IMG/VR virus record: IMGVR_UViG_3300021440_000057
Coordinates: 1 to 41,908 of that record
DNA length: 41,908 nt
Strand: one strand, 5' to 3'
Source of the DNA: a virus
Program-made: the position numbers and the translations under genes
Part shown: positions 1 to 41,908 of the stretch, piece by piece
Layout of the letters: every line of letters starts with the position of its first letter
Position numbering within the stretch: position 1 is the first letter of the stretch
The notes under the pieces: model-generated
The model's input: only the letters and a program-made list of their open reading frames with translations
Told to the model about the DNA's origin: nothing
The model's database searches: none

Positions 1-76
1 TCAAGCTCCATTGACTTCATCGATTGATGCAAGTATGGGTCGCGCAGCTAATCTCCCATTCTTTCCGGGACAATAA
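1..76 (+). CDS. Probable C-terminal end of the portal protein
   Basis: A frame open from base 2 to a TAA at 74-76 encodes 24 residues with no start of its own (QAPLTSSIDASMG, then RAANLPFFPGQ). It is Pro/Ser-rich, like the tail of the portal at the right edge. Joining the edges directly is out of frame. Joining them with a 2-base overlap (shared TC), or with one missing base, gives a continuous frame. The gene at 83 follows with a spacing of 6 bases. This is inferred from frame and composition; the circle itself is not shown. Confidence 0.6.
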   Translation, partial: QAPLTSSIDASMGRAANLPFFPGQ

Positions 77-82
77 AAAATT

Positions 83-403
83 ATGGCTAAAAAAGATATA
101 AAAACAAAAAAAGAAAAGGAATTTGTTCCACTACCAGAAGTCCCAGAGGATGAAGTTGAAAATTCATCTTTTGAAACTCCACAATCTCTAAACCAAAAGA
201 AAATAGCTCTTGCAAATAGTTCATTCGGACCAATCATTATCGAACTAATGAAAGACATCATGCAGAAGGTCCCCATCGTTGGAAAAGACGAATGGGAGAC
301 GGTAAAGAACGCAATCATCATCGACACTTCAAGTACAATGTTGAGAGACATGGTCGATTACTTGGAGGAAATTAAAAGAGGTAGTTTAGCTGGAAAAAAG
401 TAA
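83..403 (+). CDS. Hypothetical protein in head module
   Basis: A 106-aa protein of no recognised family. The first 40 residues are charged and probably disordered (Lys-rich, then Pro/Glu-rich). The rest looks helical, with a short hydrophobic stretch near residues 50-60 (FGPIIIELMKDIMQ). Its TAA at 401-403 overlaps the A of the next gene's ATG by one base, so the two genes are translationally linked. Lying between portal and scaffold, it may be a minor head protein or assembly factor. That is inference only. Confidence 0.7.
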   Translation: MAKKDIKTKKEKEFVPLPEVPEDEVENSSFETPQSLNQKKIALANSSFGPIIIELMKDIMQKVPIVGKDEWETVKNAIIIDTSSTMLRDMVDYLEEIKRGSLAGKK

Positions 404-876
404 TGAAAAAAGCAGTAGAACTTAAAAAGGAAAAATATACTCTACAAGTAAATTATTCCCCAGATGCTATCGAAAAAAAGTTGATGAAATTCATCACTCC
501 GTCCGGTGATGAATTTGAAATATCTGCAGAGGAAATGTCTAGCATTCTTGTTGGACAAGTAAACTCTGAAACATTGGCAGCAACATTTGTGGAAACTGAT
601 CGCGTAAATGTGGTCGAGGTTACACGACAAATTCGTTGTATCGCTGATAAAGATATAAAGAAGGGAGACGAAATTCGATTGGAGTACAAGCATCCATATC
701 CAGTCGAATTTGCACTGATCGAAGCAGCAATGAATGTTGCAAAGATCAATATGGATGTAAAAGTGTTTGAAATAACACACGAATATCTTGATGCGGTGCG
801 TAACAAAATCACACCTCATCAGAAAAAATTTATTACCAAGTTTTACGAATTCTTTAAGAATTTATTTAACAAATAA
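403..876 (+). CDS. Hypothetical protein in head module
   Basis: A 157-aa protein whose family I do not recognise. The N-terminal half is beta-rich with alternating hydrophobic residues. The middle (about residues 75-110, IRCIADKDIKKGDEIRLEY) resembles a small beta-barrel turn. The C-terminal 30 residues are basic and helical (FITKFYEFFKNLFNK). It starts on the last base of the preceding gene's stop codon. A 7-bp hairpin follows at 882-902. Position suggests a head assembly role. Confidence 0.7.
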   Translation: MKKAVELKKEKYTLQVNYSPDAIEKKLMKFITPSGDEFEISAEEMSSILVGQVNSETLAATFVETDRVNVVEVTRQIRCIADKDIKKGDEIRLEYKHPYPVEFALIEAAMNVAKINMDVKVFEITHEYLDAVRNKITPHQKKFITKFYEFFKNLFNK

Positions 877-881
877 GATCC

Positions 882-902
882 CCTGACGACGGGATAGTCG
901 TC
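882..902 (+). promoter_or_regulatory. Hairpin before the 909 gene
   Basis: TGACGAC and GTCGTCA form a perfect 7-bp stem around a GGGATA loop, seven bases before ATG 909. No T-tract follows, so it is not a classical terminator. It may tune translation of 909 or protect the mRNA end. Confidence 0.5.
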
Positions 903-908
903 AATTGT

Positions 909-1484
909 ATGGCATTGACCGAAAATCAAAAGAAAGCGAATAAATTAAAAATTACTTGGACCGAAGATATGTCGGACGAGAAAATCGCTGACCTCATAGC
1001 GCTCGAAGAGGCTAAAATTGAGCAAGAAAAGGAGGAACAAAAAATCCAAAAAGAAAATGAGAAGAAACTAGCCGAAGAAAAAAAGAAGAATCAACTCATT
1101 CTCAAAAATATCGATGGTGAAGACGTGGATGAAAAAGACTACTTCTTCGGTGGCAAGGATAAGGACGGTAAAATGACTTATGCTCCATCATATTTCAACC
1201 GTGTGTGTGGATTACCTGTGGATCGTGAAGACATGCTTGATGTATTCCGAAAAGTTTTCGGCGCAGCAGCATCAGAATTCCTATTCTACAAGTCTGCAAA
1301 CAAGGAAGTTTATATAATCATTGTTCCTCTTTCACGAGCAACTGTGGTTGGTGAATCAGAAGACTCTCTACCGGGAGATTTTCAAAAACATGCGATCTCG
1401 TTTATCGCTGATGGGTCGGTTAATCTTGATACTCTAAAATTGAAGCTCCGAAAAGTGCTTGGATTTTTGAAAAGAAGTGAATAA
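909..1484 (+). CDS. Hypothetical coiled-coil protein in head module
   Basis: A 191-aa protein. Residues 1-35 resemble a small helix-extension-helix motif (NKLKITWTEDMSDEKIADLI). A strongly charged Glu/Lys coiled coil follows at about residues 35-70. A compact C-terminal domain (about 85-190) contains the hydrophobic strand EVYIIIVPLSRATV. Helix-extension-helix plus coiled coil is common in minor phage virion and packaging proteins, but I cannot name the family. It is preceded by a hairpin and followed by a promoter-like site at 1489-1517. Confidence 0.72.
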   Translation: MALTENQKKANKLKITWTEDMSDEKIADLIALEEAKIEQEKEEQKIQKENEKKLAEEKKKNQLILKNIDGEDVDEKDYFFGGKDKDGKMTYAPSYFNRVCGLPVDREDMLDVFRKVFGAAASEFLFYKSANKEVYIIIVPLSRATVVGESEDSLPGDFQKHAISFIADGSVNLDTLKLKLRKVLGFLKRSE

Positions 1485-1488
1485 TAAT

Positions 1489-1517
1489 TTGCGTTCTTTT
1501 TTAGATAGTATTACAAT
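1489..1517 (+). promoter_or_regulatory. Putative sigma70-like promoter for scaffold/capsid genes
   Basis: TTGCGT at 1489-1494, a 17-base spacer, then TACAAT at 1512-1517. It lies in the longest gap of this gene block. It would give a leader of about 40 nt before ATG 1565, containing a small inverted repeat (ATCGT at 1529-1533, ACGAT at 1543-1547). Confidence 0.5.
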
Positions 1518-1564
1518 TATAAGTAACCATCGTCGCCGTGCAACGATATGCATAGGATAGCCAT

Positions 1565-2467
1565 ATGGAACCAGAAAACATTCAACCTGAAATAAATGAT
1601 GAAGCAGCTCTCGATGCCGAGATTCTCGCTTCCATTGAATCAGTACGCGCTGGAAATGAGTTGGCACCAGAAGTGCCAGCCAAGCCAGAAGCAGAGAAAG
1701 GAAAGGAGACTCCTCCTACCCCACCTGCTCCTGCGGAGGATCCCAGCACACCTCCAGCTGAAAAGAAGGAAGATGGGTACGAGTTTCGAATCCCTAACAA
1801 GGGCAAGTTCGAATCAGATGAAGCCTACGAAAAACGTATTGAGCTTCTCGATCTCGTAAAGCAGCGAAAGCAAGCAACCACTCCTGAAAAGAAGCAAGAA
1901 CTGTCAGAACGAATCAATACTGCTAAGGGGCAACTCCGCAATATTGGTAAGAATGACAGAATTAATAACCCGCTTAATCCGGATGTAGATCCAAATAAGC
2001 CGGCTATAGAGGAGGATCCTGCTCTAGCAGCGGACCTAGCTCGTGCAAAAGAGCTTGGTATCGCTACTAAAGACGATATTGCTGAAATTATTCAGCAAGA
2101 TCGAATCCAAAGAGAAACGAAAGGTACACTTGATACTTTTGTCGGAAGACACGAAGAATTAAAGGACCCAGATATTCTCGAAGTATTCTTTGATTTCGTC
2201 GATGCTAACTACAATTGGCAAGGCAAAACAGGGAAGGAGCTGATGACAGTTCTTGAGCTTGCTAAAGAAGCAATGTTCAAACCTTCTGAAACTATCGAAG
2301 AACGTGTTCTCAAAGGAGCGGATGTAGCAGAGAAAGTAAACGCTATGCAATTCCCCGGTGGAACGCAAACACGTCAAGACTTCTCACCAGAAATGCGCAG
2401 ATCTATTGATGAAATGAAAGCAACTGGTATGTCCGAAGAAAAGGCAATCCAACTCTTAACGGATTAA
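1565..2467 (+). CDS. Putative capsid scaffolding protein
   Basis: A 300-aa acidic protein directly upstream of the decoration-like and major capsid genes, the standard place for a scaffold. Residues 1-75 are Pro/Glu/Ala-rich and likely disordered. A central helical, charged region follows (about 75-210), and the C-terminus ends in a short helix (SEEKAIQLLTD). No serine protease motif is visible, so it is probably a plain scaffold rather than a protease-scaffold fusion. A second ATG at 1548 is out of frame and leads to a short dead end. Confidence 0.72.
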   Translation: MEPENIQPEINDEAALDAEILASIESVRAGNELAPEVPAKPEAEKGKETPPTPPAPAEDPSTPPAEKKEDGYEFRIPNKGKFESDEAYEKRIELLDLVKQRKQATTPEKKQELSERINTAKGQLRNIGKNDRINNPLNPDVDPNKPAIEEDPALAADLARAKELGIATKDDIAEIIQQDRIQRETKGTLDTFVGRHEELKDPDILEVFFDFVDANYNWQGKTGKELMTVLELAKEAMFKPSETIEERVLKGADVAEKVNAMQFPGGTQTRQDFSPEMRRSIDEMKATGMSEEKAIQLLTD

Positions 2468-2492
2468 TAATTTCTACGTCTAAAATAACGAT

Positions 2493-2906
2493 ATGAGTTT
2501 TCTTCAAGCAATTTTGAAAAACCCTACTCGTTCACTCAAGCTCGTTCCAAAAGGCACTTCAACTGTCATTACGAACGGATATGTATTAGAATGGTCATCA
2601 GGTCTTGCGATCTTAGGATCATCTTCAACTACTCGTCCAAACGTAATCGGTGTGGCTAATGGAGCAGTAGCAGCAGCAGAAGCGCTTGCGCAATGTTCTG
2701 TAATTGAGCCGTTCGAGAAGGATGTGTGGATCGTTGATTCAACAAACAATTCCAACGCTGCCCATAATGGTCAGTTGATGGTATTGGGAGCTAATGGCGG
2801 AATCGTAAACAACACAGGTACCACTGATACAGCTGGTATTGTGCAACAGGTCGGCGTTTACGGATCAGCCTCTGACAAGAAAATTCTTGTTCAGTTTATT
2901 CAGTAA
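2493..2906 (+). CDS. Putative capsid decoration protein
   Basis: A 137-aa small, beta-rich, Gly/Ala/Ser/Thr/Val-rich protein just before the major capsid gene. Composition, size and position match trimeric head-decoration (cement) proteins that stabilise mature capsids. The protein opens with a basic segment (LKNPTRSLKLVPKGTSTV) followed by many short strands. No motif identifies the exact family. ATG follows ACGAT with no Shine-Dalgarno. Confidence 0.6.
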   Translation: MSFLQAILKNPTRSLKLVPKGTSTVITNGYVLEWSSGLAILGSSSTTRPNVIGVANGAVAAAEALAQCSVIEPFEKDVWIVDSTNNSNAAHNGQLMVLGANGGIVNNTGTTDTAGIVQQVGVYGSASDKKILVQFIQ

Positions 2907-2927
2907 TAACTAATCGAGTCATAATAT

Positions 2928-3965
2928 ATGTACGGTACAATTAATGATTACGCAGTAATCGTAAACAATGTTCTCAAGCATATCGCTCCAAAAGTTGCTC
3001 CACGTGTTCGTTCTGAATACTTAGACTTCATGTTTAAGGTGGAAGACAACCAGCGAATCTATTCTGATACTGGGGTAACCGGTCTCGGAATGGCGGAAAT
3101 CATCCCCGATGGTGCGGTTGGTGTTTCTGATGCTCCAATTCAAGGGTTCTCAAAGAACTACACACAGATGCACTTCACCAAGAAGGTGCGTCTAACATTC
3201 CAATCTAACTTCTTCCTCTTCGAAAGTCCTGCGGCTAAAATCAAAGGTGCTGTGAAGAACAAAGTGTTAGAAGGAAAAGATGCTATTGAGCACGCAAAGA
3301 ACTACCTAGCGCAGTCTCTTCTTGCTCAAGGTTTCGGTACTTCATTCACATGGGTGCCTATCAACCAAGTAGGTACTCCTACATCAATCTCAACAGTTGG
3401 TGCAGACGCAGTTGCTTACTGGTCAGCTACTCACCCAAGTGAAGACGGTGGACCAACATGGTCAAACGTCATCGTGGACGTGGTTCCATCACCACAATTC
3501 ACTTACTCTTCATTACTTGCGGCTCGTCGCCAACAGTCATTGAAGAAAGATGGTCGTCAAATGCCATTGATGTCAAATCTCGATACACTTGTGTGTCGTT
3601 CTGGTTCCATCACAGCGCAGTTTGCGAAGACTATCAAGGGTACTATTGATAAAGGTCTTGCTCCTCAACAGACAAACCTCTTCAATAATGCTCCAGCTAC
3701 AGATACCTTCAAGGTTGTAGAACTTGGTGTATACCAAAACCTCGGACTTGATGGATTGATGTGGGGTATGTTCGACTCAAACATGATGAACCAAGATTAC
3801 GGATTCCTTTACATCGAAGCACTTGCTACTCGTGCAGAGCCAGCAGTAATCGATCTTCTTGGAAACCAAGATCTAGTTCTCAACTTCAACTCTCTTGCAG
3901 TTTTGGGTGCATCTGACCTTCGTGGTTGGATGTGGTCAGCCGGAAACGGTACATCTGCTGGATAG
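2928..3965 (+). CDS. Major capsid protein
   Basis: A 345-aa protein of typical length for a HK97-fold capsid subunit. Features include an N-terminal helix, a long acidic and Gly-containing segment around residues 45-75, and a central helix (about 108-130). A loop with ATHPSEDGGPTWSN at about 167-180 and a C-terminal beta-rich domain ending in WMWSAGNGTSAG follow. It lies after scaffold and decoration genes and is followed by a strong UUCG-capped hairpin, as expected for an abundant late mRNA. Fold assignment is from position, length and pattern. Confidence 0.85.
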   Translation: MYGTINDYAVIVNNVLKHIAPKVAPRVRSEYLDFMFKVEDNQRIYSDTGVTGLGMAEIIPDGAVGVSDAPIQGFSKNYTQMHFTKKVRLTFQSNFFLFESPAAKIKGAVKNKVLEGKDAIEHAKNYLAQSLLAQGFGTSFTWVPINQVGTPTSISTVGADAVAYWSATHPSEDGGPTWSNVIVDVVPSPQFTYSSLLAARRQQSLKKDGRQMPLMSNLDTLVCRSGSITAQFAKTIKGTIDKGLAPQQTNLFNNAPATDTFKVVELGVYQNLGLDGLMWGMFDSNMMNQDYGFLYIEALATRAEPAVIDLLGNQDLVLNFNSLAVLGASDLRGWMWSAGNGTSAG

Positions 3966-3978
3966 TCGTCGTAGTCTA

Positions 3979-4021
3979 TCTACCGGGTACCTCCTTTCGA
4001 GGGGGTGCCTCAATAGGTAGA
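3979..4021 (+). promoter_or_regulatory. UUCG-capped hairpin after the capsid gene
   Basis: GGTACCTCCT (3986-3995) pairs over ten bases with AGGGGGTGCC (4000-4009), using two G-U pairs, around a TTCG tetraloop. TCTACC (3979-3984) and GGTAGA (4016-4021) form an outer stem. No immediate T-run follows, so this is more likely an attenuator, processing or stability element that raises capsid mRNA over downstream genes than a full terminator. Confidence 0.7.
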
Positions 4022-4059
4022 CCTACCTAACATTATTAAGCTAATTTTTTATAACAAAT

Positions 4060-4416
4060 ATGTTACAAGACGCACATTCAAGGAAAGTCTCGATCCCAGT
4101 AACTGCTCCTGTAGGTGATACAGTCATCATTCTTGCAGAAGCCGTAACAGGAAACTTCGACCACTGGACTTATGTTCACGAATTGATTGGAGATCTTGCT
4201 GCAACAGGCACTCTTGCTGTCGTAGCTATCAACCAAGCAGCCGCAGAGCGAATTCTCGCTACATTCAACCTCGACGCAGGTCAGGGATTGACTGAACAGG
4301 ATGAACCGGGTGAAGACAATCGTCCTCGCTTTGAATTCTTCCCGGGTGAAGATGTTGTCCTTCGTGTTACAGGTGGATCATTCATTGGTTCAGCACATTA
4401 CTCAATAAGACAATAA
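4060..4416 (+). CDS. Hypothetical small structural protein
   Basis: A 118-aa beta-rich protein immediately downstream of the capsid gene. Segments such as KVSIPVTAPVGDTVIILAE and DVVLRVTGGSFIGSAHYSI suggest a single beta-sandwich. It lacks membrane segments and cysteines. A virion surface or head-completion role fits its place, but no family is recognised. ATG follows an A/T-rich stretch ending CAAAT. Confidence 0.65.
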   Translation: MLQDAHSRKVSIPVTAPVGDTVIILAEAVTGNFDHWTYVHELIGDLAATGTLAVVAINQAAAERILATFNLDAGQGLTEQDEPGEDNRPRFEFFPGEDVVLRVTGGSFIGSAHYSIRQ

Positions 4417-4421
4417 ATTCT

Positions 4422-5060
4422 ATGGAAGAAATCACCCCAGCTCAAAAAAAACAACTCGAAGCATGGGCAACCCGTAGGGATGAGATTCTCGGGGAGATTT
4501 CTCGACTCGATACTGAAAAGGAAGAAAAGATTAAGCGAAATGCCGAACTCAATGCTTCAAATACAGATGTCGAGACTCGTATCAATCAAGGATTAGGTAG
4601 GTTACAAGAGATTGATCGACAGGAAGCTGAACGAGCAAAATATGTCTCACGCGAAGTTGCTGCTCTCGAATCACAAAAGACTGAACTTCAATCTGAAGTT
4701 AATGGTCTCAAACAAGTTATCGTAGGTCTTATTTCTAAAAGAGATGATCTCACTCTTAATGTTGAAACTCTCACGCTTGTACATGGGAAGGTTTTTGATC
4801 GTACCGCAGCACTCGAAACGCTTGTGGATCATGTTTCCCGTGTAACAGGAGAAAGTGTCACAATAATTGAAAAATGTCTCGCACTTGTGAAAGATAGTGC
4901 TGATGAAATTGTCGCTGTGAACAAAAAGAATGTTGCAGAATCGATGATAATCATCGAAAAATTGCCACGAGCGATGATGGAATACCGTCGTCCGATTATT
5001 CCAGGTCGAACGGTAGTAAGTAAGCGTTCACCTATTATCAATAGCGAAGAGGGTCAATAA
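4422..5060 (+). CDS. Coiled-coil structural protein
   Basis: A 212-aa protein with almost continuous heptad-like charge and leucine patterning from residue 5 to about 115 ([18 protein letters not shown], and later [17 protein letters not shown]). A helical C-terminal part ends in a basic tail. It sits five bases after the preceding gene and one base before the collagen-like fibre gene. It may be a stalk or attachment factor for the fibre. It has no recognised family. Confidence 0.7.
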
Positions 5061-5061
5061 T

Positions 5062-6288
<1,227 letters not shown>

Positions 6289-6291
6289 GAT

Positions 6292-6564
6292 ATGGAGAAT
6301 GATTACAAAGAAAAAAATTTGTTCCGACAGATGCTCGATTCAGAAGCGACACGCACAGTGGCGATTGTGGTTGCTGTGTTTAGTATCGCTGGCTCTTATT
6401 TTTCTATTACGAAAGACATTGCATTGATTCAGGCAAGCATTTCGAATATAAATACCAACCATGAAGCTCACATCCAAGACATTATGCAGGAATTGAAAGA
6501 CCAAAAATCTGAGATTCTCGACCTTCAGAGGCAAATCTTAATCATTAGCACTCAAAAACAATAA
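6292..6564 (+). CDS. Small membrane/coiled-coil protein of the lysis cassette
   Basis: A 90-aa protein with a short polar N-terminus and one transmembrane segment at about residues 22-40 (VAIVVAVFSIAGSYFSI). A long heptad-patterned helix follows to the end (IQDIMQELKDQKSEILDLQ). It lies two bases before the endolysin gene. Layout and context resemble XhlA-type or Rz-like lysis accessory proteins. The exact role (holin partner, spanin-like or virion anchor) cannot be set from sequence alone. Confidence 0.65.
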   Translation: MENDYKEKNLFRQMLDSEATRTVAIVVAVFSIAGSYFSITKDIALIQASISNINTNHEAHIQDIMQELKDQKSEILDLQRQILIISTQKQ

Positions 6565-6565
6565 T

Positions 6566-7678
6566 ATGAAAATTCTCATCATCACAAACAATGTAAAAAA
6601 TCTCGATGCTATGAAGCAAGGTCTTGAAATTGCCAAGGACCACGCTGCGACTATTGGGATTAATTTTGATTTTTATTTTAAAGATTCTACGAAGCAATTT
6701 ACTGGTGTTACTTTCAATAACCAAGCTGTAGGATCTGGTGCTTGTGTAAAACCAGAAGAGATTCTGGCGGAAGTTGATGGCTCTTATAAGATTGCTTGTT
6801 TGATTTTTGATTGGGATAAAGTGTCTCCAAAACCAACAAATCCTGTGCAATCGCCTATTTTAAAGAATGGATGCAACCCAATACAAATCCCTGAAAATTG
6901 GTACAACGGATATCCAGAGGTGCTTTCTGACTATCTATTGCACGAGATTTGTCATAGTGGATATTTCTTTGCAAACAATGTTGCTGGAGACCAGACTCAC
7001 GCATATCCTCCTGAATTTAGCCAAAAGCAAAAGTGGGAGTATTACATTTATCTTTTGACTTCTTTGAAGCCATATTTGGAACAGCCAACTACTATTCCTG
7101 TGATTATTGATCCGACTCTTCGAAAAGGAGACAGACGTGAAGAAGTAAAAACCCTGCAACAGATTTTGAAAACAAAAGGATTTTACACTTACGGTTTTAT
7201 AACTGGCTACTTTGGTCCAATTACTGATACTGCGGTACGAGCTTTCCAAAAGTCCAAAGGACTCTTTATTGATGGTGTTGTAGGTCCGAGAACTTGGACT
7301 GAACTAAAAAAAAAGCCATCTCTCCTTGATGTACTGATAAAAGTCGAATCTAATGGCGATGACAATGCTATTGGAGATCTTACATTGGTGAACAAGGCAT
7401 ACGGATGCCTTCAAATCAGACAAGGAGTATGTGATGATGTAAATAGAAAGTTTGGCACAAAGTATAAGGCGCAAGATTGTTTAGGAAATCGAGCTGTATC
7501 TATCGATATTTGGAATAAATATTGGATCGTCTATGCTGATAAAATCACGGACGAAGATAAAGCAAAAACTTGGAACGGTGGTCCGGGATGGAAACAATTC
7601 TACGGAAAACCGGGAAAAGAACAGTACACAAAAAACCTCGATATTTATTGGGGGAAGGTCAAGTCATTATTAAAGTAA
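6566..7678 (+). CDS. Three-domain endolysin: metallopeptidase, PG-binding, lysozyme-like
   Basis: A 370-aa cell-wall lytic enzyme. Residues 1-170 form a domain with a zinc-peptidase motif HEICH at 126-130, followed by D142 and H145 as possible third ligands. Residues 183-248 are a PG_binding_1 repeat (LRKGDRREEVKTLQQIL, then GYFGPITDTAVRAFQ and DGVVGPRTW). Residues 251-369 look like a transglycosylase/lysozyme domain with candidate catalytic Glu261 (KVESNGDDNAIGD) and the AYGCLQIRQGVCDDVN stretch. Adjacent membrane-protein genes support a lysis role. The combination of peptide-cutting and glycan-cutting domains around a central wall-binding domain is unusual. No signal peptide is visible, so a holin is needed. 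Confidence 0.85.
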   Translation: MKILIITNNVKNLDAMKQGLEIAKDHAATIGINFDFYFKDSTKQFTGVTFNNQAVGSGACVKPEEILAEVDGSYKIACLIFDWDKVSPKPTNPVQSPILKNGCNPIQIPENWYNGYPEVLSDYLLHEICHSGYFFANNVAGDQTHAYPPEFSQKQKWEYYIYLLTSLKPYLEQPTTIPVIIDPTLRKGDRREEVKTLQQILKTKGFYTYGFITGYFGPITDTAVRAFQKSKGLFIDGVVGPRTWTELKKKPSLLDVLIKVESNGDDNAIGDLTLVNKAYGCLQIRQGVCDDVNRKFGTKYKAQDCLGNRAVSIDIWNKYWIVYADKITDEDKAKTWNGGPGWKQFYGKPGKEQYTKNLDIYWGKVKSLLK

Positions 7679-7690
7679 TAGTATATTTGT

Positions 7691-7909
7691 ATGAATAAAC
7701 AAACAGTAAAAAAACATCTTATCAGTGCAGCAATCACATTCGTAGCGACGTTTGCGTTCTTTTTCTGCGGAATGATTGTAAATAGTGATTTTAATTTTAG
7801 TAAAGACGCTTTTTACGCAGCAAGTCTTGGTGCGTTGATAGCCGCTGTTCGAGCTTTGGCTAAAATTATCTATGAAGCAGCAGCCCAACTTTTGTCTTCT
7901 GGAGAATAA
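7691..7909 (+). CDS. Putative holin
   Basis: A 72-aa protein with two predicted membrane segments, about residues 9-29 (HLISAAITFVATFAFFFCGM) and 42-62 (FYAASLGALIAAVRALAKII). The N-terminus is basic and the tail is polar. Size, topology and position directly after the endolysin fit a small class II-type holin that permeabilises the membrane for endolysin release. No family motif is recognised. Confidence 0.7.
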   Translation: MNKQTVKKHLISAAITFVATFAFFFCGMIVNSDFNFSKDAFYAASLGALIAAVRALAKIIYEAAAQLLSSGE

Positions 7910-7920
7910 TAAGATACAAT
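7892..7920 (+). promoter_or_regulatory. Putative promoter giving a leaderless mRNA for 7927
   Basis: TTGTCT at 7892-7897, a 17-base spacer, then TACAAT at 7915-7920. Only six bases (TAATAT) separate the -10 box from ATG 7927, so a transcript starting 7 nt after the -10 would begin at or next to the start codon. Confidence 0.6.
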
Positions 7921-7926
7921 TAATAT

Positions 7927-9315
7927 ATGTTTCCACAAATTGTTATAAAGCATAGTATAGGAAATATGATCTCCATACCAAACCAGCTGGAGTCTAAGGT
8001 TTTTACCTATATTTCATCTAATTTGCTGATCGGCGTAACAGCCGTACCTGTGGACAATGCGATTGATTTTACCGCCGGATCAATCATTCTTCTTCTTTCA
8101 AGTCTCGGAGCAGAAAACTGTGAATTTGCATATGCATCAGCTCATACTGATTTAAACTTTACTGTTACTGCGACAAAGCAACCACACAATCGTGGAGATT
8201 TGGTTCAGCAAATGGCTTACGACCAAATTTCTATCTACAAATCTTCTACTATTGACGGGTCATATGCTCTATTGTCTACTCAAAATATGCAAGTTACACA
8301 GCAAAATACTGTGGTACTTGATACTGCTGGGCTTTCAACAGATTATTACAAAGTACAATGGAAAAATTCTGTAACAAGTGATGTGTCAGCATTTTCTGAA
8401 CCTATAAGCGTTCTTGCTTATCCAGAAAACTCTGTAGCGAATATCATTTATCCTGTTATTAGTGCTATGGGTGTTTCTGAAAATGACCCAAAAATCACTA
8501 CAGCATTCTTGATAAAATCAGTTGATGATGCTCGTAAGTTTGCTCAAATGAAACTGTACGGAATTCGTCATGCGTGGCTTGAAAAGTTTGAACATCCAGA
8601 AAAAGTTTTAGCTGGTAACAACTTTATTGATCTCCCAACTGATATCGATTTTAGTGATACCGACCGATCAATTCTTGCGGCTAGATTTCTTCTTGGAAAT
8701 GTCCTCGCTCCATTTAACCTCCGGTACATTGATAAAAGGTCTTGGAACCAAGTATCTTTCAATGTGCAGGGAGGAATCAATGCACTCGATGCAAGTATCG
8801 GTGCAACAACCCTGACGTTGGATAGTGTCGGAGATTTCTTCGGTGGTAGTCCGGGTGTGGCATATGTTGCTACAACTGATTATGACCAAGTAATCATGCA
8901 AATCGAATATACTGGCTTAGATCCCGTAACGAACCAATTAACGGGCGTTACGGGTGTAACCAGAGCTATTCCAGCTGGAACTCGGGTTTGGTCGAGACCG
9001 ACGATAGCGCAACCTATTTTTTATACAGTTTACGAAGGTAAGTTGTATTTCAATAGTTTGATTCCTGATTCAATGCAGGGGAATAATCTTTATATCGATT
9101 ATTATAAAAAGCTTGATAAGGTAACGGATCTCTATCAAGAGCTTCCCGAGCCTTATAGAGAGATTTATAAATGGTACTTGAAGTATGCTATTAAATATCG
9201 TAAAGATATTACGTTGAGCGACAGTGATCCCGACTTGAAAAAGTTTGGTGATTTGCTACAAGCGCTCTTCAATAATTTGTATACAGGTCAAGCTACAACC
9301 ATTGAAACTTATTAG
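7927..9315 (+). CDS. Tail/adaptor-like structural protein with Fn3-like domain
   Basis: A 462-aa virion protein. Residues 75-160 look like a fibronectin type III-like fold (DQISIYKSSTIDGSYAL, then YYKVQWKN). The middle is mixed alpha/beta. The C-terminal 60 residues are helical and charged (LPEPYREIYKWYLKYAIKY), resembling head-tail adaptor or completion proteins. An embedded segment at about 275-345 (LDASIGATTLTLDSVGDF) is a typical beta module of phage structural proteins. It may connect portal to nozzle or belong to the tail tip. It has its own leaderless-type promoter. Confidence 0.65.
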   Translation: MFPQIVIKHSIGNMISIPNQLESKVFTYISSNLLIGVTAVPVDNAIDFTAGSIILLLSSLGAENCEFAYASAHTDLNFTVTATKQPHNRGDLVQQMAYDQISIYKSSTIDGSYALLSTQNMQVTQQNTVVLDTAGLSTDYYKVQWKNSVTSDVSAFSEPISVLAYPENSVANIIYPVISAMGVSENDPKITTAFLIKSVDDARKFAQMKLYGIRHAWLEKFEHPEKVLAGNNFIDLPTDIDFSDTDRSILAARFLLGNVLAPFNLRYIDKRSWNQVSFNVQGGINALDASIGATTLTLDSVGDFFGGSPGVAYVATTDYDQVIMQIEYTGLDPVTNQLTGVTGVTRAIPAGTRVWSRPTIAQPIFYTVYEGKLYFNSLIPDSMQGNNLYIDYYKKLDKVTDLYQELPEPYREIYKWYLKYAIKYRKDITLSDSDPDLKKFGDLLQALFNNLYTGQATTIETY

Positions 9316-9317
9316 AC

Positions 9318-9341
9318 TAAACGGCTTGCAACCTACTGCAT
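9318..9341 (+). promoter_or_regulatory. Copy 1 of a perfect 24-bp element 6 nt before an ATG
   Basis: The 24 bases here (core CGGCTTGCAACCTACTGCAT) are identical to the minus-strand sequence at 30831-30808. In both places exactly six further bases precede the ATG. The copy covers the end of the intergenic gap after the 7927 gene. A shared 5' leader, a protein-binding site or a translation enhancer are possible. Confidence 0.8.
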
Positions 9342-9347
9342 TGAAGT

Positions 9348-9692
9348 ATGGGTTACACACAACCACGAATTTCAAACATGAACATCCTTGAAGCAACTCC
9401 AGTTGAGCAGTATGTAATTTCTGCAACAATTGATTCAGCGTCTGCTCTTCCAGATGGAGCTACCTATGCAGGTATCTTTATCCCGGGAGCATCTTTGATC
9501 ATCATTGCTGGTGCTGCTGCTGGTACATATTCAAACACTGGTACAACCGCAGTTCCTGCGTTTACAGCAGTTGTTGAAGGTGTTACTGGTGCAACTGGTC
9601 CTACAGGTGCCACAGGCGCAACAGGTCCTACTGGCGCAACAGGAGCGACTGGTGCTACCGGAGCAACAGGTCCTACTGGTCCTACTGCATAG
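9348..9692 (+). CDS. Short collagen-like protein
   Basis: A 114-aa protein with an N-terminal beta-rich domain of about 75 residues ([20 protein letters not shown]). The C-terminal tail is made of Gly-Ala/Pro-Thr triplets at about 76-113. The tail repeats match those of the 408-aa fibre at protein and codon level, so the two may share ancestry or assemble together. The start is the ATG at 9348, six bases after the 24-bp shared element. It is probably a small virion fibre or decoration protein. Confidence 0.72.
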
Positions 9693-9707
9693 CAGTTGGT
9701 CTTCATA

Positions 9708-9737
9708 CTTTCTCCCTATCTCCGGAGGGGGAGAAAG
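9708..9737 (+). promoter_or_regulatory. Hairpin enclosing the only clear Shine-Dalgarno
   Basis: CTTTCTCCC (9708-9716) is perfectly complementary to GGGAGAAAG (9729-9737), two bases before ATG 9740. The 3' arm and loop contain GGAGGGGGAG, the only strong SD-like tract seen before any gene in the window. Folding would hide it. It could be a translational switch for the glycosyltransferase gene or a weak attenuator; there is no T-tract. Confidence 0.65.
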
Positions 9738-9739
9738 AT

Positions 9740-10630
9740 ATGCAGAACAGCATAAACAAAATTTCAATTGCGATGATCGTCAAGAACGAGGAAGCTATGC
9801 TTGCTCGGTGTCTTGAAAGTGTCAAAGGTGTAGATGAAATTATCATTGTTGATACTGGCTCTACTGACAAAACAAAAGAAATTGCGAGTCAATTTACTGA
9901 CAAAATATTCGATTTTGAATGGTGTGATGACTTCGCAAAAGCTCGTAATTTTGCTCTCGATAATTGCTCTGGAGACTGGGTACTATCAATCGATGCTGAT
10001 GAAGTTTTGGAAGAAGGTGGAATTGAAAAGATTCGAGAATACATTAATTCAACGAATAAAAACTCACTTGGTATTCTGATGCGATCTGGAAATAATGCAT
10101 ATCATGTACCTCGTCTTTTTAGAAATATTGTTTCAATAAAATGGGTTGGAAAAATCCATGAGCTTCCAAGTCTAAGACAGGAGGAAAATACTCATATTGC
10201 TATCACGTATTATTCTTCTCCCGCACATACTCTTGATCCAAAAAGAAATCTTCGTATCTTGCAAAGTGCGTATATAGAAAATCCTGATGATACTCGAACT
10301 TTATTTTATCTTGGAAGAGAGTATGCTTACTATCAAGAATGGGCAAAAGCGATAAAGATTTTTGAAAAGTATCTGACACTTTCAGTCTGGCTTCCAGAGA
10401 GAGCAGATGCATATTTCATGCTTGCACTTTGTTATTGGTATACCCAAGAAGGTGAAAAAGCTCGTGTAGCATGTCTTTCAGCTATCAATATAAATGCAAA
10501 TTTCAAGGTGGCGATTCAGCTTATGGGGCATATGAGCTTTGCAAAAAACAAGGTTCAATGGGACCGTATGGTAGAGACAGCAACAAACGAGGACACATTA
10601 TTTGCAAGAATTAACTTTTTAACGATATGA
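9740..10630 (+). CDS. Glycosyltransferase family 2 with C-terminal TPR-like repeats
   Basis: A 296-aa enzyme. The GT-A catalytic domain shows AMIVKNEEAMLARCLESV (11-28), VDTGSTDKT (37-45) and the metal/nucleotide-sugar motif SIDADE with DAD at 85-87. The C-terminal 110 residues form TPR-like helical pairs (TRTLFYLGREYAYYQEW, then RADAYFMLALCYWYTQEGEKA). It lies among structural genes just after a Thr-rich collagen-like protein, so virion glycosylation is an attractive role. Host cell-wall modification is the alternative. It ends TGA overlapping the next ATG (ATGA), evidence that TGA is a stop here. Confidence 0.85.
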   Translation: MQNSINKISIAMIVKNEEAMLARCLESVKGVDEIIIVDTGSTDKTKEIASQFTDKIFDFEWCDDFAKARNFALDNCSGDWVLSIDADEVLEEGGIEKIREYINSTNKNSLGILMRSGNNAYHVPRLFRNIVSIKWVGKIHELPSLRQEENTHIAITYYSSPAHTLDPKRNLRILQSAYIENPDDTRTLFYLGREYAYYQEWAKAIKIFEKYLTLSVWLPERADAYFMLALCYWYTQEGEKARVACLSAININANFKVAIQLMGHMSFAKNKVQWDRMVETATNEDTLFARINFLTI

Positions 10631-12618
10631 ATAGTGGAGTAATAAATAACATTAAAATACCATTTGCTACAGAAGGCGTTATCAGAACTGCCCAACTTGA
10701 CGATACAGTTACTCCAAAAGATTCAGTACAGCTTGCGGTGAATATGAACTTTGATCGTGTTGGAGCAATTCAAACTCGATTGGGTGTGGAACAATATGGG
10801 GGTACTTTTCCAACTACAGCAAACACTACTGTTCTCTCAATGGCATCTCTTCAAACGAGAGGTGTGCCTACTGATATTGCTAGTTATGACCAAACTCATC
10901 AAGACACACTCACAAACATCTTTGCTGGATCAGCGATTGCGCAAGGTCAATCATTTCAAGTAGCGTCAGAATGTCGCCTCGAAAACTGCAAATTTTATGC
11001 AAAAAAGGGAGGTTCTCCTACTGGTAACATTACTGCTACCATCTATGCTTCTACTGGTACCTTGGGTTCTACGAGTAAGCCTACAGGATCTGCACTTGCA
11101 ACTTCTCAACCAATTGATATCAGTACACTCACTACATCTCTTGCGCTTATAACATTCACATTTACTGCTGAAAATCGTATTACTCTTGCTGCTTCTACAA
11201 ACTACGTTGTCGTTATTAATTTCAATGGTGGTGATGGTGCAAACTATCTCACAATTGGGCTTGATTCTAGTGCTCCAACTTTCAACGGAAATAATTCATT
11301 CTCTGGAGACCTTTCAACATGGACCGCAGTTAGTGGAAACGATTTGATTTTCTTTGTATACGCTTCATTCGCAGCAGGAAAACATCGTCTCTTTGTTCAA
11401 ATTGATGGAACGTATATCGTTTGGGATCAGAGTACATGGACCAATTTGGGTAGTAGTGGGAACTTTGTGAAGGCTCGTTGGGCACAGTTTTTGAACTATA
11501 TTTGGCGTGTAAACGGTACAAACAATAGTGCTGTGGTAACTTCTGATGGTGGAAACTTTGGTACAACTCTCGTCCCTGCTGGCTTCCCTGCTGCTGATTT
11601 TATCTCTGCTGGATTTGAAGGACGTGTGTGGGTTGCTGATGCAGTCAACGATGTTATTTACTACACTGATATTGTTCAATTCACTCCTCCAAATACTTAT
11701 ACTCTTGGATTTGATATCAATAATAACTTTATCCAAAACTTCTCTCCTCAAGACGGTCAAACATTTACCGGACTCTTCCGAGTACCTCGTGCTCTTCTTG
11801 TCTTCAAACAAAATTCAATTTATCGAATCTATGGTGCAACATCTGTGGACGCGTACCCTGCATACAATGTTGGTACTTATTCTCAAGAATCAATCGTACA
11901 AGCGAAAGATGGAATTTATTTCCACCACCCATCAGGCTTCTACCAATTCAACTACGACGGACAACCTACTGAAATTTCACGTCGTATTATCGACTTCGTG
12001 CAAGCAATTCCTCTTTCAAAATACTCAACGATTGTTGGTATGTGGGACCAATTCGATACGATCTCTTGGGCAATTGGTACTGTAACTGTTGAAGGTGTTA
12101 CCTTCCGTAACTGTGTTGTTCGATACACAATCTCAACTCAAGTTTGGACCATTTATGACTACGCTGGAAAACTTATCAATGCGATGGTCGTCTACGATGA
12201 CGGTACAAATATTAATAAGCTTATGGGCACATCATCATCTTCTGTTACCAATAATGTTATTGGAAGAATGGATGTTGGCTATACAGACTTTGGAGATCCA
12301 ATCTACTACGAATTTATTGATCGATGGCGTTCTTATACAGAAGTGTATGCAATGAGTCAGGCTATCAGTGGTGTAAACCTTTATTCTGAAAATGCTGCAG
12401 GTGCAAATATGTACTACCAAATCCAGAAGCAACCTGCTGATATGTGGGGAAATATCGGATCGGTCGATGAAGATAATATGTCATTGTTTCCAAATGCGTC
12501 GACGGATGATTTCGAAGTTGCTCGTCTTCGTGTTGCTGGATTCACAAAAGGTACTCCTGTAGTGATTCACGGTATTGAACTTTTGACTGTTAATGTAAAA
12601 GGATTTAATCAAAACTAG
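10627..12618 (+). CDS. Tail nozzle / DNA stabilisation-like protein
   Basis: A 663-aa structural protein. The N-terminus (DSVQLAVNMNFDRVGAIQTR) matches the opening pattern of podovirus nozzle or stabilisation proteins (P22 gp10-like), where an Asn-rich strand precedes a gene-product-specific Arg-Leu-Gly segment. Residues 85-245 look like an inserted beta-sandwich of the carbohydrate-binding type (QGQSFQVASECRLENCKFYA). Residues 250-560 show repeated strands like a beta-propeller (HRLFVQIDGTYIVWDQSTW). It follows the glycosyltransferase with a 4-base overlap. It probably plugs the portal and adaptor. Confidence 0.7.
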   Translation: MNSGVINNIKIPFATEGVIRTAQLDDTVTPKDSVQLAVNMNFDRVGAIQTRLGVEQYGGTFPTTANTTVLSMASLQTRGVPTDIASYDQTHQDTLTNIFAGSAIAQGQSFQVASECRLENCKFYAKKGGSPTGNITATIYASTGTLGSTSKPTGSALATSQPIDISTLTTSLALITFTFTAENRITLAASTNYVVVINFNGGDGANYLTIGLDSSAPTFNGNNSFSGDLSTWTAVSGNDLIFFVYASFAAGKHRLFVQIDGTYIVWDQSTWTNLGSSGNFVKARWAQFLNYIWRVNGTNNSAVVTSDGGNFGTTLVPAGFPAADFISAGFEGRVWVADAVNDVIYYTDIVQFTPPNTYTLGFDINNNFIQNFSPQDGQTFTGLFRVPRALLVFKQNSIYRIYGATSVDAYPAYNVGTYSQESIVQAKDGIYFHHPSGFYQFNYDGQPTEISRRIIDFVQAIPLSKYSTIVGMWDQFDTISWAIGTVTVEGVTFRNCVVRYTISTQVWTIYDYAGKLINAMVVYDDGTNINKLMGTSSSSVTNNVIGRMDVGYTDFGDPIYYEFIDRWRSYTEVYAMSQAISGVNLYSENAAGANMYYQIQKQPADMWGNIGSVDEDNMSLFPNASTDDFEVARLRVAGFTKGTPVVIHGIELLTVNVKGFNQN

Positions 12619-13893
12619 ATGAATTTCCAAGAATTAAAACTCAATCGATTCGGGTACAAAGCAAGCCAGACAACAGGTACAGCGGATTCTCAACAGCTCA
12701 CGGTGAACAACCGCGGGATTGTTCCGCTTCCTGCTGACAATATTAAAGAAGCAAACGACAATTCAAAAAATGCGCGCCAAGTTATCACCGGGACAGTTAT
12801 TACTTCTTGTTTTATTCAAACCTCTGCGCTTCCAAACCGTGTGGAAATGTCGGGTAACGATATCCGTCTTTTTGATGATTCTGATGGTGGTACTGGAGCA
12901 ATCAATGGTGATACTGCTTCAATGAGATTCATCCGTTCTGATAAGCAACCGGGTGATCTTGTGTTACAAAAGCGTCATGGAGTGAATGATGACCGAGAGA
13001 ACGTCTTTGAAATGTTCTACTCTGCAGCAGCTGCTGGAGGACAAAAAAACTATATCTTCATTGGACGACAAGGTGATGCAACTCTTGGGAGCTTTACTGA
13101 TCAGAACGTGTTACACGGCATCTGGGATGTTCGAGCAGAAGTGAACCGAGTATTCAAATATGAATCTCGTCCGACAATTTATACTGCGGACTACAATAAA
13201 CTTGATAATGCAAAACAAGGTGTACTCACTACTATTGCTGGTGAAGGTGATGATGGTGTAACAGGGATGGGATTTTTGGTTGAACTTTTGACATTCTCAA
13301 ACTCTCCGGGCTTTACTGTTGGTAGCACTATCACAGGTAACTCTACTGGTGCAACTGCAAAGATTATTTTGAAAGTTGATACAAACCACTACTACTGTAA
13401 TCACACAAACAATATCGCATTCAATCCTGCAACCGATAACGCATGTACTTCAAGTGGTGCTGGTGGTCCTGGAGATCTTTCTGCTACCCAATGGGGCAAC
13501 TATATTGTTTTGTACGTAACCGATAGTCTCGATATTTCAGTTGGATCAAATATGATACCGGATGCGAATGGTGTTTACAATATTGGCTCTCCATCCTTTA
13601 AATTCAATAACATTTACGGCTCGATTGTAGCTTGTCCTTTGCCTACTGTTTTGAATGCCCTCGACACAATCAGGAAAATTCCTGACCCTGTCGAAGTGGG
13701 AGAACGAGGGCACTTCGGTGATGGTCTTTATTTTGATAACAAAACATTTCCTGATGAAGTGCTTCACGATACTCCAGAAGGAAGAGACATCGAGCATACA
13801 AGAATGATCGGACTCTTGATGCAAGCCGTACGTGAACTGACTGAAAAAGTCGATTTATTAGAAGAAAAACTGTCGAAGATACACAGCAATTAA
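12619..13893 (+). CDS. Putative tail fibre / receptor-binding protein
   Basis: A 424-aa protein starting directly after the preceding TAG. Most of it is beta-rich. The sequence IPDANGVYNIGSPSFKFNN at about 314-332 is the recurrent joint found in phage fibres before a C-terminal trimerisation domain. The last 90 residues end in a long coiled coil (RELTEKVDLLEEKLSKIH), as in S74-type intramolecular chaperones. I do not see a convincing catalytic Ser-Lys pair for self-cleavage. It probably forms side fibres that bind the host. Confidence 0.68.
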   Translation: MNFQELKLNRFGYKASQTTGTADSQQLTVNNRGIVPLPADNIKEANDNSKNARQVITGTVITSCFIQTSALPNRVEMSGNDIRLFDDSDGGTGAINGDTASMRFIRSDKQPGDLVLQKRHGVNDDRENVFEMFYSAAAAGGQKNYIFIGRQGDATLGSFTDQNVLHGIWDVRAEVNRVFKYESRPTIYTADYNKLDNAKQGVLTTIAGEGDDGVTGMGFLVELLTFSNSPGFTVGSTITGNSTGATAKIILKVDTNHYYCNHTNNIAFNPATDNACTSSGAGGPGDLSATQWGNYIVLYVTDSLDISVGSNMIPDANGVYNIGSPSFKFNNIYGSIVACPLPTVLNALDTIRKIPDPVEVGERGHFGDGLYFDNKTFPDEVLHDTPEGRDIEHTRMIGLLMQAVRELTEKVDLLEEKLSKIHSN

Positions 13894-13922
13894 TTGCCAT
13901 TCTATTTTCAAAGCAGTATAAT
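13894..13922 (+). promoter_or_regulatory. Putative promoter for the ejection-protein genes
   Basis: TTGCCA at 13894-13899, a 17-base spacer, then TATAAT at 13917-13922, a near-consensus sigma70 promoter. Eleven bases separate it from ATG 13934, implying a leader of only a few bases. Confidence 0.65.
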
Positions 13923-13933
13923 TTATATCATAT

Positions 13934-14755
13934 ATGACCCCGCAACAGATCAAAGATTTACAAACACAACTGAACCTTCAAGGAGCAAATTTGAAGGTTG
14001 ATGGTATTCTTGGACCGCTTACAACCGCGGCAATGAACAAAGCTATTGCGGGAGCAGTAGCTGCGAACCCTGCTCTTTCTCATTTGACAGCTCAAAACTC
14101 TCCAGATGCTATTGTAAATGCATATATTTCTGGTAACTGGGGTGGCGTTGTAGACGTTACAGGACAGCCTTTTTCTCTGGCTGACCAAGAAGAAGCCGTA
14201 CGAAAAGCCAATGAAGCGTTGGCTCCCGGATTCAATGAACAACAAGCTTATGATACCTCTGTTGCGGAGCGTAAATTGGCTGATACTCGCCGTGGCGTAG
14301 ATGAATATTTGACCGATGCGGAGGACAAATTCATTGCTGACAAACAAAATCTTGATCAAGATGCTGCGAATAAAGGTGTTCTTTTCTCTGGTGGACGAGT
14401 ACAAAAGGAAAAGAATTTGAAGGCTCAATACGAGAGAGACCAAGCGGCTAAACTTGCGACTGCAGGTTCTACTATTGGCTCAACTGCAAACGATCTTGCA
14501 TACAAATATGGAACTCCTGCTGCGAATAATCCAAAACTTTCTCAATACTACAACCTACCAAGTAGAACATATAATGCGAACGTATCACGTAATGGTGTGA
14601 GTAGTAATCCTCTGCTTGGGGTGTACAATAATAGTGGAAACTACCAAGGTACAGAGACAGTTAAAAACAAAGCGGCAGTACAGACACGAGCTGCTTCATT
14701 ACTAGCAAATAAGGCAAATAAGATTGTGCCTTATGGGTATAAGAATCAATTTTAA
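13934..14755 (+). CDS. Virion-associated protein with peptidoglycan-binding domain
   Basis: A 273-aa protein. Residues 1-40 are a short PG_binding_1-like module (QIKDLQTQLNLQGANLKVDG, then GPLTTAAMNKAI). The middle is helical and charged, with no catalytic motif. The C-terminus is Asn/Tyr-rich. Placed far from the lysis cassette and before two other large helical proteins, it is more likely an internal virion or ejection protein that contacts the wall during DNA entry than an endolysin. It is preceded by its own promoter. Confidence 0.65.
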   Translation: MTPQQIKDLQTQLNLQGANLKVDGILGPLTTAAMNKAIAGAVAANPALSHLTAQNSPDAIVNAYISGNWGGVVDVTGQPFSLADQEEAVRKANEALAPGFNEQQAYDTSVAERKLADTRRGVDEYLTDAEDKFIADKQNLDQDAANKGVLFSGGRVQKEKNLKAQYERDQAAKLATAGSTIGSTANDLAYKYGTPAANNPKLSQYYNLPSRTYNANVSRNGVSSNPLLGVYNNSGNYQGTETVKNKAAVQTRAASLLANKANKIVPYGYKNQF

Positions 14756-14758
14756 TAT

Positions 14759-15376
14759 ATGGCATCATCAATTCCAAAATTTGAACCAATGACACTCTCT
14801 CAATTCTTTAAAAAGATTGGAGGTGATTTCTCGTCTATTCCTCCAATTGGAGGCGGGACTGTTCCTACCCGTACACAATCTCTGCCACTAGATTCTGGTA
14901 CTTACCAAACTCCATCTGGTCAACCAAATATGTCTGTTGCTCCAAAGCAAACTCTCTCTGGTACGTATAAAGGGACAACCCCTACTACAATCGTAAAAGC
15001 TACTCCAAAGGCTACTACTCCTGTAAATAAAAGTACCCCTACTGCTCCAGCGGCTCCTGCAGCAGTCCCTCCAGCATGGATCAATCCTCAAACTGGTACG
15101 TTCTATACACCACAAGAAATCGCAGCTAATGTTGCAAAAAGCGCTCCCGGAGCTGGTGCTCCAGCTAACGGAGACATTCCGAAATTCGCTGGTGATCAAT
15201 TCAACCAAGGACCTCAAACAGTTGAACAGCTACAGCAATCTGCAGCGGGATTGAACAATGCGCGTAACGACATTGCTGTTGGCGAGACTGATCCGTATAA
15301 GGTTGGTAGTGCTTCTGGTATTGCGTACACTCCACAAGAACTGGCAGCGATTGAAAAGGCATATGCTGGTGTGTAA
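14759..15376 (+). CDS. Ejection-type protein, N-terminal part before in-frame TAA
   Basis: A 205-codon first half of what looks like one 461-residue gene (14759-16144). It is rich in Pro, Thr, Ala and Gly, with a central PAAPAAVPPAWINPQTG linker and two similar segments (GTFYTPQEIAANVAK and GIAYTPQELAAIEKAY). It ends at TAA 15374-15376 inside a helical region, and the same frame continues with no other stop. It is probably an internal virion protein given its neighbours. The truncation may be a mutation, a sequencing error or a readthrough site. Confidence 0.6.
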   Translation: MASSIPKFEPMTLSQFFKKIGGDFSSIPPIGGGTVPTRTQSLPLDSGTYQTPSGQPNMSVAPKQTLSGTYKGTTPTTIVKATPKATTPVNKSTPTAPAAPAAVPPAWINPQTGTFYTPQEIAANVAKSAPGAGAPANGDIPKFAGDQFNQGPQTVEQLQQSAAGLNNARNDIAVGETDPYKVGSASGIAYTPQELAAIEKAYAGV

Positions 15377-16144
15377 GACCCAGCTATCAACGCTGCTCTT
15401 GCGAAACTTGATACAAAACAAAAGCAAGATGAAGAGGACCGACAACTCGAGGGCGATCTTAAAAAGATGGCAGTACAATTTGAATACGATAAGAAATTGA
15501 AATCTATTGGTTCAGGTGGTGGATCTGGTACAGGTAGCAACCAAATGACTGACAACGAACGTGCAGCTCAAACTCTTTTCCAAAATAACCCAATCGTGAA
15601 AGATTACAATACCGTAGTAAACCAAAAGAATACTATCGATAAAATCATCACAGGTGGTGTTGGTGGACCAGCTGACGTGTCTGCAATCTTTACCTTTATG
15701 AAGGCGCTTGATCCAAACTCTGTTGTTCGTGAAAGTGAATTCGATAAAGCAGCAAAATCTGGAAACCTATTCCAAGGTATTTACAGTAAGTTCAATGGTT
15801 ACTTCAAAGACAAAGGAGGGTTCTTGCCACCAAATGTTCAGAGTGAATTCCAAAACCTCATCAACCAAAAGCTTGCAGCTCAAACAATGACTTATAATAA
15901 CCTTGCAAATCAAACTCGTGAGATTGCGAAGAGGCAAGGTCTTAATCCATCAAACGTGGTTATCGATTTCTCTGGTGGAATTGGTTCTCCTACTGCTGTT
16001 GTCGCAACTGTTGATCCAAACTGGCTCAATAATTACGATTACGATAATGACTTGAAAGCAGCAAAACAAGCTATTGCTGCAGGAGCAAAACTTGCTGATG
16101 TTAAAGCCCGTCTATTAACAAAATATAAGAGCGTAGATTTATAA
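15377..16144 (+). CDS. Ejection-type protein, C-terminal part after in-frame TAA
   Basis: The frame stays open directly after the TAA and reads DPAINAALAKLDTKQKQ, charged and helical like the preceding residues. If translated separately the first ATG is at 15467, giving 225 aa. The domain includes a Gly/Ser linker (SGGGSGTGSN) and the segment FTFMKALDPNSVVRESEF, a phrase I associate with phage internal or virion-associated proteins near lytic transglycosylases. It is followed by the 664-aa ejection candidate with a gap of 3 bases. Coding composition is unchanged across the stop. Confidence 0.65.
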   Translation, partial: DPAINAALAKLDTKQKQDEEDRQLEGDLKKMAVQFEYDKKLKSIGSGGGSGTGSNQMTDNERAAQTLFQNNPIVKDYNTVVNQKNTIDKIITGGVGGPADVSAIFTFMKALDPNSVVRESEFDKAAKSGNLFQGIYSKFNGYFKDKGGFLPPNVQSEFQNLINQKLAAQTMTYNNLANQTREIAKRQGLNPSNVVIDFSGGIGSPTAVVATVDPNWLNNYDYDNDLKAAKQAIAAGAKLADVKARLLTKYKSVDL

Positions 16145-16147
16145 TAT

Positions 16148-18142
16148 ATGAACCCTTTTGCAGATTTAATCCCAACACAAAAAACAAATTCTGCACCTGC
16201 AACTCCAGATCTAGCAGGGAATCCTTTTGCGGATTTGACCCCCGGATATCAGTCTCCAACGACTGTGGTGGCTTCGTCAGTTCCAGAGAAGAAAAAGAGT
16301 GCTGTGGGAGAGATGGCAAAAAGTCTTATATCTGCTCCAGCAACAATTCTCGCTCGACCATTTCAGGCAGCAGAAGGACTTGTGCAATACGCTCAAGACA
16401 AACCTAAAATTGATGAATTCAAACAACTTAGCCATGACATTCTAGCCGAGCAAGATGATCTTGTTCTTCAATTGCGCGCAGCTAGAGCAGAGGGGCGAGA
16501 TGCTACTGATATTCGAAATCGCATACAAGCAAACACAGAGAAGTTGACCCAGCTTAGTGCTGGTATTCAGCCTACTATTGATCGCCGACCTACTCTATTC
16601 AAGGGGAGTGATATCGTTGCTGCAACCCCAGAAAATATGGGAGATGTGAAAAAGGACGTAGGACGAGCTATTCAGACTGTTGCCCTTGGTACCGGCGCTC
16701 CTCTCGCTGGAGGTGCAGCATTCGGTCTTGGAAGCTCCCTAGAGCAAGGAAATGACCTATTTAGTGCCCAGACTGCCTTTAACACGGTGCTTGGTGCTGG
16801 AGCTGGTAAGATAATCGACTTGGTTGGAAAACCTCTCTTTAACGCGGCTGGAAAGGTCGTAGGGACCATTACTCCACAGATACTCAAAGATGTTGCAGGA
16901 AAGGGGGCTACAGCCATTACAGACTTCGCAGCGCGGCATGAGCTTCTTGGTGGGGTTGCAAAACCTCTTTCAGAGAAGATTGCTACTGGATTCCAAGCTG
17001 TCGATGACAATGCTGGAAAACTATTCAAAGGTACAGGATCAAAGATGAAGGAAGTTATCTCATCTCAATATCCGGGGCTTTCAAAAGAAAATCTCCAGAA
17101 TCGCTACACTCGTATCGAGCAAGAGAACTTTGCCAAGCCTACAGAGAAGCCAGATGCAGCGTACCGTAAAGCTACTGAATTGTATAAAAATGCAAAAGAG
17201 GGTGGTACAGATCTTTCAAAAGTGGCTACTGATAGTCGAATCCGCCATGACTCAATCATCGAAGGTAACAAATACAACACAACTGATACAGCAGATTCTC
17301 TACGTACTGATGCGATGCAAACCTCTCGTGATTTGATTCGTCCAGCATTGGCAGCAGCAGAGCCGGGAGTACAACGGATTCCTATCTCACAGGTTCGTGA
17401 GACTATTCTTAGCCAAATTGATAACATTCCAGCTACACAGATTACCGATGCGGAACGTGCAATGATGAAACGTCGTATTGCTACAGAGTATGCTGATGCA
17501 TCTCCTGCAGCGGTTGCTCATCCAAATGGATTCTCTTTGACTGATCTTCACGATAATAAAATTAGTACCTCTCTTAATGCGAAGTACAAACCTCTCGGAA
17601 CTATCGCTGACAATTTGAAAGCAAAACAAAATAAACAGGCTAGTGATGCCTTCCGGAAACTTCTTGAAGATAATGCTCCTGCAGAATTGGATATCAAAGC
17701 ATTTAACAAAAAGCTTCAAGAGAAATTCCAACTTGCTGATTACCTTGAAGCGTTGCACGGCAAAAAAGTCCCAATGGGACTTGTATCAAAAGCTATCGAT
17801 TTGTTCGGTAAAGTAGCTGGTGCTTCTGCTGGTTCTAGTGTTGCAGGAGGTCTTGGTGGAGTTGCTGGATATCACCTTGGTGGAGTATTCTTTGATGCAT
17901 TTGAGCATCTTCCAAACCCATTGAAGGCAAAGTACCTCAATTCGATTGAGAAGGCTACTCCAGAGGTCTTCCAAGCATTCAAAGACTATCTCGGTAAGCA
18001 AGAGATGGAACGAATTCTTCGAAGAAAACTCCCAGCTCCAACAACGATATTCCAAGGTCCTACACAGGGTGGTAAGCCATATACTCCAAACCCATTGTTC
18101 TCTACTACTCCTATCGTTGAAACAAAACAAGTAAGACAATAA
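16148..18142 (+). CDS. Large putative internal virion / DNA ejection protein
   Basis: A 664-aa protein, last of the late module. The N-terminus has two NPFADL repeats (about 2-7 and 25-30) and disordered Pro/Thr linkers. Long charged helices follow. Gly/Ala-rich hydrophobic stretches lie near residues 175-200 (GTGAPLAGGAAFGLGSSL) and 555-585 (GASAGSSVAGGLGGVAGYHL), which could insert into membranes. This mix is typical of ejected pilot proteins of short-tailed phages. No catalytic motif is seen. Its stop codon is embedded in the terminator that closes the module. Confidence 0.65.
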   Translation: MNPFADLIPTQKTNSAPATPDLAGNPFADLTPGYQSPTTVVASSVPEKKKSAVGEMAKSLISAPATILARPFQAAEGLVQYAQDKPKIDEFKQLSHDILAEQDDLVLQLRAARAEGRDATDIRNRIQANTEKLTQLSAGIQPTIDRRPTLFKGSDIVAATPENMGDVKKDVGRAIQTVALGTGAPLAGGAAFGLGSSLEQGNDLFSAQTAFNTVLGAGAGKIIDLVGKPLFNAAGKVVGTITPQILKDVAGKGATAITDFAARHELLGGVAKPLSEKIATGFQAVDDNAGKLFKGTGSKMKEVISSQYPGLSKENLQNRYTRIEQENFAKPTEKPDAAYRKATELYKNAKEGGTDLSKVATDSRIRHDSIIEGNKYNTTDTADSLRTDAMQTSRDLIRPALAAAEPGVQRIPISQVRETILSQIDNIPATQITDAERAMMKRRIATEYADASPAAVAHPNGFSLTDLHDNKISTSLNAKYKPLGTIADNLKAKQNKQASDAFRKLLEDNAPAELDIKAFNKKLQEKFQLADYLEALHGKKVPMGLVSKAIDLFGKVAGASAGSSVAGGLGGVAGYHLGGVFFDAFEHLPNPLKAKYLNSIEKATPEVFQAFKDYLGKQEMERILRRKLPAPTTIFQGPTQGGKPYTPNPLFSTTPIVETKQVRQ

Positions 18143-18201
18143 AAAAAATACCTCCACGTGCGGATCGAATTTCAGGTGCGATCGTGTGGGGGTATTTTTT
18201 T
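18143..18201. terminator. Strong bidirectional terminator between convergent modules
   Basis: An A-run plus ATACCTCCAC (about 18141-18157) pairs with GTGGGGGTAT plus a T-run (18186-18201). An inner ATCG/CGAT stem extends it. The A-run on one side and the T-run on the other let it terminate both the plus-strand late mRNA and the minus-strand early mRNA. Confidence 0.85.
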
Positions 18202-18238
18202 ATTACAGTGAAACCAAGAAACCGTTGAGCGTTTGCCC

Positions 18239-18257
18239 GAATGTTTGAGTATTCTCA
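18239..18257. repeat. Small perfect inverted repeat
   Basis: GTTTGAG and CTCAAAC form a 7-bp stem around TATT, flanked by CGAAT on the left and ATTCG further right. It lies in the non-coding gap between the terminator and the last minus-strand gene. Its function is unknown; it may be a second weak terminator for the early operon. Confidence 0.5.
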
Positions 18258-18306
18258 AACCGTTAAGCATTCGTTACAAATCCACCAGTAACACGTCTAT
18301 AGTATA

Positions 18307-18519
18307 TTAATTAGTTTCAAATATCGCAAGGATAGTTGGAACCATATTTGTCGCAAGTTGCGACGCAGAGCGTGTTTTGAATTCTTGAGAGATGATTTTC
18401 TCGGCTCTCTCCATGATTTCAGGAGTAAGCTCTACATTCATTTCGTTTGCTGTCTTTGTAAGGATCATTCCGTACTCAAACGCAAGGAGTATTTTTTTGT
18501 TATTGTGGAATAGATTCAT
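18307..18519 (-). CDS. Hypothetical small helical protein
   Basis: A 70-aa protein, the last gene of the minus-strand module. It is predicted helical throughout, with no cysteines or membrane segment (ANEMNVELTPEIMERAEKI). It overlaps the upstream gene's end by 20 bases, which supports coupling. The family is not recognised. Confidence 0.65.
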   Translation of the reverse strand: MNLFHNNKKILLAFEYGMILTKTANEMNVELTPEIMERAEKIISQEFKTRSASQLATNMVPTILAIFETN

Positions 18520-18799
18520 TTGGAGTCTCGGCTACAGGTTCAGGAGTTGTTTCTTCCTTAGCTGGTTGCTCATTTTCAGGGATCACAGTTGGAGCTTCTT
18601 CTCCCTCTTCTGGACCACGAGTGATTACAGGGTAATTTTCTTCGTCTGTAAATATTACTGTTGGCTCAACAAACATATCAGGAGTGATACGAGTCTTTGC
18701 TCCAATTGAGACTTGAAGCTCCATACATAGAGCTTTAATCTTATTTACCTTTTCTTGGGTTCTTGTGCGAATTTCTTCATCTGTCATAGATTTGATCAT
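18500..18799 (-). CDS. Hypothetical acidic protein
   Basis: A 99-aa protein. The N-terminal 40 residues are a charged helix (DEEIRTRTQEKVNKIKALC). The C-terminal half is disordered and rich in Glu, Pro and Thr (EEGEEAPTVIPENEQPAKE). The family is not recognised. It starts three bases after the HNH gene's stop. Confidence 0.65.
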   Translation of the reverse strand: MIKSMTDEEIRTRTQEKVNKIKALCMELQVSIGAKTRITPDMFVEPTVIFTDEENYPVITRGPEEGEEAPTVIPENEQPAKEETTPEPVAETPNESIPQ

Positions 18800-18802
18800 A
18801 AA

Positions 18803-19258
18803 TTAATTTTTTCTTTTATGTGTTCTCTTTCTGTGGCAATTTGCACAGACGACTTCACATTTCTTTATTTCGTTAATAATAATTTTTAATGATACATTTT
18901 GGTCAACTAAAGTGCTAACATCACATATCTTTTTTCCTTTCACATGGTCTAAATCCATAACATATGAAGGATATTTAATTCCACAATCTGTACAAGGAGC
19001 TTCTTTGATTTTTGAAACATAAAGTCTTTTTTCTTTCTGTCTCCTCTTCGCATCCTCTGACCTTTTTGCTTTATTTGCTTTTTGGTAATCAGAATTTACT
19101 TTAGAGCCATGAGAAGATTTCCTGTATTTTAATTGTGCAGCTGCAGAACATTTTTTACATACTCTCCATCCATTTGGAGCTATATATAAATTTTTTCCTT
19201 TGAATGGATGACCATTTAAGCAATGAGTTTTTTCACTATTTTGATTTTTTACTTCCAT
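18803..19258 (-). CDS. HNH endonuclease
   Basis: A 151-aa nuclease. An N-terminal treble-clef-like Cys pair (HCLNGH, VCKKC) at 12-37 is followed by a Lys/Arg-rich helix. The HNH core shows CTDC at 89-92, MDLDHVKGKK at 101-110 and VCANCHRKRTHKR at 137-149. The His of DLDH and the final CxxCH are the expected catalytic and zinc residues. It may be a free-standing homing enzyme or act in packaging or recombination. Its end overlaps nothing, and its start overlaps the next upstream gene by 23 bases. Confidence 0.85.
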   Translation of the reverse strand: MEVKNQNSEKTHCLNGHPFKGKNLYIAPNGWRVCKKCSAAAQLKYRKSSHGSKVNSDYQKANKAKRSEDAKRRQKEKRLYVSKIKEAPCTDCGIKYPSYVMDLDHVKGKKICDVSTLVDQNVSLKIIINEIKKCEVVCANCHRKRTHKRKN

Positions 19259-19421
19259 GGAAATTTTTTTGTCCCGGAGCTGCTTGTTTTGATCTTGCGA
19301 TATTTCCTATAACACCACCCGGTACACCTGCTGCTTTCAATTGCGCTGCTCGACCACCATGACCGAGAGCGTTACTTTTTCCGGCAAACGTACCGGTCTT
19401 TTTTGTTTCGTGAGAAGACAT
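19236..19421 (-). CDS. Small basic Gly/Ala/Lys-rich protein
   Basis: A 61-aa protein starting at ATG 19421, which lies one base after the stop of the 46-aa gene upstream. A longer TTG start at 19442 is possible but would overlap that gene. It is Gly-, Ala- and Lys-rich with no hydrophobic core (AAQLKAAGVPGGVIGNIARS) and a basic tail. It may bind nucleic acid or be a small virion component; no family is recognised. Confidence 0.6.
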   Translation of the reverse strand: MSSHETKKTGTFAGKSNALGHGGRAAQLKAAGVPGGVIGNIARSKQAAPGQKNFHGSKKSK

Positions 19422-19422
19422 A

Positions 19423-19563
19423 CTATTTTTTGGGTACACCAAATGTTGTTTTTAGATTAGCCTTCGACTCGGCTTTTGCTGGATTAGGACTAGCCTTTGA
19501 AGCTGTTGGCTTCGCAGGTGCTTGCTTGGTTTGCGTCGATGACGCTGACATTACTTTAGCCAT
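19423..19563 (-). CDS. Micro-gene: 46-aa Ala/Lys/Pro-rich basic protein
   Basis: This gene is found by reading the gap. ATG 19563 to TAG 19425-19423 gives 46 aa rich in Ala, Lys, Pro and Ser (KQAPAKPTASKASPNPAKA), resembling a disordered DNA-condensing tail. The ATG follows TAATAT, the start context used across the window. The stop is one base from the next ATG (TAGTATG), which supports a real operon member. Confidence 0.6.
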   Translation of the reverse strand: MAKVMSASSTQTKQAPAKPTASKASPNPAKAESKANLKTTFGVPKK

Positions 19564-19573
19564 ATATTACAAA

Positions 19574-19960
19574 TTAATTATTTAATAAATATTCTATTGC
19601 TCGACTTAATAGAATTGTATCATCCTTGAAGTTAGCAAGTCCATTGTTGCAATAAGTGCATAATAGACCTCGAACTTTCCTTGTCTTATGACAATGATCC
19701 ACGTGAGCACCTTTTAGAAGAGGGATTTTTCTTTTACAAATTGCACATCGCCCCTTCTGAATCATATGCATTTGGGTGTACTTGGGAAGAGAGAGTCCAT
19801 AGTAATGCAAAAGATGATTTTGTTTTGTCTTAATTGGATCTCTTTTTTTTAGAGAAACACATTTTTTACAAGAACAATTCAATCCATCTTTACTTGCTCT
19901 TCTTATAGAAAAATCATTTTTATTCTTTTGTTTTTTACAAGTTGAGCATTTCTTTTTCAT
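19574..19960 (-). CDS. Endonuclease VII-family (HNH) recombination nuclease
   Basis: A 128-aa protein. N-terminal zinc-type Cys residues lie at 5, 8, 29, 31 and 34. The endonuclease VII core shows GRCAICKRKI (70-79, Cys72/Cys75), VDHCHKTRKVRGLLC (87-101) and CTYCNNGLANFKDD (101-114). The DHCH and paired CxxC match the T4 gp49 fold, which resolves Holliday and branched DNA before packaging. The helix ILLSRAIEYL closes the domain. It is adjacent to a PD-(D/E)XK nuclease gene. Confidence 0.88.
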   Translation of the reverse strand: MKKKCSTCKKQKNKNDFSIRRASKDGLNCSCKKCVSLKKRDPIKTKQNHLLHYYGLSLPKYTQMHMIQKGRCAICKRKIPLLKGAHVDHCHKTRKVRGLLCTYCNNGLANFKDDTILLSRAIEYLLNN

Positions 19961-20607
19961 TATATTTCTCGAAGATATGCTTGATATGCATCACTTATTT
20001 CATAGGCAACTTTGACGATGAGATTTTCCATTCTCTCAATTTCTCTTTCATCAAACTCTCTATGAAAGCTCACAATTCTTCCCGTTACATTAATAATTTT
20101 ACCACTCTCACGCCAGAAATCTACTGATTCATTGGCTGCTTCTTTGGTCTCTATCCAATCCAAATCGCAGTATTCTGGCATATTGCCTGTGTGCCATTTG
20201 AGCATTGTCGCGTAGAACACAAGCTGATCGTGCTTCTGGACCTTTGCTTTAGTCCAAGGAATCTTCCCTGTTTTGTATTCTCTGAACACATTTGCAGGGA
20301 CGATATCGGTGGCTACAGCATTGTAGGTATCGATGAATGAAAGACAAGGAACAATGTGCATAATGCGAGCTTCGATTTTGTACTCTGGAGAGTCGTACGT
20401 TTCAAGGTCCGGCAATAAGTCTTTGTGCTGTCCGGTCTCAATCAATTCTGCAATGTTCTTACCGAAACGCAAAAACTTTGTATCGAGCTTTTCCCCACTC
20501 TCAAAATATTCCTTTCGATAACGATTGGGATTTGAGAGCCAGCAAGACATCTGACTCCATGAGAGATGTGGCTTTGGCAGAATTAGTTTTTTTGTTTCTT
20601 CTTCCAT
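19960..20607 (-). CDS. PD-(D/E)XK (RecB/Cas4-like) nuclease
   Basis: A 215-aa protein from ATG 20607; the frame extends to a TTG at 20619, but ATG lies five bases after the upstream stop. LSWSQMSCWLSNPNRYRKEY (15-34) is the usual N-terminal helix of RecB-type nucleases. FIDTYNAV (91-98) and FREYKTGK (108-115) give the Asp and E-x-K catalytic set, and HDQLVFYATML (126-136) is the Q-x-x-x-Y motif. The enzyme probably processes DNA ends during recombination-dependent replication together with the SSB-like protein, RuvC-like resolvase and helicase encoded nearby. Confidence 0.82.
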   Translation of the reverse strand: MEEETKKLILPKPHLSWSQMSCWLSNPNRYRKEYFESGEKLDTKFLRFGKNIAELIETGQHKDLLPDLETYDSPEYKIEARIMHIVPCLSFIDTYNAVATDIVPANVFREYKTGKIPWTKAKVQKHDQLVFYATMLKWHTGNMPEYCDLDWIETKEAANESVDFWRESGKIINVTGRIVSFHREFDEREIERMENLIVKVAYEISDAYQAYLREI

Positions 20608-20612
20608 AATTT

Positions 20613-21203
20613 TTACCAATTAAATCTATCGTAATACTTAAAAACTTCTTCCAACTGTTTTTCATCTTTGAGTTTGTAGGTATATTTTCCGAGACCTGTT
20701 TCAATGATGTCTTTTTCTGGTATTCCTTCTATATTAAAATCTCTTACAACATTGATATAGAAAGTTTTTGGAACAAAAGGAAATTCTTTGATGTAGTGTC
20801 TACTTGCAATTCCATTTACAGTACCAGTGAAAGTATCATAATCGTCCTCTCCTTGCCAAACAATTGCATCGAGGAAATAGGCTCTTCCGTCTTTTCCTTG
20901 TTTGAAGATAGAGCTTAATCTATTGTTTTGATACATATCATTTCTATCTCCCATATCAAAACAACTATTCCACTCTTCTTCTATGCCAGTGATAGGGCAG
21001 ATTGGCTGAAACAAACAAAGCTTTTTGACTGCTTCTGCAATAGCTCCTGCTACATATGGAGCTGATCCACCACTTTGTCCAGATCCGCCAAACTTCTCAC
21101 ACAAGGCAAGTATCTCTGGAATAAAATCCCTGATAATTGCATCTGGAGTTGACTTCACTAATATGTCCAATTCTTTTTGAGCGTGTTTTTGTATGTTTGT
21201 CAT
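20613..21203 (-). CDS. Conserved-type phage hypothetical protein
   Basis: A 196-aa protein. It has a Gly/Ser-rich loop (FGGSGQSGGSAPYVAG, about 39-54) leading into a helix, then CLFQPICPITGIEEEW (63-78). A mixed alpha/beta C-terminal domain follows. I recall this layout in uncharacterised phage proteins but cannot assign a function. It stands in a cluster with nuclease genes. The stop TAA is five bases from the nuclease ATG. Confidence 0.7.
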   Translation of the reverse strand: MTNIQKHAQKELDILVKSTPDAIIRDFIPEILALCEKFGGSGQSGGSAPYVAGAIAEAVKKLCLFQPICPITGIEEEWNSCFDMGDRNDMYQNNRLSSIFKQGKDGRAYFLDAIVWQGEDDYDTFTGTVNGIASRHYIKEFPFVPKTFYINVVRDFNIEGIPEKDIIETGLGKYTYKLKDEKQLEEVFKYYDRFNW

Positions 21204-21204
21204 A

Positions 21205-21411
21205 TTATGATTCCAACTCTGTTTTAACGTCTTTGATTGCCTTCTCCAAAAGCTCTAGGAACGCTTTCAGTTCGGTCTTCACATCAGTACGTAGGTTGAA
21301 TGCGAGTTGCACATTACCTTTTAAATAATTGAAATTCTTTGTGCGGGTTGAGCGATCCTCTAGTGGAACGAATGGTGCTCTTTTTGGTTTGTTACTTGAT
21401 TTGTTAGACAT
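21205..21411 (-). CDS. Hypothetical small protein
   Basis: A 68-aa protein with a basic, Pro/Ser-rich N-terminus (NKSSNKPKRAPFVPLEDRS) and a C-terminal amphipathic helix (VKTELKAFLELLEKAIKDV) that could dimerise as a coiled coil. It lies between the 196-aa gene and the methyltransferase gene. The family is unknown. Confidence 0.65.
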   Translation of the reverse strand: MSNKSSNKPKRAPFVPLEDRSTRTKNFNYLKGNVQLAFNLRTDVKTELKAFLELLEKAIKDVKTELES

Positions 21412-21415
21412 AATG

Positions 21416-21946
21416 TTATTTTTTTATACCCCAGAAATACAAGTCGCAAGTTACTGGATTGTATTCGAAGAGGTGCTTAGAGAACATGCTTTTAATATCG
21501 AAGTTTTGCCAAAAATCATTGGCATTCCGGTTCTCGTAGTAGTCAGTCGTTGCAGGAGAATCAGCAGGAGAAGTGCGAGTAGTACCGTGCTCATGGCGAC
21601 CATCTGATGCACAAGTGAAGATAACCATACCTCCAACTTTTGTCATACGGACCATGTTTGCAAAAGTCTCTTTCCAAGTCTTATCGTGCTCGAAACATTC
21701 AGTTGAAATCACAGTATCAAATGTTTCTGCTGGAGCAGGGAATAGATTTCCCGGACAGACTTGGTCCACATCTTTCCCTTCAATCAGATCAATACCTACG
21801 TATTTCTCTGCTGCGAAAAAGTCTCGGACAGTACCATTGATATTGAGTGATCCAACCTCCAACACATTCAAGTGTTCACCCTCGAAGTATTCTGGGAAGT
21901 GATCCTTTGTCTTTTTTATAAAATCTCTTTGTTGTTGATGTGCCAT
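21416..21946 (-). CDS. SAM-dependent methyltransferase (class I)
   Basis: A 176-aa enzyme. Motif I NVLEVGSLNINGTVRDF (27-43) and the acidic end of strand 2 (YVGIDLIEGKDVDQV, Asp53) form the AdoMet site. FDTVISTECFEHDKTW is motif IV/post-I, and MTKVGGMVIFTC is the motif VI strand. Its resemblance is to Methyltransf_11-type small-molecule or sugar methyltransferases, not DNA methylases; no DPPY or PCQ motif is seen. It lies three bases from a glycosyltransferase gene, so the two may modify the same glycan. Confidence 0.85.
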   Translation of the reverse strand: MAHQQQRDFIKKTKDHFPEYFEGEHLNVLEVGSLNINGTVRDFFAAEKYVGIDLIEGKDVDQVCPGNLFPAPAETFDTVISTECFEHDKTWKETFANMVRMTKVGGMVIFTCASDGRHEHGTTRTSPADSPATTDYYENRNANDFWQNFDIKSMFSKHLFEYNPVTCDLYFWGIKK

Positions 21947-21949
21947 AAA

Positions 21950-22504
21950 TTAATGATTACGTTGCTTAAATAATTGTTCATCGTGCTTCCAGTTTGGTCT
22001 TGATGTTTGAGTTATGTATGTCTCATCCATAGGAACCGCACCGAATGCAGGGTGATTGTGAATAATCTTTGCTTCTTCACACCAGATATACTTGTTGAGC
22101 TTTTCTGATCTGATTCTTAGTTCATCATCGCAGAAGTTGTGAATGTACCCAGTGTAAAAGAATTCGTGGTTATCAAGGTAGGCAAGGAGGTTCTTGTGAG
22201 CGAGCCAATGAGTAGCCTTTCTACCATGTCCGTCATTGAATCCTACGAGCCATTTATCATGTTCAAGAGCAGCTTTTAGGGCGTAATCGATGCACCCTTT
22301 TTCAAGTAGTGTATCGTCTCCGAGAAATACTACGAAATCATACTGTGCTTTATCCACGAGCCTCTTGACCATTTTAGGAGCACCGATTCTTTCTGTGTCC
22401 TCTTCCCAGATCACTTCGTGCAATACAGATGTATTTTCATCTATTGAGCGCAATAGTTCTGGAATGTTTTCTGGTCTAATTGTTGGGATAATTATGCTTA
22501 TCAT
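21950..22504 (-). CDS. Small GT-A glycosyltransferase
   Basis: A 184-aa enzyme. MISIIIPTIRPENIPELLRSI (1-21) is the nucleotide-binding start of family 2-like transferases. FVVFLGDDTLLEKGCIDYAL has the DD metal motif at about 62-63. The C-terminus carries EEAKIIHNHPAF with candidate catalytic or metal His residues. It is shorter than usual family 2 enzymes (about 250-300 aa), so it may be a minimal catalytic domain. It is paired with the adjacent methyltransferase gene. Confidence 0.78.
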   Translation of the reverse strand: MISIIIPTIRPENIPELLRSIDENTSVLHEVIWEEDTERIGAPKMVKRLVDKAQYDFVVFLGDDTLLEKGCIDYALKAALEHDKWLVGFNDGHGRKATHWLAHKNLLAYLDNHEFFYTGYIHNFCDDELRIRSEKLNKYIWCEEAKIIHNHPAFGAVPMDETYITQTSRPNWKHDEQLFKQRNH

Positions 22505-22519
22505 ACTGTGTTTTTATGC

Positions 22520-22593
22520 TGTGTCCGAAACCCCGTCCAAAGATTTTTACTGACGAGTTCAAATCCTTAAAGACTGACGGGCTTCCGGACACA
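22520..22593. ncRNA. Long imperfect hairpin, possible structured RNA
   Basis: TGTGTCCG (22520-22527) pairs with CGGACACA (22586-22593). CCCGTC (22532-22537) pairs with GACGGG (22576-22581). The intervening bases can also pair, so on the minus strand it forms an almost continuous 18-bp helix. An inner 8-bp AAGGATTT/AAATCTTT helix extends it. It fills the 95-bp gap between the glycosyltransferase gene and the 61-aa gene. There is no T-tract, no open frame and no tRNA fold. Confidence 0.5.
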
Positions 22594-22599
22594 CCATCG

Positions 22600-22785
22600 T
22601 TAGATAGTTGTCTCGGAACGGCTTAGTTTTTCCAATAGAGCTTTGATTTCATCATCCCCCATATCGGTACAAGTTGAAAATGTTTGTACTCGCTTCTTCA
22701 AGTTGTGGCTCACTATCGCTATAAGTTCGCCATTCACTCGGACTGCGGTAACCTGTTCAGTTGTGATTCCTATTCCTTCTTCCAT
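22600..22785 (-). CDS. Hypothetical small protein
   Basis: A 61-aa protein with a beta-hairpin-like N-terminus (GITTEQVTAVRVNGELIAIV) and an acidic C-terminal helix (DDEIKALLEKLSRSE). It follows the TAA of the membrane-protein gene by one base (TAGTATG-type spacing). The family is unknown. Confidence 0.62.
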   Translation of the reverse strand: MEEGIGITTEQVTAVRVNGELIAIVSHNLKKRVQTFSTCTDMGDDEIKALLEKLSRSETTI

Positions 22786-22786
22786 A

Positions 22787-23134
22787 CTATTTTTCTTCTT
22801 CTTTTTTCTTAATGATATCCTCTAAGCCTTTGATGATTTCGTTTCTGTTTTCGAGCAATTCGTCATTGAATTTCATAACGTCTTTGCAGAGTCTGCGCCA
22901 TTGGCGATTTGATTCTTGGACCATGTCGAGCATCATCCAGAGAATCATGTACCATATTTGCCATAGACCTACGAGGAACCAAGTTTCTTGTTTCAAGATG
23001 AAAAAGTTAAAAAAACTTTGTGTGATCACAGCAATCATCATTGCTACGAATGCCACCTTGAATAGCTTGACTCCTCTTGTTTTACTCCAGTCATTTTTTA
23101 TAAATGCCCAGATTTTCGTCAGTAATTTTTTCAT
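22787..23134 (-). CDS. Membrane protein with two transmembrane segments
   Basis: A 115-aa protein with hydrophobic segments at about residues 26-46 (FKVAFVAMMIAVITQSFFNFF) and 53-70 (FLVGLWQIWYMILWMMLD). A basic N-terminus and a charged C-terminal helix (ELLENRNEIIKGLEDIIKKK) complete it. It may organise replication at the membrane or act in superinfection exclusion; both are inference. It is adjacent to the 207-aa gene with a one-base overlap. Confidence 0.7.
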   Translation of the reverse strand: MKKLLTKIWAFIKNDWSKTRGVKLFKVAFVAMMIAVITQSFFNFFILKQETWFLVGLWQIWYMILWMMLDMVQESNRQWRRLCKDVMKFNDELLENRNEIIKGLEDIIKKKEEEK

Positions 23135-23757
23135 TATTGCAATTCCTTCTTACGCTTTAGTAATACAGTAAAGAGCATCGGCTTCTCTTCTGGGGTGAGC
23201 TTTGTTGACTCTTTAATTTGATTCTCGATGATATCGAGAGCTGCGATACTCATTACAGCACCAATAGCTTTTTCAGCTTTTGCGTATGCTTGTGAGACCG
23301 CAGTATTTGCAGGTGGTAGATCAGCCTCTGTTCGCTCTGGAGTATTCTCAATCTCTTTTGCAAGATTAGTATTCTCTGCTGGCTTTGGAGTATTTGCTGA
23401 TGCACCAGTTGGAGCATCCTTTTGAGATGTAGCTGGAGCTACAGTCTTTTCAGTAACAGTAACATTTGCTTTTGATGCGAATGTTGGTTTTGGAGAGCCG
23501 TCTCGTGGAGACTCAACATATTGATTGAAGAGGTCTTCAATGATTGGCATAACATATGCCTTTGCTTCTTCGATAGTTGAAGCTTTTACTACAACCTCTG
23601 GTTGAATATTCCCGAAGGTCATCACAGGGATTGTAGCTTTTACAGAAAACTGTACGAGTTCAATTGTGCTTTTTGGAGCCTTCACCTTCTTCTCCTTTTT
23701 TGGAGCAGGTGCTTTCACTTCTTTTTTAACAACTTTCTTTGTGTCTTTTTTTGCCAT
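23134..23757 (-). CDS. Phage hypothetical protein with Lys/Ala/Pro-rich N-terminus
   Basis: A 207-aa protein. The N-terminal 28 residues are Lys-rich (KKVVKKEVKAPAPKKEKK). A compact domain follows (about 32-85, VQFSVKATIPVMTFGNIQP, then ASTIEEAKAYVMPIIEDLF). A disordered Pro/Thr/Ala linker and a C-terminal helical domain (ALDIIENQIKESTKLTPEEK) end it. The middle domain pattern recurs in uncharacterised phage early proteins. A DNA-associated role is guessed from the basic tail. Confidence 0.68.
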   Translation of the reverse strand: MAKKDTKKVVKKEVKAPAPKKEKKVKAPKSTIELVQFSVKATIPVMTFGNIQPEVVVKASTIEEAKAYVMPIIEDLFNQYVESPRDGSPKPTFASKANVTVTEKTVAPATSQKDAPTGASANTPKPAENTNLAKEIENTPERTEADLPPANTAVSQAYAKAEKAIGAVMSIAALDIIENQIKESTKLTPEEKPMLFTVLLKRKKELQ

Positions 23758-23774
23758 GAAATTAAATGATTAGC

Positions 23775-24068
23775 TTATAATTTTACCGCTGTGAATCGTA
23801 GTGATTCTTGTTCGGTATATGTTGCGTCCCCAGTGGACTCTGCCTTTGCTTTCGCCGCCTTGAATTCTTCTCCAAGTTCGACCACCGCTTCTGGGTAGAC
23901 CCACTTTTTCAATTTACTGATACTGAATTTTCCGAAACCAGTATCAAGTTTCTCGACCCCGTCGTCCATCATTCTCTTTAGAATGTGTGGGCGAAGTTGT
24001 TCTTTCTTTGCTTCGAGCGCTGCGATCTCTGCTTCGAGCATCGCGTACTCTTGATATATGCCGTGCAT
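23775..24068 (-). CDS. Hypothetical coiled-coil protein
   Basis: A 97-aa protein with an N-terminal coiled coil (YAMLEAEIAALEAKKEQL, 8-25). A small domain (KLDTGFGKFSISKLKKWVYP) carries basic and aromatic residues. It resembles the early siphovirus Gp157-like group in layout but is shorter. Three bases separate it from the ribbon-helix-helix gene upstream. Confidence 0.65.
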   Translation of the reverse strand: MHGIYQEYAMLEAEIAALEAKKEQLRPHILKRMMDDGVEKLDTGFGKFSISKLKKWVYPEAVVELGEEFKAAKAKAESTGDATYTEQESLRFTAVKL

Positions 24069-24070
24069 AA

Positions 24071-24271
24071 TTATATTTTATGATTATCCTTATAAAAATC
24101 GACTATTTCTCGATACAAATCACCTTCCGATATCTTCTTATCACCCGCCTTCAAAGAAGCCTTACGCTTTTTGAGAAGGGCTTTAATGTATACCTTTTGA
24201 TCCGGACGAATTCGAGTGTTCGAGCGGACGAAAGGAAACTCTTTTCTTTTAACTTTTTTCTTTGTTGTCAT
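24071..24271 (-). CDS. Putative ribbon-helix-helix DNA-binding protein
   Basis: A 66-aa basic protein. After a Lys-rich arm, RSNTRIRPDQKVYIKALLKK followed by ISEGDLYREIVDFYKDN (residues 16-63) fits the strand-helix-helix pattern of Arc/CopG repressors. Its own promoter (24307-24336) contains a tandem GGTGTC-GGTGTC site, the type of repeated short site such dimers bind. It is therefore a candidate autoregulated repressor of the early promoters that carry the same site. This is inference and needs binding data. Confidence 0.55.
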   Translation of the reverse strand: MTTKKKVKRKEFPFVRSNTRIRPDQKVYIKALLKKRKASLKAGDKKISEGDLYREIVDFYKDNHKI

Positions 24272-24306
24272 TGCTAATTTTGTTACTTTAAAACTTCGAC
24301 TCTTCT

Positions 24307-24336
24307 ATTATAATCTTTAATGGGTGTCGGTGTCAA
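24307..24336 (-). promoter_or_regulatory. Early promoter with tandem GGTGTC operator
   Basis: On the minus strand TTGACA (24336-24331), an 18-base spacer, then TATAAT (24312-24307), a consensus promoter firing toward the 24271 gene. The -35 and spacer carry GACACC repeated (plus strand GGTGTCGGTGTCAA, 24323-24336). A DnaA-box sequence TGTGGATAA follows at 24347-24355. The same arrangement recurs at 36482-36529. Confidence 0.75.
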
Positions 24337-24356
24337 ATACCCTATATGTGGATAAG

Positions 24357-24503
24357 TCATTTTCTTTTTTTATCGTTACGGAGCGCCTTTCTAAAGTGAA
24401 GTATGCAGAATACTCGGTGCCCTATTTGCATCCACCATTTACCTCTAATCGGAGTACCACATTGCGCGCATCTCATTGATTTTGGATTCTTTGGTGAGTT
24501 CAT
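24357..24503 (-). CDS. Micro-gene: 48-aa zinc-finger-like protein
   Basis: Read from the gap. ATG 24503 to TGA 24359-24357. The protein has RCAQCGTPIRGKWW at 11-24 and FCILHF at 32-37, that is Cys-x2-Cys and Cys-x2-His, likely one zinc site, with a basic C-terminus. The ATG is four bases from the helicase stop. TGA is the stop codon. It may be a helicase accessory protein or a small regulator. Confidence 0.65.
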   Translation of the reverse strand: MNSPKNPKSMRCAQCGTPIRGKWWMQIGHRVFCILHFRKALRNDKKRK

Positions 24504-24507
24504 ATCT

Positions 24508-25734
24508 TTAAATTATATTGATAAAAACAACTTCTGCATCTCCAGTATTTCGAAATCCCCCAGCAATACGACCAATTAATTGCTCTCGGTTAGTATTGTC
24601 CATAGTATCATCAAGAATAATAATTAAATTCGTAACATCCTGTAATCCATCGGTCCCGGTCGAGATGCTATCGGTTGCAAACATGATCCCTTTTTCTTGC
24701 TTATATTTGGCAATTATTTCTTCCTTCTTTTTCTTTGGAGTTTTACCATCTACTTGAAATGATCCTTTACCATATTTCTCGTGAAAAAGTTTTGATACTT
24801 TACTTGAAAATGAATATACAATTGGACTCCGATTACTATACATACGAATGATTTCAATAAGATCCTCTCGTGGTTCAATCAAAGTCATCTCTCCATTAGA
24901 ATCACGATCAATGTGTTTACAGTATTTTAAGTAATTAAGGTAGGCGAGTTTTTGACGAACTGAATTTGCTACTTGAATGCGATTATGTCCATAGACTGAA
25001 AACCTTTCAAGAGTATCTGCATCGGCATTTTTCATTGGTAAGTTGATTTCTGTTTTTTTGAATACAAGATCTTCTCTCTCAATAAAAATTCGTTTTAATT
25101 CTCCTTGGTCGATATACGCTAAGAAATCTTCAATCTGTCCTACTTTAAATGAAAGGAATTTGGGGTAGTAGGCAAATCTGTCTGGTTCGGTATTGCAGTG
25201 TAGGAAGAGCCAGCGTTCATAAGAGCCTGTGTCATCGAATAGCCATGAGTGGACCACATAGAGACGCTCTTCCTTGTTCCGGAAAGGGGTCCCAGACATC
25301 AAGACTGCCCCAAATGTAGCATTAATTAGGCGTGAGACCATCTTGGTGAGGGTTTTACCCCTATTAGCCGCCTGATGCACCTCGTCGACGATTAGAAGCG
25401 TTTTAGACAGGTTTTTGCTCAATATAGACTCGTTCTTGCCTAACCATTGGTGCGATACGATTTTGAACGGAATTGTAAGGTACTTTTTTAGGAGGTCATC
25501 CCATTGTTTGTGGGTTGAAGGAGGAGCAACAATAATCAGAGATGTAATCAGTCCGTAGAATTCTGCATTATATGCGATCTGGGTAGCTGTAAGAGTTTTC
25601 CCTTTACCCATTGTGAAATACAAGAGAGAGTTTTTGATCTTTTCTTTTGAAAGAAGTAAAAGACTAACCCCATCAATGGCATCTCTTTGGTACGGTTCTA
25701 TTTCTTTATTTTCATTGGAAAAAATGTTCAACAT
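24508..25734 (-). CDS. Superfamily 2 DNA helicase
   Basis: A 408-aa ATP-dependent helicase. Motif I TMGKGKT lies at about 41-47, motif II LIVDEVHQ at 114-121 and motif III MSGTPFRN at 146-153. Motif V FATDSISTGTDGLQDV (about 350-365) and motif VI QLIGRIAGGFR (about 384-394) follow. The length is compact for an SF2 replication or recombination helicase. Its start overlaps the RuvC-like gene's end by 23 bases, suggesting a resolvase-helicase pair. The 48-aa zinc-finger protein follows. Confidence 0.88.
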   Translation of the reverse strand: MLNIFSNENKEIEPYQRDAIDGVSLLLLSKEKIKNSLLYFTMGKGKTLTATQIAYNAEFYGLITSLIIVAPPSTHKQWDDLLKKYLTIPFKIVSHQWLGKNESILSKNLSKTLLIVDEVHQAANRGKTLTKMVSRLINATFGAVLMSGTPFRNKEERLYVVHSWLFDDTGSYERWLFLHCNTEPDRFAYYPKFLSFKVGQIEDFLAYIDQGELKRIFIEREDLVFKKTEINLPMKNADADTLERFSVYGHNRIQVANSVRQKLAYLNYLKYCKHIDRDSNGEMTLIEPREDLIEIIRMYSNRSPIVYSFSSKVSKLFHEKYGKGSFQVDGKTPKKKKEEIIAKYKQEKGIMFATDSISTGTDGLQDVTNLIIILDDTMDNTNREQLIGRIAGGFRNTGDAEVVFINII

Positions 25735-26209
25735 ATTTCGATAAGATATTATTTAGATCTTCGTCTTTTGCCATAAAGTATAACCCATTTCGTGTTGCCT
25801 CTCGTATATCATTGTGATGTGTTTCATAAGGACCCTCGTGCCATAAATCAATTTTTTTTAGAAGAGCATCTGTAATAACTTCTTTTCTTCCACTTCGGAT
25901 TAATTCATTGACATTAAACTGTTCATCTTGTAAAAATTTTAACAAATTGATTTGCTCCTTGATGATTGATCGAGATAGGTACTTGTTTGTTGAATCAATT
26001 TTTTCGATAACAATAAAATCTGCACCTGCACATTTTTTAAGGATTTTTTCTTTTTGGTCTTCAAAGCTTCCTGTAAAAACTACCGCCGATCTTTTTATTT
26101 GTATTCCATCAAATGTCATACGAACAAAAGCGGTGGTACTGTTACTAACTTTTGGATCTCCGGTATCGACACTCACAATAGTTATTTTTTTATTGTCTAA
26201 CATATGCAT
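25712..26209 (-). CDS. RuvC-like (RNase H-fold) Holliday junction resolvase
   Basis: A 165-aa protein. Asp15 in ITIVSVDTGDPK starts the first strand. Glu69 in DFIVIEKID and His132/Asp134 in THHNDIREATRNGL complete an RuvC-type acidic set. The size matches phage and mitochondrial RuvC-like resolvases. A shorter start at ATG 26203 is possible; both ATGs lie within the end of the next gene (stop TAG 26199-26197). Together with the endonuclease VII-like protein the phage has two candidate junction-cutting enzymes. Confidence 0.72.
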   Translation of the reverse strand: MHMLDNKKITIVSVDTGDPKVSNSTTAFVRMTFDGIQIKRSAVVFTGSFEDQKEKILKKCAGADFIVIEKIDSTNKYLSRSIIKEQINLLKFLQDEQFNVNELIRSGRKEVITDALLKKIDLWHEGPYETHHNDIREATRNGLYFMAKDEDLNNILSKYVEHFFQ

Positions 26210-26601
26210 TCCTCGGCTAATTTCTTATCACGCCAGTAATTTTTTAACAGAGCTTTGTATTCTGTGGTTGTATAGAATTCCATAACTTTCTTAGTGTCCA
26301 TAACAACTCCAAAATATTTTGCCATAAAGAGTGGCATTTCTTTTCCTTCTTTTGTTACAGCCTTCCATGTAGGGTCGTATGCCAGTATTCCTTCTGAATC
26401 AGTAAGCCATGCGTGATAGATCCATTTGTTATTAATGAATACTAGACCTTCAACATATCGATATTCTGGATGTGTAACACATAGTGCCAAACAAAAGTCG
26501 AAACAATCACCTACTTTTCCTCGTGGTATTTCTTTTGGCAAAAGAGCAGGATGATAGACTTTTGCCTTTTCATGAATTACTTTTTTGAAAAATTGGTTCA
26601 T
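26197..26601 (-). CDS. Transglutaminase-like Cys-His-Asp protein
   Basis: A 134-aa protein with Cys33 in KVGDCFDFCLAL, His63 in KWIYHAWLTDSEG and Asp76 in LAYDPTWK. This is the Cys-His-Asp order and spacing of the transglutaminase/papain-like fold. No signal peptide is present, so it is cytoplasmic. Related small phage proteins are unassigned; a protease, deamidase or amidase activity is possible. It starts by ATGA overlap with the upstream gene's TGA. Confidence 0.62.
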   Translation of the reverse strand: MNQFFKKVIHEKAKVYHPALLPKEIPRGKVGDCFDFCLALCVTHPEYRYVEGLVFINNKWIYHAWLTDSEGILAYDPTWKAVTKEGKEMPLFMAKYFGVVMDTKKVMEFYTTTEYKALLKNYWRDKKLAEECIC

Positions 26602-26840
26602 AACTTTAATAGGATATCTTCAAACTGATCAAGTGTTACATTGCGCTCCAGAATCGGATGTCGACCATTTTTAAATTGTACCTGCACTGTTCCGGTTGTG
26701 AAGTAGTAATTTATTCGACACGGAGATTCTTCTTCTTTTGCAAAAGAAATCATCACAGGATTCTTCTGCGGTAATATCTCAATGAAGCCATATGCTCCAG
26801 CGAGACCTTTTATATTTTGTAGTGGATTTTCTAGTCCCAT
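26598..26840 (-). CDS. Hypothetical small protein
   Basis: An 80-aa protein, mixed beta (INYYFTTGTVQVQFKNGRHP) with a C-terminal helix (LDQFEDILLKL). It ends in TGA overlapping the next ATG (ATGA), so it is translationally coupled to the transglutaminase-like gene. The MGLEN start echoes that of the SSB-like protein. The family is not recognised. Confidence 0.65.
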   Translation of the reverse strand: MGLENPLQNIKGLAGAYGFIEILPQKNPVMISFAKEEESPCRINYYFTTGTVQVQFKNGRHPILERNVTLDQFEDILLKL

Positions 26841-26841
26841 A

Positions 26842-27117
26842 TTATCTTATTATTTTTATTAATGGATCATTGGTAATCTTTAGAAATGCCTTTCGAGATG
26901 CGAGTGCGAGGGTTGGTCCGTAAAAAGTACATACTGATTTGTAGCTGAATCCCTGCGCTTGCACCTTGGTTGAATATCGGAGCTTTCGTTCCGATGGTGG
27001 GATTTTCCCGACGTAATGGATAGCCCACTTTTGATAGCTCCCCCTCTTTTTGATTCGTAGGAAGTAATCATTTCCGTCCAGCACTATATGCATTGGTAGT
27101 AATTCGATGAAGTCCAT
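26842..27117 (-). CDS. Hypothetical small basic protein
   Basis: A 91-aa beta-rich basic protein (FLRIKKRGSYQKWAIHYVGK, then KLRYSTKVQAQGFSYK). Net positive charge with Tyr and Phe residues suggests possible nucleic acid contact. It lies one base from both neighbours in a tightly packed operon, directly after the primase-helicase gene. Confidence 0.65.
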   Translation of the reverse strand: MDFIELLPMHIVLDGNDYFLRIKKRGSYQKWAIHYVGKIPPSERKLRYSTKVQAQGFSYKSVCTFYGPTLALASRKAFLKITNDPLIKIIR

Positions 27118-27118
27118 G

Positions 27119-29509
27119 TTAGAAGTTGTCTAGCGGAGATGATGGCTGATAAGCTTTTTCATCCGACCACGTAGGATTTATTATTACTCCTTCAAACTTA
27201 GCCGAGTCGTGCCCGTTCTCTCGTTCGACCGGAACGAATTTGCCGTATCGTTTTCCGTATGCTCGCATCTCTTTTGAGAAAGCAATATTACCTTTGAATT
27301 TTCGACCGTCTTTAATACAGTATTGTTTGTATTCTTCGTAGAGTTTTCGAGCTGGAGTAATTTCCCCTTCCACGAATTCCAAACATTCCCCGATGAATCC
27401 TTCGACAGATGAGTTCTCTTCACGGTATTCGATAAGAGAGTTTTGTTGCTCTTTCGTAACTGTGAATTTCTTTTCTTCTCGAAGACTCTTCGCACCATCG
27501 AGCATCCAATTCAAAATCCCAGAAAGTTCCGTTGCAAGAACCCCATAAGAGAATCGAAGAGATGTGTTTGGATTGTCTCGGAAGTTGTTGTTGAAATTCA
27601 CCACCATGATACGGCGTTCGGTTGCAGTCGATGAATCATCCACGCGGGGCATTGTGTTCACCGCAAAGATAAACTTTGCTTGCGGTTTGAATTTGAATTG
27701 GTCCTTGTACTTCATATTGATAGTAAGCTCTTCCCCAGAGATAAGCTTCTTCAATTTGTGTGATTGGTAGTAGTTACCAGAGACCTCTTCAATCACGTTG
27801 AGCCGTTTTCCGATAAGCCCTTTCAGTCCGAATGTAGAGTACAAGTCTTCAAGGTCAATGCGTGATGTTGCTTCATCACCCATTACCATTGAGATTGTGT
27901 CCGCAAAAGTAGACTTTCCGTTTCCACCGTCTCCGACTAGAAATAGCGCCTTGGCATAGATCATAGAAGATGAAAGCAAGTAGCCAGAGAATTGCTGGAG
28001 CATAAGCTTTTTCTTTTCTGATTCGTCTCCCTCCATCCATGCATCAAGACACTCTAGGAATGTTGGGCAGGTAGCAGATGGGTTGTAGTCGACAGGACAT
28101 TGCACCATAGAGACAAAGTCCGGAGTGTGCGGGATTAATTCTCGGGTGTAGATATTGAGCAGTCCATTTTTCACATTACAAATATACCCTCGGTCATCAG
28201 TCAGTATGAGATCGGGGATGATTGAAAGCAAACATGCGATTTTATCTTTGACGTTTTTGGTAGTTCGATACCCCCAGAGCATATCTTCATAGAGCGCATT
28301 GAGCACGATATTTGAAAGTTCTTGGTCCGTCATCATTTTGTACACGCCGTTCACGTAATTGAATATGATACCCACCTCGTTCTTTTTGAGATGCGGATAG
28401 CGAGATGCAATTTCGTGTTCGTAGTTTGAGAAGCGAGTCTTGTCGACTTCCTTTCGATCCTTGGCAACAGCGGTATACACAGAAGAGATTTTTTGTTGCT
28501 CTTCTGGAGTCATATTGAATGCGATTATTTCATTCTTATATGAGTAGGTATATCCAGTCTGGTACGCAGAATTGATGGTGTTTATTATTTCTTGTCGTCC
28601 ACCGTTTTCCTTTTCGATACCGTGCCAGCCCACCTCTTCGATGTGCTTTATAGCTTTCGCTTTACTCCACCCTGCTTGGCGCATCAGTGTGGCTGTAATT
28701 AGTAACGCTTGGTTACGGCTAACGATATTAGGGGGAAGTGTGCCCGGTTCTCCAGAGATAAGTTTTTTAAAACTCTCTCGGTTCTCCATTGGGTATTTTT
28801 CGTTTACTCGATCAAAGAAGTCTTTTCTTTCAGCATCAGCATATTTTTTCAGATTATCATTTGTTGGGTTTGAGGGGAATGACAAAACCTCTTGTACTGG
28901 CGGGAATGCTTCTGCCATTTGGTCCATTGTGTAATTGGCAGAGATGTTTTTGTAAAGACCTTTGATTCTAAACGGTGCGTTTTTTACTCCTTGCTTGTAA
29001 GCATCGCCTGATTTTTTCCAATAGTAAGTATCAGGAATACGCATGATGCGAGTCAAGTCTTTTACTACAGGATCAGCTTTTAGTGTGGTAACAATTGATT
29101 GCTCAATACGCTCCCACTTTGCGACGATATTCTCCCATGTCTCCTCTCCAAAGATTTCGTCTTTGTAGATAGGCTCGTCAAGAAGCCAATAAATATGGTA
29201 GCCGTTTTTTGTTTCAAGAATGAAAGTAGGTTCAAGTTTTTCTTTAATAAATTCCAATTCTTTTTCATCTTTTCTTCCGTCGATATCGACAAAGAAAGCG
29301 TTCAATGATGAGCAATGGTCCTTCTTTGCGTCCGATGCATTTTTAAAACCGTTTACAGTAAAGTATGCTTCGTATCCTTCGACGTTCAAGTCATCTCTTC
29401 GTGTTGTCGAAGAGACCGGTGCTCGACCATTTCCTGTTTGATCAATATAGCGGTATACGTGATCCGGGAATGAGTCTAAGAATTTGAATTTTGCATTAGG
29501 ATTTTGCAT
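27119..29509 (-). CDS. Primase (AEP-like) - SF3 helicase replication protein
   Basis: A 796-aa replication protein. The N-terminal domain shows FVDIDGRKDEKEL (73-85), a D-x-D metal motif, and ILETKNGYHIYWLLDEP (97-113), as in archaeo-eukaryotic-type primases. The middle is helical (PriCT-like). A D5/P4-type helicase follows with Walker A LVGDGGNGKSTF (about 523-534) and LNVIEEVSGNYYQSHKLKKL (Walker B region). FIFAVNTMPRVDD (about 611-623) is the sensor motif. It should prime and unwind DNA. It is the only primase seen, and no DNA polymerase gene accompanies it. Confidence 0.92.
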   Translation of the reverse strand: MQNPNAKFKFLDSFPDHVYRYIDQTGNGRAPVSSTTRRDDLNVEGYEAYFTVNGFKNASDAKKDHCSSLNAFFVDIDGRKDEKELEFIKEKLEPTFILETKNGYHIYWLLDEPIYKDEIFGEETWENIVAKWERIEQSIVTTLKADPVVKDLTRIMRIPDTYYWKKSGDAYKQGVKNAPFRIKGLYKNISANYTMDQMAEAFPPVQEVLSFPSNPTNDNLKKYADAERKDFFDRVNEKYPMENRESFKKLISGEPGTLPPNIVSRNQALLITATLMRQAGWSKAKAIKHIEEVGWHGIEKENGGRQEIINTINSAYQTGYTYSYKNEIIAFNMTPEEQQKISSVYTAVAKDRKEVDKTRFSNYEHEIASRYPHLKKNEVGIIFNYVNGVYKMMTDQELSNIVLNALYEDMLWGYRTTKNVKDKIACLLSIIPDLILTDDRGYICNVKNGLLNIYTRELIPHTPDFVSMVQCPVDYNPSATCPTFLECLDAWMEGDESEKKKLMLQQFSGYLLSSSMIYAKALFLVGDGGNGKSTFADTISMVMGDEATSRIDLEDLYSTFGLKGLIGKRLNVIEEVSGNYYQSHKLKKLISGEELTINMKYKDQFKFKPQAKFIFAVNTMPRVDDSSTATERRIMVVNFNNNFRDNPNTSLRFSYGVLATELSGILNWMLDGAKSLREEKKFTVTKEQQNSLIEYREENSSVEGFIGECLEFVEGEITPARKLYEEYKQYCIKDGRKFKGNIAFSKEMRAYGKRYGKFVPVERENGHDSAKFEGVIINPTWSDEKAYQPSSPLDNF

Positions 29510-29912
29510 TTGACATAAGCTTTAATAATTCTGGATTCTCCCAAGTGTTAACGATAACATGGACTTCCATATCCGGTATGCTTCCTAGGAAAAAATGCTC
29601 GGAGCCTTCGACATCTGGAGTAGGATAAACAGCCCAGTTAAGGTAATGTTCGCACCACCCCACAACTCCACGCCGTGGTGTGAATGAGCCAAATTGATTC
29701 GGCTCCATAAGTTCAATAACGTCTTTTTCAAAGATCTTCACTCCAAACTTGCCGAGCTTGCCAGTGAATTCCATAAAATCAACATACTCTTTGTCTACAC
29801 TTTTTATATCCTCTGGAAATGTTGCGTAGCAGAGCCGTTCAATGGAGACAGGTGGCGACATAATATTCGTTATTTTGCTCCACATTCTGTATTCCTTGTC
29901 CTTGATTGTCAT
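29496..29912 (-). CDS. YopX-like protein
   Basis: A 138-aa protein. YRMWSKITNIM at the start, MEFTGKLGKFGVKIFEKDVIEL (45-66) and RGVVGWCEHYLNW fit the YopX pattern (mixed beta, with a G-x-x-I-x-E-x-D core). YopX-family proteins are common early phage genes of unknown function. It overlaps the primase-helicase gene start by 14 bases. It is preceded by a pair of DnaA boxes at 29939-29966. Confidence 0.7.
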   Translation of the reverse strand: MTIKDKEYRMWSKITNIMSPPVSIERLCYATFPEDIKSVDKEYVDFMEFTGKLGKFGVKIFEKDVIELMEPNQFGSFTPRRGVVGWCEHYLNWAVYPTPDVEGSEHFFLGSIPDMEVHVIVNTWENPELLKLMSNAKS

Positions 29913-29938
29913 TGTTTTCTCTCATTAACTAATAATAC

Positions 29939-29966
29939 TTATCCACATATTCACACGTTATCCCCA
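29939..29966 (+). other. Two DnaA-box sequences in tandem
   Basis: TTATCCACA (29939-29947) and TTATCCCCA (29958-29966), same orientation, 19 bp apart, between the YopX-like and HNH genes, partly within the HNH gene's 3' end. Further perfect boxes (TGTGGATAA) lie at 24347, 33490 and 36521. They may let host DnaA act on replication or transcription. Confidence 0.55.
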
Positions 29967-30457
29967 GAAAACTTGTGCATTCTCGCATTTTGTTGTTTTC
30001 TGGTCGCCCATCGGCAGTTCTTTTTACAATAATTTTTAGTCGGATTGATCCTATCGATCGTAGTATCAATTCTTCCATGCTTATCAAGGTGTTTTAAATA
30101 GCTTTTAAACATATCTTTTTTAAAGCTTTGATATGTTTTCCATTCTACTACAATACCTTTTGCTCCATAAAATCTATAACTTTTATCGCTTTTCGAATGA
30201 CATCGCTCTTTCATTTTTTTGAAGGTCTTATATAAACCAAAATCAAGATATTGCATCTTCTTACGATATTGTGCTTGATATTTACGGGTGCGTTCGTTAA
30301 TTACATCTTTATTTTTTAGATGGTAATCATGTAAATACTGCTTCCTACTAGAAACAGAAAATACGCCATCAGCAACATAACTAAGGAGATGCAACTCTCT
30401 TTGGGTGTTACTAATGACGTATTTTCTATTTCTAGTATTGTTCAGTTTTTGTTGCAT
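29951..30457 (-). CDS. HNH-type (homing-like) endonuclease
   Basis: A 168-aa protein. YKTFKKMKERCHSKSDKSYR (about 96-115), FYGAKGIVVEWKTYQSFKKD and IDRINPTKNYCKKNCRWATR (about 134-153) match the HNH family whose end reads I-D-R-I-x-x-x-x-N-Y, then N-C-R-W-A-T. The first 80 residues are basic and specific to this protein. Such genes are usually selfish free-standing endonucleases. It stops at TGA 29953-29951, within the DnaA-box pair. Confidence 0.75.
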   Translation of the reverse strand: MQQKLNNTRNRKYVISNTQRELHLLSYVADGVFSVSSRKQYLHDYHLKNKDVINERTRKYQAQYRKKMQYLDFGLYKTFKKMKERCHSKSDKSYRFYGAKGIVVEWKTYQSFKKDMFKSYLKHLDKHGRIDTTIDRINPTKNYCKKNCRWATRKQQNARMHKFSGDNV

Positions 30458-30504
30458 ATTTTAGTTATTTTTTTAAAATTTATACCCCGTTCCTTTCTTG
30501 TGGA

Positions 30505-30801
30505 CTATTCTGCATCACCATCTTCGACAAGCTTGTCTCCGATTGATTTTGCTACTGTGATTACATCTCCGGCTACATGATCTTCTCCAAGGACTGTTAC
30601 GTCGTTAAGAAGAGTATATTCGCCTGTTTCAACATCTACTTCGGCAACATTTGTTTCGTCATTGCCTTCTGCAGTATCGATACCAATTACGGCATTCTCT
30701 TCTGCTTGTGTAGGAGTTTCCTCTACAGTTGTTTCAGGTGCTGGAGTTTGAACAGTCTCCGCTGTATCTTCTGGACCGTAGCCCGGTACATCATTTAACA
30801 T
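30505..30801 (-). CDS. Acidic hypothetical protein
   Basis: A 98-aa very acidic protein: a Thr/Glu/Pro-rich disordered half (PAPETTVEETPTQAEENAV) then a beta-rich half (TGEYTLLNDVTVLGEDHVAG). Low pI and strong leader suggest high expression, perhaps as a nucleic acid mimic or inhibitor; this is speculation. Its ATG lies six bases after the 24-bp element shared with the collagen-like gene at 9348. Confidence 0.62.
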   Translation of the reverse strand: MLNDVPGYGPEDTAETVQTPAPETTVEETPTQAEENAVIGIDTAEGNDETNVAEVDVETGEYTLLNDVTVLGEDHVAGDVITVAKSIGDKLVEDGDAE

Positions 30802-30807
30802 ACGCGT

Positions 30808-30831
30808 ATGCAGTAGGTTGCAAGCCGTTTA
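30808..30831 (-). promoter_or_regulatory. Copy 2 of the perfect 24-bp element 6 nt before an ATG
   Basis: Read on the minus strand, the 24 bases match 9318-9341 exactly. Flanking bases differ on both sides, so this is not a large duplication. The TTAT upstream at nine bases is also shared. It fills the gap between the SSB-like gene's stop and ATG 30801. Confidence 0.8.
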
Positions 30832-30841
30832 CGTTTATAAT

Positions 30842-31480
30842 TTAGAATCCCGGATCATCTTCGGTATTCAAGTCCTCTACGAATTTATCGAGAGCACTCT
30901 TTTCTTCCGGAGCTGATGCTTGTGCAAATTCACGCTTTGGCAATTTCGGCACGATTATAGTATCAACCATATTCTGCAAAAATGCCAATCGCTTTGTGTC
31001 ATCCCATACAAGCGCGCCTTTTACGGTTATTTGTTCCATATCAGGCATACCGTTTGGATTGTCCTTTGTGAAAGCGTGCTTCACCGGATTACCGTTTTGA
31101 TTAATGAACAATGACGAACGATTTTTTCCGTCGTCGCCCATCTTTACACTTGGAGATACTTTCATCTCTTGTGTAAGATCTACGTTCGGAAGCATTTTAA
31201 GAAATGCTGTTGCAAAAGAATTACTGTAACTCAATTGCAAGTGATACACATCTTCTCCGTCTTGAAAATCAAATAACCATGATTTTCCGTACGCGCCGTC
31301 TTGGGTACGAATACCGACAAGCTTGGCTGTGAAGCTATCGTAAAACTTTTCGTGTACGATCTTCCCTAATTTATTCTCACGTTGCTTTGCCCCTTCTGTA
31401 CCAGCTGGCACTCTCTGACAAAATTTACCATCAAGGATAGTAATAAAATTACCACCGTCGCCTCTATTTTCTAGTCCCAT
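30842..31480 (-). CDS. Putative single-stranded DNA-binding protein
   Basis: A 212-aa protein. The core (about 40-175) is beta-rich with aromatic residues (SWLFDFQDGEDVYHLQLSYS), consistent with an OB fold. The C-terminus is disordered and ends in an acidic tip (VEDLNTEDDPGF), the hallmark of SSB-type proteins that recruit partners through D-D-x-x-F. First gene after the 31582-31611 promoter, so strongly expressed. The OB call is by pattern only. Confidence 0.6.
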   Translation of the reverse strand: MGLENRGDGGNFITILDGKFCQRVPAGTEGAKQRENKLGKIVHEKFYDSFTAKLVGIRTQDGAYGKSWLFDFQDGEDVYHLQLSYSNSFATAFLKMLPNVDLTQEMKVSPSVKMGDDGKNRSSLFINQNGNPVKHAFTKDNPNGMPDMEQITVKGALVWDDTKRLAFLQNMVDTIIVPKLPKREFAQASAPEEKSALDKFVEDLNTEDDPGF

Positions 31481-31581
31481 AATAATATTTGTTTTGGTGG
31501 ACCACCACCATTGTTTGATAATAAGTGCGAAATATCCGCACCAGATTTTGATCCCTGACTAAGAGAATGAAATCTTGATTC

Positions 31582-31611
31582 ATTATACCAGTTGGCACCG
31601 ACACCATGCAA
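31582..31611 (-). promoter_or_regulatory. Minus-strand promoter of the SSB-like operon
   Basis: TTGCAT (31611-31606), an 18-base spacer, then TATAAT (31587-31582), giving a leader of about 100 nt before ATG 31480. Its spacer is overlapped by the GACACC-type site and by the divergent plus-strand promoter, so one bound protein could control both. Confidence 0.55.
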
Positions 31612-31620
31612 ATCTATTTT
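31592..31620 (+). promoter_or_regulatory. Divergent plus-strand promoter with GACACC-type site
   Basis: TTGGCA (31592-31597), a 17-base spacer, then TATTTT (31615-31620). TTGGCACCGACACC (31592-31605) differs by one base from the motif that overlaps the early promoters at 24336 and 36511, in the same orientation to the -35 box. Confidence 0.5.
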
Positions 31621-31649
31621 GTGAAAAATATGTGCATAACTTTTTACCC

Positions 31650-31679
31650 TTTACTTTTATAGACAAAAAGGACTACAAT
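31650..31679 (+). promoter_or_regulatory. Putative promoter for a short plus-strand transcript
   Basis: TTTACT (31650-31655), an 18-base spacer, then TACAAT (31674-31679). Seven bases separate it from ATG 31687, the same spacing as other leaderless promoters here. Transcription would end at the 31742-31766 hairpin, giving about 80 nt. Confidence 0.5.
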
Positions 31680-31686
31680 TAAGTAA

Positions 31687-31755
31687 ATGTCAACGGTTCA
31701 TCCCCGTATATATTCCACCGCCCGTGGAAAGCCAACAAAGCAAGCCCCTCTATAA
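31687..31755 (+). CDS. Candidate 22-aa leaderless micro-ORF (or sRNA)
   Basis: ATG 31687 to TAA 31753-31755 on the strand opposite all surrounding genes. The peptide is basic with no hydrophobic core (MSTVHPRIYSTARG, then KPTKQAPL). It has its own promoter and its stop lies in the loop of the terminator. An internal hairpin TTCCAC/GTGGAA (31713-31729) suggests that the RNA itself may be the product. Confidence 0.35.
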   Translation: MSTVHPRIYSTARGKPTKQAPL

Positions 31756-31766
31756 TTGAGGGGCTT
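31742..31766. terminator. Bidirectional hairpin terminator
   Basis: AAGCCCCTC (31742-31750) and GAGGGGCTT (31758-31766) form a perfect 9-bp stem with a 7-base loop. On the minus strand it ends the operon finishing with the 19-aa membrane peptide; on the plus strand it ends the short transcript. T-tracts are weak on both sides. Confidence 0.65.
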
Positions 31767-31772
31767 CACTAT

Positions 31773-31832
31773 TTAATTTGCAAGCCAAATTATAAACACA
31801 ATAATGGCAAATGCTCCTAGAATAAATTCCAT
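31773..31832 (-). CDS. Micro-gene: 19-aa membrane peptide
   Basis: ATG 31832 lies one base after the TAA of the gene upstream, in the context AATAATATG seen at other genes. The product MEFILGAFAIIVFIIWLAN is a single hydrophobic helix. It is followed by a hairpin terminator. Size and type match the 33-aa membrane peptide at 32948. Evidence is context and composition only. Confidence 0.5.
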   Translation of the reverse strand: MEFILGAFAIIVFIIWLAN

Positions 31833-31833
31833 A

Positions 31834-32307
31834 TTATTTCTCTTGGTTAAAAGTTTCGTAATATTCTTCTTCGAGCATTTCCCAGATCTTGTCGCTACCT
31901 TCCGCTAAAAGAATTTTAAACCATTCATCGGCACGTAGTGCTGATCCGTCTCCATAACAAGGACGACCGTCAAGCCATTCACAATTAGGACGTGGTCCGT
32001 TTTCTTTATGATAATCGTACAAAGGTTCGAGCGAGTGATAACCAACATCGTATGCCATAGGCTTGTTGAGATAGTAGTGTCCCCATTCGTGCTTTTCATA
32101 TGTTGCCCGTCCTGTTGCTATGTATTCTTCCATTGTGCTGTCTAAGAGCATTCCGGTTGAAAATATAAAATGCGTAACTCCTTTTGATCCTTTGACGAGC
32201 ATAAAACATTTTACTGGTCCGATACCATAATCCTTTTTTGGATCACTACTGCGTTTATCGTATGCTGGTGAAAAAAATGTTATTCGTTCTAGTTTTTCTT
32301 TTTCCAT
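31834..32307 (-). CDS. Hypothetical phage protein
   Basis: A 157-aa protein rich in aromatic and acidic residues. Its N-terminal beta part is FMLVKGSKGVTHFIFSTGML. The middle has many His, Tyr and Trp residues (EKHEWGHYYLNKPMAYDVGY). No catalytic pattern is clear; the EKHEWGHY stretch resembles H-E-x-x-H loosely but lacks the spacing. The helical C-terminus (DKIWEMLEEEYYETFNQ) is acidic. Confidence 0.7.
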   Translation of the reverse strand: MEKEKLERITFFSPAYDKRSSDPKKDYGIGPVKCFMLVKGSKGVTHFIFSTGMLLDSTMEEYIATGRATYEKHEWGHYYLNKPMAYDVGYHSLEPLYDYHKENGPRPNCEWLDGRPCYGDGSALRADEWFKILLAEGSDKIWEMLEEEYYETFNQEK

Positions 32308-32308
32308 G

Positions 32309-32524
32309 TTATTTTTTTAGTTTATTACAATAGCCGTTTCTTTTAATAGTTCGAGTAACTCCTTTGACTTCTTCTGGACCGATAAACTTTTCAAGTCTCT
32401 CTTTGATTCGACTGCATGTTGAACATCCATGATCTCCATCACAGAAATGCTCTAACGCCAATTCATATAAATGTGAAGCATCTTCTGGTCGGAAAGATAT
32501 TCGTTTAATCAATTGTCTGGTCAT
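32309..32524 (-). CDS. Small Cys/His-containing protein
   Basis: A 71-aa protein from ATG 32524, preferred over a TTG at 32551 because it shortens overlap with the deformylase gene to 20 bases and has the usual A/T-rich context. HFCDGDHGCSTCSRIKERLE holds three Cys and two His residues that could bind zinc or a metal cluster. The rest is basic. The family is unknown. Confidence 0.6.
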   Translation of the reverse strand: MTRQLIKRISFRPEDASHLYELALEHFCDGDHGCSTCSRIKERLEKFIGPEEVKGVTRTIKRNGYCNKLKK

Positions 32525-32945
32525 AACAATATACTCCGTTAAGGTGATCAATTTCGTGCTGATAAATAACAGCTTGGAAGCCGTTTACGTTCTTTGTTTT
32601 TGTTTTGAGTTTGTCGTGCTTATACACTTGGTACTCTACGACAATTGCGACGTGGCGAGATTTATTAATCTGGTCCCGTTCTGGGTATGTCATACAACCC
32701 TCGCTCCCTGTTTTCATTAATGGTGAACGACTAATTATTTTCGGATTGATAATAAGCTCGTCATGCGTAATGAAAAACGCAAGCGGATCAGTATCATCAA
32801 TTTGTGGGTGAGCAAGTCCGACGCAACTGTATTTGCTCATCATCCACGCATGCATTGCGTCTCTCGCTTCGAGTACGCGGGGCATGTCTTCTAAAGTAAC
32901 TTCACGACTCACTTTTCTGTGAGGGGGTACGATGTTTATTTGCAT
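32505..32945 (-). CDS. def: Peptide deformylase
   Basis: A 146-aa enzyme removing the formyl group from nascent proteins. All three family motifs are present: GLAHPQI at 43-49 (usual GLAAPQ), SEGCMTYP at 81-88 with the metal-binding Cys84, and QHEIDHLNG at 129-137 with His130 and His134. It is shorter than bacterial enzymes (about 165-170 aa) because the C-terminal tail is missing, as in other phage deformylases. It may speed processing of phage proteins or replace a host activity. It follows a tiny membrane-peptide gene. Confidence 0.93.
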   Translation of the reverse strand: MQINIVPPHRKVSREVTLEDMPRVLEARDAMHAWMMSKYSCVGLAHPQIDDTDPLAFFITHDELIINPKIISRSPLMKTGSEGCMTYPERDQINKSRHVAIVVEYQVYKHDKLKTKTKNVNGFQAVIYQHEIDHLNGVYCYDQTID

Positions 32946-32947
32946 TG

Positions 32948-33049
32948 TTAACTAAAAATTATAGCTACTAATAAAATTATAAAACCAAATTCCGGATCAA
33001 GTATCCCGCCTATGGCGACTGCTACTAACCAACCTGTTGATATTTCCAT
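32948..33049 (-). CDS. Micro-gene: 33-aa membrane peptide
   Basis: ATG 33049 to TAA 32950-32948. Two short hydrophobic stretches flank a charged turn (WLVAVAIGGI, then FGFIILLVAIIFS). The start follows AATAAT, one base from the preceding gene's TAA. It is probably a small bitopic membrane peptide of the early region; the function is unknown. Confidence 0.6.
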   Translation of the reverse strand: MEISTGWLVAVAIGGILDPEFGFIILLVAIIFS

Positions 33050-33050
33050 A

Positions 33051-33332
33051 TTATTTTTGTTTAGCTTCTAGTGCAGTCAAGCGAGCTTCGATTGCTCGCA
33101 ACCGTGCCTCTTCGGGTGATATAGCTTGTGAGTATACTTTCCCTGCTGGTGCTACGTATTGCGCCTGTGGTACGACCTCTGGCGCTTGTGATGTACTAAT
33201 TTGAGCCACGATAGCCGGCTGTGCGGGTACCACTATTTCCCCGCTATTTGTTGATATAAGGCGTGCGCCGTATACTGTTATACCGATAGCCGAGCCTAGC
33301 CCTAAAACGAATGCGAAAATTGTCTTTTTCAT
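33051..33332 (-). CDS. Membrane-anchored protein with coiled-coil tail
   Basis: A 93-aa protein from ATG 33332. Residues 2-22 are a membrane anchor or signal (KKTIFAFVLGLGSAIGITVYG). An Ala/Val/Pro/Gln-rich linker and a C-terminal coiled coil (EEARLRAIEARLTALEAKQ) follow. The upstream start in the same frame (33368) would include the promoter, so it is rejected. It may be periplasmic or surface exposed, perhaps in superinfection exclusion or lysis control. Confidence 0.7.
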   Translation of the reverse strand: MKKTIFAFVLGLGSAIGITVYGARLISTNSGEIVVPAQPAIVAQISTSQAPEVVPQAQYVAPAGKVYSQAISPEEARLRAIEARLTALEAKQK

Positions 33333-33340
33333 ATACTTTA

Positions 33341-33368
33341 ATAATACTTTACGCGGTGCCGTTGTCAA
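33341..33368 (-). promoter_or_regulatory. Consensus promoter giving a leaderless mRNA for 33332
   Basis: On the minus strand TTGACA (33368-33363), a 16-base spacer ACGGCACCGCGTAAAG, then TATTAT (33346-33341). Eight bases separate the -10 box from ATG 33332. The spacer begins ACGGCACC, a degenerate form of the GACACC site. It is the clearest leaderless promoter on this strand. Confidence 0.72.
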
Positions 33369-33650
33369 CTAACTTTCATCGACAATGTAATAATCTTTTT
33401 CTTCTGGTGTTTCTAGCCTTAATTTAATAGCGTTTACAGCGAGACTCAAATATCGATCACGTTCTTCATACTCAAATAATCCGTCTCCTTGTGGATAAGC
33501 TTCGTAAATTGTTTCGCCTCCTACGTCCGGAAATGAAACACTAAAATATCCATGTCGTAACCGTAAATAACCGACCTGATTCCCTTTTTCATCGAATGCG
33601 TCGTATTGCTCTGGGCAAGCTCCGCATGTTTTTACAAGTTTAATTTTCAT
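33369..33650 (-). CDS. Hypothetical phage protein
   Basis: A 93-aa protein with an N-terminal CGAC pair (KLVKTCGACPEQYDAFDEKG) and beta-rich body (VGYLRLRHGYFSVSFPDVGG). This pattern recurs in uncharacterised phage proteins, but no activity is known to me. Its stop codon abuts the promoter of the next gene. A DnaA-box match at 33490-33498 lies inside it and may be chance. Confidence 0.7.
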   Translation of the reverse strand: MKIKLVKTCGACPEQYDAFDEKGNQVGYLRLRHGYFSVSFPDVGGETIYEAYPQGDGLFEYEERDRYLSLAVNAIKLRLETPEEKDYYIVDES

Positions 33651-33653
33651 ACA

Positions 33654-34250
33654 TTATTCCTCGTCTGGATCCACTTCATTTTTCATCTGTTCGACCGTTG
33701 GCAAATTATCAAATGAATATTTTTTGATCAGCTTCACAGGGTAGTATTTGTATTTCTTTCCGTTTTTGCGGTCCGGTCCAAATTCCATACTTTCTTTTTC
33801 TGCTTTCTCGTTGTACTTTGCAAAGCGTTCGGTTTTCGGTACGGGCTTAGTTCTAAAACCCTTGTACACTTCCAGTACGTCTTTATCAAGGTCCAGCACA
33901 TAAGAGAATTCGTTGTGCAAACTCTCACCAGCAAACTCTTCTTGATTCTGTAGTCTGATTTGCCCGTGCGCTTTTACTATAATATCGAGTATTTTTGCGC
34001 CGTGATCACGGCTTAGATGGTCCCAATATTTGCGCCAGTTGTCTCCGAGCTTTTCCATGTCCGCCTCGTCTTCTTTTGTTACCCATGCCAAATTGTCTAC
34101 GTACTTTTTAAGGTCCGCTACTCTTTTCTTATTTGCTAAAAAAGCGAGTATAGTTCTGCCTTGTCCCTCGGGATAACCGTCCCATTGTCCGTACTGTGCC
34201 ACTCTTGTTTTTTGGTCCTTTATGACCATTGTAAGGTGTCTTGTTCCCAT
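33654..34250 (-). CDS. Hypothetical phage protein (MGTRHLT type)
   Basis: A 198-aa protein. The start is set at ATG 34250 because MGTRHLTMVIKDQKTRVAQY, then GQWDGYPEGQG, is a recognisable N-terminus of a widespread uncharacterised phage family. A longer start at 34289 adds a poor extension. The middle is helical and charged; the tail is basic (NGKKYKYYPVKLIKKY). Function unknown. Confidence 0.75.
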   Translation of the reverse strand: MGTRHLTMVIKDQKTRVAQYGQWDGYPEGQGRTILAFLANKKRVADLKKYVDNLAWVTKEDEADMEKLGDNWRKYWDHLSRDHGAKILDIIVKAHGQIRLQNQEEFAGESLHNEFSYVLDLDKDVLEVYKGFRTKPVPKTERFAKYNEKAEKESMEFGPDRKNGKKYKYYPVKLIKKYSFDNLPTVEQMKNEVDPDEE

Positions 34251-34254
34251 AAAT

Positions 34255-34410
34255 TTATATTGTTGGTGCATTAATGATAAAATTTGCAAGCTTTTGGTAC
34301 GCTTTCCAGCGCGCCTTTTTCTCTTCCGGTGTTCCGTTGCCCTCTTCCGCTTGCTCGTCTATAAGGTTGAGCGCGTCCATGAGCTTTTGTTTTTCTTTTT
34401 CCAGTTTCAT
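34255..34410 (-). CDS. Small helical protein
   Basis: A 51-aa charged helical protein from ATG 34410, one base after the preceding TAG (TAGTATG), which fixes the start. The sequence KLMDALNLIDEQAEEGNG, then EEKKARWKAYQKLANFI, predicts two helices. Family unknown. The in-frame extension to 34569 lies over the zinc-rich gene and is rejected. Confidence 0.62.
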   Translation of the reverse strand: MKLEKEKQKLMDALNLIDEQAEEGNGTPEEKKARWKAYQKLANFIINAPTI

Positions 34411-34411
34411 A

Positions 34412-34684
34412 CTAATTACAGTCTTTATGATATCTTTTGTCGACCTCGCACTTTCCCCCGCATGCGGGGCAACAATTCTCCTCTTCGTGGTTCGCTTCGC
34501 ACTCGTTGCACCAGTACATTGTCGCGGGGTTACCGCACTTGGTACATGTTGTACCGTCCTCGTCGTCATAGCCCATGTATAAATGCACGTCTACGCCGTC
34601 AAAAGTCCAGTCAAATGTCTCTCCGTTCAATAGTTCTTGCAAGTCTTCCTCTGAAAAAGGAATCTTTATTTTTTTGTTAGCCAT
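34412..34684 (-). CDS. Zinc-ribbon-rich small protein
   Basis: A 90-aa acidic protein. It has three Cys pairs: CTKCGNP (about 47-53), WCNEC (58-62) and CCPACGGKC (71-79), with His65 and His86 nearby. This is enough for two zinc sites. The N-terminal half is acidic (FSEEDLQELLNGETFDWTFD). It probably mediates protein or nucleic acid contacts; no family is named. It begins by TAATG overlap with the 55-aa gene. Confidence 0.7.
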   Translation of the reverse strand: MANKKIKIPFSEEDLQELLNGETFDWTFDGVDVHLYMGYDDEDGTTCTKCGNPATMYWCNECEANHEEENCCPACGGKCEVDKRYHKDCN

Positions 34685-34851
34685 TATAGTGATGTAATAA
34701 TTTGATAATCATGCAAGCACTCGACAAGTGCCTTTGCAAATGTGTTCCCGTACCCGTGCGCTGTTGCTATTGTCCCGTATGCCGTTTTAAAGCTATAGCG
34801 GGCAATATACCAATCGGGTATGTTTGTATTTTTGTAGCGTGTTATTTCCAT
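34684..34851 (-). CDS. Micro-gene: 55-aa hypothetical protein
   Basis: ATG 34851 to TAA 34686-34684, read from an uncovered gap. Its stop overlaps the next ATG (TAATG). The protein is mixed alpha/beta with many Tyr, Thr and Ala residues (WYIARYSFKTAYGTIATAHG). Coupling at both ends supports a real gene. Function unknown. Confidence 0.65.
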   Translation of the reverse strand: MEITRYKNTNIPDWYIARYSFKTAYGTIATAHGYGNTFAKALVECLHDYQIITSL

Positions 34852-34855
34852 AAAA

Positions 34856-35074
34856 TTATTGTACTTTTCTTATAATCTCGAATGTGTCCGCTAGATCTTC
34901 ATAGGTCCATTGTCCGTTTTCTTCTTTATACGCATTTTTTACGATGCATATATTGATACGTGGCTTATCTTCCGGATCGAGAGTCAAAAGAAACTCGTCC
35001 GCTTCTTGTAGTGTCTCAAATATTTCTTCGTTGTCGTTCAAACTGTCCACCACCCAAAATAGTCTTTTTTCCAT
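34856..35074 (-). CDS. Hypothetical small acidic protein
   Basis: A 72-aa protein from ATG 35074; the longer frame to 35191 overlaps the next gene heavily and is rejected. The sequence RLFWVVDSLNDNEEIFETLQ, then EADEFLLTLDPEDKP, gives a compact alpha/beta fold of a type frequent in small early phage proteins. Family unknown. Confidence 0.65.
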   Translation of the reverse strand: MEKRLFWVVDSLNDNEEIFETLQEADEFLLTLDPEDKPRINICIVKNAYKEENGQWTYEDLADTFEIIRKVQ

Positions 35075-35078
35075 AATG

Positions 35079-35333
35079 TTATGCGTTAAAGTTAAAGGCT
35101 GATAATTCTTCCTTGTTGATCCCGAGTACGATCCCGAGCGACTCGTGTAAGCCTTGGATCTGGTACACTTGCTTTTTAACACTACAAGCATACGTCGGAA
35201 ATTGTCCGATATATGATAGCTCCATAAAAGGAACGTCTAGCGCTCTTATTGTCTCGTGCGCCTCTGCGAGTGTGTCGCATAGCTTGATAAGTTTGTTTTT
35301 TGTTTTAAGTGCTTTTAATACTTGGTATTTCAT
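35079..35333 (-). CDS. Hypothetical small protein
   Basis: An 84-aa alpha/beta protein (IKLCDTLAEAHETIRALDVP). It shares with the 72-aa and 88-aa neighbours the pattern of a beta strand followed by an E/A-rich helix that resembles a small ferredoxin-like fold. This could mean local duplication of a small early domain. Function unknown. Confidence 0.65.
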   Translation of the reverse strand: MKYQVLKALKTKNKLIKLCDTLAEAHETIRALDVPFMELSYIGQFPTYACSVKKQVYQIQGLHESLGIVLGINKEELSAFNFNA

Positions 35334-35340
35334 ATATTTA

Positions 35341-35607
35341 TTATGTTGTTATGTGAGTAGTAGGTGTGTCAAATGTGTCTTTGTCGATGAATTGACCACG
35401 TGCGACTGCTTGCCTTGCTCCTCGCTTATAATTTTTTAAGTACAAATGAACGTCGCGACGTTCGCCCACGTTGTGATGATCAAGCCACTTATTGATGATC
35501 TCGCGTGCCTCGTCGATCGTCTTTGCAAAAGTAATAGTGTAATAGTGCCCATTATCTCCAAAAACTTGCGTGTAGTACCAATTTTCTGTCGTCATGTCGT
35601 GTTGCAT
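35341..35607 (-). CDS. Hypothetical small protein
   Basis: An 88-aa protein from ATG 35607, four bases after the upstream stop. The segment YYTITFAKTIDEAREIINKW follows the strand-helix pattern of its neighbours. The C-terminal half is basic (LYLKNYKRGARQAVARG). It may bind nucleic acid. A later ATG at 35595 is an alternative start. Confidence 0.65.
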   Translation of the reverse strand: MQHDMTTENWYYTQVFGDNGHYYTITFAKTIDEAREIINKWLDHHNVGERRDVHLYLKNYKRGARQAVARGQFIDKDTFDTPTTHITT

Positions 35608-35611
35608 ATAG

Positions 35612-35932
35612 TTATAGCTCTTTAATTTTAGATGTTGCTCGACGTGTATAATCGCCCCACTCTTCGCCTTTCTTCTGTCCCCAGCCCATAAAGCGAGCAA
35701 GGGCTAGCTGTGCTTCGAACAGTTGAGAAGTCCCCCAGCAAGTCATTGCCATTTTTTCGGATCGGTTTGACCAATATGAAAGGTCTTTTAATTGCTCTTT
35801 TGTGTATATGTCTTCGATCGGTGTTTTGCCGTCGAGTAATACGCGATAGCGTCGGTACGCCATATTTCGCCCGTAGCTATTTGATGTGCGGGCTGTCTCT
35901 CCTATAAGTGTGATTGATTTTGTTTTTTGCAT
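35612..35932 (-). CDS. Hypothetical basic protein
   Basis: A 106-aa basic protein with a strand-rich N-terminus (SITLIGETARTSNSYGRN, then YRRYRVLLDGKTP) and a helical C-terminus carrying Trp residues (LALARFMGWGQKKGEEWG). No family is recognised. Six bases separate its start from the neighbouring stop. Confidence 0.65.
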   Translation of the reverse strand: MQKTKSITLIGETARTSNSYGRNMAYRRYRVLLDGKTPIEDIYTKEQLKDLSYWSNRSEKMAMTCWGTSQLFEAQLALARFMGWGQKKGEEWGDYTRRATSKIKEL

Positions 35933-35938
35933 GGTATT

Positions 35939-36196
35939 TTATATATTAATTTTTTCTAAATTGTCCCATAGTTCTCGAAAGTTCACCGTTGCGATATCAA
36001 AGCCATCTTCGTCTCGTAGAGCTTTTAGCTCTGGCTCTTGTATTAAATTAATGAGCATAGACTTGAAAGATTTTGTAGTGTTCGCCTGTACGGCTATTTC
36101 GTATGCTCTTGTTGCGATCTCTTTTGATGTATTGTCGAGATGTAACTTTGTGAGCCATGTTGATCGGTTTGACCATCCATTATATTTTGTTTCCAT
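35939..36196 (-). CDS. Small early phage protein (NGWSNRSTW type)
   Basis: An 85-aa protein opening KYNGWSNRSTWLTKLHLDN, the signature of a widespread small phage family with Asn-Gly-Trp, Asn-Arg-x-Thr-Trp and Leu-Asp-Asn residues and no assigned function. A helical middle and an acidic tail follow. A long A/T-rich hairpin lies in its leader (36219-36258). Confidence 0.75.
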   Translation of the reverse strand: METKYNGWSNRSTWLTKLHLDNTSKEIATRAYEIAVQANTTKSFKSMLINLIQEPELKALRDEDGFDIATVNFRELWDNLEKINI

Positions 36197-36218
36197 AGTG
36201 TTTTTATATTTTCCGCTT

Positions 36219-36258
36219 AATCTCTATATTTGTGCTTGTGAGTACATATATAGAGATT
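36219..36258 (-). promoter_or_regulatory. Perfect 11-bp hairpin in an early leader
   Basis: AATCTCTATAT (36219-36229) and ATATAGAGATT (36248-36258) with an 18-base loop. It lies between the 42-aa membrane gene and the 85-aa gene, about 22 bases before ATG 36196. No T-run follows, so a role in mRNA processing, attenuation or repression is more likely than termination. Confidence 0.55.
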
Positions 36259-36301
36259 GAACGGCACAAGCTGATAAAATAGGTTTTTTGTATCACAAGC
36301 C

Positions 36302-36430
36302 CTATTGCGCAATTTTAATGATTGCATGGCAGAAGATCACGAACCCGAGAGAGCAGATAGCCATGGCGACTATAAAGCCTCTGTAGTAGTGATAGCGTCT
36401 CGCCTTTGGATCGATGTCGTTATACTTCAT
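36302..36430 (-). CDS. Micro-gene: 42-aa single-pass membrane protein
   Basis: ATG 36430 to TAG 36304-36302. A basic N-terminus (KYNDIDPKARRYHYYRG) is followed by one hydrophobic helix (FIVAMAICSLGFVIFCHAII). By position it is the first gene of the early operon, behind the 36482-36511 promoter. First-expressed membrane peptides often act on host or superinfecting phage, but no evidence here shows that. Confidence 0.62.
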   Translation of the reverse strand: MKYNDIDPKARRYHYYRGFIVAMAICSLGFVIFCHAIIKIAQ

Positions 36431-36481
36431 TTTGTTAGTGTGCTTTTTATTAATGTGTAGGACTTCGACTGTCCTATATAT

Positions 36482-36511
36482 AGGTTAGCATATAAGCGGT
36501 GTCGGTGTCAA
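36482..36511 (-). promoter_or_regulatory. Early promoter with tandem GGTGTC operator
   Basis: On the minus strand TTGACA (36511-36506) with GACACC repeat, an 18-base spacer, then a weak TAACCT -10 with an upstream TG (36487-36482). GGTGTCGGTGTCAA at 36498-36511 is identical to 24323-24336. A DnaA-box TGTGGATAA at 36521-36529 lies at nearly the same distance as in the 24.3 kb copy. Confidence 0.6.
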
Positions 36512-36581
36512 ATATAGGGGTGTGGATAAGTCTTGCTATAAGGTATGACGGTGGGATGGGCTTATATGTGGGGGGATGGGG

Positions 36582-36953
36582 CGGGGCAGATGGATTGCGA
36601 AAAGTTGTCAAGGGGTGCTTTCTTGCCCCGAAAAAAGGGGGACCTGTTGGGATTGGGGGAAAAAGGACCGGACGGGCTACGTAGAAATAAGGCTTAAACG
36701 GGGCAGATGATTTTTTTTTTCATTTGCCCCGATTTGCCCCGCCCGAAAAAAGCCTTATTTTATAAGGATTGCTATTGACGTGTGTACGTTTTGTATTGTC
36801 GTATTGACCTTATAGCGTAAGGGTTCCTAGTTTGCCCCGTTTAACCCTTATTTTATAAGCCTTAAACGGGGCAGATAAATTTTTTTTCAACCTTTTAATA
36901 TACAAATATTTTAAAAATAAAAACTTCCTAAAATCATTTGCCCCTTTGCCCCG
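36582..36953. repeat. Iteron-like cluster: nine TTGCCCC/GGGGCA repeats
   Basis: TTGCCCCG (or T at the last base) occurs at 36624, 36724, 36734, 36832, 36938 and 36946; CGGGGCA at 36582, 36699 and 36867. The 16-bp CTTAAACGGGGCAGAT is a direct repeat at 36693 and 36861; CCTTATTTTATAAG repeats at 36753 and 36846. Inverted repeats are AAATAAGGCTT (36685/36750) and TGCCCCGTTTAA (36833/36862). Poly-T tracts and A/T-rich DNA surround them. No credible gene is present. Origin, pac site or late-regulator binding region are the options. Confidence 0.75.
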
Positions 36954-37295
36954 TGTGGTGTAATGTTGCCCTGATTCTCTGCACTCTCTGTTGTTGTGAT
37001 TGTGGTCCATTCTGGGGTCCATGTATGGGGATGGATATGCCATGCCATTGATATAATTTTTTTTATTTTTTTGTAATATTTTTTATAGGATTTCTTTTTA
37101 ATCAAGAGAGGACTAGGGGGAGACCCCTTCAACCAGACCCCCGGGTAAATTGTAAAAAAAGAGTCCCTTAACCCCCTCCTTAAAACAACCCTCCTCTTGC
37201 ATAGATCACCCACCCCCATCTTGTTTTTAAAAAACTCTTTCAAAAAAATCCCCAGAGAAATTTCCCATAAATTTTTTTCATGTTATAGTTAAGGT
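36954..37295. other. Non-coding A/T-rich and low-complexity leader before the terminase genes
   Basis: No credible gene on either strand; open frames here start at TTG and encode low-complexity sequence. Homopolymer tracts of A, T, C and G are common (for example near 37100-37160). TATAGT at 37284-37289 lies six bases before ATG 37296 and may be a -10 box, but no good -35 box is seen. Confidence 0.5.
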
Positions 37296-37793
37296 ATGAA
37301 GAGACCACAAAAAGGTTCTACAGTAAAACAGTTTGCCTATGCTCAAAAGCTTTTTAATGGAGACGGCAGGAGTAAGAAAGAGATTGCTCGCTCTGTAGGT
37401 TTTTCTCCATCTGTTTCTAACAATGTGCACAACAAAATAGAAAAAACGGAAGGATTCCAAAACGCTATGATAGTTATGGCTACGAGATCCAACAATCTCG
37501 TGTTGGCAGCTATGGCTGAATATGAAGCGCGTGGCTTTACGGAGTTCTCAAACAAAGATCTCAACGGGGCATTGAATGCAATTGCTACCGCGTGGGAGAG
37601 AATAAACAAACAGCGTGGCGAGGGAGAGAATAAGGACCCAGAGAAGAATCCTCTGCGTAAGGTCTTTATGCAAAAGGTCGAGAATCAAACAATCAATATG
37701 AACCCGGTAAATACTCCGTCTGCTGTAACGGTTGAAGCAACGGAAGTGAAAGAAGCGGAGACTGTTGAAGAAATGCCAGATTTAGATTTTTAA
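37296..37793 (+). CDS. Terminase small subunit
   Basis: A 165-aa protein binding phage DNA to start packaging. An N-terminal helix-turn-helix (SKKEIARSVGFSPSVSNNVH, about 27-46) is followed by a helical oligomerisation core and an acidic tail (EVKEAETVEEMPDLDF) that could contact the large subunit. It lies directly before the large terminase gene (3 bases apart) and next to the repeat cluster, which may hold its binding sites. Confidence 0.75.
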   Translation: MKRPQKGSTVKQFAYAQKLFNGDGRSKKEIARSVGFSPSVSNNVHNKIEKTEGFQNAMIVMATRSNNLVLAAMAEYEARGFTEFSNKDLNGALNAIATAWERINKQRGEGENKDPEKNPLRKVFMQKVENQTINMNPVNTPSAVTVEATEVKEAETVEEMPDLDF

Positions 37794-37796
37794 TCA

Positions 37797-39515
37797 ATGC
37801 AAAACAACTACCAAGCGCACAATGCCGCGATTGTAAAAGAGCTAACGGAAAATCCCGATCTCATATACGACAAGCGGTGGAGAATGGATAATCTGTATTG
37901 GATTATCACGAAGGACGGGACGAAGGAGGTGTTTAAGATGAACCGGGCGCAGAAACATTTTTTTGAGAACTTTCTATCAAAGCCCGGGGAGATATACCAC
38001 CGACATATTATTTTGAAGAGTCGTCAGCTCGGATTCACAACTTTTATCGATTTGTTTATTCTCGATGAAGTGCTTTTTAATTCCAACCGAGAAGGATTGA
38101 TTGTCGCGCACAAGGTGCAGGACGCTACGGAAATCTTTGATCGTAAGATTGACTTTGCTGTTCGAAATATGGCGGAAGATATCAAGGGAGCGTTTTTTAA
38201 GTTGCAAAGAAATAGTGCGAAGAAGATTCAGGTGGTAGTGGATTACGGACCAGACAAAGGTTCCACCTCTAGTATTCAAGTTGCGATATCCGGACGATCT
38301 GCGACGTATTTCTACGTGCACATTTCGGAGTTTGCAAAGATGTGCGTGATGTACCCAAAGAACGCACAGGAAGTTGAGACGGGTACGTTCCCTGCGGTCC
38401 CGTTTGATGGGTTTATTTTTATCGAGGGTACAGCAGAAGGTATGGCGGGGCGTTTCTATGAGATGTTCAACGGAAGCTGGCTCGTGCGAGATACTATTAC
38501 GCCGATGGTATCGCGGGTTAAATTCCTACCCCACTTTTATAACTGGCAGTACGACGACATGGAAATGAAGAAGATCACCGAGACTATTCCTGTCGACAAA
38601 ATGGAGATTGGAGAAATCGACTTCGGAGAATATCAGAAGGAGCACAATCTGACGGACGTTGAAATCACGTACTATTACATGAAATACCTACAGATGGGAG
38701 GTAAGGATTCTAGTGATGCTGTGCACAAATTGCACCAAGAATATCCGACTACTCCAGAGGAAGCATTTCTCTCTACAGGGCAGACGTACTTCCCAACATC
38801 AAAAGTTTTTTCAATGCTACAAACTGCGAAGCAAGGAATTCGAGGGGAGCTTATCAAGAATGAATCGGGAGAGGTTGTCTTTCAAGAACTATCAACGGGG
38901 CGGTTGGAGATTTTCAACATGCCACAGATCGGAGACAAGTATGTTGTTGGTGGAGATACGGCGGAGGGGTTGTCTCACGGAGATGCGCAGGTTTTGTATG
39001 TGATCAACCACCGGACCGAGGAATGCGACGCGATCTATCATTCGAATGTTCCACCTGACGAATTTATTACAGACGCGTTCAATGTAGGAAAGTTTTATAA
39101 CTGGGCGCTGATGGGGATTGAGTCGAACAAAGACGGACTCTGGGTAAATGACGGGTTGGATAAACTTGGGTATATCAATCTCTACTATCGAAAGGTCTTT
39201 GATGACATAACCAAAAATGTAACCAAGTTCTTTGGGTGGAAGACGACCAGCGCGACGCGACCATTCTCACTGGCTGCACTCAAAGCTGTATTCTTGCGGA
39301 AGGATAAGGGATTCCCAGCAAAGCTTCTATCGGAAATGGTAACGTTCCTTCGAAATGCCAAGGGAAGACCAGAAGCATTGGCTGGAAAGAACGATGACGT
39401 GGTCATGGCTGCCTCAATTGGCTATGCCATACTCCAAGAGCAAGGGAAATTCGTTGGGGATACCAACCCGGGCGAAGGTTTTAATATGATGAAAGCTATA
39501 TTTGGTGAAATGTAA
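37797..39515 (+). CDS. Terminase large subunit
   Basis: A 572-aa packaging motor. The ATPase domain has a Walker A-like LKSRQLGFTT at 73-82 and a Walker B region YFYVHISEFAK at 171-181 with the Glu. VEGTAEGM-type coupling sequence IFIEGTAEGMAGRFYEM follows. The RNase H-fold nuclease has VVGGDTAEGLSHGDA (about 382-396), GIESNKDG (about 439) and NDDVVMAASI (about 532-541), giving the acidic triad. It is a canonical headful-type large subunit in length and layout. Confidence 0.93.
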   Translation: MQNNYQAHNAAIVKELTENPDLIYDKRWRMDNLYWIITKDGTKEVFKMNRAQKHFFENFLSKPGEIYHRHIILKSRQLGFTTFIDLFILDEVLFNSNREGLIVAHKVQDATEIFDRKIDFAVRNMAEDIKGAFFKLQRNSAKKIQVVVDYGPDKGSTSSIQVAISGRSATYFYVHISEFAKMCVMYPKNAQEVETGTFPAVPFDGFIFIEGTAEGMAGRFYEMFNGSWLVRDTITPMVSRVKFLPHFYNWQYDDMEMKKITETIPVDKMEIGEIDFGEYQKEHNLTDVEITYYYMKYLQMGGKDSSDAVHKLHQEYPTTPEEAFLSTGQTYFPTSKVFSMLQTAKQGIRGELIKNESGEVVFQELSTGRLEIFNMPQIGDKYVVGGDTAEGLSHGDAQVLYVINHRTEECDAIYHSNVPPDEFITDAFNVGKFYNWALMGIESNKDGLWVNDGLDKLGYINLYYRKVFDDITKNVTKFFGWKTTSATRPFSLAALKAVFLRKDKGFPAKLLSEMVTFLRNAKGRPEALAGKNDDVVMAASIGYAILQEQGKFVGDTNPGEGFNMMKAIFGEM

Positions 39516-39521
39516 AATCCT

Positions 39522-39701
39522 ATGACATCGCGACGAATGAAATCTCTACATTTTAATCTGAAAGAAGGAGAGAACGTCGTTTTTCATCGGGAACATCGAT
39601 CAAAAAAGGGAAGAAGGAGCAGAAAATCGACAAGTTTTTCGTATTTGAGATACAAATTTAGAAAAAAATACGGAAAAGATGGTGATAACTTGCTAAAATG
39701 A
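39522..39701 (+). CDS. Micro-gene: 59-aa basic protein between terminase and portal
   Basis: ATG 39522, six bases after the terminase stop, to TGA 39699-39701. It is very basic (REHRSKKGRRSRKSTSFSYL, then RYKFRKKYGKDGDN). It may bind DNA during packaging. Its end overlaps by one codon the start of the portal promoter region. The TGA stop and its place support a real gene. Confidence 0.6.
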   Translation: MTSRRMKSLHFNLKEGENVVFHREHRSKKGRRSRKSTSFSYLRYKFRKKYGKDGDNLLK

Positions 39702-39730
39702 TTGCAATTAAAATTAACAAGAGCTACAAT
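39702..39730 (+). promoter_or_regulatory. Putative promoter giving a leaderless portal mRNA
   Basis: TTGCAA (39702-39707), a 17-base spacer, then TACAAT (39725-39730), with eight bases before ATG 39739. TACAATTAA before an ATG is shared with 7915-7923 and 31674-31682. Confidence 0.65.
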
Positions 39731-39738
39731 TAACTTAT

Positions 39739-41908
39739 ATGCCAAACACCAACGATTCTGAAAGTGTTGCAGGGGATTCTGAAAGCGTAATCACGACTCC
39801 CAAGAAGAACACTCAAATTGATTCCGACAAGGAAACAATAAACTTTCTTGCTGACAAAAAGAAAGATATGAAGAAGTCGATGTATCGAACAAAATTCGAT
39901 TCTCTCTACCGTGAAATCCAAGACAACATTGTAAATACTGGAGTTTCATACGGACAAAAGCTATACGAATCAAATGGCTGGGGTTCAATGGTCTTCTATA
40001 ACAAGATGGCGAATGGTGCATACGACTATAACGTGTACCCACAAAAGATTACGGATCGAGATCAGAATCGTTCTGGAGTTCCTGTATCACAAGAGCCTAT
40101 TGCCTTCTCTAAAATCTTAATTGCTACCAGTGTGCTTGCTGGAAAAATGCCGGACGCAGAAGTTATTGCGGACGACAAGGTCTTTGGACGTGCTGCATAC
40201 GAGCTATGGAAGCGTACTTGGGTTTTGAAAGGAGCAAACGGTGAGAATACTCTCTGGCTTACTTACCAAAACCTTCTTACTTGCGGATGGGCTGCATGGC
40301 GTACATACCCTAGACGTGTTTCTGTTCAAAGAAAGGGCGTAGAGAAAATTCTTTTTGATGATGTTTACCGTGAACCAATGGACCCAGCTCGAACATGGCT
40401 TGGACTTGGATTTACAAACGGAGACTACTGGTCTCAATTCGAAGTGTATTACGAAAAGGATATGCTAAAGAGTGAGTTCTTTGCGAAATACCCAGAAGCA
40501 AAAAAGAATGCTCGTAAATTGGAATACTGTACTACTTCACAGGAAGCAAAAGACCAGAACCAAGAAAAAGCTCAACACTCTGTAACAATCGGATACTACG
40601 AAAACGTTTTGCTCAACCGATTTATTATCGCTTGTGGAAAGATGGTTATTTACGATGGTGAAATGCCAAACGATGAATCATACGGATCAGTTACTGTTGT
40701 CAGATGTTTTGCTCGTGATTTGAACGATCCTCACGGCGTTGGTCTCTACGAACTTATGCGTGGAAACACAGCTCTTTATACATATATCAACTCTCTCAAC
40801 GCGCAACAGGTGGAAGCGGAAATTTATCCGTTGCTTTTCGGTGCGCAAGTACAAAACGGAACTGCATCATACAAGCGTGGTCCAAACATTGTGAACCCAA
40901 AGAATCCGGGTACTCAAATCGATGTTGTTCGAACTACTGGTAACGTCTCACAAGGTATCGCATTTGCTGACAAGCAGAAGCAGGACATCGAAGAGAATAC
41001 TGGAGTCAACAATATTGTTGCTGGTCAAAACGCAGAATCAACTCTCGGTTCAACTGTGATCCTGAAAGAAGCTGCATACAACCGTCTTACTTCTCCAAAG
41101 AATTCAATGATGAATGGTCTTCAATCAGATGCGCACATTGCTCTTTCTTGGATCAAACAAACATACACTGTTGATAAAATTTTCATGATTGACTCTGACG
41201 AGCGTGTTGCTGAATTTGCAAAACAAAACCCAGACTACTTCGTACAGTCAGCTGCGATTGTTGGAGATAACGGCGAACCAAAAGGATACGCTGTTGCTGC
41301 TTCAAAGAATCTTCGACTTAATTTCGACTTCACTCCAGATGGAGAGATGCTTGAAAACGTACCAACTCGAACTGTCTCTGCAAAGATGCTCTTCGATGAA
41401 ATGGGACAACACGGACACAAGAGCGACTATGTAGAATTTGTCATTGACCCAGACTCAATGCTCCTTCCTTCTCTTGAAATTCAAAAGCAAACATTCATGG
41501 CTCTCTTCCCTGTTATCACAAACCAAATCAATACGATTTACTCACTACGTCGTACAGATCCAGAAGCTGCTGCCTCTCAACTTCTTTCATTTGAACAACT
41601 TCTACAAATCCAAAAACAAGATATTTACAACTACATTCCGAAAGACCAATATGATGCGATTATTGCATTGCAACCATCAGAAAATATTCCACAACCACCA
41701 CCTGATTTGTCTAACGCTCCAAAGGTTAGTGTAAGTATCAAAGCTGATGCTTCAACAATGGCTGGTCAAGAACTATTACAAGACGTTGGAGTCGAACCAC
41801 AAAACGAAGCACCAGAGCCGGGTGGAGAAGGTGCACCGGGAGTACCCGGAGTATCAGACGATCCAAATCTCGGAGAACCAAAATCTCCAGAGTCAATTGC
41901 TCGTCCTC
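39739..41908 (+). CDS. Portal protein (5' part; runs off window end)
   Basis: This is the dodecameric head-tail connector through which DNA is packaged and ejected. About 723 codons are present before the window ends. The stretch around residues 405-455 (TGNVSQGIAFADKQKQ, then an E-N-T-G-x-N-N loop and STLGSTVILKEA) matches the stem/clip region pattern of phage portals. The gene follows the terminase genes, the usual place for a portal. The C-terminal 90 residues are rich in Pro, Glu and Gly, like other large P22-type portals of about 725 aa. The start is ATG 39739, eight bases after a TACAAT -10 box, with no Shine-Dalgarno. The missing end is probably bases 2-76 of this window. The portal call is by pattern and position, not by a database search. 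Confidence 0.88.
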   Translation, partial: MPNTNDSESVAGDSESVITTPKKNTQIDSDKETINFLADKKKDMKKSMYRTKFDSLYREIQDNIVNTGVSYGQKLYESNGWGSMVFYNKMANGAYDYNVYPQKITDRDQNRSGVPVSQEPIAFSKILIATSVLAGKMPDAEVIADDKVFGRAAYELWKRTWVLKGANGENTLWLTYQNLLTCGWAAWRTYPRRVSVQRKGVEKILFDDVYREPMDPARTWLGLGFTNGDYWSQFEVYYEKDMLKSEFFAKYPEAKKNARKLEYCTTSQEAKDQNQEKAQHSVTIGYYENVLLNRFIIACGKMVIYDGEMPNDESYGSVTVVRCFARDLNDPHGVGLYELMRGNTALYTYINSLNAQQVEAEIYPLLFGAQVQNGTASYKRGPNIVNPKNPGTQIDVVRTTGNVSQGIAFADKQKQDIEENTGVNNIVAGQNAESTLGSTVILKEAAYNRLTSPKNSMMNGLQSDAHIALSWIKQTYTVDKIFMIDSDERVAEFAKQNPDYFVQSAAIVGDNGEPKGYAVAASKNLRLNFDFTPDGEMLENVPTRTVSAKMLFDEMGQHGHKSDYVEFVIDPDSMLLPSLEIQKQTFMALFPVITNQINTIYSLRRTDPEAAASQLLSFEQLLQIQKQDIYNYIPKDQYDAIIALQPSENIPQPPPDLSNAPKVSVSIKADASTMAGQELLQDVGVEPQNEAPEPGGEGAPGVPGVSDDPNLGEPKSPESIARP

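Follow-up and report, generated by a model that had tools for sequence, protein, structure and literature searches.

A probable initiator-helicase replication origin of P4/PICI type at the early/late junction of a phage genome

The origins of PICI/SaPI elements consist of two sets of iterons around an AT-rich region, an organisation described as known in no other bacterial replicon (PMC6092414). In P4, primase, helicase and a C-terminal winged-helix origin-binding domain are joined in a single polypeptide, the alpha protein, which binds repeats, unwinds the DNA and primes synthesis (PMC4234260), and SaPI Rep and SCCmec Cch2 also bind their iterons through the C-terminal domain (PMC7581432). 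RFX1 is a known case in which the wing of such a domain, not its helix, reads the DNA major groove (PMC4333399), and the iteron-Rep pairs of geminiviruses show iteron positions that are conserved and iteron sequences that have diversified among close relatives (PMC12548392). A search of open-access text found no earlier description of a P4/PICI-type initiator-helicase origin in the phage family considered here. The DNA analyzed (hereafter the window) spans an entire virus record, 41,908 bp in length, which carries its own terS and terL genes and ends inside a long open frame past terL that occupies the place of the portal gene. A repeat array in this window is most likely, from sequence comparison, a P4/PICI-type origin with an initiator helicase.

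The repeat array and its setting

The array lies in a non-coding region of 1.1 kb (36197-37295) that, according to the ORF list, separates the early module on the minus strand, whose first gene spans 35939-36196, from the late module on the plus strand, where terS (37296-37793) starts the terS-terL late genes. Predicted ORFs over the array are overlapping fragments only, of 61-110 aa. GGGGCA/TGCCCC occurs nine times within 36583-36952 (about 370 bp), half of its 18 occurrences in the 41.9-kb window, and six of these nine copies have the form TTGCCCC. Shuffling of the whole window gave totals with a mean of 9 and a maximum of 17, and among 2,000 random 372-bp sequences with the local dinucleotide content only two contained nine copies of any hexamer with at least three G/C. 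Longer repeats are superimposed on these copies, namely exact direct repeats of 16 bp (CTTAAACGGGGCAGAT, at 36693 and 36861) and 14 bp (CCTTATTTTATAAG, at 36753 and 36846) and perfect inverted repeats of 12 bp (TTAAACGGGGCA, 36694 and 36862 against 36833) and 11 bp (AAATAAGGCTT, 36685 against 36750). The setting between the early and late modules beside terS, the nine copies in about 372 bp and all four longer repeats had been reported in a preliminary description of this DNA, and each was borne out; the strongest support for taking the array as real is its recurrence in related phages, described below.

The nine copies are arranged in modules. Iterons 1 (CGGGGCAGATGG, 36583-36588, plus strand) and 2 (CGGGGCAAGAAA, 36624-36629, minus) are paired as module A, and iterons 3 (CGGGGCAGATGA, 36700-36705, plus), 4 (CGGGGCAAATGA, 36725-36730, minus) and 5 (CGGGGCAAATCG, 36735-36740, minus) form module B. 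These are followed by iteron 6 (CGGGGCAAACTA, 36833-36838, minus), iteron 7 (CGGGGCAGATAA, 36868-36873, plus), iteron 8 (AGGGGCAAATGA, 36939-36944, minus) and iteron 9 (CGGGGCAAAGGG, 36947-36952, minus). Iterons 7 and 8, in opposite orientation, are the left and right borders of an AT-rich core of 65 bp (36874-36938, 86% AT), the presumed unwinding element, which is equalled in AT content by only 0.01% of the 65-bp windows of the genome. The 14-bp direct repeat is itself a palindrome that serves as a linker (36753-36766 and again 36846-36859), and CCTTAT/ATAAGG linkers related to it were seen by eye between the iteron modules of several relatives. At 36521-36529 (minus), 62 bp ahead of iteron 1, there is a perfect DnaA box (TTATCCACA), and the functional unit is slightly larger than the interval first noted, as it takes in this box.

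Other analyses of the region contributed little. A promoter and terminator scan gave matches at chance level, including four sigma-70-like ones of which one overlaps the array; a search of the array region against Rfam returned no family above threshold, and a blastn search of the region against named phages returned zero matches. The GC-skew analysis proposed in the preliminary description did place the minimum near the array (35264); it was rejected as evidence for an origin, since the direction of transcription also changes there. A further inverted repeat, of 24 bp with a 4-nt loop, lies at 36213-36264, past the first early gene and ahead of the array. Elsewhere in the window, the early operon encodes a match to Tad3, an inhibitor of type I Thoeris anti-phage defence (20613-21203, minus; Pfam PF25185, E 8.8e-24), and the late module encodes a collagen-repeat protein (5062-6288, plus) that is probably a fibre.

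The array and its word across related phages

Searches of IMG/VR with TerL and the primase-helicase yielded more than 100 relatives, and about 45 contigs carried the same kind of array at the corresponding divergent junction; as some contigs are near-duplicates, about 40 are distinct. In these phages the array comprises 4-13 iteron copies in inverted pairs whose order is broadly constant (++- / +-- / +(core)--), and one inverted pair surrounds a core of 60-127 bp with 66-89% AT in 43 of the 51 contigs examined. The primase-helicase gene and the array were both present in all ten of the near-complete TerL-bearing contigs listed, most of which are 40-46 kb long; the contigs that bear the D5 gene and lack terL are fragments that contain no array, and were therefore unusable as a hold-out. 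The distance from array to terS varies amongst the relatives from about 30 to about 900 bp. An exact copy of the DnaA box, always oriented alike, lies 55-120 bp ahead of the array in each of the seven phages that make up the window's clade (W, L004, L005, L007, L008, L009 and L011), and is not general outside that clade.

The inverted arms that border the core often run well past the iteron (in L066, L134, L031 and others; for example, GAGGCATAAGGGGGG ... CCCCCCTTATGCCTC in L031), which suggests overlapping second iterons or extended contacts. Some relatives also contain dense arrays of short words unlike the iterons (L040 at 760-1076, L041, L052, L091 at 17844-18133 and L027 from 4433), with words such as ACAAGAG (15 copies), AACTCTG (20 copies) and CATGAGC (11-12 copies).

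Iterons generally have the form NNNNCA plus about four further bases, in many cases TAAG. The four bases ahead of CA depend on the phage, and GGGG, GGGA, GTGG, GTGA, GGAG, ACGG, TAGG, CAGG, AGGG, GAGG, CCAA and TCGA were all recorded, in full words that include GGGGCA, GGGACA, GTGGCA, GTGACA, TAGGCA and CCAACA. Within any one phage most copies agree, and only a few phages (e.g., L074/L083) mix GGGG and GGGA. The comparison of L036 with L150 is the clearest example, as their cores are recognisably homologous and GGGGCA is exchanged for GGGACA at nearly every iteron. Scattered copies that change in concert imply a reader acting in trans, and the sequences thus point to recognition of the array by a trans-acting factor. 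The same observation bears on the notion that the inverted pairs form RNA or DNA hairpins (a structural RNA or a single-strand origin) with changes compensatory inside each hairpin, which we regard as barely credible: stems are possible and pairing is kept through base changes, but intramolecular pairing does not require separate pairs in one phage to shift to the same word, no Rfam family reached its threshold, and the word covaries with residues of a protein.

The primase-helicase and its wing as the candidate reader

The proposed initiator is a P4-family primase-helicase (27119-29509, minus) with a primase-like N-terminal part, an SF3 (D5-type) helicase and a C-terminal winged helix. It matched NCBIfam TIGR01613 ('phage/plasmid primase, P4 family') with 213.6 bits against a cutoff of 108.7, and Pfam D5_N and Pox_D5 above cutoff. 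Its closest solved relative by sequence is the SaPI5 primase-helicase (7OLA), and its best whole-length structural matches are PrimPol structures of the archaeo-eukaryotic type. The gene lies about 7 kb from the array, which is on its 5' side. The matches from a scan of genome contigs were all weak and confined to the protein's N-terminal part, and indicated no host. Directly upstream of the gene, and overlapping its start, is a gene for a YopX-like phage protein (29496-29912, minus), and a nearby 212-aa protein (30842-31480, minus), kept in 30 of 33 primase-helicase loci and with no match in Pfam and a weak one in PHROG, could be a single-strand binding protein.

The C-terminal domain (residues 724-785; 27155-27340, minus) corresponds to Pfam Pox_D5. 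In the AlphaFold model (mean pLDDT 79.5) it has a recognition helix at residues 741-755 and a wing at about 762-770 (ERENGHDSA; 27200-27226, minus). In Foldseek this C-terminal model best matched the DNA-binding domain of RFX and 1KA8, the origin-binding domain of P4, the latter with a probability of 0.97, a TM score of 0.59-0.62 and a weak E value of 0.11. By its predicted fold, then, the protein has a P4-like C-terminal winged-helix origin-binding domain, and C-terminal iteron binding has its precedent in SaPI Rep and SCCmec Cch2.

Covariation between protein and iteron was examined in 23 distinct protein-iteron pairs by scanning every residue; the scan highlighted residues in the C-terminal domain of the primase-helicase, and the wing was singled out only afterwards. 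All 11 phages with GG-initial iterons have His767 and none of the 12 others does (Fisher 7e-7), with agreement in 5/5 independent contrasts; the next-best residue of the protein for this trait reached 3e-4. Correction over all residues and six traits brought the value for His767 to about 0.012, and none of 5,000 random labellings produced a perfect residue. As a control for shared ancestry, five other proteins supplied 292 pseudo-traits, each a column with no fewer tree changes (i.e., comparably homoplastic), and none of these gave a perfectly matching residue in the primase-helicase. For L020 and L050 the iteron word was assigned by eye with the rule already known; when these two and the held-out phage are removed, His767 still separates the groups (11/11 versus 0/9).

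The three residues 765-767, which in the window are N765, G766 and H767 and fall in the wing of the modelled domain, follow the first four iteron bases more closely. SGH occurs with GGGA (5/5) and N[GN]H with GGGG (5/5), and, further, STH occurs with GGAG, NGK with GTGG and x-S-x with GTGA. The assignment of N765 to GGGG and S765 to GGGA is free of exceptions (5/5 each), but represents just two changes on the tree. Ser766 is found in all four GTGA phages (contrasts 4/4) and also in L050, which has an AAGA iteron. A held-out phage (L024/L224), fetched after the rule had been fixed, has a GTGA iteron and the wing NSG; it fits Ser766 and the absence of His767, and misses at 765, as HS[NG] had been written beforehand. 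Additionally, L029 and L077 have similar C-terminal domains with the wings ESGHDE and DHGSDE, respectively, and their iterons (GGGACACAAG and ACGGCACAAG) differ in the first four bases only. The link of residue 740 in the helix to the iteron is only suggestive, with G740 agreeing in just 2/4 contrasts. A wing-based code of this kind fits the way the wing of RFX1 reads DNA.

The signal is confined to a few residues of the winged helix and does not extend to the domain as a whole. Whole-protein Mantel comparisons of iteron distance with TerS, the primase-helicase, TerL and other early proteins showed nothing clear, and the score averaged over the winged-helix domain did not set it apart from the remainder of the protein (p ~0.1). 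Six other conserved early proteins compared by Mantel, three of them also residue by residue, showed no match to the iteron. These results weigh on the idea that the repeats are operators at which a phage regulator of the divergent early and late promoters binds, which we consider quite improbable. A position between divergent modules would suit such a regulator, and inverted sites would suit a dimeric repressor, but amongst the conserved early proteins compared only the primase-helicase covaries with the iterons, the four sigma-70-like matches in the region are no more than expected by chance, and 4-13 copies around an AT-rich core exceed what an operator needs. Autoregulation by the helicase could still be a secondary role of the array.

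Very improbable, in our judgement, is a pac site at which the small terminase encoded by the adjacent gene binds the repeats and packaging begins. In the same genomes the best TerS residue reached only p = 5e-3 and the best TerL residue 2e-3, compared with 6e-6 for His767, and recognition of the array by TerS was not found, judged by covariation alone. L036 and L150 moreover share an identical TerS DNA-binding region and carry GGGG and GGGA iterons, respectively, the spacing between array and terS is highly variable, and an AT-rich core is unexpected in a pac site. These points outweigh the location of the array upstream of terS and the ubiquity of TerS, with its N-terminal helix-turn-helix-like region. 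The preliminary description had left the choice between a replication origin and a pac site; the former has gained from the iteron pairs around the AT-rich core, the conservation of the array and the covariation of iteron and winged helix, and the latter has lost to the lack of a matching TerS covariation and to the L036/L150 pair.

Proposed initiation and comparison with known systems

Since wing residues covary with the iteron and TerS has no comparable match, the primase-helicase is the favoured reader. We consider it highly probable that the array is the replication origin of the phage and that the primase-helicase binds the iterons via its C-terminal winged helix, the wing at 765-767 reading bases 1-4. 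Both the binding of iterons by the helicase and the replication activity of the array are inferred here from sequence. The G/C-rich unit, which the preliminary description had found odd in an A/T-rich genome, would be the recognition word of the helicase, swapped for other words in relatives. Copies of the protein would bind the iterons, and two hexamers would assemble head to head on the inverted sites, an arrangement expected from the pairing of iterons around the AT-rich core. The hexamers would then melt the core and unwind outward, and the protein would prime both strands, giving bidirectional replication; hexamer assembly, melting and priming are proposed on the precedent of P4 alpha and SaPI Rep. 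Host DnaA may assist in the window's clade, where its box is conserved.

These observations amount to an initiator-origin recognition rule for an SF3 primase-helicase at the sequence level, drawn from natural variation alone, in a class of enzymes common to satellites, phages and large DNA viruses. They also place the iteron/AT-core/iteron layout, described as exclusive to PICIs, in a family of tailed phages, and indicate that sequence alone suffices to pair an origin with its reader. We lean slightly towards a broader interpretation, namely that this phage family has a satellite-type (PICI/P4) origin whose fast-diversifying word is read by an RFX-like wing, with residues 765-767 predicting much of the first half of the iteron. 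Switching of the word could block the sharing of initiators among co-infecting relatives or satellites, and the phages could be related to the source of the PICI replicon. The natural pairs of domain and iteron make origin specificity and the incompatibility of related phages testable.

Amongst described systems, iteron plasmid and lambda-type origins (RepA/TrfA, lambda O) resemble the array in having short protein-binding repeats by an AT-rich element and, in the window's clade, a DnaA box. The initiators RepA/TrfA and lambda O are not known to be helicases, and most of the iterons they bind are direct repeats lying to one side of the AT region. As in geminiviruses, iteron positions are kept here and iteron words have diversified; unlike this phage, geminiviruses are single-stranded DNA viruses of plants with a rolling-circle Rep, and the likeness implies no homology. 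P4 alpha is closer, as the window protein passes TIGR01613 and its C-terminal model matches the P4 origin-binding domain, although the match to the solved domain from the P4 satellite (ori/crr system) is structurally weak (E 0.1). The primase of P4 alpha is of the Toprim type (PMC4234260) and the primase part here apparently of the archaeo-eukaryotic type, so the initiator is a P4-family primase-helicase, not P4 alpha itself. The PICI/SaPI origins (such as those of SaPIbov1, SaPI5 and E. coli EcCICFT073) share with the array iterons around an AT-rich region and an SF3 helicase initiator, which binds them through its C-terminal domain in PICI/SaPI elements and is proposed to do so here. They belong to helper-dependent satellites and lie directly 3' of rep, whereas here the origin is located in a phage genome of about 42 kb with terminase genes of its own, some 7 kb from the initiator gene and at the early/late divergence, and has three inverted modules with iterons that vary strongly among close relatives. 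Altogether, the array would work like a PICI/P4 origin, yet by its phage genome and its distance from the initiator gene it is not a PICI origin.
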